This document shows, piece after piece, positions 1 through 64,000 of a stretch of DNA of 64,000 nt. The DNA is from Bacteroides reticulotermitis JCM 10512. Its GTDB lineage: Bacteria; Bacteroidota; Bacteroidia; Bacteroidales; Bacteroidaceae. A program made the translations under genes and the position numbers. Under the pieces are notes generated by a model that worked only from the letters and a program-made list of their open reading frames with translations, did not search any database and had not been told where the DNA came from. How positions within the stretch are numbered: position 1 is the stretch's first letter; every line of letters starts with the position of its first letter. The stretch lies in the NCBI RefSeq assembly GCF_000517545.1, contig NZ_BAIV01000015.1, positions 1-64,000 on the forward strand, written 5' to 3'.

Positions 1-98
1 CGTTCGACTATACACTTGGTGAGTTTACGGTCACTATCAACGGTTGGAATGCTCAGGAAGAGGATCATAATATACACCCCCAAAGTAGAATGAGATGA
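1..98 (+). CDS. C-terminal end of a fimbrillin-type protein (partial)
   Basis: Only the last 31 codons are present, in the frame starting at base 3, ending at the TGA at 96-98. The residues read as a beta-strand repeat followed by ITVTINGW-like wording (here VTINGWNAQEE), which is the usual end of Bacteroidales Mfa/fimbrillin-like proteins, whose C-terminal strand contributes to fimbrial polymerisation. The stop codon overlaps the ATG of the next gene (ATGA at 95-98), so the two are probably translationally coupled in one operon. The family assignment rests on a short tail and on the context of the next two genes. Confidence 0.55.
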   Translation, partial: FDYTLGEFTVTINGWNAQEEDHNIHPQSRMR

Positions 99-1081
99 AA
101 AGAATTATATATATATACCTGAGAAAGCTCACCGCGATCTCTTGCCTGTTCTTTGCCACAGCCTGTGAACAACAATCCGCAGGAGTTGCGACAGAGGAAC
201 AAACGGTGGATATCAACTTAAATATCTTTCTGGGCCTGAAAGCTGTGCCGGACAATGGAACAGAACAAGAACGCAAAGTAACCTCTTTGCGCGTGTATGC
301 GTTTCATCCGAACGGTTATCTGGATAAGATGGAATATGTGGAGAACGCCACCGGCCTGACAGGCAACCCGTACGTCATGGATATGACGGTATTCTCCGGG
401 CAGAAGACTTTCTGTCTGGTTGCCAACGAGCCTTCGAGACTCACCTCTGTACTTTCAAGCATCAAGAACCACTGGGATTTGCAGGCGTTGACTGTGCAAA
501 CAAGTGATTTTACGTTCAACGATCCTGCGCAGGGACTTCTTCCGATGACTTCTACCACTTCCGCTGCCATAACCTCCAATCACACCGCTCCGGTGAATCT
601 TTCATTGGAAAGGGCGGTTGCCAAGACAGAAATTAAAATCATTAAAGATAAAGACAATCCCGATGTGGTTAAGCTAAAAAGCATACAGGTACGCAATACA
701 CCTGACAAGAGCCGGCTTATGGAAAATAACCTGTTGGACGTCTCTTCCTCCCTGATCAATTTTGCGGCACAAGACCATGGCTCTGCCATTGTAGGTTCAA
801 CCCCTGCCGATACGCTAACGTTGCATCCGGGTTACCTCTTCGAACACCATACAGGGGTGGGAGACCCTATCGCCTTGAATTCAACGGTGCTTTATACAGT
901 TCTCAATATTAAAGGGACTGATATGGGGTATTCCATCCCGCTGCACACGATAGCTTCCGATGCTCAGAAGCATAACAATGTGCTTCGGAATCATTACTAT
1001 CGCCTGATAGTGACGGTTGGTGATGGTGCTTTGGAAGTTGATTATACCATTAGAGATTGGATGATGAGACGCTTGGGATAA
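95..1081 (+). CDS. Fimbrillin/Mfa-like lipoprotein
   Basis: A 328-residue protein with a signal peptide and lipobox ending FFATAC, with the lipidated Cys near residue 24. The body has the alternating strand pattern of Bacteroidales fimbrillins: a segment with TSLRVYAFHPNGYLD near residues 63-78 (the 'lrvlvFd' strand of the FimB/Mfa2 and FimA families), a conserved SLERAVAKTEIKI stretch around residue 170, and a C-terminal VDYTIRDW strand typical of the donor strand. It would be an outer-membrane-anchored fimbrial subunit or anchor. It overlaps the upstream gene by 4 bases and lies 58 bases before the larger lipoprotein, so all three probably form one fimbrial operon. Exact subunit type (stalk, anchor or tip) cannot be decided here. 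Confidence 0.75.
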   Translation: MKRIIYIYLRKLTAISCLFFATACEQQSAGVATEEQTVDINLNIFLGLKAVPDNGTEQERKVTSLRVYAFHPNGYLDKMEYVENATGLTGNPYVMDMTVFSGQKTFCLVANEPSRLTSVLSSIKNHWDLQALTVQTSDFTFNDPAQGLLPMTSTTSAAITSNHTAPVNLSLERAVAKTEIKIIKDKDNPDVVKLKSIQVRNTPDKSRLMENNLLDVSSSLINFAAQDHGSAIVGSTPADTLTLHPGYLFEHHTGVGDPIALNSTVLYTVLNIKGTDMGYSIPLHTIASDAQKHNNVLRNHYYRLIVTVGDGALEVDYTIRDWMMRRLG

Positions 1082-1139
1082 GGAGTTGGGTAAGAAAACA
1101 AAAAACAACTAAGAATAAACAAGTAATAGAATATACTTT

Positions 1140-3831
1140 ATGAAGACAATTAAGAATTTATCATTTCTTCTGGCTACTTGCTTTCTGCTATGCCTGAGTG
1201 CCTGCCACGAACAGGAAGATTATGGTGAGCAGATACAGGATGGCAAACTGGTACTGAACTACCAGGTGGATGGTGGAATGGAGGTACCGACTTATGCGGT
1301 AGCCGCCCAAGCACATGAATGCCGGATTAATGATGTGTATACGCTCTTTTTCCGCAGTAGTTCTCACGCAACCGATCCCAATAAATATGCAGCTACAGCC
1401 GTTCGGTTGTTTCTGCTGCGACATCTACGGGCAATGTTCGAGTAACTCTTCCTGCGGGTGAGAAGGCAGATGATCAATGGCAACTTCTTTTTCTGGCTAA
1501 CTTTGATGCGAATGCTTTTCTGGATGATGAAGCCAATATAGATGACTTATTGACTAATAAAGTGTCTGCTAAAACTTATGAGGAAGCCTGTGAGTATCTG
1601 ATGGCTTCTTACACTCAAGCCGCGGGTATGGGTGCTCCGCTTGCTATGTCCGCCCAAGCAACCAAAGCTGCTTCTACCAATGCGGTTCATATCAATTTCA
1701 AGCGTCGGGTGGCACGTATTGATGTCAACAACTCGGCTGTCTCTAATTTTGAATTAGAAACGGTGCAGGTTTGGAATGCCCGTACCCGTGGTTATATGTT
1801 TGATAAAGTAGGTAATTATCCGGACAGTGACTTCTGTCACTATAAGGATCAAGTCGTTAATGCGGTTAATGAAAAGGTAGAAGCCAAGCTTTACGCATTT
1901 CCCAACTCTGTAGATGTAACCGACATCGAAGACGAAGTAACGACCTGCCTGATTATCGGAGGTAAGTATGCCGGTAGTAGTACGACTACTTATTACCGGG
2001 TGAATGTCTGTCCGGCAGCAAGCCAGCAACTACTTAATGCCAACGGTTCATATACCATCAACATCACGAAAGTAAACTCCGCAGGTGAAGATACTGAAGA
2101 AGAGGCCTATAAATCTCCCCTGAAAATGGAGTATGAGATTAATGAGTGGGACGATTCGTTTCTGGGTATCTATGTGTTCGATAAGGATGGCAACGGGCTG
2201 GGTGTATCGCAGCGTAAAGTGATTTTCTCGGAGGAAGGAAATCAATCGGTGGAACTAGAGGTATTTACGCTTAAGAGTGCGACCAATCCGATTACAGAAA
2301 ATTGGGTATTGGGTGGACTTCAAGGAGCGAATGCTTCTACCTATTTCTCTGCGGATAGAAACTCGATTTCTGACGACGAGAACTACCTAACGGTAACTAC
2401 TCTAATTGACAATGCGACTCTTTACGACCGGGAAGCAACGTTTGATGTGACTTGGGGAAACATCAGTATACCCATCAACTTAACCCAACTTAATCCCAAC
2501 TCTTTGATCAGTAAGATTAGCCTCTTACCCGACGAACTTGAATTTGAAAAGCCCGGAGGTACTCAAGAAATATGTGTGAACCTGCAAGGGAATTTTGGAG
2601 GTATTGGCCGTGAAGATATAACACCTGTCGCTTTATATCAAGGCAGTGAGAGCGATTGGCTCACTTTGGGTCCAGGGACAACGCCCGACTCCCCGGCTTT
2701 AGGGCTTTTTTATTTTAACGTAACCGCTTCCGAATATACAACCGGCACAAATCGCTTGGCAGATATTAAATTTGTGGTAACACAAGGCGACTTGATAGCT
2801 ACCGCTCAGGCACTGGTGAGACAAAACAATATGGTGCGTGAAGTGGCGATCTATCTGCTTGAAAAATCGGGTACTGACTATGAGTATAGAGGGCTTGCCT
2901 CTGAGTACTTTTCCGGTGTTAAAGGATTTGATAGCGAGGAGGATATGTCTGATCACTTACACTTTGCCATTATGGCCCCTGATCAGTTTAAATATCAAAT
3001 GAAGATTAAATCATCCATGGATTGGGAAGTTAGTTCCACGATAGGGACGAGTAGTAATCTTCGGTTCAGTCCCAGTTCAGGAACAGGTGACGCCAATACA
3101 GAGAGCATTGTTGAGATTACAGTAACTTCTCAGGCTGATTCCGGTTGGGACGGAGGCTTTTACATTGAATATGAGAATGGAGTTCAGACAGAGTTTATTG
3201 TACATCAGCAAGGGGCTTTTAAAAAACTAGGAGAATATACAAATGACTCAAACGTTAGTGTTGAAAGCGACCACATCTATTATTATGGAGTTTTTAAGAT
3301 GAATAAAAAACTATGGCTCGACCGTAATATAGGTGCAACTGTGGGGCAAGATGGAATTAATGGATATTTTACCAATGTACCCGATTCGGATATACCTAGT
3401 GATCCGGCCGCTAAAGGTGTTTATTTTACTCGGGCGCAAGCCGATAAAGCATGCCCTCCGGCTTCCGCCTGCCTAAAGGAGTAAAGAATAGTGGTGATGG
3501 CGAATGGGATTGGGTCGAAGCTAATCTAGTATGGTCTGGACTCAATGGGAATGCTGCAGCTGGAGGAGTTGCTTACAGATACGTACAGTATGTTACTTAC
3601 TCTGATAATCCGCTCAAAAGATGGTTTTTGCCTGTTGGCGGTTGGAATGCGTATCAGTCGGAATCATACGGCTACCTTTGGTCTCAGGGGACTGGATATC
3701 TCTACTACGCCACTCGTACTAGTGGCAATAAAGGCTTGAACACTTTTTATGATGACCGGGACGTATGGTTCGTTGCGTGCAGGACAATTAGTTCGACTCA
3801 TTTGATTAATCCTCCAGGGTTTCAATTCTAG
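1140..3831 (+). CDS. Large fimbrial tip/adhesin-like lipoprotein, two frameshifts
   Basis: Three adjacent reading frames join into one protein of about 897 residues. The start has a lipoprotein signal (CFLLCLSAC). The first break lies near 1395-1405, where the frame moves by one missing base and the protein continues SVVSAATSTGNVRVTLPAGEK; the second is in the C-run at 3454-3456, where ACP-SGFRLPKGVK is restored by one extra base. N-terminal residues 40-300 look like a fimbrillin domain. The middle holds two beta-sandwich repeats resembling BACON domains (VTQGDLIATAQALVRQ; TEFIVHQQG). The end carries a FISUMP/C-type-lectin-like module (LWLDRNIGAT, ACPSGFRLP, WFVACR). This architecture fits a fimbrial tip adhesin. 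Domain names are from pattern recognition only. Both breaks look like sequencing errors, but phase variation cannot be excluded. Confidence 0.65.
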
Positions 3832-3936
3832 TCCTAAGGCTTTAGTAAATCAGGTGTCGTGAGACACTGGTGTTTAGTTTTATAAATTTTGTTTTTAACC
3901 GCGTGGATTGGGATAATTCGCGCGGTTTACTATTAA

Positions 3937-3975
3937 AAATCCCAACTACTCATTGCGAATAGTTGGGATTCTATG
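3937..3975 (-). terminator. Hairpin terminator for fabD
   Basis: Perfect 11-bp inverted repeat AATCCCAACTA (3939-3949) and TAGTTGGGATT (3960-3970). On the minus strand the stem is followed by five T residues, as in an intrinsic terminator for fabD. A weaker 7-bp stem, AACCGCG/CGCGGTT (3897-3903/3921-3927), may serve the fimbrial genes on the plus strand. Confidence 0.7.
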
Positions 3976-4027
3976 CTTATTACAAAGGAGCAGACTCCTT
4001 GTTAAGTCTATGAGGAGAACCTCACAA

Positions 4028-4915
4028 TCAAGCTACGCCATGCGCATTGACTGTCGGTTCTATTTTCTTAATTAAACCTTGCAATACAGCTCCCGGCCCA
4101 CATTCGGTGAAATCAGTAGCACCATCGGCAACCATGTTTCTTACAATTTGCGTCCAACGTACAGAAGCGGTAAGTTGTGCAACCAGATTCTTCTTGATTT
4201 CTGCCGGATCGGTGTGTGGCAGTGCATCTACATTCTGATAAACAGGGCATTTGGGTGCGTGGAAATCAGTAGCATTGATAGCAGCTTCCAATTCAACTTT
4301 AGCAGGATCCATAAGTGGAGAGTGGAATGCTCCGCCTACTTTTAATGGGAGGGCACGCTTAGCTCCGGCAGCTTTCATCTCTTCACAAGCTTTCTCAATG
4401 GCAGGGATGGAACCGGAAATAACAATTTGTCCCGGGCAGTTGTAGTTGGCCGGGACACAAACTTCGCCTCCGCTATTTACAGACGCACAAATCTCTTCTA
4501 CCTTTTCATCTGCCAACGCAATGATAGCAGCCATTGTAGATGGAGTGGCCTCGCAAGCTTTCTGCATAGCCATAGCACGTGCGTAAACCAATTTCAGTCC
4601 ATCTTCGAAGCTTAATGCTCCGGCAGCTACTAATGCGGAGAATTCTCCGAGTGAGTGGCCGGCAGTCATTTCGGGTTTGAAGTCTTCTCCCATGCAAAGT
4701 GCAGAGATAACGGAATGTAAGAATACAGCCGGTTGGGTTACTTTGGTCTGACGCAGATCTTCGTCGGTACCGCTAAACATGATATCGGTAATGCGATATC
4801 CTAAAATATCATTTGCTTTTTCAAACAGTTCTTTGGCTAAAGCTGAATTATCATATAAATCTTTGCCCATTCCTACGAATTGAGCTCCTTGACCGGGAAA
4901 TACGAATGCTTTCAT
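4028..4915 (-). CDS. fabD: Malonyl-CoA:ACP transacylase
   Basis: Transfers malonate from CoA to acyl carrier protein, the entry to fatty acid elongation in the cytoplasm. The 295-residue length is normal for the family. The N-terminal VFPGQGAQ motif, the nucleophile elbow GHSLGEF with Ser at about residue 88, and the catalytic His in GGAFHSPLM (about residue 198) are all present and unbroken. It lies 73 bases downstream of thiD on the same strand, with its own TAnnTTTG promoter box in the gap. A clear terminator follows. Nothing is unusual about it. Confidence 0.95.
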   Translation of the reverse strand: MKAFVFPGQGAQFVGMGKDLYDNSALAKELFEKANDILGYRITDIMFSGTDEDLRQTKVTQPAVFLHSVISALCMGEDFKPEMTAGHSLGEFSALVAAGALSFEDGLKLVYARAMAMQKACEATPSTMAAIIALADEKVEEICASVNSGGEVCVPANYNCPGQIVISGSIPAIEKACEEMKAAGAKRALPLKVGGAFHSPLMDPAKVELEAAINATDFHAPKCPVYQNVDALPHTDPAEIKKNLVAQLTASVRWTQIVRNMVADGATDFTECGPGAVLQGLIKKIEPTVNAHGVA

Positions 4916-4953
4916 CTTTTTTTAATATTTAAATTTATAGTTAATTTTGTGCG

Positions 4954-4961
4954 CAAAGGTA
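4954..4961 (-). promoter_or_regulatory. Promoter -7 box for fabD
   Basis: TACCTTTG on the minus strand matches the Bacteroides -7 consensus TAnnTTTG. It lies 39 bases upstream of the fabD start. A TTGC about 22 bases further upstream is a weak -33 candidate. Confidence 0.6.
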
Positions 4962-4988
4962 CAGAATTTTATAATACAGACACGCAAT

Positions 4989-5804
4989 TTATTCACTTTT
5001 GTGCATGGAGTCGGGGAAATGCCATAACGGGCCATTGCCTTGTCCTATATTCAAATCCCTACCGGCTGCAATGGCTTGTTCGATGTATCTTTTAGCTTCT
5101 CGAATGGCTTCGTTCGACGAATTACCTTTCGCCAACTGGGTTGCAATGGCAGAAGAGAGTGTACAGCCTGTGCCGTGCAGATTTCGGCTTTCGATCTTTT
5201 TCCCTTTGTAAATTGCAGACTTGTCATCCGCCGAATACAGAACGTCGCACATATCCTCACCCGGTAGATGTCCACCTTTGACTAATATGCTTGTTTGGTA
5301 AAGAGTAGCAAGTTCTTGAGCTGCGTGCAACATCTCTTCCGGAGAGGTTACCGATCGGGCGCAGAGCACGGCAACTTCGTTTAAGTTGGGTGTTATCAGG
5401 GTAGTCAGCGGAAACAATACTTCTTTTATTTCTTGGATAGCTTCCGTTGTCATCAGCAAATGTCCACTAGTCGACACCATGACCGGATCGTAAACAACGA
5501 AGCGCGGCTGGTGCTTTTGCAGGCAGGCGGCTATCATGCGAATGGTGGCTACATCATTCACCATCCCTATTTTGATTGCGTCCGGTTGCAGATCGCTCAT
5601 CACGGCTTCTATCTGATCGTACACAGTTTCGGGAGAAACGGCTTCTACGCGCTGAACGCCCAAGGTGTTTTGAACAGTGATGGCGGTGATGACGGAAGCG
5701 GCATAACCTCCTAATGCGGATATCGTTTTTATATCCGCCTGAATGCCGGCCCCGCCTGAACAATCGGAACCTGCAATAGACAAAACAACCGGATAGGGTC
5801 TCAT
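4989..5804 (-). CDS. thiD: Hydroxymethylpyrimidine/phosphomethylpyrimidine kinase
   Basis: Phosphorylates HMP and HMP-phosphate in thiamine pyrophosphate synthesis or salvage. The 271 residues match the family length. Visible motifs are the N-terminal substrate loop SIAGSDCSGGAGIQADIK (residues 9-26), the DPVMVSTSG strand near residue 106, and the C-terminal GTGC anion-hole motif at about residues 211-214 with the family Cys. It stands apart from other thiamine genes here. No TPP riboswitch is visible in the short upstream region. It has a good promoter of its own and may be read through into fabD. Confidence 0.93.
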   Translation of the reverse strand: MRPYPVVLSIAGSDCSGGAGIQADIKTISALGGYAASVITAITVQNTLGVQRVEAVSPETVYDQIEAVMSDLQPDAIKIGMVNDVATIRMIAACLQKHQPRFVVYDPVMVSTSGHLLMTTEAIQEIKEVLFPLTTLITPNLNEVAVLCARSVTSPEEMLHAAQELATLYQTSILVKGGHLPGEDMCDVLYSADDKSAIYKGKKIESRNLHGTGCTLSSAIATQLAKGNSSNEAIREAKRYIEQAIAAGRDLNIGQGNGPLWHFPDSMHKSE

Positions 5805-5829
5805 TTTTGTTTTTTTAATGTTTCGAGAA

Positions 5830-5861
5830 CAAAGATAAAGTAAAAAACAGGAAGGTACAAA
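5830..5861 (-). promoter_or_regulatory. Promoter of thiD
   Basis: On the minus strand TATCTTTG (5830-5837) is the -7 box and TTTG (5858-5861) is the -33 box, separated by exactly 20 bases. This is a full match to the Bacteroides primary-sigma consensus. Confidence 0.75.
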
Positions 5862-5954
5862 ATGGATGGCTACCTAAAATACAATAAGGAGTGGTTAAAC
5901 TAATCGGATGTAAAAGAGATAAAAGCGCTGATAATAAAGCTACTTACTCTTATT

Positions 5955-6123
5955 GTATTTTGTACAATTACAGCATGAATTCTTTTGGTAGAATACATAT
6001 TGTAATTCATACGATAACATTAACTACTGATATTGTACATAGTAAGATAACTACTTTGGTGAGAAACAATGTTTTATAGCATGTCTTTTGTTTCGTTCGT
6101 AATGGGATAACTGCCTATATTTG
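5955..6123 (+). promoter_or_regulatory. Promoter and candidate operator region of the xylose operon
   Basis: TATATTTG at 6116-6123 is a good -7 box, 21 bases before the regulator start; TTCG about 20 bases upstream is a weak -33. Upstream lie AT-rich partial palindromes, ATTGTATTTTGTACAAT near 5952-5968 and a second TTGTAC near 6034, which could be operators for the Nudix regulator. The rest of the 340-base gap after thiD holds no gene that I can support. The operator call is a guess from symmetry alone. Confidence 0.45.
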
Positions 6124-6144
6124 TCATGTTTTTAAGAAATAGAT

Positions 6145-6876
6145 ATGCTAGGAATACAAAAAAAAGCCCCGTTAGCCAACAATCATATATCAGTAGACTG
6201 TGTTGTGATCGGCTTTGACGGAGAGCAACTGAAAGTCTTACTTATTAAGCGTGCAGGTGAAGAGGGTGGGGAAGTTTATCATGATATGAAACTTCCGGGA
6301 AGCTTGATTTACATGGATGAAGATTTGGACGAAGCCGCTCAACGCGTATTATACGAACTTACCGGTATTAAGAATGTTAATTTGATGCAGTTTAAGGCCT
6401 TTGGTTCTAAGAATAGAACCAGTAATCCGAAAGATGTGCGTTGGTTGGAGCGTGCTATGCAGTCGAGGGTAGAACGTATTGTGACAATCGCCTACTTATC
6501 TATGGTAAAGATCGACCGGACTTTTGATAAGAATCTGGATGCGTTTCAAGCAAGTTGGGTGGCCATGGAAGATCTCAAGACATTGGCCTTTGACCATAAC
6601 CTAATTATAAAGGAAGCGTTGACCTATATTCGTCAGATTGTAGACTTCAACCCTTCGATGCTGTTTGAACTGTTGCCCCGTAAGTTTACCGCTTCGCAAT
6701 TGCGTATTCTCTTTGAATTGATATACGACAAGCCTGTTGATGTGCGCAACTTTCATAAGAAAATCGCTATGATGGAATATGTTGTTCCGCTAGAAGAAAA
6801 ACAGCAAGGAGTTGCTCACCGGGCTGCTCGCTATTATAAATTTGACAAAAAGACCTATAATAAGGTAAGACGATAA
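6145..6876 (+). CDS. xylR: Nudix-type transcriptional regulator of xylose use (XylR-like)
   Basis: A 243-residue protein with an N-terminal Nudix fold (about residues 12-145) and a C-terminal winged-helix segment (FTASQLRILFELIYDKPVD, from about residue 178). The Nudix box is degenerate: after the Gly near residue 52 the segment reads RVLYELTG where the catalytic family has REUxEE, so hydrolase activity is unlikely. This is the layout of the Bacteroides AraR/XylR-type sugar-sensing regulators. It is the first gene of the run with xylB, xylA and xylE, 22 bases before xylB, which supports a role in xylose control. The ligand is not readable from sequence. Confidence 0.8.
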   Translation: MLGIQKKAPLANNHISVDCVVIGFDGEQLKVLLIKRAGEEGGEVYHDMKLPGSLIYMDEDLDEAAQRVLYELTGIKNVNLMQFKAFGSKNRTSNPKDVRWLERAMQSRVERIVTIAYLSMVKIDRTFDKNLDAFQASWVAMEDLKTLAFDHNLIIKEALTYIRQIVDFNPSMLFELLPRKFTASQLRILFELIYDKPVDVRNFHKKIAMMEYVVPLEEKQQGVAHRAARYYKFDKKTYNKVRR

Positions 6877-6898
6877 TCATCAGTAAATTAATAAATAT

Positions 6899-8389
6899 AT
6901 GTTTCTATTAGGTTATGACATCGGTAGCTCCTCTGTAAAGGCGAGCTTAGTAAACGCCGAAACCGGCAAATGCGTCTCTTCAGCATTCTTCCCTAAAACG
7001 GAAGCAAAGATTATAGCGGTTCGTCCCGGATGGGCTGAGCAAGATCCTGAAAGTTGGTGGGAAAATCTGAAACTGGCAACAAATACAATCCTGTCAGAGT
7101 CGGGGGTAAGTGCTGCCGAAATCAAGGCGATTGGTATATCCTACCAGATGCATGGCTTGGTTTGTGTAGATAAAGACCAACAAGTATTGCGTCCTTCTAT
7201 TATATGGTGTGACTCCCGGGCTGTTCCTTACGGACAAAAAGCTTTTGAAACATTGGGTGAGGAGACCTGTCTTTCTCATCTGCTGAATTCACCGGGAAAC
7301 TTCACAGCCTCTAAATTGGCTTGGATCAAAGCGAATGAGCCTGCCATCTATGAGCGGATTTATAAAATCATGCTTCCGGGTGACTACATTGCCATGAAGC
7401 TGAGTGGTGAAATCTGCACAACTGTTTCCGGGCTTTCCGAAGGAATGTTTTGGGACTTCCGCAACAACCGCGTAGCCGACTTCCTGATGGACTATTATGG
7501 TTTTGATTCGTCGTTGATTGCAGACATCAAACCCACATTTGCTGAGCAGGGTAGGGTTAATGCCGCAGCGGCTAAAGAGTTGGGACTGAAAGAAGGAACA
7601 CCGATTACCTATCGCGCAGGCGATCAGCCGAATAACGCGCTTTCGCTGAACGTATTCAATCCCGGTGAAATTGCTTCCACAGCCGGAACTTCCGGAGTTG
7701 TATATGGAGTAAACGGAGAAGTGAACTACGATCCTCAGTCGCGTGTGAATACGTTTGCACACGTAAATCATACCGCGGAGCAGACTCGTTTGGGCGTACT
7801 GCTTTGCATCAATGGAACCGGTATCCTCAATTCTTGGGTAAAGCGCACCATCGCTCCCGAAGGAATCTCGTATAATGAGATGAATGTATTGGCTTCTAAA
7901 GCCCCGGTGGGCAGTGCAGGTATCAGTATTCTGCCTTTTGGGAATGGAGCCGAACGTATGTTGAACAATAAAGAGATCGGATGTAGCATCCGGGGAGTAG
8001 ACTTTAATGTACACGAGAAGCATCACATCATCCGTGCGGCTCAGGAAGGTATCGTTTTCTCCTTTAAATATGGTATCGATATTATGGAGCAGATGGGTAT
8101 TCCGGTGAAGAAGATTCACGCCGGCCATGCAAATATGTTCTTAAGTTCCATCTTCCGCGATACTTTGGCGGGCGTTTCGGGGGCTACCATCGAACTCTAT
8201 GACACGGACGGTTCGGTAGGAGCTGCGAAAGGCGCTGGAATCGGTGCGGGCATCTATAAAGATAATAACGAAGCATTCGCTACGTTGACCAAGTTGGATG
8301 TGATTGAACCGAACGTTGCCAAGCAACAGGAGTTTATCGATGCGTACGAGAAATGGAAGCATCGTTTAGAAAAATCAATGTCGAAATAA
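6899..8389 (+). CDS. xylB: Xylulokinase
   Basis: Phosphorylates D-xylulose to xylulose 5-phosphate, feeding the pentose phosphate pathway. It is a 496-residue FGGY-family kinase. The N-terminal phosphate-binding strand LGYDIGSSSVKAS (residues 4-16), the AGDQPNNALS motif near residue 240, the second ATP-domain motif GTSGVVYG near 263 and the C-terminal DTDGSVGAAKGAGIGAG stretch are intact. It sits between the Nudix regulator and xylA, and a 12-bp hairpin lies in the gap before xylA. Confidence 0.95.
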   Translation: MFLLGYDIGSSSVKASLVNAETGKCVSSAFFPKTEAKIIAVRPGWAEQDPESWWENLKLATNTILSESGVSAAEIKAIGISYQMHGLVCVDKDQQVLRPSIIWCDSRAVPYGQKAFETLGEETCLSHLLNSPGNFTASKLAWIKANEPAIYERIYKIMLPGDYIAMKLSGEICTTVSGLSEGMFWDFRNNRVADFLMDYYGFDSSLIADIKPTFAEQGRVNAAAAKELGLKEGTPITYRAGDQPNNALSLNVFNPGEIASTAGTSGVVYGVNGEVNYDPQSRVNTFAHVNHTAEQTRLGVLLCINGTGILNSWVKRTIAPEGISYNEMNVLASKAPVGSAGISILPFGNGAERMLNNKEIGCSIRGVDFNVHEKHHIIRAAQEGIVFSFKYGIDIMEQMGIPVKKIHAGHANMFLSSIFRDTLAGVSGATIELYDTDGSVGAAKGAGIGAGIYKDNNEAFATLTKLDVIEPNVAKQQEFIDAYEKWKHRLEKSMSK

Positions 8390-8411
8390 AACAATTTATA
8401 CGTATAATCTC

Positions 8412-8446
8412 GAATGCCTTATTGGTGTTGCACGAATAAGGCGTTC
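8412..8446 (+). other. Intercistronic hairpin between xylB and xylA
   Basis: GAATGCCTTATT (8412-8423) pairs with AATAAGGCGTTC (8435-8446), a 12-bp stem with one G-T pair and an 11-base loop. No T-run follows, so it is more likely an RNA processing or stability element that lets xylA be expressed differently from xylB than a full terminator. Confidence 0.5.
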
Positions 8447-8463
8447 TTAAAACAATTATTATT

Positions 8464-9780
8464 ATGGCAGTAAAAGAGTATTTTCCGGGTGTAGGAAAAA
8501 TTAAGTTTGAAGGTAAAGAAAGTAAAAATCCGATGGCATTCCGTTATTATGATGCTGAAAAAGTAGTTAACGGAAAGAAGATGAAAGACTGGTTGAAGTT
8601 CGCTATGGCATGGTGGCATACACTTTGCGCTGAAGGTGGCGACCAGTTTGGTGGCGGAACAAAGCAATTCCCTTGGAATGGTGATGTGGATGTTCTTCAG
8701 GCAGCTAAGAACAAAATGGACGCCGGTTTTGAATTCATGCAGAAAATCGGTATCGAATATTATTGCTTCCACGATGTAGACTTGACTTCTGAAGGCAGCA
8801 GCATCGAAGAATACGAAGCTAACTTGAAAGCAATCGTTGCTTACGCGAAACAAAAACAACAAGAAACTGGTATCAAACTGTTGTGGGGTACTGCGAATGT
8901 ATTTAGCCACGAACGTTATATGAATGGTGCTGCAACCAATCCTAACTTCGACGTAGTAGCTCGTGCTGCTGTTCAGATTAAGAACGCAATCGACGCTACA
9001 ATCGAATTGGGTGGTCAGAACTATGTATTCTGGGGTGGACGTGAAGGCTATATGTCTTTGTTGAACACCGATCAGAAACGTGAAAAAGATCATTTGGCAC
9101 AAATGTTGACTGTTGCTCGTGATTACGCTCGTGCACGTGGTTTCAAAGGTACGTTCCTGATCGAACCGAAACCGATGGAACCAACCAAACATCAGTATGA
9201 TGTAGATACTGAAACTGTGATCGGCTTCTTGAAAGCTCATGGTTTGGACAAAGACTTCAAAGTAAACATTGAAGTGAATCACGCTACTTTGGCCGGCCAT
9301 ACTTTCGAACACGAATTGGCAGTAGCTGTTGACAACGGTATGTTGGGTTCAATCGACGCAAACCGTGGTGATTACCAGAACGGATGGGATACAGACCAAT
9401 TCCCAATCGATAACTTCGAATTGATTCAGGCTATGATGCAGATTATCCGCAACGATGGTTTGGGTAATGGCGGTACAAACTTCGACGCTAAAACTCGTCG
9501 TAACTCTACCGATCTGGAAGATATCTTCATTGCTCACATCGCAGGTATGGATGCTATGGCACGTGCACTCGAAAGTGCAGCAGCTTTGTTGAATGAATCT
9601 CCTTACGCAAAAATGTTCGCCGACCGTTACGCTTCTTTCGACGGTGGTAAAGGTAAGGACTTCGAGCAAGGAAAACTATCTTTGGAAGATCTGGTTGCTT
9701 ATGCAAAAGCAAACGGTGAGCCGAAGCAGATTAGCGGCAAACAAGAACTTTATGAAGCAATCGTAAATATGTATTGCTAA
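8464..9780 (+). CDS. xylA: Xylose isomerase
   Basis: Interconverts D-xylose and D-xylulose in the cytoplasm. The 438 residues and motifs match the class II (long) enzymes: the catalytic His in CFHDVDL at about residue 103, the metal-ligand segment LIEPKPMEP near 230, [17 protein letters not shown] near 268-284, and IDANRGD near 300. Codon use is notably uniform (frequent GGT, GCT, CGT), as expected for a highly expressed catabolic gene, and it leaves a 297-codon antisense open frame that is only a shadow. Terminator-like hairpin follows before xylE. Confidence 0.97.
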
Positions 9781-9791
9781 TCATAAAAACC

Positions 9792-9842
9792 AATAGAGTG
9801 ATAAGGTCTCAGCGTACTAGAGCTTTGTCACTCTATTTTTTA
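9792..9842 (+). terminator. Partial terminator/attenuator between xylA and xylE
   Basis: AATAGAGTGA (9792-9801) pairs with TCACTCTATT (9828-9837), the stem extending with AAG/CTTT, and is followed by a run of Ts. This looks like an intrinsic terminator placed inside the operon, which would lower xylE transcription relative to xylA. Confidence 0.65.
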
Positions 9843-9886
9843 CAACAACTACAACTACTAATTTCCTACTTATTTAATAAAGAACT

Positions 9887-11337
9887 ATGAATAATACAAT
9901 AAATGAAGGAAGTAAACTTTATTTGTATTCTATAACCTCCATCGCCATCATTGGAGGGTTGCTCTTCGGTTATGATACAGCCGTTATCTCGGGAGCCGAA
10001 AAAGGATTGGAAGCCTTTTTCCTTTCTGCTCCTGACTTTCACTATGATAAAGTAATGCATGGAATTACTTCATCCAGCGCTTTGATTGGATGTATTATCG
10101 GTGGGTCGATATCCGGAATATTAGCTTCTCGTCTGGGACGCCGGAACTCGTTACGTGTTGCCGCCATCTTGTTCTTCTTATCCGCTTTAGGTTCTTACCA
10201 TCCTGAATTCTTATTCTTTGAATACGGACAGCCAAGCATGAACTTACTGATCGCATTCAACTTGTATCGCATATTGGGTGGTATAGGTGTTGGATTGGCG
10301 TCGGCGGTATGTCCTATGTATATTGCGGAGATAGCTCCCTCGAGAATTCGCGGAACGTTGGTTTCGTGCAACCAGTTCGCCATTATCTTTGGTATGTTGG
10401 TTGTTTATTTCGTGAACTTTATGATTTTAGGTGATCACCAAAATCCGCTTCTGCTGAAAGATGCTGCCGGACTCTATACGGTAAGCCCTGAATCCGATAT
10501 GTGGACCATACATGAAGGTTGGAGATACATGTTCCTTTCGGCTGCTATACCAGCGGCTGCCTTTGGATTCCTGCTCTTCTTCGTGCCTAAAACACCACGT
10601 TATCTGGTGATGATTCAACAGGAAGACAAAGCGCTTTCTATCTTAGAGAAGATCAACGGACGCGCTAAAGCGATTGAAATTCTGGGTGAGATTAAAGCAA
10701 CTGCTCATGAAAAACAGAGAAGATCTTTACGTATGGAGTGGCTGTAATCGTAATCGGTATTCTATTGTCCGTATTCCAACAGGCAATCGGTATCAACGCC
10801 GTATTATATTACGCTCCTCGTATTTTTGAAAATGCCGGTGCTGAAGGTGGTGGAATGATGCAAACCGTAATTATGGGTGTGGTAAACATCGCCTTTACAT
10901 TGGTTGCTATATTTACAGTCGATAAGTTTGGACGTAAACCGTTGTTGATTATCGGTTCTATCGGTATGGCTGTAGGTGCTTTCTCGGTTGCTTTCTGCGA
11001 CAGCATGGGCATCAAGGGGCTTTTGCCGGTATTGTCTATTATCGTATACGCTGCCTTCTTCATGATGTCATGGGGACCTATCTGCTGGGTATTGATCTCG
11101 GAGATATTCCCTAATACGATCCGTGGTAAGGCAATCGCTATCGCTGTAGCTTTCCAGTGGACATTTAACTATATCATTTCCTCTACTTTCCCGGCATTGT
11201 ACGACTTCAGTCCGATGTTCGCTTATAGCTTGTATGGAGTGATCTGTGTAGCTGCCGCCTTGTTTGTATGGCGTTGGGTACCCGAAACAAAAGGTAAAAC
11301 CCTGGAAGAAATGAGTAAACTTTGGAAGAAAGGCTAA
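9887..11337 (+). CDS. xylE: D-xylose:H+ symporter, frameshifted in this sequence
   Basis: A 12-helix sugar-porter MFS protein of about 483 residues, importing xylose with protons across the inner membrane. The frame breaks in the A-run at 10710-10714; one extra A restores EKTEKIFTYGVAVIVIGI and joins the two halves. Family signatures on both sides are intact: GYDTAVISGAE in helix 1, RLGRRNSLR in the loop 2-3 region, DKFGRKPLL in loop 8-9 and the C-terminal PETKGKTLEE. It is the last gene of the operon, followed by a strong hairpin terminator. The break looks like a one-base sequencing deletion. Confidence 0.92.
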
Positions 11338-11387
11338 TTAATTCGATTCGTGTGTTTTATCGTGTCGTTAGGACATGATTTTATCAA

Positions 11388-11430
11388 GATTATGACATCA
11401 TATCATTGATATGATGTCATAATCACTTTT
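11388..11430 (+). terminator. Terminator of the xylose operon
   Basis: A near-perfect 17-18-bp inverted repeat: the left arm begins GATTATGACATCATATCA at 11388 and the right arm ends at 11424, with almost no loop. ACTTTTTGG follows. It lies between the convergent xylE and HU-like genes. Confidence 0.75.
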
Positions 11431-11467
11431 TGGCGTATCTTGCAGTGAACCAGACATTTATTTTGCG

Positions 11468-12088
11468 TCAACTATTTCGGGATACTCCAAACCAACCTGG
11501 TATGGGAAAATAAAAAGGAGAGTGGGTATATCCCGGATGAGATAATTTTCCTTCGACTACCCGTTCCTTTAATCTGCGAAGCGCAGTGCTCTTTCTTAGC
11601 CCACACAATGAGCAGAGTCGAGATGTCGTTATATACGAGTTGTCTTTGAAATACTCGGCTAATTGTCCGTCAATCTCTATGTCGCTTAATTCCTGCGACC
11701 GGCTCGTCTTGCTTACTTTCTCAAAAGTCGTAGCTTTCAATTCACGCAGTAAATCCTTGGACGGCGTAAAAACGATTCCGCTGCAATGGATGCTTTCAGC
11801 ACGCATCTCTTTAGGAGAGCGTACTTCCGGAGATTCGGCTTTGATTCGGAATGAACCGACTCCTTCAATGTGAATGCTTTTTCCATTGGATAATTCTTGT
11901 TTGAAAACATCGGCGAATTCAATAAAAGATCCCTTAACATCACTTTGTCTGAGGCTACTTCTAGACTCAATAATTTTAGCTACATCTTCTAATGTAATAG
12001 TTTCTCTAACCACCAACCGCGCGTGATACCTTTTCTTATGTGAATCTTTGGGTTGAGGAGTAACGAAGAAATCATAAAGTGCATTCAT
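11468..12088 (-). CDS. HU-like DNA-binding protein with C-terminal helical domain
   Basis: A 206-residue protein. Residues 1-125 match the Bacteroidales HU/IHF-like domain: helical VVRETITLEDVAKIIESRSSL, then the arm region SIHIEGVGSFRIKAESPEVRS with GSFRI in the position of the HU GFGTF motif. The remainder, around SYITTSRLCSLCGLRKSTALRRLKER, looks like a winged-helix or helix-turn-helix. It is much longer than the 90-residue housekeeping HU and so probably sequence-specific or element-associated. It is divergent from the VapE-like gene, with the 23-bp palindromic repeat array in the shared intergenic region, which makes it a candidate binder of those repeats. That link is inference. Confidence 0.7.
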   Translation of the reverse strand: MNALYDFFVTPQPKDSHKKRYHARLVVRETITLEDVAKIIESRSSLRQSDVKGSFIEFADVFKQELSNGKSIHIEGVGSFRIKAESPEVRSPKEMRAESIHCSGIVFTPSKDLLRELKATTFEKVSKTSRSQELSDIEIDGQLAEYFKDNSYITTSRLCSLCGLRKSTALRRLKERVVEGKLSHPGYTHSPFYFPIPGWFGVSRNS

Positions 12089-12164
12089 GTTAATTGTATT
12101 GTGCGCACCAGTTAGCAGATTTGCGCGGTCGTTTTATTTGTTTGTGCCTTCTTATTAGTTGGCT

Positions 12165-12260
12165 CACATTATGTGCAACAGTTAACTCATATGTTGTGAA
12201 ACGCGCGTCCCACATAATGTGGAACAGCTGTTTCACAATATGTGCTACAGCTAATATGTG
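12165..12260. repeat. Array of 23-bp palindromic tandem repeats (copy 1)
   Basis: Four near-palindromic 11-mers start exactly 23 bases apart: CACATTATGTG (12165), CATATGTTGTG (12188), CACATAATGTG (12211) and CACAATATGTG (12234), with a degenerate fifth near 12253. The 12-base spacers are also related (RAACAGnnGTnn) and hold a second dyad, AACAGCTGTT at 12223-12232. The array lies between the divergent HU-like and VapE-like genes. A second array of the same design is at 52483-52570. It resembles iterons or an operator array. It is not CRISPR, since the spacers are conserved. Confidence 0.85.
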
Positions 12261-12346
12261 AGTCAAAATTACTAATTATTCTAATAAAAAGCAATACTAG
12301 AATCGTTTATTTCGGCTAGTTAAGATTTTTTTAAATTACGATCCGA

Positions 12347-12383
12347 TATATTTGCAAATCAGTGTTTCAGTACTATACTTTTG
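12347..12383 (+). promoter_or_regulatory. Promoter(s) of the VapE-like gene
   Basis: TACTTTTG at 12376-12383 is a -7 box with TTTG at 12351-12354 as the -33, spaced 21 bases. The same TTTG is the end of a second -7 match, TATATTTG (12347-12354). The start codon follows 35 bases after the second box. Confidence 0.6.
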
Positions 12384-12418
12384 AACCTAAATTCTCATAA
12401 TAACTAAAAAAAAGAAGT

Positions 12419-13762
12419 ATGAAAACAATGATTATGAAAGTAGTAGAAACACTAAAGAAGTTGTTTGTACAAACACAAATGTCGGTTGAAACAGTAGAAC
12501 ATGAAGTAGAAGTAGGGTTGGAGGGCCGTATTATGCAACCTATGCTATTGAAAGAGCCGCAAAAGGGGGTAAAAATGAAGTTGGTTAAGGAGAAGCCTGA
12601 AAAAGTCGGTACGGCTAAGAGTTGGAGTCAGGCAATAACTTTACAGTTAGGGAAGTATCTGAAGGACAATTTTGTATTCCGCTACAATAGCCTGACGGGT
12701 GCTACGGAATATAGAGGGATTCATGCTACGAACAGTTTTCGTGCCATCGATGATCGTGAAATGAATGGTATTATCGTCGATGCGCATTTAGAAGGGATAT
12801 CCTGTTGGAAAAACGATGTACCTACTTTGGTCTTATCCAATAAAGTCAGCGCATATAACCCTTTTCATCTCTATGTGAATGAATTGCCGCGCTGGGATGG
12901 AGTAGACCGTGTGACTTCTTTATTGCTGCGGGTTTCCAATAATGAAATCTGGTTGAAAGGTGGGCGTTACTGGTTGCGGGCCATGTTGTCTCAATGGAGT
13001 GGGGAGGCTCGTTTGCACGCTAATGTGCTAACTCCGGTATTGATAAGTGGCAAACAAGGATTGAGTAAAAGTACCTTTTGCCGGTTGTTAATGCCGGATT
13101 CACTCCGATGTTATTTTCTGGACAATTTAAATCTGTCAGCCGGCACTTCGCCCGAGCGGAAACTTGTGAAGTACGGGTTAATCAACTTGGATGAATTTGA
13201 CAAAATTAAGGAAAAACAACAAGCTACCCTAAAGAATCTGCTGCAAATGGTTAATGTGCCGGTTTATCATGGGAGACGGCTGGGGTGGGAAAATGAGTCT
13301 CGGCTGGCTTCTTTTATAGCTACTACAAATTCGTATCAGATACTGACCGATCCCACGGGAAGTCGTCGTTTTCTGTGTGTGGAAGTACTGAAACCCATTT
13401 CCGAACAGCCTTTAGTGCATAAACAGATTTACGCGCAATTGAAGGCTGAACTTGAATCCGGACAACCGGACTATTTGAATCAGGAGGAAGAAGCGTTGTT
13501 GCAGCAGCAGAACAAAGCCTATTATCGCCAGTCTCCGTTGGAGGATGTGTTTTATAGTTGTTTCCGCCGTCCGCGGGAATCGGAGAAAGGTATTTGGCTG
13601 ACGGCTGCGGAAATATTTAAAGTCTTGCATAGGTTTAACTCTGCTGCTTTGCGGGATATGTCTACGCATCAGCTAAGTTTGCGACTTTGCGCAATGGGAT
13701 TCTTACCGAAACATTCATCGTATGGGAATCGGTATTATGTGCTGAATATTTTACTCTCTTAA
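12419..13762 (+). CDS. VapE/DUF3874-type P-loop ATPase (primase/helicase-like)
   Basis: A 447-residue protein of the virulence-associated E superfamily, an SF3-helicase-like ATPase common in phages and mobile elements of Bacteroides. Visible motifs: YVNELPRWDGVDRV near residue 155 (typical VapE entry), the Walker A ISGKQGLSKSTF near 205, a Walker B-like NLDEFDKIKEKQQ near 258, and a sensor/arginine-finger segment FIATTNSYQILTDPTGSRR near 300. The C-terminal 80 residues fit the DUF3874 helical tail. No primase domain is present upstream of residue 140. No integrase or other phage gene surrounds it, so it may be an isolated element remnant or a domesticated gene. Its promoter sits beside the 23-bp repeat array. 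Confidence 0.8.
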   Translation: MKTMIMKVVETLKKLFVQTQMSVETVEHEVEVGLEGRIMQPMLLKEPQKGVKMKLVKEKPEKVGTAKSWSQAITLQLGKYLKDNFVFRYNSLTGATEYRGIHATNSFRAIDDREMNGIIVDAHLEGISCWKNDVPTLVLSNKVSAYNPFHLYVNELPRWDGVDRVTSLLLRVSNNEIWLKGGRYWLRAMLSQWSGEARLHANVLTPVLISGKQGLSKSTFCRLLMPDSLRCYFLDNLNLSAGTSPERKLVKYGLINLDEFDKIKEKQQATLKNLLQMVNVPVYHGRRLGWENESRLASFIATTNSYQILTDPTGSRRFLCVEVLKPISEQPLVHKQIYAQLKAELESGQPDYLNQEEEALLQQQNKAYYRQSPLEDVFYSCFRRPRESEKGIWLTAAEIFKVLHRFNSAALRDMSTHQLSLRLCAMGFLPKHSSYGNRYYVLNILLS

Positions 13763-14145
13763 AAGATGCCGCATTGTATCGTATTGTATGTTAGATCGTT
13801 ACGGCAAAAAGTGATTTACATATGAAACCGTTGTACTTTTGTTTACGTGGGCAAATATTGATATTTGTATATAATTTATTAAATTTGCCAAAGCGGAAAG
13901 TAATCCTTGGGGACTCTCCTTAATATATAAGGTAGGAAACAATTCAATATTAAATTTTGTTTCTGGTGGAGGAGATAAGTAAATATCATATACGCTATGC
14001 AAAATGGTACAGTTACAAATGGAATGATTGTCCTGTCAGAAATAAAGTTGCATTTAAATATCCATTAAAAAAATGTGCGTTGTTGTATCATTAATCAAAT
14101 TAGCGATACCTTTGCACTGTCTTTAATATAAAAACATATATTGTC
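13763..14145. other. Intergenic stretch without a supported gene
   Basis: This 383-base AT-rich gap holds a -7-like TACTTTTG at 13834-13841 and two very short open frames (33 and 23 codons from 13822 and 13997) with no recognisable features. The only well-supported element is the promoter of the next gene at its right end. Confidence 0.5.
14083..14114 (+). promoter_or_regulatory. Promoter of the GNAT-nitrilase fusion gene
   Basis: TACCTTTG (14107-14114) with TTG at 14083-14085 about 21 bases upstream, 32 bases before the start codon. Confidence 0.65.
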
Positions 14146-15683
14146 ATGGAACAGCATCCGATAATCATCAATAAGCTGCAAATTCGAAATCTACAAATAG
14201 AAGACTATGCTCAGTTATCTCAATCATTTACCCGTGTCTATTCGGATGGGAGCGATGTGTTCTGGACCCATAAGCAGATCGAGACATTAATTAAGATTTT
14301 CCCCGAAGGCAGATTGTGACAGAAGTCGATGATAAAATAGTCGGATGTGCCCTGTCTATCATCGTGGATTATGATAAGGTGAAGAATGATCATACCTACG
14401 CTCAGGTAACAGGTAAAGAAACGTTCAATACGCATAATCCGAAAGGGAATATACTCTATGGTATCGAAGTGTTTATTCATCCGGAGTTTCGCGGACTGCG
14501 TTTGGCGCGCCGTATGTATGAGTACCGAAAGGAACTTTGCGAAACGCTAAACCTGAAATCGATCATGTTTGGTGGCCGTATTCCGAATTATCATAAATAC
14601 GCGGAAAAGATGCGCCCGAAAGAATACATTGAGCGGGTACGTCAACGAGAGATTTATGATCCGGTACTTACGTTTCAGCTTTCCAACGACTTCCATGTGC
14701 GCAAAGTGATGACGAATTATTTGCCGAATGATGAGGAGTCCAAACACTATGCTTGTCTGCTGCAATGGGATAATATCTACTACCAAGCACCTACTCAAGA
14801 ATTTATAAATCCTAAAACGACTGTTCGTGTCGGTCTGGTTCAATGGCAGATGCGTAGTTATAAAACGCTGGACGACTTGTTTGAGCAAGTCGAATTCTTT
14901 GTCGATGCTGTGTCAGACTACAAAAGTGACTTTGTGATTTTCCCCGAATACTTCAATGCTCCTCTGATGTCGAAGTATAACAATAAGGGAGAATCTCAGG
15001 CTATTCGCGGACTGGCACAGTACACTGATGAGATTCGTAATCGCTTTATCAATCTGGCCGTTAGCTATAATATAAATATCATCGCAGGAAGTATGCCTTA
15101 CGTGAAAGAAGACGGCTTGCTGTATAACGTTGGCTTCCTTTGCCGCCGGGATGGTACACATGAAATGTACGAGAAGCTACACGTCACGCCGGATGAAATT
15201 AAGAGTTGGGGCTTGAATGGAGGTAAATTCCTGAAAACATTTGATACCGACTGCGCGAAAATCGGTGTGTTGATCTGTTATGATATTGAGTTTCCTGAGT
15301 TATCCCGTTTGATGGCGGATGAAGGTATGCAGATTCTCTTTGTGCCATTTGTGACGGATACGCAGAATGCCTACTCACGTGTACGTGTTTGTGCACAGGC
15401 TCGTGCCATCGAAAACGAATGTTACGTTGTTATCGCCGGTTGTGTGGGCAACTTGCCTCGGGTGCATAACATGGATATTCAGTATGCGCAATCGGCTGTA
15501 TTTACTCCCTGTGACTTTGCTTTCCCAACTGATGGAAAGCGGGCAGAAGCGACTCCTAATACCGAAATGATTCTGGTCTCCGATGTCGATCTGGATCTCT
15601 TAAACGCACTTCATACGTATGGTAGTGTGCGCAACCTGAAAGATCGAAGAAACGATATTTATGAGCTAAAGCTGAAGAAATAG
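14146..15683 (+). CDS. GNAT acetyltransferase-carbon-nitrogen hydrolase fusion, frameshifted
   Basis: About 512 residues after joining the frames from the ATG at 14146 across a one-base loss near 14308 (FPEGQIVTEVDDKIVGCAL is restored). The N-terminal 200 residues are a GNAT fold with the acetyl-CoA loop region HPEFRGLRLARRMYEYR. The C-terminal 280 residues are a nitrilase-superfamily amidase with the Glu-Lys-Cys triad: FVIFPEYFN, YEKLHVTPDE and VLICYDIEFPELSRL. Such fusions are widespread in Bacteroidota; the substrate is not known to me, so the function stays at amide hydrolysis plus acyl transfer. It is a single-gene unit between the VapE-like gene and ileS. Confidence 0.85.
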
Positions 15684-15689
15684 GTCGAT

Positions 15690-15945
15690 ACTCACCGTTT
15701 CAGGCACTTTTCGCAATCCAATTACTACTTGATTCGCACTAAGCTGAGTCGGGTAATCCAAATGCCCTGGGCAAATGTTCGGGGTAAAGTAGGAGATTGC
15801 GTTGTGCAAAGAAGAGCGAAGCCCGGGGTTTTGGATTGGAATATTTATTTTTTTTACTTCCCGCGATCTCAAGATGCCCGAAAGGAACCGCTACCGTCTG
15901 GTGATTTCGATTAAAAGTTATCGCATTATGCGTAATTAAACAAAT
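15690..15945 (-). repeat. Candidate Bacteroides interspersed repeat upstream of ileS
   Basis: The minus strand carries an open frame ending FGLPDSA, then TAG, then CESSSNWIAKSA and a stop. I recall short hypothetical Bacteroides proteins with this same tail, annotated at many loci, which suggests an interspersed repeat rather than a gene. The segment also holds an imperfect inverted repeat, AATCCAAATGCCCTGGGC (15755-15772) against GCCCGGGGTTTTGGATT (15821-15837). No real gene is supported in this 339-base gap. Confidence 0.45.
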
Positions 15946-15952
15946 GTTTTTG

Positions 15953-15960
15953 TAAATTTG
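15953..15960 (+). promoter_or_regulatory. Promoter -7 box of ileS
   Basis: TAAATTTG matches TAnnTTTG and lies 63 bases upstream of the ileS start. No convincing -33 box is seen at the right distance. Confidence 0.5.
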
Positions 15961-16022
15961 CACCCTTAAAAATGAGGCTATCCTCAGATTGTATATTGTA
16001 AAATACTAAAATCAGTAATTAG

Positions 16023-19000
16023 ATGAGTAAGAGGTTTACTGAATATTCGCAGTTTGACCTTTCACAGGTAAACAAGGATGTATTGAAGAAATGGGACGAA
16101 AACGAGGTTTTCGCCAAGAGTATGACAGAACGTGATGGCTGTCCTTCGTACGTGTTTTATGAAGGCCCGCCTCGGCAAATGGTATGCCGGGTATTCACCA
16201 TGTAATGGCTCGTTCCATTAAAGATATTTTTTGCCGCTACAAGACAATGAAAGGTTTTCAGGTAAAGCGTAAAGCCGGATGGGATACGCACGGACTACCT
16301 GTGGAATTGGGCGTTGAAAAAACACTGGGTATTACAAAAGAAGATATTGGAAAGAAAATTTCGGTTGCCGAATATAATGCAGCTTGTCGGAAAGACGTGA
16401 TGAAGTTTACCAAAGAATGGGAAGACCTCACACATAAGATGGGCTATTGGGTAGACATGACCGATCCTTATATCACCTACGATAATCGCTATATTGAGAC
16501 TCTGTGGTGGTTGCTTAAACAAATGCATCAAAAGGATTTGCTATACAAGGGATATACGATCCAACCCTATTCTCCGGCAGCGGGAACCGGACTTAGCTCA
16601 CATGAGCTGAATCAACCGGGATGCTATCGGGATGTTAAAGACACAACGGTTGTTGCCCAGTTTAAGATCAAAGATCCTAAACCGGAATTGACAGCGTGGG
16701 GCACGCCTTACTTTATGGCGTGGACAACAACCCCGTGGACATTGCCCTCGAATACCGCTCTTTGTGTCGGTCCTAAAATAGATTATATAGCCGTACAATC
16801 GTACAACGCATATACAGGCGCCCCGATAACTGTGGTGCTAGCTAAAGCTTTGCTTCATGCGCACTTCAATCCGAAAGCTGCTGAATTGAATTTGGAGGAT
16901 TACAAACAGGGTGATAAACTCATTCCGTATAAAGTAATCGCCGAATATAAAGGAGCGGACTTGGTTGGTCTCGGATATGAGCAACTGATTCCTTGGGTAA
17001 ATCCGGGAGAAGGTGCATTCCGTGTTATCTCTGGTGACTTTGTAACGACAGAAGATGGTACGGGTATCGTACACATTGCGCCGACCTTCGGAGCAGATGA
17101 TGCGCAGGTGGCTAAAGCTGCCGGTGTGCCTCCTTTGCAACTGATAAATAAGAAGGGCGAATTGCGTCCGATGGTAGACCTTACCGGTAAATTCTATACT
17201 TTAGATGAACTGGATGAAACCTTTGTAAAAGAGCGTGTTAACGTAGAATTTTATAGAGAATATGCCGGACGTTTTGTTAAGAACGACTACGACCCGACTT
17301 TGACAGATAAAGACGAAACGCTGGATGTAAGCCTTTGCATGATGATGAAGGCCAACAACCAGGCTTTCAAGATCGAGAAGCATGTGCACAACTATCCGCA
17401 CTGCTGGCGTACAGACAAACCGGTACTTTATTATCCGTTGGATAGCTGGTTTATCCGTTCCACAGCCTGTAAAGAGCGGATGATTGAACTGAATAAAACC
17501 ATTAACTGGAAGCCGGAATCAACCGGAACAGGTCGTTTTGGTAAATGGTTGGAAAACCTGAATGACTGGAACCTAAGCCGTTCACGTTATTGGGGAACTC
17601 CGTTGCCTATCTGGCGTACGGAGGACAACAGTGAGGAGATCTGTATCGAATCGGTTGAAGAACTTTATAATGAGATAGAGAAGTCGGTTGCTGCCGGCTT
17701 GATGGAATCGAATCCGTATAAAAAGAATGGTTTTAAACCGGGTGTCTATTCACCGGAGAACTACGATAAGATAGATCTTCATCGTCCGTACGTTGATGAT
17801 ATTATCCTGGTTTCCAAAGAGGGACAGCCAATGAAGCGCGAGGCAGACCTGATCGATGTTTGGTTTGATTCGGGAGCGATGCCGTATGCCCAAATCCATT
17901 ATCCGTTCGAGAATAAAGAACTGTTGGATAGCGGAGAGGTATACCCGGCTGATTTTATCGCCGAAGGAGTTGACCAGACACGTGATGGTTCTTTACGTTG
18001 CACGCCATTGCCACTATGGTATTCGATAGCGTGTCTTATAAAGCAGTTATATCCAATGGATTGGTGCTTGATAAGAATGGAAATAAAATGTCGAAACGTT
18101 TGGGTAATGGAGTGGATCCGTTCCAAGCAATCGAGAAATATGGTTCGGACCCATTGCGTTGGTATATGATAACCAACTCTTCTCCATGGGATAACCTGAA
18201 GTTTGATGTTGAAGGCATCGAAGAGGTACGCCGTAAGTTCTTCGGAACATTATATAATACGTACTCATTCTTTGCGCTTTATGCAAACGTGGATGGATTT
18301 GAATACAAGGAAGCAGATGTTGCCGTTGCCGATCGTCCGGAAATTGACCGGTGGGTTTTGTCGGTGCTCAACACACTGATTAAAGAGGTAGATACTTGTT
18401 ACAACGATTATGAGCCGACAAAAGCAGGACGCTTGATCTCTGATTTTGTGAACGATAACCTGTCTAACTGGTTCGTACGCTTAAATCGTAAACGTTTCTG
18501 GGGTGGCGAATTCACGCAAGATAAACTATCTGCTTACCAAACGCTTTATACTTGCCTTGAAACAGTGGCTAAACTGATGGCACCGATTTCGCCGTTCTAC
18601 GCCGATCGTTTATATACCGACTTGATTGGTGTAACCGGTCGCGAAGATAGGGTTTCTGTGCATCTGGCTAAATTCCCTATTTGTTGTGAAGAGATGATCG
18701 ACAAGGAGCTGGAAGTACGTATGAAGATGGCTCAGGATGTAACTTCTATGGTATTGGCATTGCGTCGTAAAGTGAACATCAAGGTTCGCCAGCCGCTGCA
18801 ATGTATCATGATTCCCGTAGTGACGAAGAGCAAAAAGCACACGTTGAAGCTGTGAAAGCGTTGATCATGAATGAAGTCAACATCAAGGAAATCAAATTTG
18901 TGGACGGAGCGAACGGTGTATTGGTGAAGAAGGTGAAATGTGACTTTAAGAAGCTAGGGCCTAAGTTCGGAAAACAGATGAAAGCGGTAGCTGCTGCTGT

Positions 19001-19445
19001 ATCCGAAATGTCACAGGAAGCGATTGCCGATTTGGAAAAAAATGGAAAGTATCCGCTGAATCTTGCCGATGGAGAAGTAACAATCGAAGCGGCGGATGTT
19101 GAAATATATAGCGAAGATATTCCGGGATGGCTGGTAGCTAACGAAGGTAAACTTACTGTTGCACTTGAAGTGACGGTAACGGATGAACTTCGCCGGGAAG
19201 GTATTGCCCGTGAACTGGTTAATCGAATCCAAAATATACGCAAGTCAAGTGGTTTTGAAATAACTGATAAAATAAAAATCACTATTTCCAAAAATCTTCA
19301 AACGGATGATGCGGTAAAGGAATATAAAACGTATATTTGTAGCCAAGTTCTTGCTACATCTCTTGATTTTACCGATGAAGTAGAAGAAGGAACCGAATTG
19401 AACTTTGATGATTTCTCTTTATTCGTGAGTGTAGTAAAAAACTAA
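16023..19445 (+). CDS. ileS: Isoleucyl-tRNA synthetase, type 2, three frameshifts in this sequence
   Basis: Charges tRNA-Ile. Joining four frames gives about 1141 residues, the length of the eukaryote-like type 2 IleRS. One base is missing near 16172 (PPSANGMPG restored), near 17983 (QTRGWFFTLHAIA restored) and near 18817 (IPVSDEEQKAHVEA restored). The class I signature reads GIHH at 16190-16201 (residues about 57-60) where canonical enzymes have HIGH. The second signature is KMSKR, as expected for type 2. The editing and anticodon domains follow, with a C-terminal extension. Three independent breaks in an essential single-copy gene argue for sequencing error. It probably starts a run with the DksA-like gene and lspA. 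Confidence 0.93.
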
Positions 19446-19477
19446 ACATTTAATAACCTTTTAAACTAGTAGAGATT

Positions 19478-19858
19478 ATGGCAGAAAAAACAAGATATTC
19501 GGATGTAGAGCTTCAGGAGTTCCGTGCCATTATTATGGAAAAACTGGAATTAGCTCAGCGCGATTATGATCAGTTGAAAAGAAGTTTGATGGGATTGGAT
19601 GGTAATGATACCGATGACACTTCTCCCACTTACAAAGTGTTGGAGGAAGGTGCCAATACACTGTCAAAGGAGGAAACAACCCGCCTAGCTCAACGACAGT
19701 TGAAGTTTATCCAAGGTTTACAGGCTGCATTAGTACGTATTGAAAACAAAACCTATGGTATTTGTCGGGAGACTGGAAAGCTGATTCCACCCGAAAGATT
19801 ACGTGCTGTGCCTCACGCTACCTTGAGCATTGAAGCAAAAAATAGTGGAAAAAAATAA
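19478..19858 (+). CDS. TraR/DksA-family protein with degenerate zinc finger
   Basis: A 126-residue protein with a long N-terminal coiled-coil hairpin (residues 5-75, acidic tip GLDGNDTDD) and a C-terminal segment YGICRETGKLIPPERLRAVPHAT in the position of the DksA zinc finger. Only one cysteine remains of the four-Cys finger, so zinc binding as in E. coli DksA is unlikely. The fold still suggests binding in the RNA polymerase secondary channel or a related regulatory role. It lies 32 bases after ileS and before lspA, a conserved order in Bacteroides as I recall. A 9-bp hairpin, GAGCTACAA/TTGTAGCTC (19870-19878/19921-19929), follows. Confidence 0.85.
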   Translation: MAEKTRYSDVELQEFRAIIMEKLELAQRDYDQLKRSLMGLDGNDTDDTSPTYKVLEEGANTLSKEETTRLAQRQLKFIQGLQAALVRIENKTYGICRETGKLIPPERLRAVPHATLSIEAKNSGKK

Positions 19859-19952
19859 CGAATGGTAACGAGCTACAAGCTGTCCATACAAGAGTGTCTA
19901 TTGCTTTTGTAGCAGGCTGATTGTAGCTCGCGGCTTATTATTGATATTGCAA

Positions 19953-20603
19953 ATGAGTAAACTATTTACGAAAGGGAGAATCGCCCTGCTCGTCATCTTT
20001 TCTGTGCTTATTATTGACCAGCTTATTAAAGTTTGGATCAAAACCCATATGTATTGGCACGAAAGCATTCATGTAACTGACTGGTTTTATATCTATTTTA
20101 CCGAGAACAATGGAATGGCTTTTGGTATGGAGATTTTCGGAAAACTGTTTCTGACTACTTTCCGACTCATTGCGGTGTCACTGATTGCGTGGTATCTCTA
20201 TAAAATTATAAAAAAAGGATTTAAGACCGGCTATATCATTTGTGTTTCGCTGATTCTCACCGGAGCCTTGGGAAATATAATTGATAGCGTGTTCTATGGG
20301 GTCTTCTTTAACGAAAGCACTCATTCGCAGATTGCGAGCTTTATGCCTGCCGAGGGAGGATACTCCACTTGGTGTTATGGCAAAGTGGTAGATATGTTCT
20401 ATTTCCCGATTATTGAAACGAATTGGCCTACTTGGATGCCTTTCGTAGGTGGCGAACATTTCATCTTTTTCAGTCCGATCTTTAATTTCGCCGACGCTGC
20501 AATCAGCTGCGGTATTATTGCCTTACTTCTTTTCTATAGCAAGTATCTGAACGAATCTTATCATTCGCTTGACAAAAAAGAAAAAGTAAACAATGAAAAA
20601 TAA
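19953..20603 (+). CDS. lspA: Lipoprotein signal peptidase
   Basis: Cleaves the signal peptides of prolipoproteins after lipidation, in the inner membrane. I start it at the ATG at 19953 rather than the TTG four codons upstream, giving 216 residues. It has four predicted membrane helices. The family motifs are present: ENNGMAFG, GALGNIIDSVFYG with the first catalytic Asp, and FNFADAAISCG with the second. It has the longer periplasmic loop between helices seen in Bacteroidota LspA. It overlaps the following DUF4296 lipoprotein gene by 11 bases, so the two are coupled. Confidence 0.93.
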   Translation: MSKLFTKGRIALLVIFSVLIIDQLIKVWIKTHMYWHESIHVTDWFYIYFTENNGMAFGMEIFGKLFLTTFRLIAVSLIAWYLYKIIKKGFKTGYIICVSLILTGALGNIIDSVFYGVFFNESTHSQIASFMPAEGGYSTWCYGKVVDMFYFPIIETNWPTWMPFVGGEHFIFFSPIFNFADAAISCGIIALLLFYSKYLNESYHSLDKKEKVNNEK

Positions 20604-21660
20604 TTTTCGATTTCATCTGTGTTGCATAAGCATGCTTGTATTCGTGGCAATCGGTTGTCAGGTGAAAAGACCTAACGATGTGATTCCGGAATCGAAGATG
20701 GAGAATCTGCTCTACGATTATCACTTGGCTAAGGCAATGGGTGATAATTTGTCGTATAGCGAGAACTACAAAAAAGCTTTGTATATGGAAGCCGTATTCA
20801 ATAAATACGGAACAACCGAAGCTGCTTTTGATTCTTCTATGGTATGGTATGCACGTAATACGGAGATTCTATCGAAAATCTATGAAAAGGTAAACAAACG
20901 TTTGAAAATCCAACGGGATGAAATCAATCACTTGATCGCCTTACGTGATAAAAAACCGAAGATGAGCGCTCCCGGTGATAGCATTGATGTGTGGGCTTGG
21001 CAACGTGTGTTACGCTTAGCGGGCGAAATGGCTGACAAGCAATACGCGTTTGTGCTACCTGCCGATACGAACTTCAAAGACCGTGATACCTTGGTTTGGA
21101 AGGTTCGTTATCATTTCTTAAACCCTGTACCGGATTCGTCCAGAACCACGGTGATGGCTATGCAGATTATTTATGAGAAAGATACGATCAACCGTGTTGA
21201 GAAGGTAAAGGGATCAGGTACTCGCCAGATTCGCTTGTATGCCGATACATTGGGTATGATGAAAGAGATCAGAGGATTCATCTACTATTCGGCAGGTGAA
21301 CGAAAAGGTATTATGCTGGCTGACAAACTTGAGTTAACCCGCTATCATTGCAGTGATTCACTCTCTGTATCTGCCAGAGACTCTCTGAATAAGGAGAGGG
21401 CTTTGCGTGCTGACTCGCTGAAGAATAAACAAGCCAAGCCGACTTCCGACTCATTGAAGCAAATAGATGATAAAGACCAGGATCACATCCGTTTGACTCC
21501 GGAGGAGATGAATCGTCGCCGCAGCGGTGAACGTCCAATGAAGAGACAGGAACAAGTCGAAACGGAAGAGCATATTCTACAGGAGCGTATCGAACAACGT
21601 CGTGAACGTCAACTAAACCAACGTAGAAATCAATCGAACCGGCGTCAGAATCCTCGTTGA
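20593..21660 (+). CDS. DUF4296-type lipoprotein
   Basis: A 355-residue predicted lipoprotein, lipobox near VFVAIGC with Cys at about residue 22. Residues 25-120 form the helical DUF4296 domain (VIPESKMENLLYDYHLAKAM), common in Bacteroidota and of unknown function. The middle is beta-rich, and the last 80 residues are very basic and Arg/Gln-rich (RREERQLNQRRNQSNRRQ style), a low-complexity tail. It overlaps lspA by 11 bases and is followed 10 bases later by another small gene, so it belongs to the ileS-lspA run. Confidence 0.8.
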   Translation: MKNNFRFHLCCISMLVFVAIGCQVKRPNDVIPESKMENLLYDYHLAKAMGDNLSYSENYKKALYMEAVFNKYGTTEAAFDSSMVWYARNTEILSKIYEKVNKRLKIQRDEINHLIALRDKKPKMSAPGDSIDVWAWQRVLRLAGEMADKQYAFVLPADTNFKDRDTLVWKVRYHFLNPVPDSSRTTVMAMQIIYEKDTINRVEKVKGSGTRQIRLYADTLGMMKEIRGFIYYSAGERKGIMLADKLELTRYHCSDSLSVSARDSLNKERALRADSLKNKQAKPTSDSLKQIDDKDQDHIRLTPEEMNRRRSGERPMKRQEQVETEEHILQERIEQRRERQLNQRRNQSNRRQNPR

Positions 21661-21670
21661 TTTTAAGCTT

Positions 21671-22084
21671 ATGAAGCGTTTTGCTGCTCATTATATTTAT
21701 TTCGCTCCGTTGGGCTTCTTAAAGCGTAGCGTGGTGGAACTGTCCAACGAGGGGAGTGTGCTGCGTATCTTTCCGCTGACCGATGAGATAGAGTCTGTTG
21801 AATGGAGGCCTGGAATAATCTTATTACTAACTTCAGAAGAGGCTGAACAACTCGATAAGAACAAGGGGGTGTCTTTAGCAAACCTCCTGACGCTTTTACC
21901 CAAGAAAGGGGACGCTCCTAAAAGTTCTCTTGATGTTTATAAAGATAACCCCGAAGGTTTTTTCATACCTTCGGAACGAGGAGTGGATAACTCGGATGCT
22001 CTATTTTACCCTTACCTATTATTTCCTTTCGATTTTACTTGCATGCAGCCTGTCGCCGAAACTCGGCACAGACGATTGCCGTAG
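21671..22084 (+). CDS. Conserved hypothetical protein
   Basis: A 137-residue soluble-looking protein with no signal peptide or membrane helix. It starts MKRFAAHYIYFAPLGFLKRSVVEL, with a beta-rich N-terminal half (EWRPGIILL) and a shorter charged C-terminal half. I do not recognise the family. It follows the DUF4296 gene by 10 bases and is probably the last gene of that operon. Its 3' end overlaps the convergent RNA methyltransferase gene by 50 bases, which is unusual and may mean that its true end is slightly different. Confidence 0.6.
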   Translation: MKRFAAHYIYFAPLGFLKRSVVELSNEGSVLRIFPLTDEIESVEWRPGIILLLTSEEAEQLDKNKGVSLANLLTLLPKKGDAPKSSLDVYKDNPEGFFIPSERGVDNSDALFYPYLLFPFDFTCMQPVAETRHRRLP

Positions 22085-22796
22085 CGATTGCTACATTCAG
22101 TGACTCGGATGTTTGTCTTTCCTGTGGATAATTGGGAATATAGAGCTTTCGGTTGATAAGACTCTCTACTTCTTTGCCTATCCCGTTTCCTTCATTGCCC
22201 ATCACAATGAGTCCGTTTCCGGCCAACTGTTGATCGTACATATTGTCACCTTCGAGGAAAGTGCCGAATACCGGCACATCGCCCAGGGAGCGTATGAAGT
22301 CGGGTAGGGAGGTGTAGTGCACTTTTACCCGAGCTATTCCTCCCATGGTTGCTTGCACCGTTTTGGGATTATAGACATCTACCGTGTTGGAGGAGCAGAT
22401 AATATGTTCAATGCCGAACCAGTCGGCCAATCGGATAATGGTTCCCAGGTTTCCCGGATCTTGTACATCGTCCAGAGCCAGACAAAGGTTTGGCCGGATG
22501 GAATCAGGATTCAAGTCGTATTGTGGTTGTTCGAAAATGGCAAGTACTTGCTGAGGAGTTTTCAAGAGGCTAGCACGGGAGAGTTCATCGGGAGTCACTT
22601 CGGTTATCTCGTCTGCATCAACTTCACGGTGGCTTCTCAACCAGGAAGCAGTAGCCGCCAGCAAGCGGCAACGAAAATGCCCAAGTAATTCTTCTACCAG
22701 CTTAGGACCCTCTGCGAGAAAGACTTGTTCTTCTTTACGAACCTTCTTTTGCTCCAACGAGCGGATATATTTGATCTTATTTTTGCTTAATGCCAT
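22035..22796 (-). CDS. SpoU/TrmH-family RNA 2'-O-ribose methyltransferase
   Basis: A 253-residue protein of the SPOUT superfamily that methylates ribose in rRNA or tRNA using S-adenosylmethionine. The N-terminal 80 residues are the RNA-binding substrate domain (KIKYIRSLEQKKVRKEEQVFLAEGPKLVEELL). The three SpoU motifs follow: DDVQDPGNLGTIIR near residue 108, VMGNEGNGIGKEV near 195, and the knot segment SLNVAIATAI near 230. It could be an RlmB-like enzyme, but the modified nucleotide cannot be told from sequence. It is convergent with the hypothetical gene and divergent from tamL. Confidence 0.88.
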   Translation of the reverse strand: MALSKNKIKYIRSLEQKKVRKEEQVFLAEGPKLVEELLGHFRCRLLAATASWLRSHREVDADEITEVTPDELSRASLLKTPQQVLAIFEQPQYDLNPDSIRPNLCLALDDVQDPGNLGTIIRLADWFGIEHIICSSNTVDVYNPKTVQATMGGIARVKVHYTSLPDFIRSLGDVPVFGTFLEGDNMYDQQLAGNGLIVMGNEGNGIGKEVESLINRKLYIPNYPQERQTSESLNVAIATAIVCAEFRRQAACK

Positions 22797-22821
22797 TATT
22801 CCTATTAGCTTTTATTCGGGA

Positions 22822-22829
22822 CAAAGCTA
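22822..22829 (-). promoter_or_regulatory. Promoter -7 box of the RNA methyltransferase gene
   Basis: TAGCTTTG on the minus strand, 26 bases upstream of the start. There is no clear -33 box. Confidence 0.5.
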
Positions 22830-22902
22830 TAAAGATATTTCCAAACAACCTTTACTTTCCTCTCTTTTTCTTAATTTATTTTCCGCTTCTAAAAATATGA
22901 TT

Positions 22903-22910
22903 TATCTTTG
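22903..22910 (+). promoter_or_regulatory. Promoter -7 box of tamL
   Basis: TATCTTTG, 35 bases upstream of the ATG at 22945. Its presence argues that the further upstream in-frame starts are not used. Confidence 0.6.
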
Positions 22911-22944
22911 TAATCGCATTTTCCGCGGGCTATTGATAAACTGT

Positions 22945-25254
22945 ATGAGGAAATACTTGTTTTATGTGCTTACTTCTGTTGTAATGCTGTCACTGGCTTC
23001 GTGCTCTGCCACTAAGTTTGTGCCGGAGGGAGCTTACCTACTTGATGAAATTAAAATCCGTACGGATAATAAAGATATTAAACCTTCCTCGCTGCGTATG
23101 TATGTGCGGCAAAGCCCCAATACCAAATGGTTTAGCCTTATTAAAACTCAGCTTTATATCTATAATCTTTCAGGACGTGACTCTACCAGATGGGGGAATA
23201 GATTTCTTCGTAAGATAGGAGATGCTCCGGTGATTTACAATATGGATGAAGCCCGTAAGGCGCAGGAAGAGATGGTGAAGGCGGTTCATAACATGGGGTT
23301 TATGGGTGGAAGTGTGCATTGTTCTACCAAAACAAAGAAGAAAAAGCTCAAGCTTTATTATGATGTGACGGCCGGAAAACCTTACATTGTAAATTCGCTG
23401 GCATATGATATTCATGATCCTCAAATTGCTACATATCTGCAAAATGATTCGCTCAGAAGTTTGTTGAAAAAGGGAATGTTGTTGGATGTAAATGTACTGG
23501 ATGCCGAACGGCAACGAATCGCCGATTATTTGCTTCGAAACGGTTACTACAAGTTTAATAAAGATTATATCGGGTATACGGCAGATACGGTAAGCAATAC
23601 CTATCTGGTCGATCTGACGCTGCACCTCAATCTTCACAAGGCGCATGTTAATGACTCGGCAAAAGTGCATAAGCAATACACTATCAATAAGGTAAGCTTT
23701 GTTACGGACTATGATGTGCTGCAATCTTCGGGATTAAGTAGCATCAACATCAATGATTCGGTTCACTATAAAAACTATCCGATTTATTATAGGGATAAAC
23801 TTTATTTGCGTCCGAAAGTCTTGACAGAAAGCTTGAGTTTTGCTCCCGGTGACTTGTACAATGAACGAAGAGTGCAGCAGACGTATTCTAATTTCGGGCG
23901 TTTATCGGCATTGAAATATACGAATATCCGCTTTGTTGAAACGCAAGTGGGAGACAGCACGAAGCTTAACGGATATATTATGCTAACTAAGAGTAAGCAT
24001 AAGTCGGTTACCTTTGAAGTGGAAGGCACAAACTCTGCAGGCGACTTGGGCGCAGCGGCATCTGTCTCTTTTCAGAATCGGAACTTATTTCGCGGTTCGG
24101 AGACGTTTATGATTAAATTTAGAGGAGCTTATGAGGTTATCTCCGGCTTGCAGGCAGGATATTCGAATAACAACTATACGGAATACGGAGTAGAATCGAG
24201 TATTAATTTTCCTAACTTCTTATTCCCTTTCCTTTCCTCTGATTATAAACGGAAGATCAGAGCGACAACCGAATTGGGCGTGCAGTATAACTATCAGTTG
24301 CGACCGGAGTTTTCACGCACGATGGCTTCGGCGTCTTGGAGCTATAAGTGGACTAGCCGGCAGAAGGTACAGCACCGTATTGATCTTATTGATATCGCTT
24401 TCTTGTATTTGCCTTGGAAATCTAAGAGATTTGAAGAGGATTATATCAATAAAGGACAAAACAACATCTTTAGATATAATTACCAGAACCGATTGATTAT
24501 CCGCATGGGGTATAATTATAACTATAACAGTGCGGGAGGGTCTCTTTTGAATAATACGATTGCTTCTAACTCTTACTCTGTTCGTTTCAATATAGAATCT
24601 GCCGGTAATATCATGTATGCCATATCCAAAGCTGCCGGTATCCATCAGAATTCGGACGGTGAATACGCTATTTTAGGTATTCCTTATGCTCAATATCTGA
24701 AAGGAGAATTCGACTTTGCTAAGAATATACGAATTGATTACCGGAACTCTTTTGCTTTCCATGCGGGTGTTGGTATTGCAGTACCCTATGCAAACGCTAA
24801 AACAATACCGTTTGAGAAACAGTATTTCTCCGGTGGAGCAAATAGTGTACGTGGTTGGGGGGTGCGTGACCTGGGCCCGGGTAATTTTGCCGGTGATGGA
24901 AACTTGTTGAATCAGTCGGGTGATATTAAATTTGATGCCAGCATTGAATACCGTAGCCGCTTGTTCTGGAAATTTCAGGGAGCAGCTTTTGTTGATGCGG
25001 GAAATATCTGGACCATTCGTAGCTATGCGAATCAACCGGGTGGAGTCTTTAAATTCAATAAATTCTATAAGCAAATAGCTGTTGCATACGGATTGGGCTT
25101 GCGGCTCGATCTCGATTTCTTTATTCTACGTTTCGATGGTGGTATGAAGGCTATCAACCCGGTTTATGAAAGCGGGAGGGATCGCTATCCGATAGCCTAT
25201 CCGAAGTTTAGTCGTGACTTTGCGTTCCATTTTGCTGTTGGATATCCTTTTTAA
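22945..25254 (+). CDS. tamL: TamL-type BamA-family outer-membrane lipoprotein
   Basis: A 769-residue protein counted from the ATG at 22945, which gives a proper lipoprotein signal (VVMLSLASC). Upstream in-frame starts would bury the signal and lie at or before the promoter. Residues 25-330 look like POTRA repeats (GAYLLDEIKIRTDN, LKKGMLLDVN, FAPGDLYNERRVQQTYSNFGRLSAL). The C-terminal 430 residues are an Omp85-type beta-barrel with the signature GGANSVRGWGVRDLGPG near residue 635 and a terminal aromatic residue (AVGYPF). In Bacteroidota TamL partners TamB in envelope assembly; no tamB is in this window. The 3' end overlaps a convergent lipoprotein gene by 47 bases. Confidence 0.88.
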   Translation: MRKYLFYVLTSVVMLSLASCSATKFVPEGAYLLDEIKIRTDNKDIKPSSLRMYVRQSPNTKWFSLIKTQLYIYNLSGRDSTRWGNRFLRKIGDAPVIYNMDEARKAQEEMVKAVHNMGFMGGSVHCSTKTKKKKLKLYYDVTAGKPYIVNSLAYDIHDPQIATYLQNDSLRSLLKKGMLLDVNVLDAERQRIADYLLRNGYYKFNKDYIGYTADTVSNTYLVDLTLHLNLHKAHVNDSAKVHKQYTINKVSFVTDYDVLQSSGLSSININDSVHYKNYPIYYRDKLYLRPKVLTESLSFAPGDLYNERRVQQTYSNFGRLSALKYTNIRFVETQVGDSTKLNGYIMLTKSKHKSVTFEVEGTNSAGDLGAAASVSFQNRNLFRGSETFMIKFRGAYEVISGLQAGYSNNNYTEYGVESSINFPNFLFPFLSSDYKRKIRATTELGVQYNYQLRPEFSRTMASASWSYKWTSRQKVQHRIDLIDIAFLYLPWKSKRFEEDYINKGQNNIFRYNYQNRLIIRMGYNYNYNSAGGSLLNNTIASNSYSVRFNIESAGNIMYAISKAAGIHQNSDGEYAILGIPYAQYLKGEFDFAKNIRIDYRNSFAFHAGVGIAVPYANAKTIPFEKQYFSGGANSVRGWGVRDLGPGNFAGDGNLLNQSGDIKFDASIEYRSRLFWKFQGAAFVDAGNIWTIRSYANQPGGVFKFNKFYKQIAVAYGLGLRLDLDFFILRFDGGMKAINPVYESGRDRYPIAYPKFSRDFAFHFAVGYPF

Positions 25255-25660
25255 TTAACCACTTACTACCTACTTTGGTCAGCTGTAAAGTATCGACCAA
25301 CGATTCAGTGATCTCGGCTTTGCTCTTTATTATATCGATGATAAGGGCGTTACTAATTTGGCATATTACTTGAGCTTCTTCTCCATTGCTATCGATACTG
25401 CTTTCCAATATAGAAACAGTGGCGGGAGTTTGGGCATGTAATAAATCAAGGTCTTGCTGGCGAACATTGGAGGCCAGAAACTTGAGAAGGTTTGCAGAAG
25501 AAGGAGTTGCCAATGCTTCTGCAGCCGGATAGTTTAAGTTGTAAAAATACTCACTGAATTTCGAAGCAGCTTGCTCTACAATAATCTCTTGTTTCTTCTG
25601 TTGGCAGGCAAAGCATATAAATAGGGTTATCAGACAAAGTGTCCCATGTTTGATTCTCAT
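25208..25660 (-). CDS. Small DUF4878-like lipoprotein
   Basis: A 150-residue predicted lipoprotein (TLFICFAC, Cys near residue 19). The mature part resembles NTF2-like DUF4878 proteins: an amphipathic helix AASKFSEYFYNLNYPAAEALATPS, then strands ending DTLQLTKVGSKWLIKKDI, the characteristic final strand. The role is unknown. It overlaps the end of tamL by 47 bases on the opposite strand and lies downstream of the DUF3332 gene. Confidence 0.65.
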   Translation of the reverse strand: MRIKHGTLCLITLFICFACQQKKQEIIVEQAASKFSEYFYNLNYPAAEALATPSSANLLKFLASNVRQQDLDLLHAQTPATVSILESSIDSNGEEAQVICQISNALIIDIIKSKAEITESLVDTLQLTKVGSKWLIKKDIQQQNGTQSHD

Positions 25661-25744
25661 ATGAAATTTAATATATAAAAAAGAAGATGATACTACAACT
25701 GCGTACCACCTTCCTGTAATTGATTTATCTTAATTCAACCTCTC

Positions 25745-26296
25745 TTAGCGAGCGGCGTACATCAAATTAGTCTGGGTAGCCTGACGAGCAGCCAGCATAC
25801 CTTGAGCATCTAATGTTACATTCATTCTTTCACCGTTCGGTAAAAACAGGTCGGCAGTGCCGTTGTTATTCATTTTAATCAACTCAGCGCTTTCACCGTT
25901 AGAAACGACGTTCCATGTGTTGGCATCTTTGTCATAAATAAGATCCATCGAAACTGTTTCTCCCTCTTTGGTAATCGAATAACCGTTTTCAAGAGTCTTT
26001 ACCAGGTAATTACCGTTTTCACCCTTTACTTTTTTTACATCGCCTATGTTGGCCATCGGATTGGAGCCACTCCAGAATTCAATGGAGTTGATAACCAAAG
26101 CATCTGCTAAATAAGCTACTCCATAGACTGGTACGATATTGAATGCCAGAAAAACTAATTCATTCACAAATTTGGTTCCAATAGTTTGATTCCAAGAGGA
26201 TAAACGATTGAATAAGCCAAATGAACCTACACATGAGCTGAATAAAAAGCTACCACTGAGCACTATTGCAACTAACGTTAGTTTATTCTTCTTCAT
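25745..26296 (-). CDS. DUF3332-type lipoprotein
   Basis: A 183-residue predicted lipoprotein with signal ending LFSSC. The segment SSCVGSFGLFNRLSSWNQTI followed by a hydrophobic NELVFLAFNIVPVYGVAYLADALVINSIEFWSG stretch is the hallmark of the DUF3332 family; the C-terminal half is a small beta domain. Function is unknown. The -7-like box at 26355-26362 suggests its own promoter. Confidence 0.75.
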   Translation of the reverse strand: MKKNKLTLVAIVLSGSFLFSSCVGSFGLFNRLSSWNQTIGTKFVNELVFLAFNIVPVYGVAYLADALVINSIEFWSGSNPMANIGDVKKVKGENGNYLVKTLENGYSITKEGETVSMDLIYDKDANTWNVVSNGESAELIKMNNNGTADLFLPNGERMNVTLDAQGMLAARQATQTNLMYAAR

Positions 26297-26354
26297 ACTT
26301 GATTGTTTTTTAATTGTTTGAAATTTATTATTAATAAGTTCTCTTAATAGCTTG

Positions 26355-26362
26355 CAAATATA
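26355..26362 (-). promoter_or_regulatory. Promoter -7 box of the DUF3332 gene
   Basis: TATATTTG on the minus strand, 59 bases upstream of the start codon. No clear -33 box. Confidence 0.45.
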
Positions 26363-26410
26363 ATGTCTTTTAAATGGATGACGTAACTATTTTTGTGTTT
26401 TATTCTATTT

Positions 26411-26866
26411 TTACTTTCTTTGCTCTAGTTTACTCCCGATGAAATTATCCACAGAGAATTTGCCAGGGCCTGCGATATACATTAGCACAAATACGGCTAA
26501 GTAAACGAAAGCTAGCTCTTTAACAGCAAATGCATCATTGGCATGTATCACAAAAAATGCAATAACCATTGTAAAGATCATAGGAATCATAGCCAAACGA
26601 TATAAGAGACCGATAATAAATCCCATCGAACAGACAAGTTCTCCAAATATAGCTAGCCCTAAAGATATTGAACTTCCTATGCCTAGCGGATCCGGGAACA
26701 TGGTTGACAACTCTTGAAAATTACTCCATTTTTGAATACCATGATTCATGAGTAACACTCCGAATATAACTCGTAAGGCCAATAAGAATGCGGATGCACC
26801 TGTATGGCTGAACTTTGTGGGAAATAGAAATCGGTAAATCATAAGCTTTTTGTTTTTAATTCGCAA
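26411..26866 (-). CDS. DoxX-family membrane protein
   Basis: A 151-residue inner-membrane protein with four predicted helices: around GASAFLLALRVIFGVLLMNH, the SISLGLAIFGELVCSMGFIIG segment, LAMIPMIFTMVIAFFVI, and LAFVYLAVFVLMYIAG. The segment FGVLLMNHGIQKW with the Gly-rich first helix is typical of DoxX. Family members are linked to quinone or thiol redox stress in some bacteria; nothing here says more. It has a monocistronic appearance. Confidence 0.85.
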   Translation of the reverse strand: MRIKNKKLMIYRFLFPTKFSHTGASAFLLALRVIFGVLLMNHGIQKWSNFQELSTMFPDPLGIGSSISLGLAIFGELVCSMGFIIGLLYRLAMIPMIFTMVIAFFVIHANDAFAVKELAFVYLAVFVLMYIAGPGKFSVDNFIGSKLEQRK

Positions 26867-26970
26867 TGCTTATATAACATTCATTTGCAAGAAATTGTTT
26901 AATTATGTGTTTGTTTTAAAAATATTATTCGGAATCTAAACAAAGAGACTCTGAATAAAATTTCATGTAA

Positions 26971-27002
26971 TTGCTTCTCAATGGTTTTTGTTATTATCTT
27001 TG
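26971..27002 (+). promoter_or_regulatory. Promoter of the small 86-residue protein gene
   Basis: TATCTTTG (26995-27002) with TTGC at 26971-26974, spaced 20 bases. The start codon lies 22 bases downstream. Confidence 0.6.
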
Positions 27003-27023
27003 CAATACAATAAAAGAAAAAGT

Positions 27024-27284
27024 ATGGAATTGCATTCTTATGATGAAGAGTCCGTAAAAGGACTACTGGATTGGGCGCAGGATTTGTTGGATAGCCAGAA
27101 ATATCCAACGGGTAAGTTTACGATGAATAAGTGTACAGTCATACTCGATTGCAAGCATTTTCTGGTATCTATGATTGCCATGATTACTCGTAACTGGGAA
27201 AATCCGACGTTTCATCCCACTATTGAGGAGTTGTGGGAGTTCAGAAAGCAATATGAAAGTATTGGGACGAATCCAGAAGAATAG
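27024..27284 (+). CDS. Small conserved hypothetical protein (DUF6965-like?)
   Basis: An 86-residue acidic protein from the ATG at 27024 (an upstream in-frame start lies before the promoter). It contains YDEESVKGLLDWAQDLL, then a strand with CTVILDCKHFLVSMIAMI, then FHPTIEELWEFRKQY. It has no signal peptide. I think it belongs to a small uncharacterised Bacteroides family, but I am not sure of the family name. A good promoter and a good terminator frame it, which supports a real gene. Confidence 0.7.
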   Translation: MELHSYDEESVKGLLDWAQDLLDSQKYPTGKFTMNKCTVILDCKHFLVSMIAMITRNWENPTFHPTIEELWEFRKQYESIGTNPEE

Positions 27285-27306
27285 GCTCGACTCCATCTGA
27301 AACAGC

Positions 27307-27350
27307 AAGAGGTGCTTATACAAGTATAGCACCTCTTGAATATTTTATTC
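27307..27350 (+). terminator. Hairpin terminator after the small gene
   Basis: AAGAGGTGCT (27307-27316) pairs with AGCACCTCTT (27328-27337), with inner ATAC/GTAT pairs, then GAATATTTTATT. It may act in both directions, also ending the convergent HAD gene. Confidence 0.65.
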
Positions 27351-27364
27351 TGAATGTTTCAGCT

Positions 27365-27793
27365 TTATCTGGAAAATGAGAACCAGCCTTTCTTCTTTTT
27401 CTTGCTCGGTACGTCTTCATCTTCTCGCTGGCTGTATATCTCTCCAAATGTTTTCTTCTCTTTTACCATTTGATAAATGAGTCCCCAATCCGGGAGGCCT
27501 CCAATATTGCGGTCATCGATAAATAAGTCTGCTTTGAGTTTACGGGAAAATCCCTGATGGCTTCTATGCTCTTCCGGATAGTCTTTATTAACAGCGTAAA
27601 ATTCCAAACCTCTGGACTTGCACCAATCAACAGCTTCTTGCAGCAATTCATCTTCACGAACACTCCATAAGATCAATCGATGCTTATCTTGTTGTAACAA
27701 TTTTAGAGTTTCTACAGCAAATGGTACTTCTTCACCAATCCGCGGATAGCGGTGTTCCACTATCGTTCCATCAAAGTCTACAGCTATAACCAT
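27365..27793 (-). CDS. HAD-superfamily hydrolase, BT0820 type
   Basis: A 142-residue compact HAD-fold protein without a large cap. Motif I VDFDGTIVEH (residues 5-14) has both catalytic aspartates, motif II is LILWSVRED near residue 40, and motif IV LFIDDRNIGGLPDW lies near residue 90. This matches the small BT0820-type HAD family of Bacteroides, whose substrate is unknown to me. The basic C-terminal tail (KKKKKGWFSFSR) is unusual and could aid RNA or membrane contact. Divergent from the transporter gene, with facing promoters. Confidence 0.85.
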   Translation of the reverse strand: MVIAVDFDGTIVEHRYPRIGEEVPFAVETLKLLQQDKHRLILWSVREDELLQEAVDWCKSRGLEFYAVNKDYPEEHRSHQGFSRKLKADLFIDDRNIGGLPDWGLIYQMVKEKKTFGEIYSQREDEDVPSKKKKKGWFSFSR

Positions 27794-27821
27794 AATGTCT
27801 TTTTATAAACGTAATTTGGGG

Positions 27822-27859
27822 CAAAGATACGAACAGTACGGCAAAAAAACATATCTTTG
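27822..27859. promoter_or_regulatory. Divergent promoter pair of the HAD and POT-like genes
   Basis: Minus-strand TATCTTTG at 27822-27829 drives the HAD gene; plus-strand TATCTTTG at 27852-27859 drives the transporter. The two -7 boxes are 22 bases apart, so the polymerase sites overlap and probably compete. Confidence 0.65.
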
Positions 27860-27893
27860 CGGCGAATTAATACTTTAATAAAGAATAAAATCC

Positions 27894-29270
27894 ATGAACA
27901 ATTCTCCTCTGCGTACTTCCAAAGGCTTTTCCAGAGCGTTTTGGGTAAGTAACACCGTCGAACTGTTTGAGCGTATGGCATACTATGCTGTTTTTATCGT
28001 TCTTACTATCTATCTGTCTAGTATTTTAGGTTTTAATGACTTTGAAGCAAGTATGATTTCCGGACTCTTTTCCGGAGGGTTGTATCTATTACCCATCTTT
28101 TCTGGTGCTTATGCCGACAAAATAGGTTTCCGTAAATCGATGATTGTTGCTTTCTCTCTCTTATCTATTGGCTATTTGGGATTGGGTGTTTTGCCGACTC
28201 TGCTCGAAACAACAGGTCTGGTAAGTTATGGAGTAACTACACAGTTTAGTGGGCTTCCTACTAGTTCTACGCGATGGATTATCGTACCGATTTTATTGAT
28301 TCTCATGACGGGAGGTTCATTCATCAAGTCTATTATTTCTGCATCCGTGGCCAAAGAAACGACTGAAGCAACGCGTGCACGCGGGTACTCTATTTTCTAT
28401 ATGATGGTAAATATTGGTGCCTTTACCGGAAAAACGATAATCGATCCTTTGAGGAATGTAATCGGTGAAAAGGCGTATATTTATATCAATTACTTCTCAG
28501 CCTCGATGACTATTATCGCTCTTTTGGCAGTAATTCTATTATATAAATCGACTCACACTACCGGTGAGGGAAAAAGTATGCGTGAAATAGGGCAGGGGTT
28601 CATGCGCATTGTATGCAATTGGCGTCTGTTGGTTCTAATTCTCATTGTAACCGGTTTTTGGATGGTTCAACAGCAGTTGTATGCTACCATGCCTAAGTAT
28701 GTGATTCGTATGGCTGGCGAAACGGCTAAGCCCGGATGGATAGCTAATGTCAATCCCTTTGTAGTGGTTTGTTGTGTTAGCTTCATTACACGCCTAATGG
28801 CTAAACGTAGTGCAATTACCTCTATGAACATAGGAATGTTTTTGATTCCGCTCTCTGCATTGCTTATGGCGTGTGGTAATCTTCTCGGCAATGATATAAT
28901 ATCCGGTATGAGTAATATCACCTTAATGATGGTGGCTGGTATTGTAGTGCAAGCATTGGCCGAATGTTTTATTTCTCCACGCTATTTGGAGTATTTTTCA
29001 TTACAAGCTCCTAAGGGGGAAGAAGGTATGTATTTAGGATTTAGCCATTTGCATTCTTTCTTGTCATCTATTCTGGGATTTGGACTCGCGGGTGTTTTGC
29101 TAACTAAGTACTGTCCGGATCCGGTGTTGTTTGAAACACGTGCTGCTTGGGAGTTGGCTAGTGCAAATGCTCACTATATATGGTACTATTTTGCAGGTAT
29201 CGGTTTGATTGCCGCAATTGCTCTACTATTATTTGCAAAATTCACGACTTCTATGGACAAAAAGAAGTAA
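27894..29270 (+). CDS. POT/MFS-family transporter, peptide-type
   Basis: A 458-residue inner-membrane protein with about 12 helices. The first helix carries ELFERMAYYAVF, close to the ExxERFxYY signature of proton-coupled oligopeptide transporters, and loop 2-3 has ADKIGFRKSM in place of the MFS GxLaDr motif. RARGYSIFYMMVNIGAFTG near residue 165 matches the second POT signature (FYxxINxG). A di/tripeptide or nucleoside-type substrate is possible, but it cannot be decided. It is monocistronic, with its own promoter, and a hairpin follows. Confidence 0.8.
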   Translation: MNNSPLRTSKGFSRAFWVSNTVELFERMAYYAVFIVLTIYLSSILGFNDFEASMISGLFSGGLYLLPIFSGAYADKIGFRKSMIVAFSLLSIGYLGLGVLPTLLETTGLVSYGVTTQFSGLPTSSTRWIIVPILLILMTGGSFIKSIISASVAKETTEATRARGYSIFYMMVNIGAFTGKTIIDPLRNVIGEKAYIYINYFSASMTIIALLAVILLYKSTHTTGEGKSMREIGQGFMRIVCNWRLLVLILIVTGFWMVQQQLYATMPKYVIRMAGETAKPGWIANVNPFVVVCCVSFITRLMAKRSAITSMNIGMFLIPLSALLMACGNLLGNDIISGMSNITLMMVAGIVVQALAECFISPRYLEYFSLQAPKGEEGMYLGFSHLHSFLSSILGFGLAGVLLTKYCPDPVLFETRAAWELASANAHYIWYYFAGIGLIAAIALLLFAKFTTSMDKKK

Positions 29271-29299
29271 TCTACTAGATTATTATCTTCTTTTTTACG

Positions 29300-29307
29300 T
29301 ATATTTG
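29300..29307 (+). promoter_or_regulatory. Promoter -7 box of the MBL-fold gene
   Basis: TATATTTG, 58 bases upstream of the start at 29365. No clear -33 box. Confidence 0.45.
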
Positions 29308-29345
29308 CCGTCACTTTGCCGTAAAAGTTGACGGCATTTTGTGTT
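29305..29345 (+). terminator. Hairpin between the transporter and the MBL-fold gene
   Basis: TGCCGTCA (29306-29313) pairs with TGACGGCA (29329-29336 region), with inner CTTT/AAAG pairs, followed by TTTTGTGTTTTT. It probably terminates the transporter transcript. It overlaps the -7 box TATATTTG (29300-29307) of the next gene, so it could also form in that gene's leader. Confidence 0.5.
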
Positions 29346-29364
29346 TTTAAAACGAAGACTAAAA

Positions 29365-30168
29365 ATGAAAATAAAATTTATAAGCTTGGCTAGTGGCAGT
29401 AGTGGTAACTGTTATTATCTGGGTACCGAAACTTATGGTCTGTTGATAGATGCGGGAATTGGCATTCGCACGATTAGAAAGGCTTTGCGGGATATCAATA
29501 TTTCATTGGATAGCATACGGGCCGTATTCGTAACTCACGACCATGCCGATCACATTAAAGCGGTGGGACATCTGGGAGAAAAGATGAATATTCCGGTTTA
29601 TACAACTGCCCGCATTCACGAAGGGATTAATCGCAGCTATTGCATGACAGAGAAGTTGAGTTCATCTGTTCGTTATCTTGAGAAGGAAGAACCTATGATG
29701 CTGGAGGATTTTCGCATTGAGTCATTTGAAGTTCCGCATGATGGCACAGATAATGTAGGATATTGTGTGGAGATTGATGGCAAGGTATTTTCTTTTCTGA
29801 CCGACTTAGGGGAGATTACGCCTACGGCTGCCCGATATATTCGAAAGGCCAATTATTTGATTCTGGAGGCTAACTATGATGAAGAGATGCTTAAGATGGG
29901 CTCTTATCCTAAATATCTAAAGGAGCGTATCTCGAGTAGTATTGGTCACATGAGTAATTCGGATACAGCCGATTTCTTGGCTGACAACATAACCGAGCAT
30001 CTGCATTATATTTGGTTATGCCATTTGAGTAAGGATAATAATCATCCGGAGCTTGCTTATAAAACAGTGGAGTGGAAATTGAGGAGTAAAGGAGTTCTCG
30101 TAGGTAAAGATGTGCAACTACTTGCTTTAAAGCGAAATACACCTTCTGAACTTTATGTGTTTGAATAA
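29365..30168 (+). CDS. Metallo-beta-lactamase-fold hydrolase (YycJ/WalJ-like)
   Basis: A 267-residue protein taking the ATG at 29365, which gives the usual start MKIKFISLASGSSGNCYYLG. The metal-binding motif THDHADHIKAVGH is near residue 60, with a further Asp in FSFLTDLGEI and His in IGHMSNSDTADFL and WLCHLSKDNNHPE. This is the pattern of the YycJ/WalJ exonuclease-like family found across bacteria. It is likely a nucleic-acid phosphodiesterase. The two tRNA-Lys genes follow on the same strand but have their own promoter. Confidence 0.85.
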   Translation: MKIKFISLASGSSGNCYYLGTETYGLLIDAGIGIRTIRKALRDINISLDSIRAVFVTHDHADHIKAVGHLGEKMNIPVYTTARIHEGINRSYCMTEKLSSSVRYLEKEEPMMLEDFRIESFEVPHDGTDNVGYCVEIDGKVFSFLTDLGEITPTAARYIRKANYLILEANYDEEMLKMGSYPKYLKERISSSIGHMSNSDTADFLADNITEHLHYIWLCHLSKDNNHPELAYKTVEWKLRSKGVLVGKDVQLLALKRNTPSELYVFE

Positions 30169-30203
30169 CGATAAAAATATATAGCAAAAAAGCTGTTGTT
30201 TTG

Positions 30204-30235
30204 TTTGGCTAAATAAAATAAAACACATACTTTTG
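30204..30235 (+). promoter_or_regulatory. Promoter of the tRNA-Lys pair
   Basis: TTTG at 30204-30207 and TACTTTTG at 30228-30235, separated by exactly 20 bases, 21 bases before the first tRNA. A full consensus match. Confidence 0.8.
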
Positions 30236-30256
30236 CAACCGCAAATAAGGAAATAC

Positions 30257-30329
30257 GCACTCTTAGCTCAGTTGGTAGAGCAACTGACTCTTAATCAGTG
30301 GGTCCAGGGTTCGAATCCCTGAGGGTGTA
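30257..30329 (+). tRNA. tRNA-Lys (CTT)
   Basis: Cloverleaf of 73 bases: acceptor GCACTCT/AGGGTGT with G-T closing pair, D arm GCTC/GAGC, anticodon stem ACTGA/TCAGT with loop CTCTTAA giving anticodon CTT, T arm CAGGG-TTCGAAT-CCCTG, discriminator A. CCA is not encoded. First of two identical copies. Confidence 0.95.
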
Positions 30330-30357
30330 CTTCTGGTTTGCAAAATTAATACATGTT

Positions 30358-30430
30358 GCACTCTTAGCTCAGTTGGTAGAGCAACTGACTCTTAATCAGT
30401 GGGTCCAGGGTTCGAATCCCTGAGGGTGTA
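30358..30430 (+). tRNA. tRNA-Lys (CTT), second copy
   Basis: Identical to the copy at 30257-30329, 28 bases downstream of it and very probably on the same transcript. Anticodon loop CTCTTAA, discriminator A. Confidence 0.95.
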
Positions 30431-30503
30431 CAAAGAAAATAAAGTGTTTACAGCAATGTAGATGCTTTTTTTTATTGTTTGTTTTTTGTACTTTTACACA
30501 CCT

Positions 30504-31379
30504 ATGGAAGTACCTGTTGAATACCCTGATCTTACACTAATAAATGCTATCTTAAACCTGAGAGGTTTTAAAGTGAGCCGAAATAGAGTGCCTCAAAGCG
30601 GGCCAACCGCATTTGGACGTCGGCACTATTATTTAATTGTACTCAGTATTGGTGAAAGTAGGGTACATTATGATGACCGTACTATCCACCTCGACGGTGT
30701 ATACCTGCTGCTGCTCAATTCCAAAGTGCCATACTCCACGGAGATTGTATCTGAAAAGCAGTCTGGATATAGTTGTGTCTTTACAGAAAGTTTTGTCCTC
30801 CCCATTATGCGTTTGGAAAGCCTTCAGCAGTCGCCTTTGTTTAACGTGGGAGCAATGCCAGCTTTCAAACTTGATGCGCAGCAGCAATCCAGGATTACGA
30901 ATATTTTTGATACAATGATTGAGCATGAGGCGACGGACTATCTGTATAAAGACGACTTAATGCGTAATTACATCCAATTAATCGTTCATGAAGCGTTGCA
31001 AATGCGTCCGACCGATCATTTCATGCAATACAACAATGCTTCACTCCGAATAACTACTCATTTTATGGAAATGCTTGAGAGGCAATTCCCACTAGAAAAT
31101 CTGAATGAAGCTTTACTGCTGAAAAATGCACAAGATTACGCAACCCACCTTTCTATTCATGTAAACACGCTGAATCGTGCTGTAAAGGAAATAACAGGGA
31201 AATCGACTACGGCTCATATAACTGAGCGCATTATTGCCGAAGCTAAATCTCTGCTTCAATACACGGATTGGAGTGTGTCTGATATAGCTTACGCTTTGGG
31301 ATTTGAGTATCCGAATTACTTCAGCAGCTTCTTTAAAAAGGCAACTGGTAATACACCTAAGTTCTATCGGACTCGTTAG
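30504..31379 (+). CDS. AraC-family transcriptional regulator
   Basis: A 291-residue regulator from the ATG at 30504; the upstream in-frame start would add a hydrophobic stretch unlike the family. The N-terminal 170 residues are a cupin-like ligand domain (RTIHLDGVYLLLLNSKVPYS). The C-terminal 110 residues hold the double helix-turn-helix: ATHLSIHVNTLNRAVKEITGKS, then WSVSDIAYALGFEYPNYFSSFFKKATGNTPKFYR, which matches the AraC signature well. The adjacent downstream CocE-like hydrolase gene is a possible target. The ligand is unknown. Confidence 0.88.
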   Translation: MEVPVEYPDLTLINAILNLRGFKVSRNRVPQSGPTAFGRRHYYLIVLSIGESRVHYDDRTIHLDGVYLLLLNSKVPYSTEIVSEKQSGYSCVFTESFVLPIMRLESLQQSPLFNVGAMPAFKLDAQQQSRITNIFDTMIEHEATDYLYKDDLMRNYIQLIVHEALQMRPTDHFMQYNNASLRITTHFMEMLERQFPLENLNEALLLKNAQDYATHLSIHVNTLNRAVKEITGKSTTAHITERIIAEAKSLLQYTDWSVSDIAYALGFEYPNYFSSFFKKATGNTPKFYRTR

Positions 31380-31436
31380 GTTTGAAATTTATACTTCTTG
31401 GTTTGAATACTTTAGCCTTTCAGGTTAAAGTCGCCA

Positions 31437-31444
31437 TATCTTTG
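31437..31444 (+). promoter_or_regulatory. Promoter -7 box of the CocE-like gene
   Basis: TATCTTTG, 84 bases upstream of the start codon. There is no TTTG at the usual distance. Confidence 0.5.
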
Positions 31445-31528
31445 TCTTATTGATTAATCGATGTTTATTCGCTTTTGCTAGCAAACAAAAATGATAGAGA
31501 AAAATCACAATAAGTAAAGATATAGATT

Positions 31529-33286
31529 ATGGAAAAATTGAAAAAGATGCAGGTTTTTGAACCTTCTTACGCTTACGTTGACAATGGCATTGAGCACGGA
31601 CTTTTAAGTAAATTCGAACCGGGAACTAACGTGTTACCGGTAGGTTATCAGGTTGACCCTAAATTTCGTGCGTTGCCCGTCGATATTGTATTTGAAAAGG
31701 ATGTTGCAGTCACTATGCGTGACGGTGTGACGATCTACACTGATGTATTTCGTCCTACGGGTACAGAGAAAGTTCCTGTTATTATTGCATGGAGCCCTTA
31801 TGGTAAGAGTGGAGGAACCGCTCCTCGAACAACCAATCTCTTTAATATGCTTGGTATGGATAATAGCATGCTTTCCGGATTGGCGAAATTTGAAGGGCCT
31901 GATCCCGCATATTGGTGTGCGCAAGGTTATGCTATTTGCAACCCTGATGCACGGGGTGTAGCCCATTCCGAAGGTAATATAGCAATGATTGGGACTCAGG
32001 AAGGGCGCGATTGTTATGACCTGATTGAATGGCTCGCTGTACAGGATTGGTGCAATGGTAAAGTTGGTATGAGCGGCACATCTTATCTGGCGTTTTCGCA
32101 ATGGTTTATTGCCGCCGAACAACCTCCGCATTTGGCAGCTATCAATCCGAACGAGGGTTTGAGCGATGCTTATCGAGACCTTTCTTTACGTGGTGGTATG
32201 CCAGATCTTTTCTTCGCAAAACGTTTGCAGGTGAATCATGTCAATGCGAAACAGGTTCTACGGGAAGACGTTTATGAAGAAGCTCGTCGCTATCCGATGG
32301 CTGACAATCCGGTCTGGCAAGATAAAATAGCGCAATTCGACAAGATTACTGTACCGGCATATGTAGTTGCCAGCTATTCTAATACGTTACATACGCAGGG
32401 TACGTTCCGTGCTTGGCGGAAAATGGCTTCGGAAGATAAGTGGCTGCGCATACATAATTCCCAGGAATGGCCCGATTATTATGATAATGCTAATACCGAA
32501 GATCGTCGTCTTTTCTTCGATCATTATTTAAAGGGAGAGGAGAATGGTTGGGAGAAGACACCTCGTGTACGTTATTCTGTGCTCGATATGGAAGGAGGTG
32601 ATCTTCTTAATCAACCGGCTGCTACGTTTCCACCGGAAGATGTTGTCTATGAAAAATATTATCTAGATGGTAGAACACGCTCTTTGACTACAGAAGCCGT
32701 CACATTTGAAGCGAAAACCATCTATGATACCAAAACAGACCCGGGAATGGCCTCTTTTATCGTTCGTTTCGATAAAGAAACTGTTATGGTAGGTTATCCT
32801 AAAGTACATCTTTGGGTAGAAGCTGATGGTGCAGATGACATGGATCTGTTTATTCTTATACAGAAGCTGGATGTACATGGCAATCATTTACAACAATTTA
32901 TTATACCCAATCAAGGTGCTATGATTCAGGATCTTACAGAACGAGGCGGGTCTGTGCTGAGATATAAGGGCTCTAACGGACGGCTACGTGTTTCTGCCCG
33001 TCATTTGGATAAGGAGCTTTCAACTGATATTATCCCGGCACATAGTTTTGATCGGGTAGAAAAACTGCAATTGGGTGAAGTCGTGGAAATAGAAATCGAT
33101 CTCTTTCCAATCGGTATGGCTTTTTACCCCGGCGAACAGTTACGCTTGGTTATAAGCTCTAAGAACGATCTGGGGGCTATCATGCCGGGGACACCGGCGT
33201 ATATTCCGGAAAATAAGGGGAAGCATATTATTCACACTGGCGGATTACGTCCTTCCTATCTTCAACTTCCTATCAAACCGGTTTAA
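31529..33286 (+). CDS. CocE/NonD-family hydrolase
   Basis: A 585-residue alpha/beta-hydrolase of the X-Pro dipeptidyl-peptidase (S15)/cocaine-esterase group. The core begins with VTMRDGVTIYTDVFRPTG near residue 60; the nucleophile elbow is GMSGTSYLAFSQW near residue 180; the C-terminal 230 residues are the jelly-roll domain typical of S15 enzymes (VMVGYPKVHLWVEADGADDMDLFI). There is no signal peptide, so it is likely cytoplasmic. The true substrate (ester, amide or prolyl peptide) cannot be inferred. Next to an AraC-type regulator, which may control it. Confidence 0.82.
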   Translation: MEKLKKMQVFEPSYAYVDNGIEHGLLSKFEPGTNVLPVGYQVDPKFRALPVDIVFEKDVAVTMRDGVTIYTDVFRPTGTEKVPVIIAWSPYGKSGGTAPRTTNLFNMLGMDNSMLSGLAKFEGPDPAYWCAQGYAICNPDARGVAHSEGNIAMIGTQEGRDCYDLIEWLAVQDWCNGKVGMSGTSYLAFSQWFIAAEQPPHLAAINPNEGLSDAYRDLSLRGGMPDLFFAKRLQVNHVNAKQVLREDVYEEARRYPMADNPVWQDKIAQFDKITVPAYVVASYSNTLHTQGTFRAWRKMASEDKWLRIHNSQEWPDYYDNANTEDRRLFFDHYLKGEENGWEKTPRVRYSVLDMEGGDLLNQPAATFPPEDVVYEKYYLDGRTRSLTTEAVTFEAKTIYDTKTDPGMASFIVRFDKETVMVGYPKVHLWVEADGADDMDLFILIQKLDVHGNHLQQFIIPNQGAMIQDLTERGGSVLRYKGSNGRLRVSARHLDKELSTDIIPAHSFDRVEKLQLGEVVEIEIDLFPIGMAFYPGEQLRLVISSKNDLGAIMPGTPAYIPENKGKHIIHTGGLRPSYLQLPIKPV

Positions 33287-33354
33287 TCGCTTTTCTGCAT
33301 AGTTAAGTTTATCCATAGGGTGCATCCCTCTATTTTAAGCTCTTGGATTTATAA

Positions 33355-33396
33355 CAAAAAAAGGAAGGAAACGTACTATGTTTCCTTCCTTTTTTA
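33355..33396. terminator. Bidirectional terminator between the CocE-like gene and uxaC
   Basis: Inverted repeat AAAAGGAAGGAAAC (ending about 33372) and GTTTCCTTCCTTTT (from about 33380), with A-run before and T-run after, suited to both convergent genes. Confidence 0.75.
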
Positions 33397-33417
33397 ATAT
33401 CGGGATTCAGCTATATA

Positions 33418-34824
33418 TTAGAACTTAAAGAAATTCTTAGCATTATTGTAGCTGATATCTTCAATCATTTGATTTACGCGCTCTATTTCAGAAGCTGGGA
33501 TTTCTCCGTTTTCTACATCACGGCCAACAAGGTTACACAATGTACGGCGGAAGTATTCATGACGAGGATAGGAGAGGAATGAACGTGAATCTGTCAACAT
33601 ACCTACGAAGCGGCTCAATAGGCCAAGTACAGACAGTGCATTCATTTGTTTTTCCATACCATCTTTCTGATCGAGGAACCACCAGCCTGAACCGAATTGG
33701 ATCTTGCCTGGAGTTGAGCCATCTTGGAAGTTACCCAACATCGTAGCGATAACTTCATTGGCACAAGGATTCAGATTATATAAAATGGTTTTAGTTAACT
33801 TACCGGAGGTATTTAAACGATCCAGGAATTTAGCCATAGCTTTTGCTGTTGTAAACTCACCGATTGAATCGAAGCCTGTGTCAGCTCCTAGCAGTTTGAA
33901 CATTTTGCTATTGTTGTTACGAATAGCTCCGTAGTGGAATTGTTGAGTCCATCCTTTTTCCCAATCCATTTCTCCGAATACAACAAGCATGGCTGATTTG
34001 AATTTCAGAACTTCTTCTTTAGTCAACTCCTTGCCACCATATACTTTATTGAAGATAGCTTTTATTTCAGCATCTGTATAGTCTTCTGCATAGAACTCTT
34101 CAATACCGTGATCGGACAAACGACAACCTTGTTCTGCGAAGAAGTCGTGACGTTTGCGCAATGCTGCAATCATATCCTCAAAAGTAGATATGGTAACACC
34201 GCTTACCGAAGACAACTTCTCAACATAAGCGCGGAAATCAGCAGAAACCTCTACTGCCATCGCTTTGTCCGGACGCCAGGTTGGAAGCATCTTGATCTCA
34301 AATCCGCTTTCACGAGTTTTGATATGATATTCCAGAGAATCGATCGGATCGTCTGTTGTACATACTACCTCTACATGGTAACGACGCATCATGCCTCGAG
34401 CGGAATATTCAGCTTGTGCAAGTTTCTCGTTACACTCGTCATAGATTTCCCGTGCTGTTTTCGGATTCAATATCTTATCAATTCCAAAAGCTGTTTTTAA
34501 CTCTAAATGAGTCCAATGGTATAAGGGGTTGCGGAAAGTGTATGGCACTGTTTCGGCCCACTTTTCAAACTTCTCCCAATCTGTTGTATCAGTTCCTGTG
34601 CAGAAGCGTTCGTCGACTCCGTTCGTACGCATAGCCCGCCATTTGTAATGATCGCCTCCCAGCCAAATTTCTGTGAGGGATTTAAACTTGTAGTCATCGG
34701 CTACCATTTGCGGAATTAAATGACAGTGATAGTCAATAATTGGCATCTTGGCCGCATGCTCATGATATAGCTTCTGCGCGGTTTCTGTTTGCAACAGAAA
34801 GTTTTCATCCATGAAGTTTTTCAT
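33418..34824 (-). CDS. uxaC: Glucuronate (uronate) isomerase
   Basis: Converts D-glucuronate to fructuronate and D-galacturonate to tagaturonate, the first step of hexuronate catabolism in the cytoplasm. The 468 residues agree with the family. The amidohydrolase-fold metal motif IDYHCHL is near residue 31, TDSRSFLSYPRHEYFRR near residue 420 is a strong UxaC signature, and the VVCTTDDP strand is near residue 155. It is divergent from the LacI-type regulator and uxaB, forming a compact hexuronate module. Confidence 0.95.
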   Translation of the reverse strand: MKNFMDENFLLQTETAQKLYHEHAAKMPIIDYHCHLIPQMVADDYKFKSLTEIWLGGDHYKWRAMRTNGVDERFCTGTDTTDWEKFEKWAETVPYTFRNPLYHWTHLELKTAFGIDKILNPKTAREIYDECNEKLAQAEYSARGMMRRYHVEVVCTTDDPIDSLEYHIKTRESGFEIKMLPTWRPDKAMAVEVSADFRAYVEKLSSVSGVTISTFEDMIAALRKRHDFFAEQGCRLSDHGIEEFYAEDYTDAEIKAIFNKVYGGKELTKEEVLKFKSAMLVVFGEMDWEKGWTQQFHYGAIRNNNSKMFKLLGADTGFDSIGEFTTAKAMAKFLDRLNTSGKLTKTILYNLNPCANEVIATMLGNFQDGSTPGKIQFGSGWWFLDQKDGMEKQMNALSVLGLLSRFVGMLTDSRSFLSYPRHEYFRRTLCNLVGRDVENGEIPASEIERVNQMIEDISYNNAKNFFKF

Positions 34825-34940
34825 TATTTCTGTGTTTTAAGTATATAGAAATATTACTTTCTATATTAATGTTATATATGGTTGATTCTAAATATAGTAG
34901 GTGTAAAATAACTTTTAGTTTTATTAACCGTTATCGAACA

Positions 34941-34971
34941 CAAAAGTAGAAAAATTACTTGGAGTAACAAA
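34941..34971 (-). promoter_or_regulatory. Promoter of uxaC
   Basis: On the minus strand TACTTTTG (34941-34948) is the -7 and TTTG (34968-34971) the -33, spaced 19 bases. The transcript would have a leader of roughly 110 bases. Confidence 0.65.
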
Positions 34972-34979
34972 AGAATTCG

Positions 34980-34987
34980 TATATTTG
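34980..34987 (+). promoter_or_regulatory. Promoter -7 box of the LacI-type regulator and uxaB
   Basis: TATATTTG, 35 bases upstream of the regulator start. It overlaps the region of the uxaC -33 box, so both directions could be repressed by one bound regulator. Confidence 0.6.
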
Positions 34988-35022
34988 CAGCGATTAATTT
35001 ATAATATTTAAGTATTGCCACT

Positions 35023-36091
35023 ATGGAGGATCAGAACTATACTATCAAAGACATTGCTCGTATGGCCGGAGTGTCTGCCGGCACTGTCGATAGGGTCCTG
35101 CACAACCGTGGTGATGTCTCTTTAAAAAGTAAAGAGAAGGTGCAAAAAGTGTTGGATGAAATACATTATCAGCCCAATGTTTTTGCCATAGGATTAGCGG
35201 CAAAGAAAAAGTATTCTTTCGTTTGCTTATTACCCTACTATGTTGAGTATGATTATTGGCATTCCGTGGTTGTGGGAATTGAACGTGCGCGTCAGGAATT
35301 ACGACCATTTAATGTGAATGTAGAATACTCTTTTTATAGTCACGGAGATAGAGATAGTTACCAAAAAGCTTGTCAAAGTATTGAAGAAAGCAATGTGGAT
35401 GCAGTTTTAATTGCGCCGAACTTTAAAGATGAGACTTTGAAACTGATCGCTCATCTTAAGAAACACAATGTGACCTATGCTTTTGTAGACTTTAATATTG
35501 AAGATACAGGAGGCACTGGCTTATATCGGACAAGATTCATATCGTAGCGGTTATATAGCAGCTAAGTTACTCATGCAGAACTATTCGGCAGATGAAGCTG
35601 AAGAATTGGTTGTGTTCCTGAGTAATAGTAAAGATAATCCCGCGGAAATACAGATGAATCGCCGCTTGGATGGATTTATGAAATACATTGCGGAGAACAA
35701 CGAGGGGTTGACTGTTCATGAAGTTGTGCTGAATAAGGAGAATCAGGCCAGTAATCGATTGACACTGGATAATTTCTTTCGCAATCATCATAGAGCAGTA
35801 CTTGGTGTTGTATTTAACTCACACGTCTATCAGTTAGGTGACTATTTGCGTCATGCCGGCATTGCGATGAAAGGTTTGATCGGATATGACCTTCTGAAAG
35901 CTAACGTCGAACTACTGAAGACCGAGCATGTACATTATCTGATCGGGCAACGTCCGGAATTGCAGGGGTATTGTGGTGTTACAGTGTTGTGTGATCACGT
36001 CGTTTTTAAAAAGCCGGTAGACGCTGTAAAGTACATGCCGATTGATGTATTAATTAAAGAGAATATAGATTTTTATTTTGAATTTGTATAA
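35023..36091 (+). CDS. LacI-family regulator of hexuronate genes, frameshifted
   Basis: About 355 residues when the frame break at 35509-35513 is bridged. Here one base appears to be extra (or two missing), in contrast to all other breaks in the window; removal restores EDTGALAYIGQDSYRSGYIAAKLLM. The N-terminal helix-turn-helix TIKDIARMAGVSAGTVDRVLHNRG (residues 6-29 region) with the hinge is followed by a type 1 periplasmic-binding-like sensor domain. Placed between uxaC (divergent) and uxaB (27 bases downstream), it is the likely repressor of both; the inducer could be a uronate or keto-uronate. Confidence 0.85.
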
Positions 36092-36118
36092 TACCAATTT
36101 TATAATTTTACAACTAAC

Positions 36119-37558
36119 ATGAAAGCATTAAACAAAGAAAATGCTCCCAAGACTCAACGCCCGGAGCGCATTATCCAATTTGGTGAAGGAAACTTTTTAC
36201 GCGCATTTGTCGATTGGATTATTCACAACATGAACCAAAAAACTGATTTTAACAGCAACGTAGTAGTGGTTCAACCTATTGATAAAGGAATGGTAGACAT
36301 GCTGAATGCACAAGACGATCTATTCCATGTAAATCTTCAAGGATTGGATAAAGGTGAAGTTGTGAATAGTCTGACTATGATTGACGTGATCAGTCGTGCT
36401 TTAAACCCATATACTCAAAACGATGAGTTCATGAAGTTGGCCGAACAACCGGAGATGCGTTTTGTTATTTCGAACACAACCGAAGCAGGTATTGCTTTTG
36501 ATCCGTCATGTAAATTAGATGATGCACCGGCTTCTTCTTACCCGGGCAAACTGACTCAGCTATTGTATCATCGTTTTAAAACATTCAATGGAGACAAAAC
36601 AAAGGGTTTGATTATATTCCCTTGTGAACTGATCTTCCTGAATGGTCATAAATTGAAAGAAACGATCTATCAATACATCGATCTTTGGAATTTAGGTAAT
36701 GAGTTTAAAACATGGTTTGAAGAAGCTTGTGGCGTTTATGCTACTTTGGTAGACCGTATTGTACCGGGATTCCCTCGCAAAGATATTGATGCGATTAAAG
36801 AGAAGTTGCAGTATGATGACAACTTGGTAGTACAGGCTGAAATCTTCCACTTGTGGGTTATTGAAGCTCCTCAGGAAATTGCCAAAGAATTCCCGGCAGA
36901 TAAAGCTGGCTTGAATGTATTGTTTGTACCGTCAGAAGCTCCTTATCATGAACGCAAGGTTACTTTGCTGAATGGTCCTCACACGGTACTTTCTCCGGTA
37001 GCTTATTTAGCTGGTTTGAACATTGTTCGGGAAGCTTGTCAACATGAAGTGATTGGCAAATACATTCACAAGGTGATGTTTGACGAATTGATGGAGACTT
37101 TGAATCTGCCGAAAGATGAATTAACTAAGTTTGCTCAGGATGTACTCGAACGCTTCAACAATCCGTTTGTAGATCATGCTGTAACAAGCATTATGCTAAA
37201 CTCTTTCCCGAAATTCGAAACTCGTGATCTTCCTGGTTTGAAAACTTACTTGGAACGTAAAGGTGAGCTTCCTAAAGGCTTAGTGCTAGGTTTGGCTGCT
37301 ATCATTACTTACTACAAGGGTGGTGTGCGTGCTGATGGTGCTGAGATCGTTCCGAATGACTCCGCTGAGATTATGAACCTGTTGAAAGAACTGTGGGCAA
37401 CTGGTGATACAGCCAAAGTAACTGAAGGTGTATTAGCTGCTGACTTTATTTGGGGTGAAGATTTAAATCAGATACCTGGATTGGCTAAAGCAGTGAAAGC
37501 GAACTTGGATTCAATTCAAGAAAAGGGTATGATGGAAACCGTAAAAGGTATTCTATAA
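36119..37558 (+). CDS. uxaB: Altronate oxidoreductase (tagaturonate reductase)
   Basis: Reduces tagaturonate to altronate with NADH in galacturonate breakdown. A 479-residue member of the mannitol-dehydrogenase family. The N-terminal dinucleotide-binding strand IIQFGEGNFLRAFVDW is at residues 19-34, TEAGIAFD near residue 122, and the C-terminal all-helical domain carries LLNGPHTVLSPVAYLAGL near residue 282 with the family's catalytic Lys/Asn/His region. It follows the LacI-type regulator closely and ends in a strong terminator. The pathway continues outside the window. Confidence 0.93.
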   Translation: MKALNKENAPKTQRPERIIQFGEGNFLRAFVDWIIHNMNQKTDFNSNVVVVQPIDKGMVDMLNAQDDLFHVNLQGLDKGEVVNSLTMIDVISRALNPYTQNDEFMKLAEQPEMRFVISNTTEAGIAFDPSCKLDDAPASSYPGKLTQLLYHRFKTFNGDKTKGLIIFPCELIFLNGHKLKETIYQYIDLWNLGNEFKTWFEEACGVYATLVDRIVPGFPRKDIDAIKEKLQYDDNLVVQAEIFHLWVIEAPQEIAKEFPADKAGLNVLFVPSEAPYHERKVTLLNGPHTVLSPVAYLAGLNIVREACQHEVIGKYIHKVMFDELMETLNLPKDELTKFAQDVLERFNNPFVDHAVTSIMLNSFPKFETRDLPGLKTYLERKGELPKGLVLGLAAIITYYKGGVRADGAEIVPNDSAEIMNLLKELWATGDTAKVTEGVLAADFIWGEDLNQIPGLAKAVKANLDSIQEKGMMETVKGIL

Positions 37559-37578
37559 GATACGATATTTACTGTATT

Positions 37579-37617
37579 AAAAAAGCCGCGCCCTGTAATT
37601 AGGAGGCGGCTTTTTCT
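37579..37617 (+). terminator. Terminator after uxaB
   Basis: AAAAAGCCGC (37580-37589) pairs with GCGGCTTTTT (37606-37615). A-run and T-run flank the stem, so it can also serve the convergent FHA gene. Confidence 0.75.
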
Positions 37618-37672
37618 ATTTATCAAATTACACTGCTATAGATTACCATCTGATAGCTGGTATATAAATGTT

Positions 37673-38206
37673 TTATTGCTCGTCGGCTGTATGTAAGATA
37701 AGGGTGGTGGCGCCAATCGTGATAATAGCTCCATCTTCAACGAGCATCTGATCTTTGACTCCTAGGACATGATTCATTAAGAAGGTTCCTGTAAGGCTAG
37801 GAGCATCCCGCAGCGTATAAATAACTTGCTGTTCCTTATCACGCTTTACATTGATTATACAATGGCGACGATCCATACTCATGTCGCCACTCTCAATAGG
37901 CAAATTTATGTTTGTTCCTACACAACGGCGTCCAATAACATTGTCGCCTTCTTGCAAGGGGAGTATTTGCTTAAATCCGAATACGTTTTCAACCACAGTA
38001 AGATAGCCATATTCTTCTTTATGGTTTTCTGCTGCTTCTTCTAGATTTTCATCTTTGCGAACTGCTTTTACTTTGCTTTTACCCAGCCGAATGCTGAACT
38101 GTTTGCTGCAATGTTCACAGATAAAAACCAGTGATTGACCTTCGCTGTATTTGGTTTCATCGAAAAGAAGATAATTCTCACATTTTGGACAAAGAACTCG
38201 TTTCAT
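37673..38206 (-). CDS. FHA-domain protein with N-terminal zinc ribbon
   Basis: A 177-residue protein. Residues 1-40 hold a two-pair cysteine ribbon (CPKCENYLLF ... FICEHCSKQF). A forkhead-associated domain follows from about residue 85 to 170, with GRRCVGTNINLPIESGDMS and the phosphothreonine-binding SxxH-like MDRRHCIIN. FHA domains bind phosphothreonine, so it is a candidate reader in a Ser/Thr-kinase pathway or a complex scaffold. It lies 19 bases after the HU-SPOR gene on the same strand and is probably co-transcribed. Confidence 0.85.
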   Translation of the reverse strand: MKRVLCPKCENYLLFDETKYSEGQSLVFICEHCSKQFSIRLGKSKVKAVRKDENLEEAAENHKEEYGYLTVVENVFGFKQILPLQEGDNVIGRRCVGTNINLPIESGDMSMDRRHCIINVKRDKEQQVIYTLRDAPSLTGTFLMNHVLGVKDQMLVEDGAIITIGATTLILHTADEQ

Positions 38207-38225
38207 GCTTTTTTTTCAGACGTTT

Positions 38226-39280
38226 TTATTTTGCTAAAAGCCATACATCTTGGTAGGCTTCATTTTTTCTCAATTCCAGCATGCGTTTAGTTGCTTCTTC
38301 GCGATTGCTAAATGACAGTATGCTGACACGTATCTTCCCATCGGTATTCAATACCTGCGCATCCGTAAATCCTTTCTCTTTCATTTGCGATGCCACAGAT
38401 TCAGCTACTTTCTTCGAGATGCCTCCGGCTATGATAATATGAAAAGGATGGTTATTTGCAGTAGGAGTATTCACGGCAGGAGTAGTAGCAACCGGAGCCT
38501 CAATAGGTTTGGATACCTTAATTTCTCTAACGGCTATTGGGCGTGAAGTCTGTGCCGCAGGAATTTGCTTTGTTGGTTTATTGTTTGTTTTAACAGCTTG
38601 CTGTGTTTTAGTCGGAATCACAGACATAGCTACAGATTGCTTTCCTAGCTGATCAAACCATTCAGAAGGAAGCAGTTGAGCGTAATTCGCATGTCCTGTA
38701 TACGTATTCTCTATGGGAGTGGAGAAGGAGAAAAATAACACGATAGCGGCTATCATTGCTACGGCATTCCGGAGAAACGCGCGGTTAATGCGGATATCGT
38801 ATGTTTTCTTTTCTTCTGTGAACACAGTAGGAACTAAAACTTTTTCTCTACGAAGTAAAGTCGAAAGTTCCTTCATCTCAAAAGAGTCCAAACCGTAGAA
38901 GTAAGGAGATGTGATTTTAAATTCGCAAGGCTGAATTCATAAACTCCATGGATGTTGTATCGTACTTCGCCTATGTTCTCCAAAGAGATTTTTCCTTCTT
39001 CATGAAGTTGGGCGATCAGTTCGTTCACTTGGTTCTCAATTAAACGAGTTGCATCCGAGAAATTAGTATCATGCACGGTCATATAAGATTGTACCAATAC
39101 GCCATCGTTCAGTTTAAGCTGAGGGTTAAAGCCGATGGTGCGCATGGGTGGTAGAAAAAGATTTTCTTCCTCTACCCGTGTGGCAGGAGAATAATGCGCT
39201 ACAAATCCACCGAAGTTAGGAATGATTACGCAATCATTTTCCAATAATAATGCTTCTATATGCTGTGCTAATTCAATCAT
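38226..39280 (-). CDS. HU-CCDC81 and SPOR domain protein, frameshifted
   Basis: Two frames join into about 351 residues with one base restored in the T-run at 38915-38918 (minus-strand A-run), giving NLKITSPYFYGLDSFEMKEL. Residues 1-120 are the bacterial HU-CCDC81 domain (VIIPNFGGFVAHYSPA). A single membrane helix is near residue 165 (NAVAMIAAIVLFFSFS). A Pro/Thr-rich linker follows, then a C-terminal SPOR domain (HIIIAGGISKKVAESVASQMK), which binds denuded peptidoglycan at division sites. This is a Bacteroidota-specific architecture that links a cytoplasmic HU-like domain to the cell wall. Upstream of the FHA gene. Confidence 0.85.
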
Positions 39281-39285
39281 GTGTG

Positions 39286-39344
39286 CAAAATTAGCAGATT
39301 AATTGAATATATCCCAAGAAACTTAGAAAAAAGCACTACTTTTG
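39286..39344. promoter_or_regulatory. Divergent promoters of HU-SPOR and rfbC
   Basis: Minus strand TAATTTTG (39286-39293) lies only 6 bases from the HU-SPOR start, implying a very short leader. Plus strand TACTTTTG (39337-39344) lies 28 bases before rfbC. -33 boxes are weak on both sides. Confidence 0.5.
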
Positions 39345-39372
39345 CAACGTTTTATTTTATCATTAACAGAAG

Positions 39373-39920
39373 ATGAACTATATACAGACTGAAATAGAAG
39401 GAGTTTGGCTAATTGAACCGAAAGTGTTCCTTGATGAACGCGGATATTTTATGGAATCTTTCAAAAAAGAGGAGTTTGAAGCCAACATTGGTCCTGTAAA
39501 TTTCGTACAGGATAATGAGTCGAAATCAGCTTTTGGAGTACTTCGCGGCTTACATTATCAGCAAGGAGAACACAGTCAGGCAAAGTTAGTCCGTGTTATC
39601 CAAGGAGAAGTTTTGGATGTAGCTGTTGACCTTCGTCAATCTTCGCCAACATTTGGCAAATATGTGAGTGTTTTATTGAGCGAGGCGAATAAAAGACAGT
39701 TTTTTATTCCCCGTGGCTTTGCTCATGCTTTGCCGTCTTAAGTGAGGAAGCTATTTTTACTTATAAAGTAGATAATGTATATGCGCCTCAGGCAGAAGCT
39801 TCTATATTGTATTGTGATCGCACCTTAGGTATTGAATGGCCTCTAGCTGAGTCACAAATGCTTTTGTCTGCTAAGGACAAGCAGGGGAGTACTTTTGAGA
39901 ATGCTGTATATTTTAAGTGA
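39373..39920 (+). CDS. rfbC: dTDP-4-dehydrorhamnose 3,5-epimerase, frameshifted
   Basis: Third step of dTDP-L-rhamnose synthesis for surface polysaccharide. It reaches the normal 182 residues once a missing G near 39726 is restored (GFAHGFAVLSEEAIFTYKV). Motifs: EPKVFLDERGYFMESFK, the cupin strand LRGLHYQ with the catalytic His near residue 62, the AVDLRQSSPTFGKY segment near residue 85, and IPRGFAHGF. It is followed 20 bases later by ugd, so the two nucleotide-sugar genes likely form one unit. No rfbA, rfbB or rfbD is in the window. Confidence 0.9.
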
Positions 39921-39940
39921 AATTCTAGTAAATTATTGAT

Positions 39941-41254
39941 ATGAAGATTGCAATTGTAGGAACGGGTTATGTAGGTCTTGTAACGGGAACTTGCTTCGCG
40001 GAGATCGGTGTAAGCGTGACGTGTGTGGATACAAATAGCGAAAAAATAGAATCACTGAAAAAAGGAGTAATTCCAATTTATGAGAATGGATTGGAAGAGA
40101 TGGTTCTTCGTAATACCAAGGCGAAGCGGTTGAAGTTTACTACTTCACTCGAAAGCTGTTTGGATGAGGTTGAAGTGATCTTTAGTGCGGTAGGAACACC
40201 TCCTGATGAAGACGGTAGCGCTGACTTGAGTTATGTACTTGCAGTAGCACGTACGATTGGCCGTCACATGAATCAATATAAATTAATTGTTACGAAAAGT
40301 ACAGTTCCTGTAGGAACAGCCCGCAAGGTTCGTGCTGTGATTCAAGAGGAACTGGATAAGCGTGGTGTACAAATTAAATTCGATGTAGCTTCTAATCCCG
40401 AATTCTTGAAAGAGGGTAATGCTATCAGCGATTTTATGAGTCCCGACCGTGTGGTGGTGGGTGTCGAGTCTGAGCGTGCCGAAAAGCTGATGACTAAGCT
40501 TTATAAACCGTTTTTGCTGAATAACTTCCGAGTTATCTTTATGGATATACCTTCAGCGGAAATGACTAAGTATGCGGCCAACTCCATGTTGGCTACACGC
40601 ATTAGTTTTATGAACGATATTGCGAATCTTTGCGAAATAGTGGGTGCAGATGTGAATATGGTGCGTAGTGGCATTGGATCTGATACTCGTATAGGACGTA
40701 AATTTCTTTATCCGGGCATCGGATATGGTGGTTCTTGTTTTCCCAAAGACGTTAAGGCGCTAATCAAAACAGCCGAGCAGAATGGCTATGAAATGCGTGT
40801 TCTTAAGGCAGTGGAAGAAGTTAATGAGTTGCAGAAAAGTGCTTTGTTTGAAAAACTTCAAAAGCAATTTCAAGGAGATTTAAAAGGTAAGACTATTACT
40901 TTGTGGGGACTTTCTTTTAAGCCTGAAACAGATGATATGCGTGAAGCACCCGCTTTGGTTCTGATTGATAAACTACTAAATGCCGGCTGTCAGGTACGTG
41001 TTTATGATCCTGCGGCAATGAGTGAATGCAAACGTCGAATAGGAGATGTCGTTTATTATGCAACCGATATGTATGATGCAGTATTGGATGCAGATACGTT
41101 AATGTTGATAACCGAATGGAAAGAATTCCGGTTGCCTTCATGGGCCGTCATTAAGAAAGCGATGGCGAAGCGTATTGTTTTGGATGGACGCAATATCTAC
41201 GAAAAGAAAGAGATGGAAGAGTTGGGATTTGTATACTCTTGCATTGGCAAATAA
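39941..41254 (+). CDS. ugd: UDP-glucose 6-dehydrogenase
   Basis: Oxidises UDP-glucose to UDP-glucuronate with two NAD+. 437 residues. N-terminal Rossmann motif GTGYVGLVTGTCFAE (residues 7-21), STVPVGTARK near residue 120, the catalytic Cys in GYGGSCFPKD near residue 265, and the C-terminal domain with LSFKPETDDMREAPA near residue 325. All are intact. Pairs with rfbC for capsule or other glycan precursor supply. Confidence 0.95.
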   Translation: MKIAIVGTGYVGLVTGTCFAEIGVSVTCVDTNSEKIESLKKGVIPIYENGLEEMVLRNTKAKRLKFTTSLESCLDEVEVIFSAVGTPPDEDGSADLSYVLAVARTIGRHMNQYKLIVTKSTVPVGTARKVRAVIQEELDKRGVQIKFDVASNPEFLKEGNAISDFMSPDRVVVGVESERAEKLMTKLYKPFLLNNFRVIFMDIPSAEMTKYAANSMLATRISFMNDIANLCEIVGADVNMVRSGIGSDTRIGRKFLYPGIGYGGSCFPKDVKALIKTAEQNGYEMRVLKAVEEVNELQKSALFEKLQKQFQGDLKGKTITLWGLSFKPETDDMREAPALVLIDKLLNAGCQVRVYDPAAMSECKRRIGDVVYYATDMYDAVLDADTLMLITEWKEFRLPSWAVIKKAMAKRIVLDGRNIYEKKEMEELGFVYSCIGK

Positions 41255-41292
41255 CCATATAGAAGGAGTACTTTTATATATTTAATTTTAGA

Positions 41293-42093
41293 ATGATGAT
41301 AAAGTATGTAGCGATATCGTTTATGGCGGTCTTGCTCTTTGCGTGCAATAATACCAAAAGCCAACATCCGGCTCAATCGAGCGAGGATTTAAAGGCGAAA
41401 GAACTTTTGCAGGGTATTTGGGTGGATGATGAAACCGAAAGTCCCCTAATGCGCGTCAAGGGTGATACTATTTATTATGCAGAACCCCAAAGCGTTCCCA
41501 TGGCTTTTAAAGTCATACGTGACACGCTTTACACCTATGGCAACGATACAGTCTATTACAAGATAGATAAGCAAGGAGAGCACATCTTCTGGTTTCATGC
41601 TTTTGAAGATAATTTAATCAAATTGCATAAGTCTGAAGACTTAAATGACTCGGTGGCTTTTACAGGCAAAACTCTTCACGTAATTCCAGCCTATACTGAA
41701 GTTACTAAGCGTGATAGCATCGTTACTTATAATGGTGTGCGTTATCGCGCTTATGTATATATCAATCCAACGAAAATGAAAGTAGTGAAAACAACGTATT
41801 CGGAGGATGGAATAAGCTTGGAGAATGTATACTACGATAACGTAATGCATATCTGCGTGTACGAAGGAAAAAAGAGTCTGTTTGGTAGTGATATAGCCAA
41901 ACAGATGTTTAGCGAAGTAGTACCGGCTGATTTTTTAGAACAGACTATTCTTTCTGACGTGAAGTTTATTAAAGTATCCCGGAATGGTTTTCTGTATCAG
42001 GCGATATTATCCATTCCGGAGAGTTCGGTCTACAGTATAGCTAACCTAACTGTTGGATTTGATGGTAAACTTGTCATTAGTCCGGTGAAATAA
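41293..42093 (+). CDS. DUF4738-type lipoprotein
   Basis: A 266-residue predicted lipoprotein (MAVLLFAC, Cys near residue 18). The region LLQGIWVDDETESPLMRVKGDTIYYA, with repeated short strands, fits the lipocalin-like DUF4738 family of Bacteroidota, of unknown function. The C-terminal half is a second domain (VRYRAYVYINPTKMKVVKT). It lies 38 bases after ugd and only 7 bases from the end of the convergent helicase gene; no terminator is visible between them. Confidence 0.7.
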   Translation: MMIKYVAISFMAVLLFACNNTKSQHPAQSSEDLKAKELLQGIWVDDETESPLMRVKGDTIYYAEPQSVPMAFKVIRDTLYTYGNDTVYYKIDKQGEHIFWFHAFEDNLIKLHKSEDLNDSVAFTGKTLHVIPAYTEVTKRDSIVTYNGVRYRAYVYINPTKMKVVKTTYSEDGISLENVYYDNVMHICVYEGKKSLFGSDIAKQMFSEVVPADFLEQTILSDVKFIKVSRNGFLYQAILSIPESSVYSIANLTVGFDGKLVISPVK

Positions 42094-42100
42094 AGACGAA

Positions 42101-43342
42101 TTATCTTTTTGGAGAAGGATGGTTATTGCCTTTATTATTCCGCTTGTGGAATTTATTTCCTCTGTATTTTCCTGCTCCTCTTCCCAATTTACTGTTATAC
42201 TCAGGAGCACTGCCTAGTGCTTCTGGAATTGGAATTTTATAAATTTCTTTTTCCAGAAATGACTCAATACTCTTGAAGCTACCTTGTTCTTTCTCGCTGA
42301 CAAACGTAATAGCGACCCCATCACTGTTAGCACGTGCTGTACGGCCAATGCGGTGCACATAATCTTCGCTGTCGTGGGGAACATCAAAGTTGATAACTAA
42401 TCGGATGTCATCAATGTCTATACCACGTGCTACAATGTCTGTAGCTACCAGGATATTGATTCGGCCGGATTTAAACTCATACATAGCCTCTTCGCGCTGT
42501 GCTTGTTCCAGGTCGGAATGCATTTCACCTACATTCAGCTTCATTAGTTTCAGCGCTTTAGCGACCTCTTTTACTTTAATTTTGGAAGAAGCAAAAATTA
42601 TAACCCGTTCAGGTACATTGTCCTCAAACAAGGCACGTATGATTCCTAATTTTTGATTTTCGTAGCACACATAAGCTGCTTGTATTATCTTCTCAGCAGG
42701 CTTTGATACCGATAGTTTGATTTCAGATGGATCACGTAAGATTGTATTCGCCAATTGTTGTATTTTGGCAGGCATAGTGGCGGAAAACATAATAGTTTGC
42801 CGTTCTTTAGGCAAATACTTCGCAATCTGCATAATGTCTTCATAGAATCCCATATCAAGCATACGGTCTGCTTCATCTAAGATGAAGTAAGAGACTTTAG
42901 ACAAGTTTACATAGCCAAGGTTAATGTGAGCGATCAATCGGCCCGGTGTCGCTATTACAACATCAGCCCCTAAGGTGAGTCCTCTTTTCTGTTGTTCAAA
43001 AAGAGATCCGTCATTTCCTCCGTACACTGCAACGCTAGAGACAGGCATGAAATAGGAGAATCCTTCCATTTGTTGGTCGATCTGCTGTGCTAACTCGCGG
43101 GTAGGGGACATGATAATGCAATTGATCGCATCTTCAGGATGCCCACCTTCGGATAGTTTGTCAAGCACCGGCAGCAGAAATGCCGCTGTTTTACCAGTTC
43201 CGGTTTGCGCAACCGCTATTAAGTCTTTACCTTCAAGGATAATTGGAATAGCTTGTTCTTGTATAGGCGTACATTCATCAAATCGCATCGCATCCAGTGC
43301 CTCAAGCACATTTGCGTTTAATTGTAGTTCGGAAAACTTCAT
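42101..43342 (-). CDS. DEAD-box RNA helicase, RhlE-like
   Basis: A 413-residue ATP-dependent RNA helicase. All core motifs are visible: Q-motif FDECTPIQEQAI, Walker A AQTGTGKTA (residues 45-53), PTRELAQQ, TPGRLI, DEADRMLDMGF, SAT, VATDIVARGIDI and HRIGRTAR. The C-terminal 30 residues are basic and Asn/Lys-rich (NKFHKRNNKGNN), as in RhlE-type helicases. Likely roles are ribosome assembly or mRNA turnover. It is followed upstream by serB on the same strand, with its own -7 box at 43363-43370. Confidence 0.92.
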   Translation of the reverse strand: MKFSELQLNANVLEALDAMRFDECTPIQEQAIPIILEGKDLIAVAQTGTGKTAAFLLPVLDKLSEGGHPEDAINCIIMSPTRELAQQIDQQMEGFSYFMPVSSVAVYGGNDGSLFEQQKRGLTLGADVVIATPGRLIAHINLGYVNLSKVSYFILDEADRMLDMGFYEDIMQIAKYLPKERQTIMFSATMPAKIQQLANTILRDPSEIKLSVSKPAEKIIQAAYVCYENQKLGIIRALFEDNVPERVIIFASSKIKVKEVAKALKLMKLNVGEMHSDLEQAQREEAMYEFKSGRINILVATDIVARGIDIDDIRLVINFDVPHDSEDYVHRIGRTARANSDGVAITFVSEKEQGSFKSIESFLEKEIYKIPIPEALGSAPEYNSKLGRGAGKYRGNKFHKRNNKGNNHPSPKR

Positions 43343-43362
43343 CGTTACTTTTTATTATTTGG

Positions 43363-43370
43363 CAAAGGTA
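43363..43370 (-). promoter_or_regulatory. Promoter -7 box of the RNA helicase gene
   Basis: TACCTTTG on the minus strand, 21 bases upstream of the start. Confidence 0.5.
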
Positions 43371-43390
43371 AACTATTTTTTTAATCAAAA

Positions 43391-44614
43391 TTACATATTC
43401 AAGTAAGAATCTTTGAAACCCAGGAAGTAAAGGACACCATCCAGCCCAATTGTGTTGATTGACTGTTTGGCATTCGCTATTACTTTGGGTTTTGCATGGA
43501 ACGCTATACCTAATCCGGCAATGCCTAACATAGGTAGATCATTGGCTCCATCTCCGACAGCGATTGTCTGTGCGATGTCTACCTTTTCTACTTGGGCTAT
43601 GAGGCGAAGTAACTCGGCTTTTCGTTTGCCATCTACTACGTCACCTAGGTAGCGACCTGTCAGTTTCCCATCAATAATTTCTAATTCATTGGCGTATACG
43701 TAGTCAATGCCATATTTATTTTGTAGATATTGTCCAAAGTAGGTGAAGCCTCCCGATAGGATTGCTATCTTGTATCCATATTTTTTCAATACATACATCA
43801 ATCGATCGACTCCTTCAGTGATCGGAAGGTTTTCAGCTATTTCCTGCATAACAGATGCATCCAGTCCTTTCAATAAGGAAACTCGCTGACGAAAGCTTTC
43901 GGTAAAATCAATCTCACCTCGCATGGCCCGTTCAGTAATGGCCTTTACTTGGTCACCAACGCCGAAACGCATAGCCAACTCATCAATGACTTCTGTTTCA
44001 ATAAGCGTTGAATCCATGTCAAAGCAAATAAGCCGCCGCATGCGCCGATACATATTATCTTGCTGGAAAGAGAAGTCCACATCCAGTTCGTTAGCTAATT
44101 TCATAAGCTTCTCTTGCATGGCTATTCGGTCTTTGGGGGTACCGCGGACCGAGAACTCAATACAAGCACGTGTACGTGCCTCACACTCGTCAAGTGGAAT
44201 GCGCCCTGTCAGACGTTTGATAGCATCAATATTTAGGCCTTGATCGGCAAGTACGCGGGTTGCAGCAGATATTTGTCGGGCAGAGAGCTTGCGTCCCAAT
44301 ACGGTCAATATATACCGATTCTTTCCTTGCATGTTGACCCAATTCTCATATTCTTCAGTAGTAATAGGTTCGAATCGGATTGTGACTCCAAGCGAAGAAG
44401 CTTTGAATAATAATTCTTTCATGATAAATCCGGAGTATCTTTCTTCGCTTCGACACAATATTCCTAAAGAAAGCGTGTTGTGTATATCTGCTTGCCCGAT
44501 ATCGAGGATCGTGGCATCGTATTTAGCCAAGATCTCTGTGGCGGAAGAAGTCAATCCCGGACGATCTTCGCCGGTAATTCTGATTAGGATTAATTCGGTA
44601 TTTGATGATTGCAT
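43391..44614 (-). CDS. serB: Phosphoserine phosphatase with two ACT domains
   Basis: Final step of serine synthesis. 407 residues: two N-terminal ACT-like regulatory domains (residues 5-85, LIRITGEDRPGLTSSATEIL, and 95-175, YILTVLGRKLSARQISAA), then a HAD phosphatase with CFDMDSTLIETEVIDELA near residue 195, ILSGGFTYF near residue 290 and VGDGANDLPML near residue 360. The double-ACT arrangement suggests allosteric control by an amino acid. It has its own promoter box and is transcribed towards the helicase gene. Confidence 0.92.
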   Translation of the reverse strand: MQSSNTELILIRITGEDRPGLTSSATEILAKYDATILDIGQADIHNTLSLGILCRSEERYSGFIMKELLFKASSLGVTIRFEPITTEEYENWVNMQGKNRYILTVLGRKLSARQISAATRVLADQGLNIDAIKRLTGRIPLDECEARTRACIEFSVRGTPKDRIAMQEKLMKLANELDVDFSFQQDNMYRRMRRLICFDMDSTLIETEVIDELAMRFGVGDQVKAITERAMRGEIDFTESFRQRVSLLKGLDASVMQEIAENLPITEGVDRLMYVLKKYGYKIAILSGGFTYFGQYLQNKYGIDYVYANELEIIDGKLTGRYLGDVVDGKRKAELLRLIAQVEKVDIAQTIAVGDGANDLPMLGIAGLGIAFHAKPKVIANAKQSINTIGLDGVLYFLGFKDSYLNM

Positions 44615-44635
44615 AAAAAATATACTTTAATCTTG

Positions 44636-44643
44636 CAAAAGTA
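44636..44643 (-). promoter_or_regulatory. Promoter -7 box of serB
   Basis: TACTTTTG on the minus strand, 22 bases upstream of the serB start. Confidence 0.5.
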
Positions 44644-44715
44644 GGGAAAAAAGTGCACTCCTATGCTAAATAACATAAAAACTTACGCCCGAAAAAAAAG
44701 AAAAGTCTTTATTTA

Positions 44716-44748
44716 TTTGGAAGTTAATTTAATAAAGACTTACCTTTG
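44716..44748 (+). promoter_or_regulatory. Promoter of the thioredoxin-fold protein gene
   Basis: TTTG at 44716-44719 and TACCTTTG at 44741-44748, spaced 21 bases. The start codon is about 130 bases downstream, leaving a long leader. Confidence 0.7.
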
Positions 44749-44771
44749 CAGCCAGTTTCAAAACTAAAGGC

Positions 44772-44870
44772 TTTGATAATCAGCGAATTCCTCTTCGTTT
44801 GATGCCTGAGAAGACAACGTTTCGGGAAGAAACTACTGTTGAAAGACAGTCCCGGATAGTATTAATCAAA
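44772..44870 (+). other. Structured 5' leader, possible regulatory RNA
   Basis: The leader can close on itself by TTTGAT (44772-44777) with ATCAAA (44865-44870). Inside, GTTTC/GAAAC (44819-44823/44829-44833) competes with an alternative pair made of CGGGA/TCCCG (44823-44827/44850-44854) enclosing ACTGT/ACAGT (44835-44839/44846-44850). Mutually exclusive helices are a feature of riboswitches and attenuators. I do not match it to a known RNA family. Confidence 0.35.
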
Positions 44871-44880
44871 ACCGACTTAC

Positions 44881-45384
44881 ATGAAATATGTAAAATGGAT
44901 TTTTGTTGTATTACTAATTAGTTCCTTAACCGCTTTCGTTGAGAAAGACAAACCTACCGGAGGTTTGAGTGAGGGTGACATAGCACCTGATTTTCGAATC
45001 AAATCTATGCAAGAAAAGCAACCGAATTTTGATCTGGCCCAATTTAAAGGCCGGTATGTGTTGCTAAGTTTTTGGGCAAGTTACGATGCACAGTCTCGAA
45101 TGCAGAATGTGAGTTTAAGTAATGCACTTCGTACTTCCCGCAATGTTGAAATGGTTTCTGTCTCATTTGATGAATATCAATCAGTATTTGAAGAAACTAT
45201 TCGTAAGGACCAAATAGTTACACCCACTTGTTTTGTAGAAACAGAAGGTGAGAACTCCAGAGTATTTAAGAAATACCGTTTGAATCAGGGGTTCACAAAC
45301 TATTTATTGGATGGAAATGGTGTGATTATAGCCAAAAACATCTCTGCTGCTAATCTTTCTGCTTATATAAAGGAGGTCGGTTGA
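44881..45384 (+). CDS. Thioredoxin-fold (TlpA/peroxiredoxin-like) protein without redox cysteines
   Basis: A 167-residue protein with an N-terminal signal or anchor (WIFVVLLISSLTAF), then GDIAPDFRIKS and LAQFKGRYVLLSFWASYDAQSR. In TlpA-like proteins the last segment carries WCxxC; here the positions read WASYDAQ, so both catalytic cysteines are gone. The only cysteine is in VTPTCFVETEG. A periplasmic, non-redox role is therefore likely, perhaps as a binding or structural protein. It sits behind a long structured leader and its own promoter, and ends in a strong terminator. Confidence 0.75.
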   Translation: MKYVKWIFVVLLISSLTAFVEKDKPTGGLSEGDIAPDFRIKSMQEKQPNFDLAQFKGRYVLLSFWASYDAQSRMQNVSLSNALRTSRNVEMVSVSFDEYQSVFEETIRKDQIVTPTCFVETEGENSRVFKKYRLNQGFTNYLLDGNGVIIAKNISAANLSAYIKEVG

Positions 45385-45462
45385 TCTTTTTTGGGAGTAA
45401 GGAGAAAGTGAAATTTTCCGGACTTAAATACGGAGAATAGACAAAAGAGGAAAGAATACAAC

Positions 45463-45510
45463 AAAAAAGTCGGCCTGCAATATCAATTGCATGGCCGACT
45501 TTCTATTTTA
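45463..45510. terminator. Terminator between the thioredoxin-fold and LptF/G genes
   Basis: AAAGTCGGCC (45466-45475) pairs with GGCCGACTTT (45493-45502), with inner TGCAAT/ATTGCA, followed by CTATTTTA; on the minus strand by TTGTTGT. Probably serves both convergent genes. Confidence 0.7.
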
Positions 45511-45562
45511 TTACTAAACGCTTAGACTGTTGAATCCCGTCTAGCCCGGATCTTTCCTGTAT

Positions 45563-46659
45563 TTATTTGGGAGCTTTTCGGTATAGATAAAACGCAATTC
45601 CGGTATATAGGAAGTTCGGAATCCATACAGCTATAATAGGAGGAACGTTTCCGTTCACCGCAAAAGTCGATGTAATAGTCTGGAATAATATGTAAGAGAA
45701 GCTAAGTCCTAAACCAATACCCAAATAAAGCCCCATTCCTCCTTTTGTTTTTCGGGAAGAAAGAGAGACACCGATAATAGTCAGGATAAAGGATGCGAAT
45801 GACATTGCAATTCGCTTATGATACTCTATTTCGAAGTCTTTGATATTGGCAAAGCCTCTACGCTTCTGTTTGGATATATACTTCCCTAATTGCGGGCTGG
45901 TCATCATTTCTTGCTGATTGCGTTGAATCAGAAAGTCAGAAGGCTCCATATCAATGATAGAGTCCAGCCGTTCGCCTTTTTTAATGGTTTCCTTAAGTCC
46001 GTCCAGCTCGCGAATCATATAATCGTAGATAGCCCATTTGTTTACCGCCGTCGTATCGTAAACAATGCGTCGGGCGGTGAGGTGAGAAACCAGTTTCTTA
46101 TCTACAAACTTATCCAATGAGAAACGGTTACCGGTTTTATTGTAATCCTGGTAATTGTCTATATATGCTATCACGCCGCTATCTACCTCTAATTGTATGT
46201 TGCGGGCAGAAGTCTGCTTACGCGGCTTGTAGTACTTGTTCTCAAAGTTCAAACGAGTCACACTACCTTTCGGTATGATATACGAACCTAGTAAGAATGT
46301 AGCTAACGCAATAATAGCTGCCGAAATCATATAGGCCGCATCATTCGTTTGAAGCTCATTCCGGTCGAGAACATGGCGATGATCTCTGAGTTCTCTGCCA
46401 GCTTGGAAGTAAAGAAGATTACAGCAATGAAAACAAACAACGGACTGAATAGATTCGCGAAGTAGGGGACGAAGTTCATGTAATAGTCAAAAACGATAGC
46501 GGTCCACGGAGCTTCATTTTCCATGAATTTGTCCATCTTCTCGTTAAAGTCGAAGACTACTGCGATAGAAATAATTAGTGCAATGGCGAATACGTATGTC
46601 CCCAAGAACTTCTTGATGATATACCAGTCCAATCGTTTAATGAATCGATTGCTTTTCAT
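45563..46659 (-). CDS. LptF/LptG-family permease (YjgP/YjgQ), frameshifted
   Basis: Part of the lipopolysaccharide export ABC transporter in the inner membrane. About 365 residues once a T lost near 46331 is restored (FKRMMRPYMISAAIIALAT). The N-terminal helix LDWYIIKKFLGTYVFA and the coupling region STGMSFKRMM are typical, as are the central periplasmic beta-jellyroll and C-terminal helices (RIAMSFASFILTIIGVSLSSR). It lies 4 bases downstream of tgt on the same strand and so is co-transcribed with it and possibly lon. Confidence 0.9.
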
Positions 46660-46663
46660 TTTC

Positions 46664-47794
46664 TTATAATCTTGTTGACACTTGTTTTACCATCCTAGGT
46701 TTCCATGTAGAGAAATCACCGGCAATAATATGTTTGCGCGCTTCGCCGACAAGCCATAAATAAAATGCCAGGTTATGAATAGACGCAATCTGCATGGCTA
46801 ATAGTTCCTGAGCATGGAATAGATGGCGCAAATAAGCCTTGCTATACATGGTGTCTACATATGAAGCACCGTCAGCTTCGATAGGAGAGTAGTCCATCTC
46901 CCATTTCTTGTTTCGCATATTCATAATGCCGTCTTTGGTAAATAACATACCATTGCGACCATTACGTGTAGGCATTACGCAATCGAACATGTCTACTCCA
47001 CGTTCGATGCCTTCAAGGAGGTTGACCGGCGTGCCGACTCCCATTAGATAACGAGGCTTTTCTTTGGGAAGTATTTCGTTGACTAATTCGATCATTTCAT
47101 ACATTTGTTCCACCGGTTCACCTACCGCCAATCCGCCGATAGCATTGCCGTCTGCGTTTTTAGAAGCTATAAATTCGGCCGACTCTTTACGCAGATCCGG
47201 ATAAATACATCCTTGTACGATGGGAAAGAGTGACTGCTTATAGCCATATTTCGGTTCAGTCTCGTTGAAACGTTGTATGCAACGGTCGAGCCAACGATGT
47301 GTTAAGCCCAATGATTTCTTAGCATAGGCGTAATCGGAGTCTCCGGGAGGGCATTCATCGAAAGCCATCATAATGTCGGCACCAATTGTTCGTTCAATAT
47401 CCATCACCTTTTCGGGGGTGAAGAGATGCTTGCTGCCGTCAATATGAGATCGAAATTCAGCACCTTCTTCACTTAGCTTGCGGATGCCTGCTAATGAGAA
47501 GACTTGAAAACCTCCGCTGTCTGTCAACATGGGGCGGTCGAAGCCATTAAACTTATGCAATCCGCCGGCCTTTTCTATCACCTCCAGCCCCGGACGGAGA
47601 TATAAGTGATAGGTATTACCTAAAATAATCTGTGCCTGAATATCTTCTTTAAGTTCAGTCAAATGTACTCCTTTGACTGAACCTAAAGTGCCCACAGGCA
47701 TAAAAATCGGAGTTTCTATCTGTCCGTGGTCTGTAGTGATCAGACCTGCACGGGCATTACTCTTCGTATCTGTATGTTGTAATTCAAATGTCAT
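46664..47794 (-). CDS. tgt: tRNA-guanine transglycosylase lacking zinc-ligand cysteines
   Basis: Inserts preQ1 or a related base at position 34 of Asp, Asn, His and Tyr tRNAs. 376 residues, normal length. Catalytic features are intact: [13 protein letters not shown] with the first Asp near residue 90, [17 protein letters not shown] and the nucleophile Asp in [16 protein letters not shown] near residue 265. In the C-terminal zinc site the usual CxCxxC is absent; the segment before YSKAYLRHL reads [11 protein letters not shown], although the downstream ASIHNLAFY His is kept. The gene overlaps lon by 4 bases and precedes the LptF/G gene by 4 bases. Confidence 0.93.
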
Positions 47795-50254
47795 TCTTTG
47801 CTCGGCTTCTTTACGGATAAGTCAATGGCATCTGCGACTTTTTCGCTTGTCAGAGCAATGGCGAAAACTTCTTTTATGTCACTAACATAGTGAAAAGTCA
47901 ATCCTTTCAGATAAATGTCTTGAATCTCATCTATGTTCTTTTTGTTCTCTGAACTCATTATTATCTCTTTGATTCCCGCACGTTTCGCGGCCAGAATCTT
48001 TTCTTTGATTCCTCCAACCGGAAGAACTTTGCCACGTAAGGTGATTTCTCCGGTCATAGCTAGATTAGCTTTCACTTTACGCTGTGTCAAAGCAGAGGCT
48101 AATGAAGTGGCCATGGTGATACCTGCCGAAGGTCCGTCTTTCGGAATTGCTCCTTCGGGTACATGGATATGGATATTCCAACCCTCAAAGATCTCTTCAT
48201 TTAGATTTAATATAGAAGCATGAGACTTTATATACTCAAGTGCCAACATGGCAGACTCTTTCATAACATCTCCCAGATTTCCTGTTAGCGTCAGTCGTTC
48301 GCCTTTACCACGGCTCAAACTTGTTTCTACAAATAGAATTTCACCTCCGACTGCTGTCCAAGCCAATCCCGTGACTACACCGGCATACTCATTCCCTTGA
48401 TATTTATCGCGGTATATTCTGGTGCACCGAGCAACTCGTATAAGTTGGCTGGTTTGATTTCTGCGCGGGCGAAGAAGCCATCGCTAGCATATTGGCGGGC
48501 AGACTTACGTAATACCTTACCAATTTTCTTTTCTAATTCACGCACACCGCTTTCCCGGGTATATGATTCAATAATAGCCTCTAAGGTATCTTTTGAAAAC
48601 TTGAGATCTGTCTTTTTCAATCCGTTAGCTTCAAGCTCTTTGGGAACCAGATGCTTGCGGGCAATTTCAACTTTTTCTTCTGTTATATATCCGCTAACTT
48701 CAATTAACTCCATACGGTCGAGTAGAGGCGCCGGAATTGTATTTAGGTTATTAGCTGTAGCAATGAACAATACTTTCGATAGGTCATAATCTACATCTAA
48801 AAAGTTATCATGGAAATTCGTATTCTGTTCCGGATCAAGTACTTCTAATAGAGCAGAAGAAGGGTCTCCTTGTCTGTCGGAAGATACTTTATCTATTTCG
48901 TCGAGGATAAATACGGGATTGGATGCACCGGCTTTTATCAAACTTTTGATAATTCGTCCCGGCATCGCTCCGATATATGTTTTACGGTGACCGCGAATTT
49001 CCGCTTCATCGTGTACACCTCCCAATGACATACGAACATATTTACGCTTTAAAGAAGATGCTATCGACTTTCCGAGTGATGTTTTACCTACCCCGGAGGG
49101 CCATAAAGGCAGATGATAGGCGACTTCATATCATTTTTCAATTTTAGGACAGCGAGATGTTCCAAGATTCGCTCTTTTACTTTCTCCAATCCGTAATGGT
49201 CTTTATTTAGTATCTTTTCGGCATTCTTCAAATTCAGATTGTCCGTAGTGTATACTCCCCAAGGCAGGTTGAGTAAGGTTTGCAGGTAGTTGAGTTGTAC
49301 ACTATAATCCGGAGATTGTGAGTGCGTACGCTCCAATTTAGCCAGTTCTTTTATAAAAACTTCTCTCACTTCGGCATTCCACTTCATTTTTGAAGCTCTC
49401 TTGCGAAGTTCTTCAATTTCCTGTTCTTGTCCGCTGCCTCCTAATTCATCCTGAATTGTTTTTATTTGTTGTTGGAGGAAGTATTCTCTTTGTTGCTGAT
49501 CGATATCTTCACGAGCCCGTAGCTGGATAGATGCCTTGATCTCAGCCAATTGTACTTCTTGGTTTAGAATTTCTAATAAATGATACGTACGCTCTCTTAG
49601 CGATTGAAAATTAAGCAATTCTATTTTCTTATCCTTATTCAGGGGTAGATTAGAGCATATAAAATTGACTAAGAACATATGGTTGTTGATGTTCTTAATC
49701 GCAAATGATGAGTCTTGGTGCATGATATCAGATGATTTGATAAAACGCATAGTCAAGTCTTTACATGTTTCTACTAAAGCCTGGAATTCTTTGTCATTTT
49801 TTTCCGGAACATCCTCTTCCAGTAGTTCAACCTCTCCTTTCAGATAGGGCTTTGTCTCGGTAATCTCTTTCAGATTTAGACGTTTCATTCCTTGAAGGAT
49901 GACGGTGGTTGTCTGATCCGGCATTTCCAATACGCGAACAATACGTCCTATAGTACCGATATTGTGCAAATCATTGATTCCTGGCTCGTCCACTTGGGCA
50001 GCTCGCTGACATACTACTGCTATGTCTTTGTTTTTCTTCTCGGCTTCGCGTACAAGTTTTAAGGATGATTTCCGTCCTACAGTAACAGGAAGGAAAACAC
50101 CGGGAAATAGAACCATATTGCGAAGGGGGAGAATTGGAAGAACTTCACCAGATTTAATGTTCACATCAAAAGCATGTTCATCGTTCCCATCATAATCTGT
50201 AATCAGTGAAAAGGTATTTTCGCCAACATCTTCCATCAAATATTTATCTTTCAT
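47791..50254 (-). CDS. lon: Lon protease, two frameshifts in this sequence
   Basis: ATP-dependent cytoplasmic protease of about 821 residues after joining three frames. A G is missing in the C-run at 49091-49094 (plus strand), inside the Walker A motif, where [13 protein letters not shown] is restored. A second base is missing near 48411, restoring [19 protein letters not shown]. The N-terminal substrate domain ([19 protein letters not shown]), AAA module ([13 protein letters not shown]) and the protease domain with Ser near residue 708 in [13 protein letters not shown] are visible. Its own promoter lies upstream. It overlaps tgt by 4 bases. Confidence 0.94.
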
Positions 50255-50305
50255 CTTTTCGTTTAAATTTAGTTTATGTCATGCAGCACGGGCATAAATC
50301 GTCTG

Positions 50306-50313
50306 CAAAGTTA
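50306..50313 (-). promoter_or_regulatory. Promoter -7 box of lon
   Basis: TAACTTTG on the minus strand, 52 bases upstream of lon. No typical heat-shock inverted repeat (CIRCE-like) is visible. Confidence 0.5.
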
Positions 50314-50442
50314 ATTGATTCTCTCTAATTATAAAGCACATCGGATTTAAAAAGACAAAAACAATGCCAAAAAACAGATTCGTGTGATATTATTCGATTT
50401 TTATTAATTATTTTTGGCGTTTGTCACAAATAGTAGTAGAAA

Positions 50443-51155
50443 ATGCGTTATCCCTATTTCCAATTTAAACAATTTGCCGTTTGGCATGACAAATGCGCCA
50501 TGAAGGTCGGGACTGACGGAGTTCTTCTGGTGCATGGACTTCCGTGAAAAATGCCCAACGAATACTCGATATTGGAACCGGTACCGGATTGGTGGCTTTA
50601 ATGTTGGCGCAACGTAGTACGCCGGATGTCACCATTGTTGCATTAGAGATCGATGAGATAGGAGTAGAGCAAGCTCGTGAGAATGTGGAACGCTCTCCTT
50701 GGAGCGAGAGGATAGAGGTTTTGCATAGAGACTTTAATGAGTTTCAGGCAGATGATAAATTTGATGTCATTGTATCTAATCCTCCTTATTTTGTAGATTC
50801 GTTGGCATGTCCAGATCTTCAACGTAACACTGCGCGGCATAATGAATCATTGACTTATGCGGATTTGTTAAAAGGAGTAGCAGGGTTGCTATCTGACACC
50901 GGGAGTTTTACAATCGTTATCCCAACGGATGTAGCCGAGTTAGTGAAAAGCATGGCAGCGAATTATCAACTATATGCATCCCGTCAGCTTTTTGTTATTA
51001 CTAAACCCGGTGCCAATCCCAAGCGTACTCTCATAACTTTTGCTTTTCAGGCGCAGGAGTGCCAGCCCGAAGAATTGCTTATTGAATTGGCGCGTCATGA
51101 ATACAGTGAAGAATATATTGCTTTGACGAGGGATTTTTATTTGAAGATGGCCTAG
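50443..51155 (+). CDS. trmN6: tRNA1(Val) adenine-37 N6-methyltransferase, frameshifted
   Basis: About 237 residues from the ATG at 50443 ([30 protein letters not shown]) once a missing G near 50530 is restored ([20 protein letters not shown]). It carries the SAM-binding motif [14 protein letters not shown] and the N6-adenine motif NPPYFVDS. This matches the TrmN6/YfiC family that methylates A37 of tRNA-Val. The start MRYPYFQF is the common family opening. Divergent from lon; a hairpin terminator follows. Confidence 0.88.
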
Positions 51156-51269
51156 TGTTAAAGCGATATTTCTGAGTTTTGCGTGTACACTACTAGAAAG
51201 AAAAAAATATTTTGCTCTCATGGTCTCATGCAAAAGAAGATATGTGCTTGTTAATCAAGTTAATGTATT

Positions 51270-51312
51270 ATGAGAGATACCTTTTGAAAGTGGTATCTCT
51301 CATGATTTTTCC
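51270..51312 (+). terminator. Terminator after trmN6
   Basis: ATGAGAGATACC (51270-51281) pairs perfectly with GGTATCTCTCAT (51292-51303), followed by GATTTTTCC. The rest of the 445-base gap up to the tRNA genes holds two further copies of the motif (T/C)ATCTCTCAT at 51336 and 51358, the tRNA promoter and no gene that I can support. Confidence 0.7.
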
Positions 51313-51536
51313 CTCTTTTTAGGCTTTTTTGAGCTTATCTCTCATCATTTTTAGGACATCTCTCATTCATTTTGCACGTTTCTTTCCTTATGTATCTCAT
51401 AAATTCAGGCTCTATATTTTCTATTGGAGTGGGTAAAAGCCGGTTGATACTCGAATTGTTCAACTCTGTGATGTTTTACAAGGCTGTGAGTTTCAGTTGA
51501 TTGGGATTTTGTTTATAAAAAACATTCAATTAGCTA

Positions 51537-51567
51537 TTGTTAATTGAAAAATACTCCCTATCTTTGC
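51537..51567 (+). promoter_or_regulatory. Promoter of the tRNA-Pro pair
   Basis: TATCTTTG (51560-51567) with TTG at 51537-51539, spaced 20 bases, 33 bases before the first tRNA. Confidence 0.7.
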
Positions 51568-51600
51568 ACCGCTTTTGAAAAGAACAATCCTTCAAAGTAG

Positions 51601-51674
51601 CGGGATGTAGCGCAGTCCGGTAGCGCACCTGTTTTGGGAACAGGGGGTCCCAGGTTCGAATCCTGGTATCCCGA
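51601..51674 (+). tRNA. tRNA-Pro (TGG)
   Basis: 74-base cloverleaf: acceptor CGGGATG/TATCCCG with a C1-G72 pair, anticodon stem CCTGT/ACAGG, loop TTTGGGA giving anticodon TGG, T arm CCAGG-TTCGAAT-CCTGG, discriminator A. CCA is not encoded. First of two identical copies. Confidence 0.95.
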
Positions 51675-51713
51675 CTACAAAGAGAAAAGGAAGGTTCTAA
51701 GAATGAGGCATTT

Positions 51714-51787
51714 CGGGATGTAGCGCAGTCCGGTAGCGCACCTGTTTTGGGAACAGGGGGTCCCAGGTTCGAATCCTGGTATCCCGA
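51714..51787 (+). tRNA. tRNA-Pro (TGG), second copy
   Basis: Identical to the copy at 51601-51674, 39 bases downstream and on the same apparent transcript. Confidence 0.95.
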
Positions 51788-51809
51788 CTTAGATAGCTAA
51801 AAGCAAGCG

Positions 51810-51871
51810 AATTGCAGTAAAGTGATGAACATTTATAAAGAAGTTTCCATCATTTTGCTGCAATTTTCTTT
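51810..51871 (+). terminator. Terminator of the tRNA-Pro operon
   Basis: AATTGCAG (51810-51817) pairs with CTGCAATT (51858-51865), with further GTGATG/CATCAT pairing inside the loop, then TTCTTTT. Confidence 0.6.
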
Positions 51872-51958
51872 TAATTAGTAAATCGTCGACATACAAGTAA
51901 AAGTATTTATTGTAACAAGGAAAAAATTGGTCCTTATCCTACCACAAGCTCCAAATAG

Positions 51959-52230
51959 ATGATTTTGAACGTTATTAGAAAATACAAAGGCTTCCCAGGC
52001 CTTACTTCTAAAGAGAAACGTTATGTCTGCGGAGAAATCATAAGTGAAAGTTTAAAAAAGAGAAAGGTGATATTTCATATCACGATCAGGTGACGAATAT
52101 ATCTTATAAAGATAATAAGGATCACCTGCAAAAGTATGGGGCTATATATAGCTCTTCGTTAATCTATGCAAGAATAAGAAAAAGTTCATTACTTCCCTTG
52201 ACTCAAATCGGCCTAAATCGAGAGGGATAG
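51959..52230 (+). pseudogene. Possible small gene of about 90 residues with one frameshift
   Basis: An ATG at 51959 opens a frame with MILNVIRKYKGFPGLTSKEK near the start, which stops early near 52092. One added base near 52080 extends it to about 90 residues through HDQVTNISYKDNKDHLQKYG and QIGLNREG to a TAG at 52228-52230. The repair needed is the same one-base deletion seen in established genes nearby. There is no signal peptide or known domain. It is AT-rich, lies in a gene-poor region, and could equally be non-coding. I do not recognise it. Confidence 0.3.
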
Positions 52231-52482
52231 CCTGTATCTATAAACTAATCAACTAGCAAAACATGCAATTTAAGCGAGTAACAGAATGTAAAAACACATC
52301 TGATCACAATCACATTTTTCCATAAACGACTGATTGATAATTTGATATATTGCGTGTTCTCTGCGGGTGCTGATCTATTCAATACATATTACCAATTTTC
52401 AAAGGCCGTGTACTTGGCTAAAACCCCTTGATAGATAGTAGTAAATAGCTAGTAAAAGGTATTTTTGCCCATTATATTTCCT

Positions 52483-52570
52483 GTTCCACAACTGTGGAAC
52501 AGGCGACTCACATATTGTGAAACAAGTGTCGCACATAATGTGGAACAGCCGTCGCACAATATGTGAAACA
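52483..52570. repeat. Array of 23-bp palindromic tandem repeats (copy 2)
   Basis: CACATATTGTG (52509), CACATAATGTG (52532) and CACAATATGTG (52555) begin exactly 23 bases apart; a fourth dyad, GTTCCACA-AC-TGTGGAAC, lies at 52483-52500 in near phase (22 bases). The spacers (RAACARnnGTCG) are conserved. It shares the run CACATAATGTGGAACAG with the array at 12165-12260, 40 kb away. No recognised gene stands next to it. Confidence 0.85.
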
Positions 52571-53120
52571 GGAAATAGAAGGAAATAAACATAAAGAAAG
52601 ATTGCTTAAATCCACGAATAGTTGCGCACGATACGGTTCAAGAAAGGATTTATTTGGTAAATTTATTACTCTGTTTTCTGAGAAAATAAGCAATAGTTAT
52701 TGCTCATCGGAATAAAATGATCGAAAAAAAGAAGACTCATTGCAATCAATTGATATACTGAATGATATGCAAAAAAGTGACAATGACATGAGAGTGTTGT
52801 ATCATTGTACAAAATGCCTATATCAGCCCACCTTATGCTTTTGCAAGTAATCCGTTTTTCCTTCGTTTTTGGAAATGATACCGGCTGTTTCATTTGTTTC
52901 ATCACGGTGAGAATTTTTTCTCCTACTTGAGAGAAAAAAGTTTCGTCTCGATGAGAAAAGAGTTTATGCCTAAGTAACAAAAGTTTCATGAGGACAAAAC
53001 GGTTGAAACAACTGAAGATTCGTTTGGAGTTACAATTCACTCCTTTGGATTTTAGCTTATAATGCTACATAATGGCTTAGATTAAACTCGTTTTGTATAA
53101 CGGAGCTTTCCAAATGGCTC
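52571..53120. other. AT-rich region without a supported gene
   Basis: The longest open frame (minus, 52666-53040, 124 codons with a GTG start) has no signal peptide, no known domain and an unusual composition rich in Phe, His and Lys. The part around 52870-52990 has repeated short motifs (GTTTCATC, GTTTCGTC, GAGAAAA). It may be a decayed element or a conserved non-coding region. Confidence 0.4.
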
Positions 53121-53288
53121 TTATGATCTCCGGTTTATTGCTTTGCGCAATCCTAAGAATGACAATCCGCACAAGAGAAAAATAACAGAACAATGTGTGT
53201 ATTGTTCGTCTTTAAACATGCTAATGAGTAGTGGAGCGATGATGATGATGGATACCGAGAATAGTATAATTGGTGTCTTGCTTTTCAT
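53121..53288 (-). CDS. Small two-helix membrane protein
   Basis: A 55-residue frame from an ATG at 53286-53288 to a TAA at 53121-53123. The protein begins MKSKTPIILF and has two hydrophobic segments, about residues 7-25 (ending IAPLLIS) and 33-48 (SVIFLLCGLSFLG), with a charged loop FKDEQY between and a basic end RKAINRRS. This looks like a real small membrane protein obeying the positive-inside rule. It lies downstream of spt on the same strand, but beyond spt's terminator. No family recognised. Confidence 0.5.
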   Translation of the reverse strand: MKSKTPIILFSVSIIIIAPLLISMFKDEQYTHCSVIFLLCGLSFLGLRKAINRRS

Positions 53289-53429
53289 TGAATCTTACTG
53301 AAATTAAAGTTCTCATTCTTTCTGTATACAGTCCTGGAAGGTGCATACTCAATAAATTTCTTCACTTATGGCTCTAGGGGCGCTTAGCTTCCTATGTTGA
53401 TTTCATTGAGGTTGTGGAGATAATGGTGC

Positions 53430-53475
53430 AAAAAAAAGAATCGGAGGTAGGTTATCTTAAACCCGCCTCCGATTG
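53430..53475 (-). terminator. Terminator of spt
   Basis: On the minus strand AATCGGAGG (53467-53475 region) pairs with CCTCCGATT (53438-53447 region), with inner GGTTTAAGATAACC, followed by a run of eight Ts. A strong intrinsic terminator. Confidence 0.8.
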
Positions 53476-53504
53476 ATTGTCTTAAAACGTATGTTTTATT
53501 TGGA

Positions 53505-54688
53505 TTATAAGATATCCAAAGCTTTAAATGCTTTAACCAGCTTTTCTACTGCACTGTCGATTTGCTCCTTTGTGTGAGTAGCCATTAATGCCACACGCAC
53601 TAATGTGTCTTGTGGGGAACAAGCCGGTGGAATAACCGGATTGATAAAGACACCTTCATCAAAGGCTAACTTTGTGACCATAAATGTCTTTTCAGTATCG
53701 CGTACATAGAGTGGAATAATAGGAGATTCTGTTGCACCGATTTCGAAACCTGCTTCGCGGAAACGTTTTAATGCATAGTTGGTAGCATCCCACAACGCTT
53801 GAAGTCTTTCCGGTTCATTTTGAATGATGTGGAGAGCTTCTAATGCAGCTGCGGTAGCCGACGGAGTGTTTGATGCACTGAAAATATAGGTACGGGCATT
53901 GTGACGTAACCAATTGATAATGGAAGAGTCAGCGGCAATGAAACCACCGATAGAAGCTAATGACTTGCTAAATGTTCCCATAATCAAATCAACTTCATGA
54001 GTTAATCCGAAGTGATCACAAACACCGCGTCCTTGTTTGCCAAATACACCTAAACCATGAGCTTCGTCCACCATGATACTAGCATTGTATTTATGTTTCA
54101 AGCGCACAATTTCGGGTAAGTTAGCCAAATCTCCTTCCATGGAAAATACACCATCAACGATAATCAGCTTAACAGCGTCCGGATTACATTTTTGAAGTTG
54201 TTTCTCCAGGTCCGCCATATCGTTATGTCTATATTTCATCTGCTGAGAGAAAGAAAGGCGGCGTCCGTCTACGATAGAGGCGTGGTCGCGATCATCACAG
54301 ATAATATAGTCATTTCGGTCTGTCAAACAGGATATTACGCCTGAATTGACGGTGAAACCTGTTGAAAAACAAAGAGATTCTTCTTTACCTACAAAGGCAG
54401 CCAATTCTTTCTCTAATTCAACATGTAGGTCGAGCGTTCCATTTAAAAAACGTGAACCAGCACAACCTGAACCATATTTACGCATAGCTGCAATGCCTGC
54501 TTCAATTACTCTTTCATCCCCTGTGAGGCCAGTATATGCGTTAGAGCCGAACATTAATACTTTATGTCCACCCATTTCTACTTCTGTGCCTGCTTTCCTT
54601 CTATTTCACGGAAATATGGGTAAACGCCTTGTGCCATAAATTGCTGTGGCAGGTCGTACTTAGCTAACTTCTCTTGTAGTAATCCCAT
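53505..54688 (-). CDS. spt: Serine palmitoyltransferase, frameshifted near the N-terminus
   Basis: Condenses serine with an acyl-CoA or acyl-ACP to 3-ketosphinganine, the committed step of sphingolipid synthesis in Bacteroides. From the ATG at 54686-54688 (MGLLQEKLAKYDLPQQFM) it reaches 394 residues when a G lost near 54590 is restored (GKQGTEVEMGGHKVLMF). It is a PLP alpha-oxoamine synthase: GSGCAGSRFLNGTLDLH, the cofactor-stacking segment with DDRDHASIVDG, DEAHGLGVFG and the PLP Lys in GTFSKSLASIGGF. It closely resembles, from memory, the B. thetaiotaomicron SPT BT_0870. Divergent from the lipid kinase gene. Confidence 0.93.
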
Positions 54689-54772
54689 GATTATATTTTA
54701 ATAATGCTCATTTTCAGATTGTTAAAAATGCAGATAACTCTCTTTTTCTTAACAAGTGTTTAAAACAGGGGG

Positions 54773-54882
54773 CAAAGATAGCAAAAATTACTTTTAACTG
54801 TTCTTTTTGAGAGAAAAAAGTTGTCTTCATGCGATTAGCTGTCTTCAATAGCCTAAAATTTAATATATTTGTATTACTTTTG
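54773..54882. promoter_or_regulatory. Divergent promoters of spt and the lipid kinase gene
   Basis: Minus strand TATCTTTG (54773-54780) lies 85 bases before spt. Plus strand TACTTTTG (54875-54882) lies 25 bases before the kinase gene. -33 boxes are not clear on either side. Confidence 0.5.
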
Positions 54883-54906
54883 TCGTCTACAATCGACTAA
54901 AATGGC

Positions 54907-55932
54907 ATGAACGAAAACATGAAGAAAATAACATTCGTTGTCAATCCTATTTCGGGAACACAAAGTAAAGAGGCGATTCTCGGTTTACTTGATGAAAAAG
55001 TAGACAAAACGAGATATGCCTGGGAAGTTGTGTATACAGAGAGAGCAGGGCATGCTGTGGAAATTGCCGCCAAAGCTGCAGAAGAAAAAGCAGATGTAGT
55101 AGTGGCTATCGGTGGCGATGGTACAATTAATGAGATTGCTCGCTCGCTGGTGCATACCGATACTGCTTTGGGAATTATTCCCTGCGGCTCCGGTAATGGG
55201 CTGGCGCGACACCTTCGTATACCAATGGACCCTAAAAAGGCCTTGGATATACTCAATGAAGGCTGTCTGGATATTATCGATTATGGAAAGATAAATGGAG
55301 CTAACTTCTTTTGCACCTGTGGGGTAGGGTTTGATGCCTTTGTCAGTCTAAAGTTCGCTCATGCCGGCAAGCGGGGATTGTTGACCTATTTGGAGAAAAC
55401 ATTGCAGGAGAGTTTGAAGTACCAACCGGAAACCTATGAACTGGAAACGGAAAACGGCGTGAGCAAGTATAAGGCTTTTCTTATAGCTTGTGGAAATGCG
55501 TCACAATATGGTAACAATGCTTTTATCACTCCTCGGGCCACTTTAACGGATGGATTGTTGGACGTAACAATTCTGGAACCTTTCACCGTGTTGGATGTAC
55601 CTTCACTCGCTTTTCAATTATTTAATAAGACGATTGATCAAAATAGCCGGATTAAAACATTCCGTTGCAAACAATTGTGCATTCGAAGAACTGCTCCGGG
55701 AGTCGTTCATTTCGATGGGGATCCTATGGAAACAAGTGCGGAAATAAACATCGAACTAATCCAGAAAGGACTACATGTTGTTGTGCCCAAGGCCATAGAG
55801 AAAGATACGACCAATGTTCTTCAGAAAGCGCAGGAATATGTGAATGGCATTCGGCTGATGAACGAGGCCATGGTGGACAATATTGCAGATAGGAACAAGA
55901 AAATATTGAAGAAGTTAACAAAGAAACCTTGA
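54907..55932 (+). CDS. Diacylglycerol/sphingoid-kinase-family lipid kinase
   Basis: A 341-residue YegS/BmrU/DgkB-type kinase. The glycine-rich nucleotide motif VAIGGDGTINEIARSLV is near residue 70 and IPCGSGNGLARHLRIPMD near residue 95, with RTAPGVVHFDGDPME near residue 260. The family phosphorylates diacylglycerol or sphingoid bases at the membrane surface. Placed back to back with spt, a sphingoid base or ceramide is a plausible substrate, but this is inference. The start at 54907 follows a short upstream ATG-stop (54902). A C-terminal extension of about 40 residues (DRNKKILKKLTKKP) is helical and basic. Confidence 0.85.
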   Translation: MNENMKKITFVVNPISGTQSKEAILGLLDEKVDKTRYAWEVVYTERAGHAVEIAAKAAEEKADVVVAIGGDGTINEIARSLVHTDTALGIIPCGSGNGLARHLRIPMDPKKALDILNEGCLDIIDYGKINGANFFCTCGVGFDAFVSLKFAHAGKRGLLTYLEKTLQESLKYQPETYELETENGVSKYKAFLIACGNASQYGNNAFITPRATLTDGLLDVTILEPFTVLDVPSLAFQLFNKTIDQNSRIKTFRCKQLCIRRTAPGVVHFDGDPMETSAEINIELIQKGLHVVVPKAIEKDTTNVLQKAQEYVNGIRLMNEAMVDNIADRNKKILKKLTKKP

Positions 55933-55962
55933 AACAGCGCTACTGTTTCTTGAAATATTATA

Positions 55963-55970
55963 TACTTTTG
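55963..55970 (+). promoter_or_regulatory. Promoter -7 box of aspS
   Basis: TACTTTTG, 39 bases upstream of the aspS start. Confidence 0.5.
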
Positions 55971-56009
55971 CAGGCTATTATTGGCTAACTATAGATAAAA
56001 ACAAAATAT

Positions 56010-57772
56010 ATGTTCAGAACGCACACATGTGGAGAACTGAGAGTCTCCGATGTAAATAAGCAAGTAACGCTGTCCGGATGGGTACAACGTAGTCGTAAGA
56101 TGGGAGGAATGACTTTTGTAGACTTACGTGACCGTTATGGTATCACACAGTTAGTTTTTAATGAAGAAGTAAATGCCGAACTTTGTGAGCGTGCCAATAA
56201 GTTGGGACGTGAGTTTGTAATTCAGATTACCGGAACGGTTAATGAACGCTTCAGTAAAAACGCGAATATTCCAACAGGTGATGTCGAAATCATTGTCTCA
56301 GAACTGAATGTACTGAACACAGCGTTAACCCCTCCGTTTACCATTGAAGATAATACGGACGGAGGAGATGACATCCGCATGAAATACCGTTATTTGGATT
56401 TGCGTCGCAATAACGTACGATCCAATCTCGAACTTCGTCATAAAATGACAATCGAAGTACGCAAATATCTCGACAGCCTTGGTTTTATCGAAGTTGAAAC
56501 TCCCGTATTGATCGGCTCAACTCCCGAAGGTGCGCGCGACTTTGTCGTACCTTCTCGTATGAATCCGGGACAATTCTATGCGCTTCCTCAATCGCCTCAG
56601 ACATTGAAGCAATTGCTGATGGTGTCCGGATTCGACCGCTATTTCCAAATAGCCAAATGTTTCCGCGATGAGGACTTACGTGCCGACCGTCAACCGGAGT
56701 TTACGCAGATTGACTGTGAAATGAGTTTTGTAGAGCAAGAAGATATCCTTCGTACATTTGAAGGCATGGCCAAACATTTGTTCTCAAACCTTCGAGGAGT
56801 CGATTTCGCCGAACCGTTTGTGCGCATGTCATGGGCGGATGCATGAAGTATTATGGTAGCGATAAACCGGATTTGCGTTTTGAAATGAAATTCGTCGAAC
56901 TGATGGATATCATGAAAGGACATGGATTCTCTGTTTTCGATAATGCCGCTTATGTGGGTGGTATTTGTGCAACAGGCGCTGCAACGTATACACGTAAACA
57001 GCTTGATGCCTTGACTGACTTTGTGAAAAGACCACAGATCGGTGCCAAAGGTATGGTTTATGCCCGTGTGGAAGCTGATGGCAGTGTAAAATCGAGCGTA
57101 GATAAATTCTTCACTCAAGAAGTATTGCAAGAAGTTAAAGAAGCATTCGGAGCTAAACCGGGCGATTTAATTTTGATTCTGTCAGGCGATGATGTGATGA
57201 AAACTCGTAAGCAACTTTGTGAACTTCGCTTGGAAATGGGTAGTCAACTGGGCTTACGTGATAAAAACAAGTTTGTATGTCTTTGGGTAATTGACTTTCC
57301 AATGTTTGAGTGGAGCGAAGAAGAAGGCCGCTTAATGGCAATGCATCATCCGTTTACGCATCCGAAAGAAGAAGATATAGCTCTGCTGGACACTGATCCG
57401 GCTGCTGTTCGTGCCGATGCTTATGATATGGTAGTAAATGGCGTAGAAGTTGGAGGCGGATCTATCCGTATTCACGACGCTCAGTTACAGGCTCGAATGT
57501 TCGAAATATTGGGATTCACACCGGAAAAGGCAGAAGCTCAGTTTGGCTTCTTGATGAACGCCTTTAAGTATGGTGCGCCTCCTCATGGTGGTTTGGCCTA
57601 CGGACTCGATCGTTGGGTATCTCTTTTTGCAGGATTGGATTCTATCCGTGACTGTATTGCTTTCCCGAAAAATAATTCAGGACGTGATGTTATGTTGGAT
57701 GCTCCGTCTACAATTGACCCATCCCAACTTGATGAACTGAATTTAATTGTTGATGTTAAAGAAGACTTGTAA
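56010..57772 (+). CDS. aspS: Aspartyl-tRNA synthetase, frameshifted
   Basis: Class II synthetase of the bacterial type, about 587 residues. One A is missing near 56842 ([19 protein letters not shown] restored). The N-terminal OB-fold anticodon domain ([23 protein letters not shown]), motif 2 [16 protein letters not shown] near residue 220, the bacterial GAD insertion (residues 300-420) and motif 3 GLAYGLDRW near residue 530 are visible. It is followed within 3 bases by the LTA-synthase-like gene, suggesting co-transcription. The break is in an essential gene, so sequencing error is the likely cause. Confidence 0.95.
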
Positions 57773-57775
57773 ACG

Positions 57776-59716
57776 ATGAATAAATATCGTTCTCTTTACA
57801 ATACCACCCTATCACTTATAAGCAACCTGCTATTAGTGATGGGGTGCTTTATTCTCTGCCGCATCGTATTCTTGGCGGAGAATTACAACGCATTTACCGA
57901 ACTTACCGGCGGACGGCTCTGGAAGATGTTCGGAGGCGGATTTATGTTTGACACATCTGCTATACTATATACAAACTTGCTTTATATCTTCTTGATGCTG
58001 CTTCCGCTCCACTATAAGGAAAAGGGTATTTATCAGAAAATAACTAAAGGAATCTTTGTTGCAACCAACCTGATTGCGATCATCGCCAATCTGGTAGACA
58101 CTGTTTATTTTCAGTATACGCATCGAAGAACAACCGCGTCCATTGTCAGTGAGTTTAAAAATGAAGATAATTTGGGAGGCATATTTGGCACTGAATTACT
58201 GAATCACTGGTATTTGACCGTGTTGGTTGTCTTGTTTGCCTATGCATTATATAAGCTTTATCGAAAACCGCCGGTCGCTAAAATATACAATTTTCCTCTT
58301 TATTATCTGACTCATGTATTGACTTTAGGAATCGGTATCTATTTATGTATTGGTGGAATGCGGGGCGGTTTTACCGGTATGGTACGTCCCATTACAATTA
58401 GTAATGCCAATCAGTATGTCGATCGGCCTATAGAGACCGGTATTGTATTGAATACTCCTTTTTCTATTTATCGAACGATAGGTAAAACGCCTTTCGCTGT
58501 ACCCGAATATTTTGATAGAGAGAAGTTGGAGGCTTTATATACTCCGGTACATTTACCTGCGGATACGGTTCAGTTTCGCCCGTTGAATGTGGTCGTCTTT
58601 ATTCTAGAGAGCTTTGGAAAAGAGAATAGCGGCTTTTTAAATGAGGAACTCGATAACGGAACTTACAAAGGGTTTACTCCTTTTCTCGATTCATTGATGG
58701 CGGAGGGTTTAACTTTCAAATACTCCTTTTCGAATGGAATGAAGAGTATCGATGGCATGCCTTCGGTATTGTCGGGCATTCCTATGTTTATTGAGCCATT
58801 CTTTTTAACTCCCGCTTCGTTGAATACAATCTCTAGCGTTGGAGGTGAACTGAAGAAGAAAGGATATTATACTGCTTTCTTTCATGGAGCGGACAATGGT
58901 TCGATGGGTTTTGAAGCCTTTGCACGTACTGTAGGCTATACAAACTATTTTGGGCGTACGGAATACAATGAAGCTAATCCGGGAAATAAGGATTTTGATG
59001 GTCATTGGGGAATTTGGGATGAGAAGTTTTTCCAGTTCTTTGCCGATAAGCTTTCTACGTTCCAACAACCATTTGCTACTGCACTGTTTAGTTTGTCATC
59101 ACATCACCCTTTTGCTGTTCCAACAGAATACGAAGGTGCCTTTCCAAAAGGAAATGTTGCAATTCGTCAATGTATAGGCTATACGGACCATGCGCTGAAG
59201 TTATTCTTTGATAAGGTTTCTAAAGAGCCTTGGTTCGACAATACATTGTTTGTTTTTACAGCCGATCATACAAACTCACCAGAGCGTCCGGAATATCAGA
59301 CCGAATGTGGCTTGTTTTCAGTTCCGGTGGTTTTCTATCAGCATGGAAGTAATCTAAAGGGGTATGTAAAAGATGCAATAGCGCAGCAGATCGATATAAT
59401 GCCTACTGTATTAAGTCATTTAGGATATGATGCTCCTTATATATCTTTTGGCTGTGATTTGCTGACTACTTCGCCTGAAGATACGTATGCGGTGAATTAC
59501 ATCAATGGTGTTTATCAATTCTTTAAGGGTGATTACTTATTGCAATTCGATGGAAAGAGGGCGACCGGTGTGTTTGCTTTTAAAACAGATAAGTTGTTGG
59601 AACACAATCTACTGGGTCAGTTGTCTCAACAATCGGCGATGGAGGATGAATTGAAAGCTATCATCCAACAATATATGACTCGGATGAATGGCGATGGACT
59701 TGTCGTGACGAAATGA
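57776..59716 (+). CDS. LTA synthase-family sulfatase-fold membrane transferase
   Basis: A 646-residue protein with five N-terminal membrane helices (residues 10-220) and an external alkaline-phosphatase-fold domain. Metal and catalytic positions are visible: VVVFILESFGKEN with the first Glu, SNGMKSIDGMPSVLSG where the nucleophile Ser/Thr lies, LSSHHPF, and FTADHTN near residue 500 with metal-binding Asp and His. Relatives transfer phosphoglycerol or phosphoethanolamine from phospholipids. Bacteroides has no lipoteichoic acid, so a lipid A, glycan or sphingolipid headgroup role is more likely. It follows aspS by 3 bases and overlaps the GtrA gene by 4. Confidence 0.85.
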   Translation: MNKYRSLYNTTLSLISNLLLVMGCFILCRIVFLAENYNAFTELTGGRLWKMFGGGFMFDTSAILYTNLLYIFLMLLPLHYKEKGIYQKITKGIFVATNLIAIIANLVDTVYFQYTHRRTTASIVSEFKNEDNLGGIFGTELLNHWYLTVLVVLFAYALYKLYRKPPVAKIYNFPLYYLTHVLTLGIGIYLCIGGMRGGFTGMVRPITISNANQYVDRPIETGIVLNTPFSIYRTIGKTPFAVPEYFDREKLEALYTPVHLPADTVQFRPLNVVVFILESFGKENSGFLNEELDNGTYKGFTPFLDSLMAEGLTFKYSFSNGMKSIDGMPSVLSGIPMFIEPFFLTPASLNTISSVGGELKKKGYYTAFFHGADNGSMGFEAFARTVGYTNYFGRTEYNEANPGNKDFDGHWGIWDEKFFQFFADKLSTFQQPFATALFSLSSHHPFAVPTEYEGAFPKGNVAIRQCIGYTDHALKLFFDKVSKEPWFDNTLFVFTADHTNSPERPEYQTECGLFSVPVVFYQHGSNLKGYVKDAIAQQIDIMPTVLSHLGYDAPYISFGCDLLTTSPEDTYAVNYINGVYQFFKGDYLLQFDGKRATGVFAFKTDKLLEHNLLGQLSQQSAMEDELKAIIQQYMTRMNGDGLVVTK

Positions 59717-60102
59717 AAGAAAGAGTACGCATATTCCGCTTTGGGGTGATCGGCACATTGAACGCTTTGATTATAGCGCTTGTTGTCTGGTTGATGACAA
59801 AGTGGCTTTCATTCGAAGGAGATTATCTGGTGGCTAATGTGACAGCCTATATCATCGCGCAGATACACAATTTCATCTGGTGCAAGTATTGGATATTTCC
59901 CAATGAAAAGAAGAAGAATAGTGTCTGGAAACAGATGGCATTCTTTTGTACCGCTTTCGGAGTGGCATATATCGCGCAGTTTTTCTTCTTGGTTTTATTG
60001 GTCGAAGTATTCGGCGTGAATGAGTATCTGGCTCAATTCTTAGGCCTGTTTATCTATGGAGGTGTAAACTTCATCGCGAATAAAAAGATCACATTCCAAT
60101 AG
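59713..60102 (+). CDS. GtrA-family membrane protein
   Basis: A 129-residue protein with four predicted helices and the GtrA features: FRFGVIGTLNALIIALVVWL at the start, AYIIAQIHNFIWCKYWIFPN in the middle and GGVNFIANKKITFQ at the end. GtrA-like proteins are thought to move polyprenyl-linked sugars across the inner membrane or to assist such processes. It overlaps the LTA-synthase-like gene by 4 bases (ATGA), so the two are translationally coupled and likely work together on envelope decoration. A strong terminator follows. Confidence 0.88.
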   Translation: MKERVRIFRFGVIGTLNALIIALVVWLMTKWLSFEGDYLVANVTAYIIAQIHNFIWCKYWIFPNEKKKNSVWKQMAFFCTAFGVAYIAQFFFLVLLVEVFGVNEYLAQFLGLFIYGGVNFIANKKITFQ

Positions 60103-60134
60103 TCTTTTGGCTATCTTTAGCTTGATTATAAAAC

Positions 60135-60182
60135 AATTGCCTGTAAAGTTACATGTTGTTCATGACTACTTTACAGGCAATT
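60135..60182. terminator. Terminator between the GtrA gene and aguB
   Basis: A perfect 15-bp inverted repeat, AATTGCCTGTAAAGT (60135-60149) and ACTTTACAGGCAATT (60168-60182), between convergent genes; probably bidirectional. Confidence 0.75.
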
Positions 60183-60207
60183 ATGCTATAAAATGATTCT
60201 GGATCGA

Positions 60208-61092
60208 TTAATCCAAGAAGCGTTTGGTCAGGCCGCCATATTCGTCAATGCGGCGATCACGTAAGAACGGCCACCAACGACGAACATTTTCAGATCTCTC
60301 CATATCTATTTCAACAATCATGTTCTCCGGTTCCGTATTACTTGCTTGAGCCAAAAGTTCGCCTTGCGGCCCGGCAACAAAACTGTTTCCCCAGAAGGAA
60401 ATTCCATTTGTTTGTTTCGATGGATCAGGCTCATGTCCTACACGGTTGACAGAAACCACCGGAAGTCCGTTGGCTACAGCATGGCCTCGCTGAGATATAA
60501 TCCAAGCATCTAATTGGCGCGACTTCTCATCTTCCGTATCACTGCTTTCCCAACCAATGGCGGTAGGGTAAATCAATATTTCGGCGCCTTTAAGTGCCAT
60601 CAGCCGGGCTGCTTCCGGATACCATTGATCCCAACAGACTAAAATGCCGAGTTTGCCTAAGGAAGTTTCAATAGGTTTAAAGCCTATATCCCCTGGTGTA
60701 AAGTAGAATTTTTCGTAATAAGCCGGATCATCCGGAATATGCATTTTACGATATTTGCCGGCCATACTTCCGTCGCGGTCGAAAACTACGGCTGTATTAT
60801 GGTATAAGCCTGGTGCACGTTTCTCAAAAAGTGAAGTTACAAGAACCACTTTGTTGGTTGCCGCTAACTCCGAATAAAAGCCTGTGGAAGGGCCGGGGAT
60901 AGGTTCGGCCAGATCGAATATATCCGTATTTTCGGTTTGACAGAAATAGAGTGAATTGTGTAACTCTTGAAGCACAATCAATTCAGCTCCCTGATCAGCA
61001 CAAGCTTTTATGTTTTCAGCCAGCTTCAGGAGGTTGTTCCGCGTGTCAGCGGTATTCGATTGTTGGATAAGACCTACTTTTATTTTTCTCAT
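60208..61092 (-). CDS. aguB: N-carbamoylputrescine amidase
   Basis: Hydrolyses N-carbamoylputrescine to putrescine, CO2 and ammonia. A 294-residue nitrilase-superfamily enzyme with the Glu-Lys-Cys triad in LIVLQELHNSLYF (Glu near residue 41), YRKMHIPDDP (Lys near 120) and ILVCWDQWYPEAARL (Cys near 157). It starts 9 bases after the aguA stop on the same strand; the pair forms the agmatine route to putrescine. The DUF2148 gene upstream may belong to the same transcript. Confidence 0.93.
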   Translation of the reverse strand: MRKIKVGLIQQSNTADTRNNLLKLAENIKACADQGAELIVLQELHNSLYFCQTENTDIFDLAEPIPGPSTGFYSELAATNKVVLVTSLFEKRAPGLYHNTAVVFDRDGSMAGKYRKMHIPDDPAYYEKFYFTPGDIGFKPIETSLGKLGILVCWDQWYPEAARLMALKGAEILIYPTAIGWESSDTEDEKSRQLDAWIISQRGHAVANGLPVVSVNRVGHEPDPSKQTNGISFWGNSFVAGPQGELLAQASNTEPENMIVEIDMERSENVRRWWPFLRDRRIDEYGGLTKRFLD

Positions 61093-61101
61093 TTCGTTTA
61101 C

Positions 61102-62217
61102 TTATTTAATTACTCCTTGCGGATATTGCATAGTCACACAGTGCAAAGAACCGTGTTGTTTGATTAACGCACGGCAGTCAATGCCGATTAACTGATATGC
61201 TGGAAATGCTTGCCGAAGTACTGCTTCTGCCTTTTGATCATTCTCCGGTTGATTATAAGTAGGGTAGAGAACTGCTCCGTTTATAAGTAGGAAATTAGCA
61301 TAAGTAGCAGGCAGACGCTCACCGTTCACTTCTATTTTATCAACCATTGGCAAGGCTAGCAATCGATAAGGTTCATTGGCCAATGTCCGAAATGTCTTTA
61401 ACTGTTCTTCCATTGCCCTTAATTCTGCGTAATGCTCGTCTTCCTTATTCTCACATTTCACGTAAGCAATCGTATCTGTCGAACAGAAACGGGATAGCGT
61501 ATCAATATGGCTGTCGGTATCATCACCTGCCAGATAGCCGTGATCTAACCAGAGGACCTTTTGCGTGTGAAAAGTCGATTTTAAGTATTCTTCGATTTCC
61601 ACCCGATTGAGTTGTCCGTTTCGATTAGGAGATAAAAGGCATTCGGAAGTTGTCAGAAGTGTGCCCATACCATCACTTTCAATAGCACCTCCTTCCAAAA
61701 CAAATCCGAGCCGGTTGGTATATTGTCCCTTCAAAACACCGCTTTGGACAGCCTGACGAGTGATTTGATTATCCAAGTCCGATGCAAATTTCAATCCCCA
61801 TCCGTTAAAGGTAAAGTCGAGCAGCGAAGGAGTACCTCCGTCGAGCATTGTAATAGCTCCATGGTCGCGGGCCCAAGTGTCATTCGTTTCGCATTCCAGA
61901 AAACGCACATTGGCTAGATTAACAGTAGCGGCAATCTGCTTTCTTACCGCTTCTGGCTCGGGAGTAACGATCAATAGCAATTCATTCTTAGCTATTTCTC
62001 TGGCTATGTTTATAAAACATTCCTGAACTTCTGTCAACATATGCGCCCAGTCTGTTCCGGCATGCGGCCACGTTAATTGCACACCACTTTGTGGATACCA
62101 CTCAGCAGGCAGATGAGGTGCTCTTAACTCCACCTGTTCAGCTATAATTTTACCAAAGTTTAGTTGTAAATCTTTCTCCGATCCACCGGAACGAGGAAGC
62201 CCGACAATGATTCCCAT
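61102..62217 (-). CDS. aguA: Agmatine deiminase
   Basis: Converts agmatine to N-carbamoylputrescine. 371 residues from the first ATG. Family motifs: LPAEWYPQSGVQLTWPHAGTDW, NDTWARDHGAITM, GGAIESDGMGTLLTT, LDHGYLAGDDTDSHIDTLSRF, and the catalytic Cys in GSLHCVTMQYP near the C-terminus. The first 36 residues (from MGIIVGLPRSGGSEK) are not typical of the family, which normally opens close to LPAEWYPQ; a non-ATG start further in, such as the GTG at about residue 30, is possible. It is upstream of aguB and 34 bases after the DUF2148 gene. Confidence 0.92.
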   Translation of the reverse strand: MGIIVGLPRSGGSEKDLQLNFGKIIAEQVELRAPHLPAEWYPQSGVQLTWPHAGTDWAHMLTEVQECFINIAREIAKNELLLIVTPEPEAVRKQIAATVNLANVRFLECETNDTWARDHGAITMLDGGTPSLLDFTFNGWGLKFASDLDNQITRQAVQSGVLKGQYTNRLGFVLEGGAIESDGMGTLLTTSECLLSPNRNGQLNRVEIEEYLKSTFHTQKVLWLDHGYLAGDDTDSHIDTLSRFCSTDTIAYVKCENKEDEHYAELRAMEEQLKTFRTLANEPYRLLALPMVDKIEVNGERLPATYANFLLINGAVLYPTYNQPENDQKAEAVLRQAFPAYQLIGIDCRALIKQHGSLHCVTMQYPQGVIK

Positions 62218-62251
62218 CTTCTATTTTCTTATTTTATAGTTTACAATTCGG

Positions 62252-62785
62252 TTACACCTGCCTCGGTCTCCGGTCGAAAAACGGATTCTTTGAAGAGGCA
62301 CTAACAGGAATAGCCATTACCATTTTGCAATCATTTAACCAGTTCAACCGTTGAGCGGCCAAACCTGCTGAAAACATGACGCGAGTATCTACACGCAAAT
62401 CGGACGCTGTTGCACAAGCCGATCCAATGGCAATTCCCACATCAATGCTGTTCAAAGTACATGGAACACCTTCCGAACGCCCGCTACAAGTAGCAAACCC
62501 GCAATGCCCACAGTTTAATCCCTGAGCTTTTTCGTGTGTACCTATTAATACAACACATTCAGCACTTAATATATTATCGGCATCGCGAAGAAAAAACTTC
62601 ATGCCATGTTCTTCTACCATAGCTATCATTGTGTCCGACAGCTTTTTAATATCTTCGTCAGTAATTAAAGCTACTTCGATAATATCGATTCCTTTCCCTT
62701 TTGGAGCAGTACGTGCAGCGGTCATCATCTGGCGCGCTACTTGTAGCACATGCTCGTGACGGGCATCTCTTTCATTAACTATCAT
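62252..62785 (-). CDS. DUF2148 (ferredoxin-like domain) protein
   Basis: A 177-residue protein with a cysteine-rich centre, LNCGHCGFATC followed by GVPCTLNSIDVGIAIGSACATASD, which fits DUF2148, a family with a predicted iron-sulfur or metal-binding domain. There is no signal peptide. The function is unknown to me. It is the first gene of the minus-strand run with aguA and aguB, 34 bases before aguA, but a link to polyamine metabolism is not obvious. Confidence 0.8.
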   Translation of the reverse strand: MIVNERDARHEHVLQVARQMMTAARTAPKGKGIDIIEVALITDEDIKKLSDTMIAMVEEHGMKFFLRDADNILSAECVVLIGTHEKAQGLNCGHCGFATCSGRSEGVPCTLNSIDVGIAIGSACATASDLRVDTRVMFSAGLAAQRLNWLNDCKMVMAIPVSASSKNPFFDRRPRQV

Positions 62786-62811
62786 AGTTTATCTTGAATT
62801 AATTAGTGAGG

Positions 62812-62819
62812 CAAAGATA
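62812..62819 (-). promoter_or_regulatory. Promoter -7 box of the DUF2148-aguA-aguB run
   Basis: TATCTTTG on the minus strand, 27 bases upstream of the DUF2148 start. Confidence 0.55.
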
Positions 62820-62984
62820 GTTCTTTTCAAGAAAATAGCACTTCTCCGATAGGAAAGATTATGAGAAAGAAAATGCGCTGAACTCTATTTCTATTTGTTT
62901 TAATAAAAGATTAACTATTGTAAATCGGCTATATGGCATGAAAAAACTATCTTTACGTGCAATTGATAAAGATAAAATCATTGT

Positions 62985-63260
62985 ATGGAGCAGGAAGATT
63001 ATATATTTCGGGAAATAAATCGCATTTCTATTCCCAATTTCTTCATTACAGTGGAAATATCAGGGAATATGAATGTTCGTCCTAGCGGAATCGAGACATT
63101 TCTACATGCAAAGTACCAAGCTATTCTCAAGGGAATATCAGGAAGAAAGTTTATATATTGTGAGGATGGACTGCGTTTGATTTTTACCTTTTTTCCAACT
63201 GACAGAGTTGTGGATGAGCGATATGCGCTGAAAAACAAGCTCTTAATGAAGAAAAGGTGA
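62985..63260 (+). CDS. Small hypothetical protein
   Basis: A 91-residue protein starting MEQEDYIFREINRISIPNFF, with several short strands (KFIYCEDGLRLIFTFF) and a basic end. It has no signal peptide or known domain. A TATCTTTA sequence near 62949 resembles a -7 box with one mismatch. Coding status rests on length and position in an otherwise empty gap before the Nif3-family gene, so it remains uncertain. Confidence 0.45.
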   Translation: MEQEDYIFREINRISIPNFFITVEISGNMNVRPSGIETFLHAKYQAILKGISGRKFIYCEDGLRLIFTFFPTDRVVDERYALKNKLLMKKR

Positions 63261-63337
63261 CATGCATCAATCCAAAGACGAAAGACTAGTTTGTACTAAA
63301 AATTAATAAAAAGATGTTTTTATAACCATAAAATGCC

Positions 63338-63345
63338 TATATTTG
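63338..63345 (+). promoter_or_regulatory. Promoter -7 box of the Nif3-family gene
   Basis: TATATTTG, 21 bases upstream of the ATG at 63367. Confidence 0.55.
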
Positions 63346-63366
63346 CATTCAAGTTTTCTATAAATA

Positions 63367-64000
63367 ATGAAAATTAAAGAAATTGTAAGCGCCCTTGAAA
63401 GGTTCGCGCCTCTGCCATTGCAAGACGGATTTGATAATGCCGGTTTGCAAATCGGATTGACAGATGCGGAAGCAACAGGGGCTTTGTTGTGTCTTGACGT
63501 TACTGAAGCTGTGCTTGATGAAGCAATTGCGCTGGGATTTAATTTAGTTGTATCCCATCATCCGCTAATCTTTAAAGGTTATAAGTCAATAACCGGAAAA
63601 GATTATGTAGAGCGTTGTATGCTGAAAGCAATAAAGAACGATATTGTTATTTATTCGGCACATACCAATCTGGATAATGCAGAATGGGGTTAACTTTAAG
63701 ATTGCAGAGAAAATCGGATTAAAAAATGTACGTATACTTCAACCGAAAGAAGACGGCTTGATTAAGTTGGTTACATTCGTACCACTTGCTCAGGCTGATT
63801 TAATCCGCAATATTTTGTTTGCGGCAGGTTGCGGAGTTGTTGGGAATTATGATTCCTGCAGCTACAATTCGAGAGGAGAGGGGACATTCCGTGCTAAAGA
63901 AGGTACACATCCTTTTTGTGGTTCTATAGGCGAACTGCATACTGAAAAGGAGGTAAGAATAGAAACTATTCTTCCGGCATTTAAGAAAAACGAAGCTATA
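63367..64000 (+). CDS. Nif3-like dinuclear metal-centre protein, frameshifted and cut by the window end
   Basis: N-terminal 211 or so residues of a Nif3/YbgI-family protein (GTP cyclohydrolase 1 type 2 homolog). A G is missing in the run at 63686-63689, restoring NAEWGVNFKIAEKIGLKNV. The metal-site motif VVSHHPLIFKG lies near residue 62, and HTNLDNAEWGVN near residue 101 corresponds to the conserved HTnlD. In this family residues from about 130 onward form an inserted PII-like domain (GLIKLVTFVPLAQADLIRNILFAAGCGVVGNYDSCSY), also visible here. The C-terminal metal ligands are beyond the window. Confidence 0.88.

Follow-up and report, generated by a model that had tools for sequence, protein, structure and literature searches.

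A dyad array at two-turn spacing beside an HU-HIG gene of Bacteroides reticulotermitis: a probable operator also carried by transposon-like repeats

The autoregulated operator arrays of repressors and centromere-binding proteins consist of dyads placed at helical spacing beside the protein's own gene and promoter, and the specificity of such arrays differs between paralogues. In the iteron origins of plasmids and SaPI-type islands, a helicase-like gene has several direct repeats of about 22 bp close by. HU-like proteins are usually regarded as having little preference for particular DNA sequences. Operator arrays, iterons, and MITEs have all been described, and the nearest design to the one presented here is the BrickBuilt MITE of Porphyromonas gingivalis, a species of the same taxonomic order, with tandem 23-nt units and small inverted-repeat ends (PMC4596501). 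BrickBuilt is reported to be present in 19 intergenic copies in one strain and to show promoter activity in both directions.

Compared to BrickBuilt, the array described here has a different unit and different ends. By inspection, the BrickBuilt unit (AGAYCATARTATCCTCTCRTRTG; PMC4596501) is unrelated to the CACATAATGTGGAACAGCTGTCG-like unit found in the window, the stretch of 64,000 nucleotides of the B. reticulotermitis genome that was analyzed. BrickBuilt ends are of 12 nt and resemble those of IS5-family ISPg elements, whereas the dispersed copies described below have 24-bp ends; no link to an HU-like protein was found in the part of the BrickBuilt report available (PMC4596501). Compared to the operator arrays of repressors and centromere-binding proteins, the protein concerned here has an HU fold with a predicted C-terminal wHTH, and its binding to the array is proposed from sequence. 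Compared to iteron origins, the arrays lie on the HU-HIG promoter and occur also without a nearby VapE gene. A habit of upstream dyad arrays in the HU-HIG family was not found in the literature covered, from which most subscription journals were missing.

Two genes diverge from the array, as a first-pass annotation of the window had correctly noted. The HU-like gene (11468–12088, minus strand) encodes a protein of 206 aa that matches the HU-HIG family PF18291 with an E value of 3.9e-30 and 104.9 bits, against a curated cut-off of 26.2. The protein is composed of an HU domain and a helical C-terminal part, a predicted wHTH, in which three helices are placed at residues 136–178 by a low-confidence model (mean pLDDT only 50.9); a C-terminal wHTH is one of the types within the HU-HIG family. 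A sequence search found no solved structure related to this protein. The other gene (12419–13762, plus strand) encodes a VapE-like ATPase of 447 aa with DUF3874 that matches phage helicase/primase families and the solved chain 7pds, "Similar to D. nodosus vapE". It resembles a helicase with a solved relative, and a role at a replication origin is possible, although disfavored by the evidence weighed below. A function in anti-phage defense was considered for the two proteins and rejected, as neither had a PADLOC match at E 0.1. An unstranded, terminator-like inverted repeat lies 3′ of the HU gene (11388–11424), and the adjoining CAAAAAGTGATTATGACAT recurs in altered form in both arms of the dispersed repeats; the motif AAAAAGTGAT located 3′ of VapE (13806–13815, plus strand) matches their left arm. 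Two reading frames in the neighborhood are split. The frame of a xylE-like sugar transporter (9887–11337) is divided into overlapping ORFs at 9887–10747 and 10738–11337, through a frameshift or a sequencing error, and that of an apparent isoleucyl-tRNA synthetase (16184–19445) is divided into three overlapping ORFs, where sequencing errors are likely because the gene is essential.

The array itself (12165–12244, unstranded) contains four 11-bp dyads at a period of 23 bp: CACATTATGTG at 12165, CATATGTTGTG at 12188, CACATAATGTG at 12211, and CACAATATGTG at 12234. Its likeness to related arrays continues to about 12256. The first-pass annotation had described four near-palindromic 11-mers spaced 23 bases apart, and the spacing is indeed exactly 23 bp at every step, but the palindromy is uneven: dyads 1 and 3 are perfect, dyad 4 is nearly so (4 of 5 pairs), and dyad 2 is weak (3 of 5 pairs). 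At period 23, the dyad score is 17 of 20 pairs. Shuffling the 330-bp intergenic region 2000 times never gave that score (null maximum 16), and this is the top-scoring place for period-23 dyads across the 64-kb window. As a plain direct repeat the array is weaker, its period score of 19 being equal to the best of 60 shuffles. The 12-bp spacers (CAACAGTTAACT, AAACGCGCGTCC, GAACAGCTGTTT, and CTACAGCTAATA), previously thought to be conserved and to hold a second dyad, are only loosely alike, and that second dyad, AACAGCTGTT, is complete in just one of them. A CRISPR array was excluded by the layout, as the period is 23 bp throughout and the spacer shares in the unit's dyads. A further array at 52477–52582 in the same window had been missed.

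The array follows the likely promoter of the HU-HIG gene. The octamer TAATTTTG (12264–12271, minus strand) is present in eight of the nine related loci and fits TAnnTTTG, the −7 consensus given for Bacteroides in a promoter study (PMC7366714). A second motif of B. thetaiotaomicron from that study, PM2, with boxes near −10 and −30, was also considered. Reading towards HU, this box stands 11 bp ahead of the start of the periodic stretch, so that the array would cover the HU transcript start. The leader between the array and the HU start codon (12089–12164, minus strand) is alike between species and is common to the right arm of the dispersed repeats. On the VapE side, the likely −7 box, TACTTTTG (12376–12383, plus strand), is about 120 bp from the array, and a second candidate, TATATTTG, is found at 12347. 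The earlier suggestion that the HU-like protein, the repeats, and the ATPase may form one small unit was borne out only in part by these positions, with the array on the HU promoter and the likely VapE promoter at a distance.

A protein scan of the genome collection gave nine related HU loci, with HU identities of 80–85% and one of 73%. The array is alignable upstream of HU in all nine, with 15–17 of 20 dyad pairs each and steps of 23 bp. Some dyads have decayed: dyad 2 is weak in L046–L049, three recognizable dyads are retained in L050, and in L047, in which dyads 2 and 3 are weak, the period score of 10 falls inside that of its own shuffles (maximum 12). VapE stands divergent beside the array in the window and in eight of the nine relatives, and the neighbor xylE is common to three of the nine (3-kb flanks). 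Repeated dyads therefore lie at the HU-HIG gene's own promoter and have been kept in evolution, which is the layout of an operator array. The proposed link between the repeats and the HU-like gene stood up well, since the pattern also recurs at other HU-HIG genes. The role of VapE as a partner of the repeats stood up only in part, since VapE is a frequent neighbor in the relatives yet has no match within about 3 kb of four own-genome loci with an array at HU-HIG (L062, L063, L068, and L069). At L206, an HU-HIG gene also has an array with no VapE match within 4 kb.

B. reticulotermitis has another HU-HIG/VapE pair, whose array (L060:2874–2947) is unrelated in sequence (CAGCCAAC) and has a period of 22; compared to the window pair, its HU is 28% and its VapE 44% identical. 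Two surveys extended this comparison, with a period score of 15 as the threshold for an array. One covered the upstream regions of 40 VapE relatives from the genus, 37 of the short and three of the long type; an HU-HIG gene was present in 22 of the 40 and in none of the three long-type regions, and 19 of 23 VapE-linked HU-HIG loci, L060 included, reached the threshold. In the other survey, HU-HIG genes were picked by Pfam rather than by array, from four genomes, and comprised 40 of 60 PF18291 matches, the remainder including classical HUs and fragments. An array was scored at 27 of these 40 genes and at two of 52 control ORF upstreams, all controls being from the B. reticulotermitis genome, and the figure of 27 is generous because distant arrays and simple repeats are counted in. 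Thirteen of the 40 are without an array at this threshold, and 20 pass both the period and the dyad tests. Five of these 20 (L175, L178, L195, L196, and L197) lie at least 500 bp away from the gene end of the upstream stretch. Simple or coding repeats make up some of the hits, and L173, L189, and L192, which pass on period alone, have a simple-repeat appearance. In genome G061, two different HU-HIG genes (L196 and L197) share an array of AGGTCCGACCT type, in each case over 500 bp upstream.

The B. reticulotermitis genome has 22 PF18291 matches, some of them classical HUs or fragments. Among ten own-genome HU-HIG paralogues, a set that leaves out the window gene and L060 and includes one fragment (L055), five reach the threshold. 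A rank test of the 40 Pfam-picked and ten own-genome genes against the controls gave p = 3.5e-14. At classical HU loci (L218–L239), two of 22 were at threshold, with the orientation of these loci unconfirmed. ORFs of at least 195 aa had an array in 14 of 17 cases and shorter ones in 13 of 23 (p = 0.10). In the 32 scoring arrays (27 + 5), the lag is 22 in 18, 23 in six, 21 in four, and 20 or 24 in four. A spacing near two helical turns is thus shared, at 21–23 bp in 28 of the 32; the first-pass annotation had named a freely varying period and an absent gene link as grounds for abandoning its reading, and the opposite was found on both counts.

Further properties were drawn from 54 scoring arrays, consisting of those from both surveys, the own-genome paralogues, the window, and L050, together with L083 and L084, which had been found by their arrays. 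The unit number is mostly three or four. Despite unrelated units, dyad symmetry exceeds that of column shuffles (p ≤ 0.05) in 39 of the 54. An exact TAnnTTTG occurs within 60 bp ahead of 28 of the arrays, compared to 11 of 265 control windows, and is absent ahead of the other 26; the gap from box to array has a mode of 16 bp and is 11–27 bp in 25 of the 28. Among 34 arrays, array similarity tracks HU identity (Mantel rho 0.50, p = 0.001), with a mean of 0.55 above 80% HU identity, 0.20 at 60–80%, and 0.12 below 30%; below 45% identity, rho is only 0.20. Shared ancestry by itself could explain this co-divergence of array and protein sequences.

The window intergenic region also matches many places in its own genome. 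With a whole copy as query, at least 40 distinct sites were found, at least 37 of them with the array; 40 of 84 candidate sites were scored, and the site count is therefore a lower bound. The copies are noncoding and about 0.8 kb long, the two-ended ones being 726–827 bp. One of them is in the window (52119–52853, plus strand, 735 bp), with end repeats matching at 23/24 and 18/24 positions and the array at 52477–52582. The ends are inverted repeats of 24 bp (GGATCACYTGCAAAAGTATGGGGA), a pattern present at 34 sites in the genome against none for a reversed control pattern; 17 or more of the 24 positions matched at 37 of 70 copy ends. The borders are sharp, with an identity of 0.76 inside and 0.29 just outside, and 8-bp target duplications (8/8, 8/8, and 7/8) accompany three of ten two-ended copies and are not visible in the other seven. 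In their sharp-bordered terminal inverted repeats and target-site duplication, the dispersed copies are MITE-like. The end reads outward as TACTTTTG, and an outward promoter was considered in its place; a transposon end is preferred because of the sharp borders and the target duplications. Stop-to-stop frames in the consensus reach 76 aa at most, and no transposase was noticed at the array-less sites with the same ends that were inspected. Of 35 aligned copies, none falls within a long ORF, and in three a mechanical ORF of at least 120 aa reaches into or lies in the copy; the neighboring genes are convergent in 11 and divergent in three.

These copies are deletion derivatives of a VapE–array–HU segment, as shown by matches to the array, the leader, and remnants of both genes. 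Aligned to the repeat consensus, the HU locus gives three matches: the array with the leader (E 5e-21), 50 bp within the HU coding sequence, and the HU 3′ flank (E 8e-7 for each of the last two). HU protein remnants are found in the copies (E 8e-6 in L012), and matches to the VapE C-terminus, singly weak (best E 0.022), recur at one place. The array is better conserved in the copies (0.85) than the two arms (0.75 and 0.77; p = 2e-6 and 4e-5). The window HU/VapE locus itself has no transposon ends, the best matches within 11000–14600 being 14 and 13 of 24. The suggestion that the locus is a remnant mobile element thus has to be roughly inverted: at least 37 array-bearing, transposon-like derivatives of the locus stand elsewhere in the genome.

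The transposon ends occur in number in B. reticulotermitis alone among 41 genomes, with three matches in G003 and one weak match in G007. For L011, matches to the sequences that flank its copy are separated by 148 bp in G074 and by 160 bp in G012, where the corresponding B. reticulotermitis distances are 1686 and 1699 bp (826 bp being the element and part of the rest another repeat). In G001 and G046 the separation is 12.9 and 3.9 kb, leaving two of the four relatives informative. For the copy at 52119–52853, the flanking genes are 15–18 kb apart in G001, G012, and G046, and G074 reaches a contig end. Tandem pairs of identical-scoring tRNA genes lie at 30257–30430 and 51601–51787 of the window, and the latter ends about 330 bp from this copy, where gene order is broken in relatives. 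A fragment with one such transposon end (L055:2880–3350) comes from another HU-HIG locus, L065 (76% over 415 bp), and carries that locus's own array, ACTATAGT; judged by reading frame, it appears to interrupt what looks to be a helix-turn-helix gene. Because L055 derives from a different HU-HIG locus, the transposon would have taken up HU-HIG promoter–array segments at least twice.

Collectively, these results suggest that the array probably serves as operator of the HU-HIG gene beside it and was later spread by a MITE-like element with 24-bp ends. HU-HIG dimers would bind the dyads, and the two-turn spacing would place them on nearly the same face of the DNA; because the period stays near 22 bp although the units differ, the DNA helix and protein–protein contact are the likely constraints. 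The HU domain would bend the DNA, and the bound set, covering the HU transcript start, would repress the gene's own expression, as the position of the array just past the −7 box suggests. Each HU-HIG paralogue would have its own palindrome and thereby its own address. The transposon may have captured the VapE–array–HU segment, shed most of the coding sequence, and multiplied, giving about 37 extra intergenic copies of the address. These are possible further sites for the same HU-HIG protein, which may then act at many places.

The array could instead be an iteron-type replication origin of a small replicon or satellite module, marked by HU-HIG and opened by the VapE-like ATPase. The helicase-type matches of VapE, the recurrence of divergent HU-HIG/VapE pairs with arrays (also in Parabacteroides distasonis, with a VapE in broken frames), and the retention of the array by noncoding derivatives would all fit such an origin. 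We nevertheless consider it unlikely, since arrays stand at the HU-HIG genes that have no VapE nearby, the array hugs the HU promoter rather than that of VapE, and the pairs stand among ordinary chromosomal genes. Somewhat less likely again is that the array acts as RNA, with hairpins of the HU leader controlling translation or stability or binding the protein. The arrays do fall in the likely 5′ leader, and for six of nine the folding is stronger than that of shuffles (z −3.7 to −10.3), but palindromic DNA folds as RNA regardless, and a fixed 22-bp period across unrelated units is unnecessary for an RNA. Furthermore, four tRNAs are the sole Rfam matches in the 64-kb window, and z is −0.30, −1.8, and −1.9 in L060, L106, and L117; RNA alone fits less well because the folding of L060 is near chance.

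Two other explanations concern the scattered copies. In one, HU-HIG would mark many sites for chromosome organization or partition, in the manner of partition and macrodomain-protein arrays, and the 38 array sites in a genome of 5.4 Mb (the copy count being a lower bound) and the conservation of the array above the arms speak for it. We regard it as improbable, given that among 80 genus genomes the many copies of this array are confined to B. reticulotermitis, the four genomes with strong hits having one or two each, and that copy placement resembles transposon insertion. The last, in which a mobile element would have generated the repeats as a mere by-product and they would do nothing for the HU gene, accords with the scattered transposon-like copies. 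It is highly improbable, since the HU array can be aligned in species where, among those searched, no such element was seen, and since unrelated arrays stand at other HU-HIG genes. The reading as an operator that was subsequently scattered remains the preferred one.

With the array model, matches at E 1e-3 were obtained in 18 of the 80 genus genomes searched. The strong ones outside B. reticulotermitis are in G001, G012, G046, and G074 and lie beside the HU orthologue; there are one or two per genome, G001 having one besides that at the HU gene. Used blindly, the array-only model found three distant HU-HIG genes, in three of 13 genomes with weak matches only. Several dispersed arrays with other palindromes are present in each of G060, G067, G019, and G061, and in G060 (three of five places) and G067 (three of four) they are inside shared blocks of about 460–570 bp. 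The dispersed repeats of about 0.5 kb at L139–L143 in G060 and at L144–L145, L076, and L093 in G067 carry the palindrome arrays TCCCACATATTGTGGGA and GTCCCACTATAGTGGGAC. No HU-HIG gene with a palindrome matching the dispersed arrays of these four genomes was found among the 40 upstreams examined there (of 60 PF18291 matches), which argues against a simple rule of one protein and one network, unless the gene was lost or lay outside these 40.

A wider proposal, which we offer tentatively and consider doubtful as a whole, is that HU-HIG constitutes a large family of self-addressed nucleoid proteins, with their own palindromes at two-turn spacing past the promoter. New paralogues would acquire new addresses, and transposons would repeatedly pick up and scatter promoter–array segments, producing a network of sites that spans the chromosome and serves a single HU-like protein. 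Repeated pick-up by transposons is suggested by the two HU-HIG loci involved here and by dispersed repeats that bear arrays of different palindromes in two further genomes. If gene-specific dyad arrays at fixed helical spacing are what they seem, they would mean HU proteins that are addressed by sequence and have ready-made targets, and suggest a DNA target for an expanded and little-studied gene family of Bacteroides. The dispersed copies show a way for transposons to spread an operator through a genome.

The pattern is also found outside the immediate relatives. All three HU-HIG loci fetched from B. finegoldii have an array. Beyond the genus, 20 upstreams from five families were collected, and four of the 19 readable ones have an array; L256, which scored but contains masked bases, is excluded. 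In Parabacteroides distasonis (L204), an HU-HIG array lies beside rpsL, and the adjoining VapE (L204:2561–4010) is split between two frames and goes unlisted in the gene table of the record. A fecal contig has an HU-HIG array, and L207 is below threshold. The source records of L204, L205, and L206 are filed as plasmids yet carry chromosome-type genes, namely mutL, rpsL, and fusA (NZ_OY725757.1), transketolase, and topoisomerase IV, and they look like chromosome fragments closed as circles.
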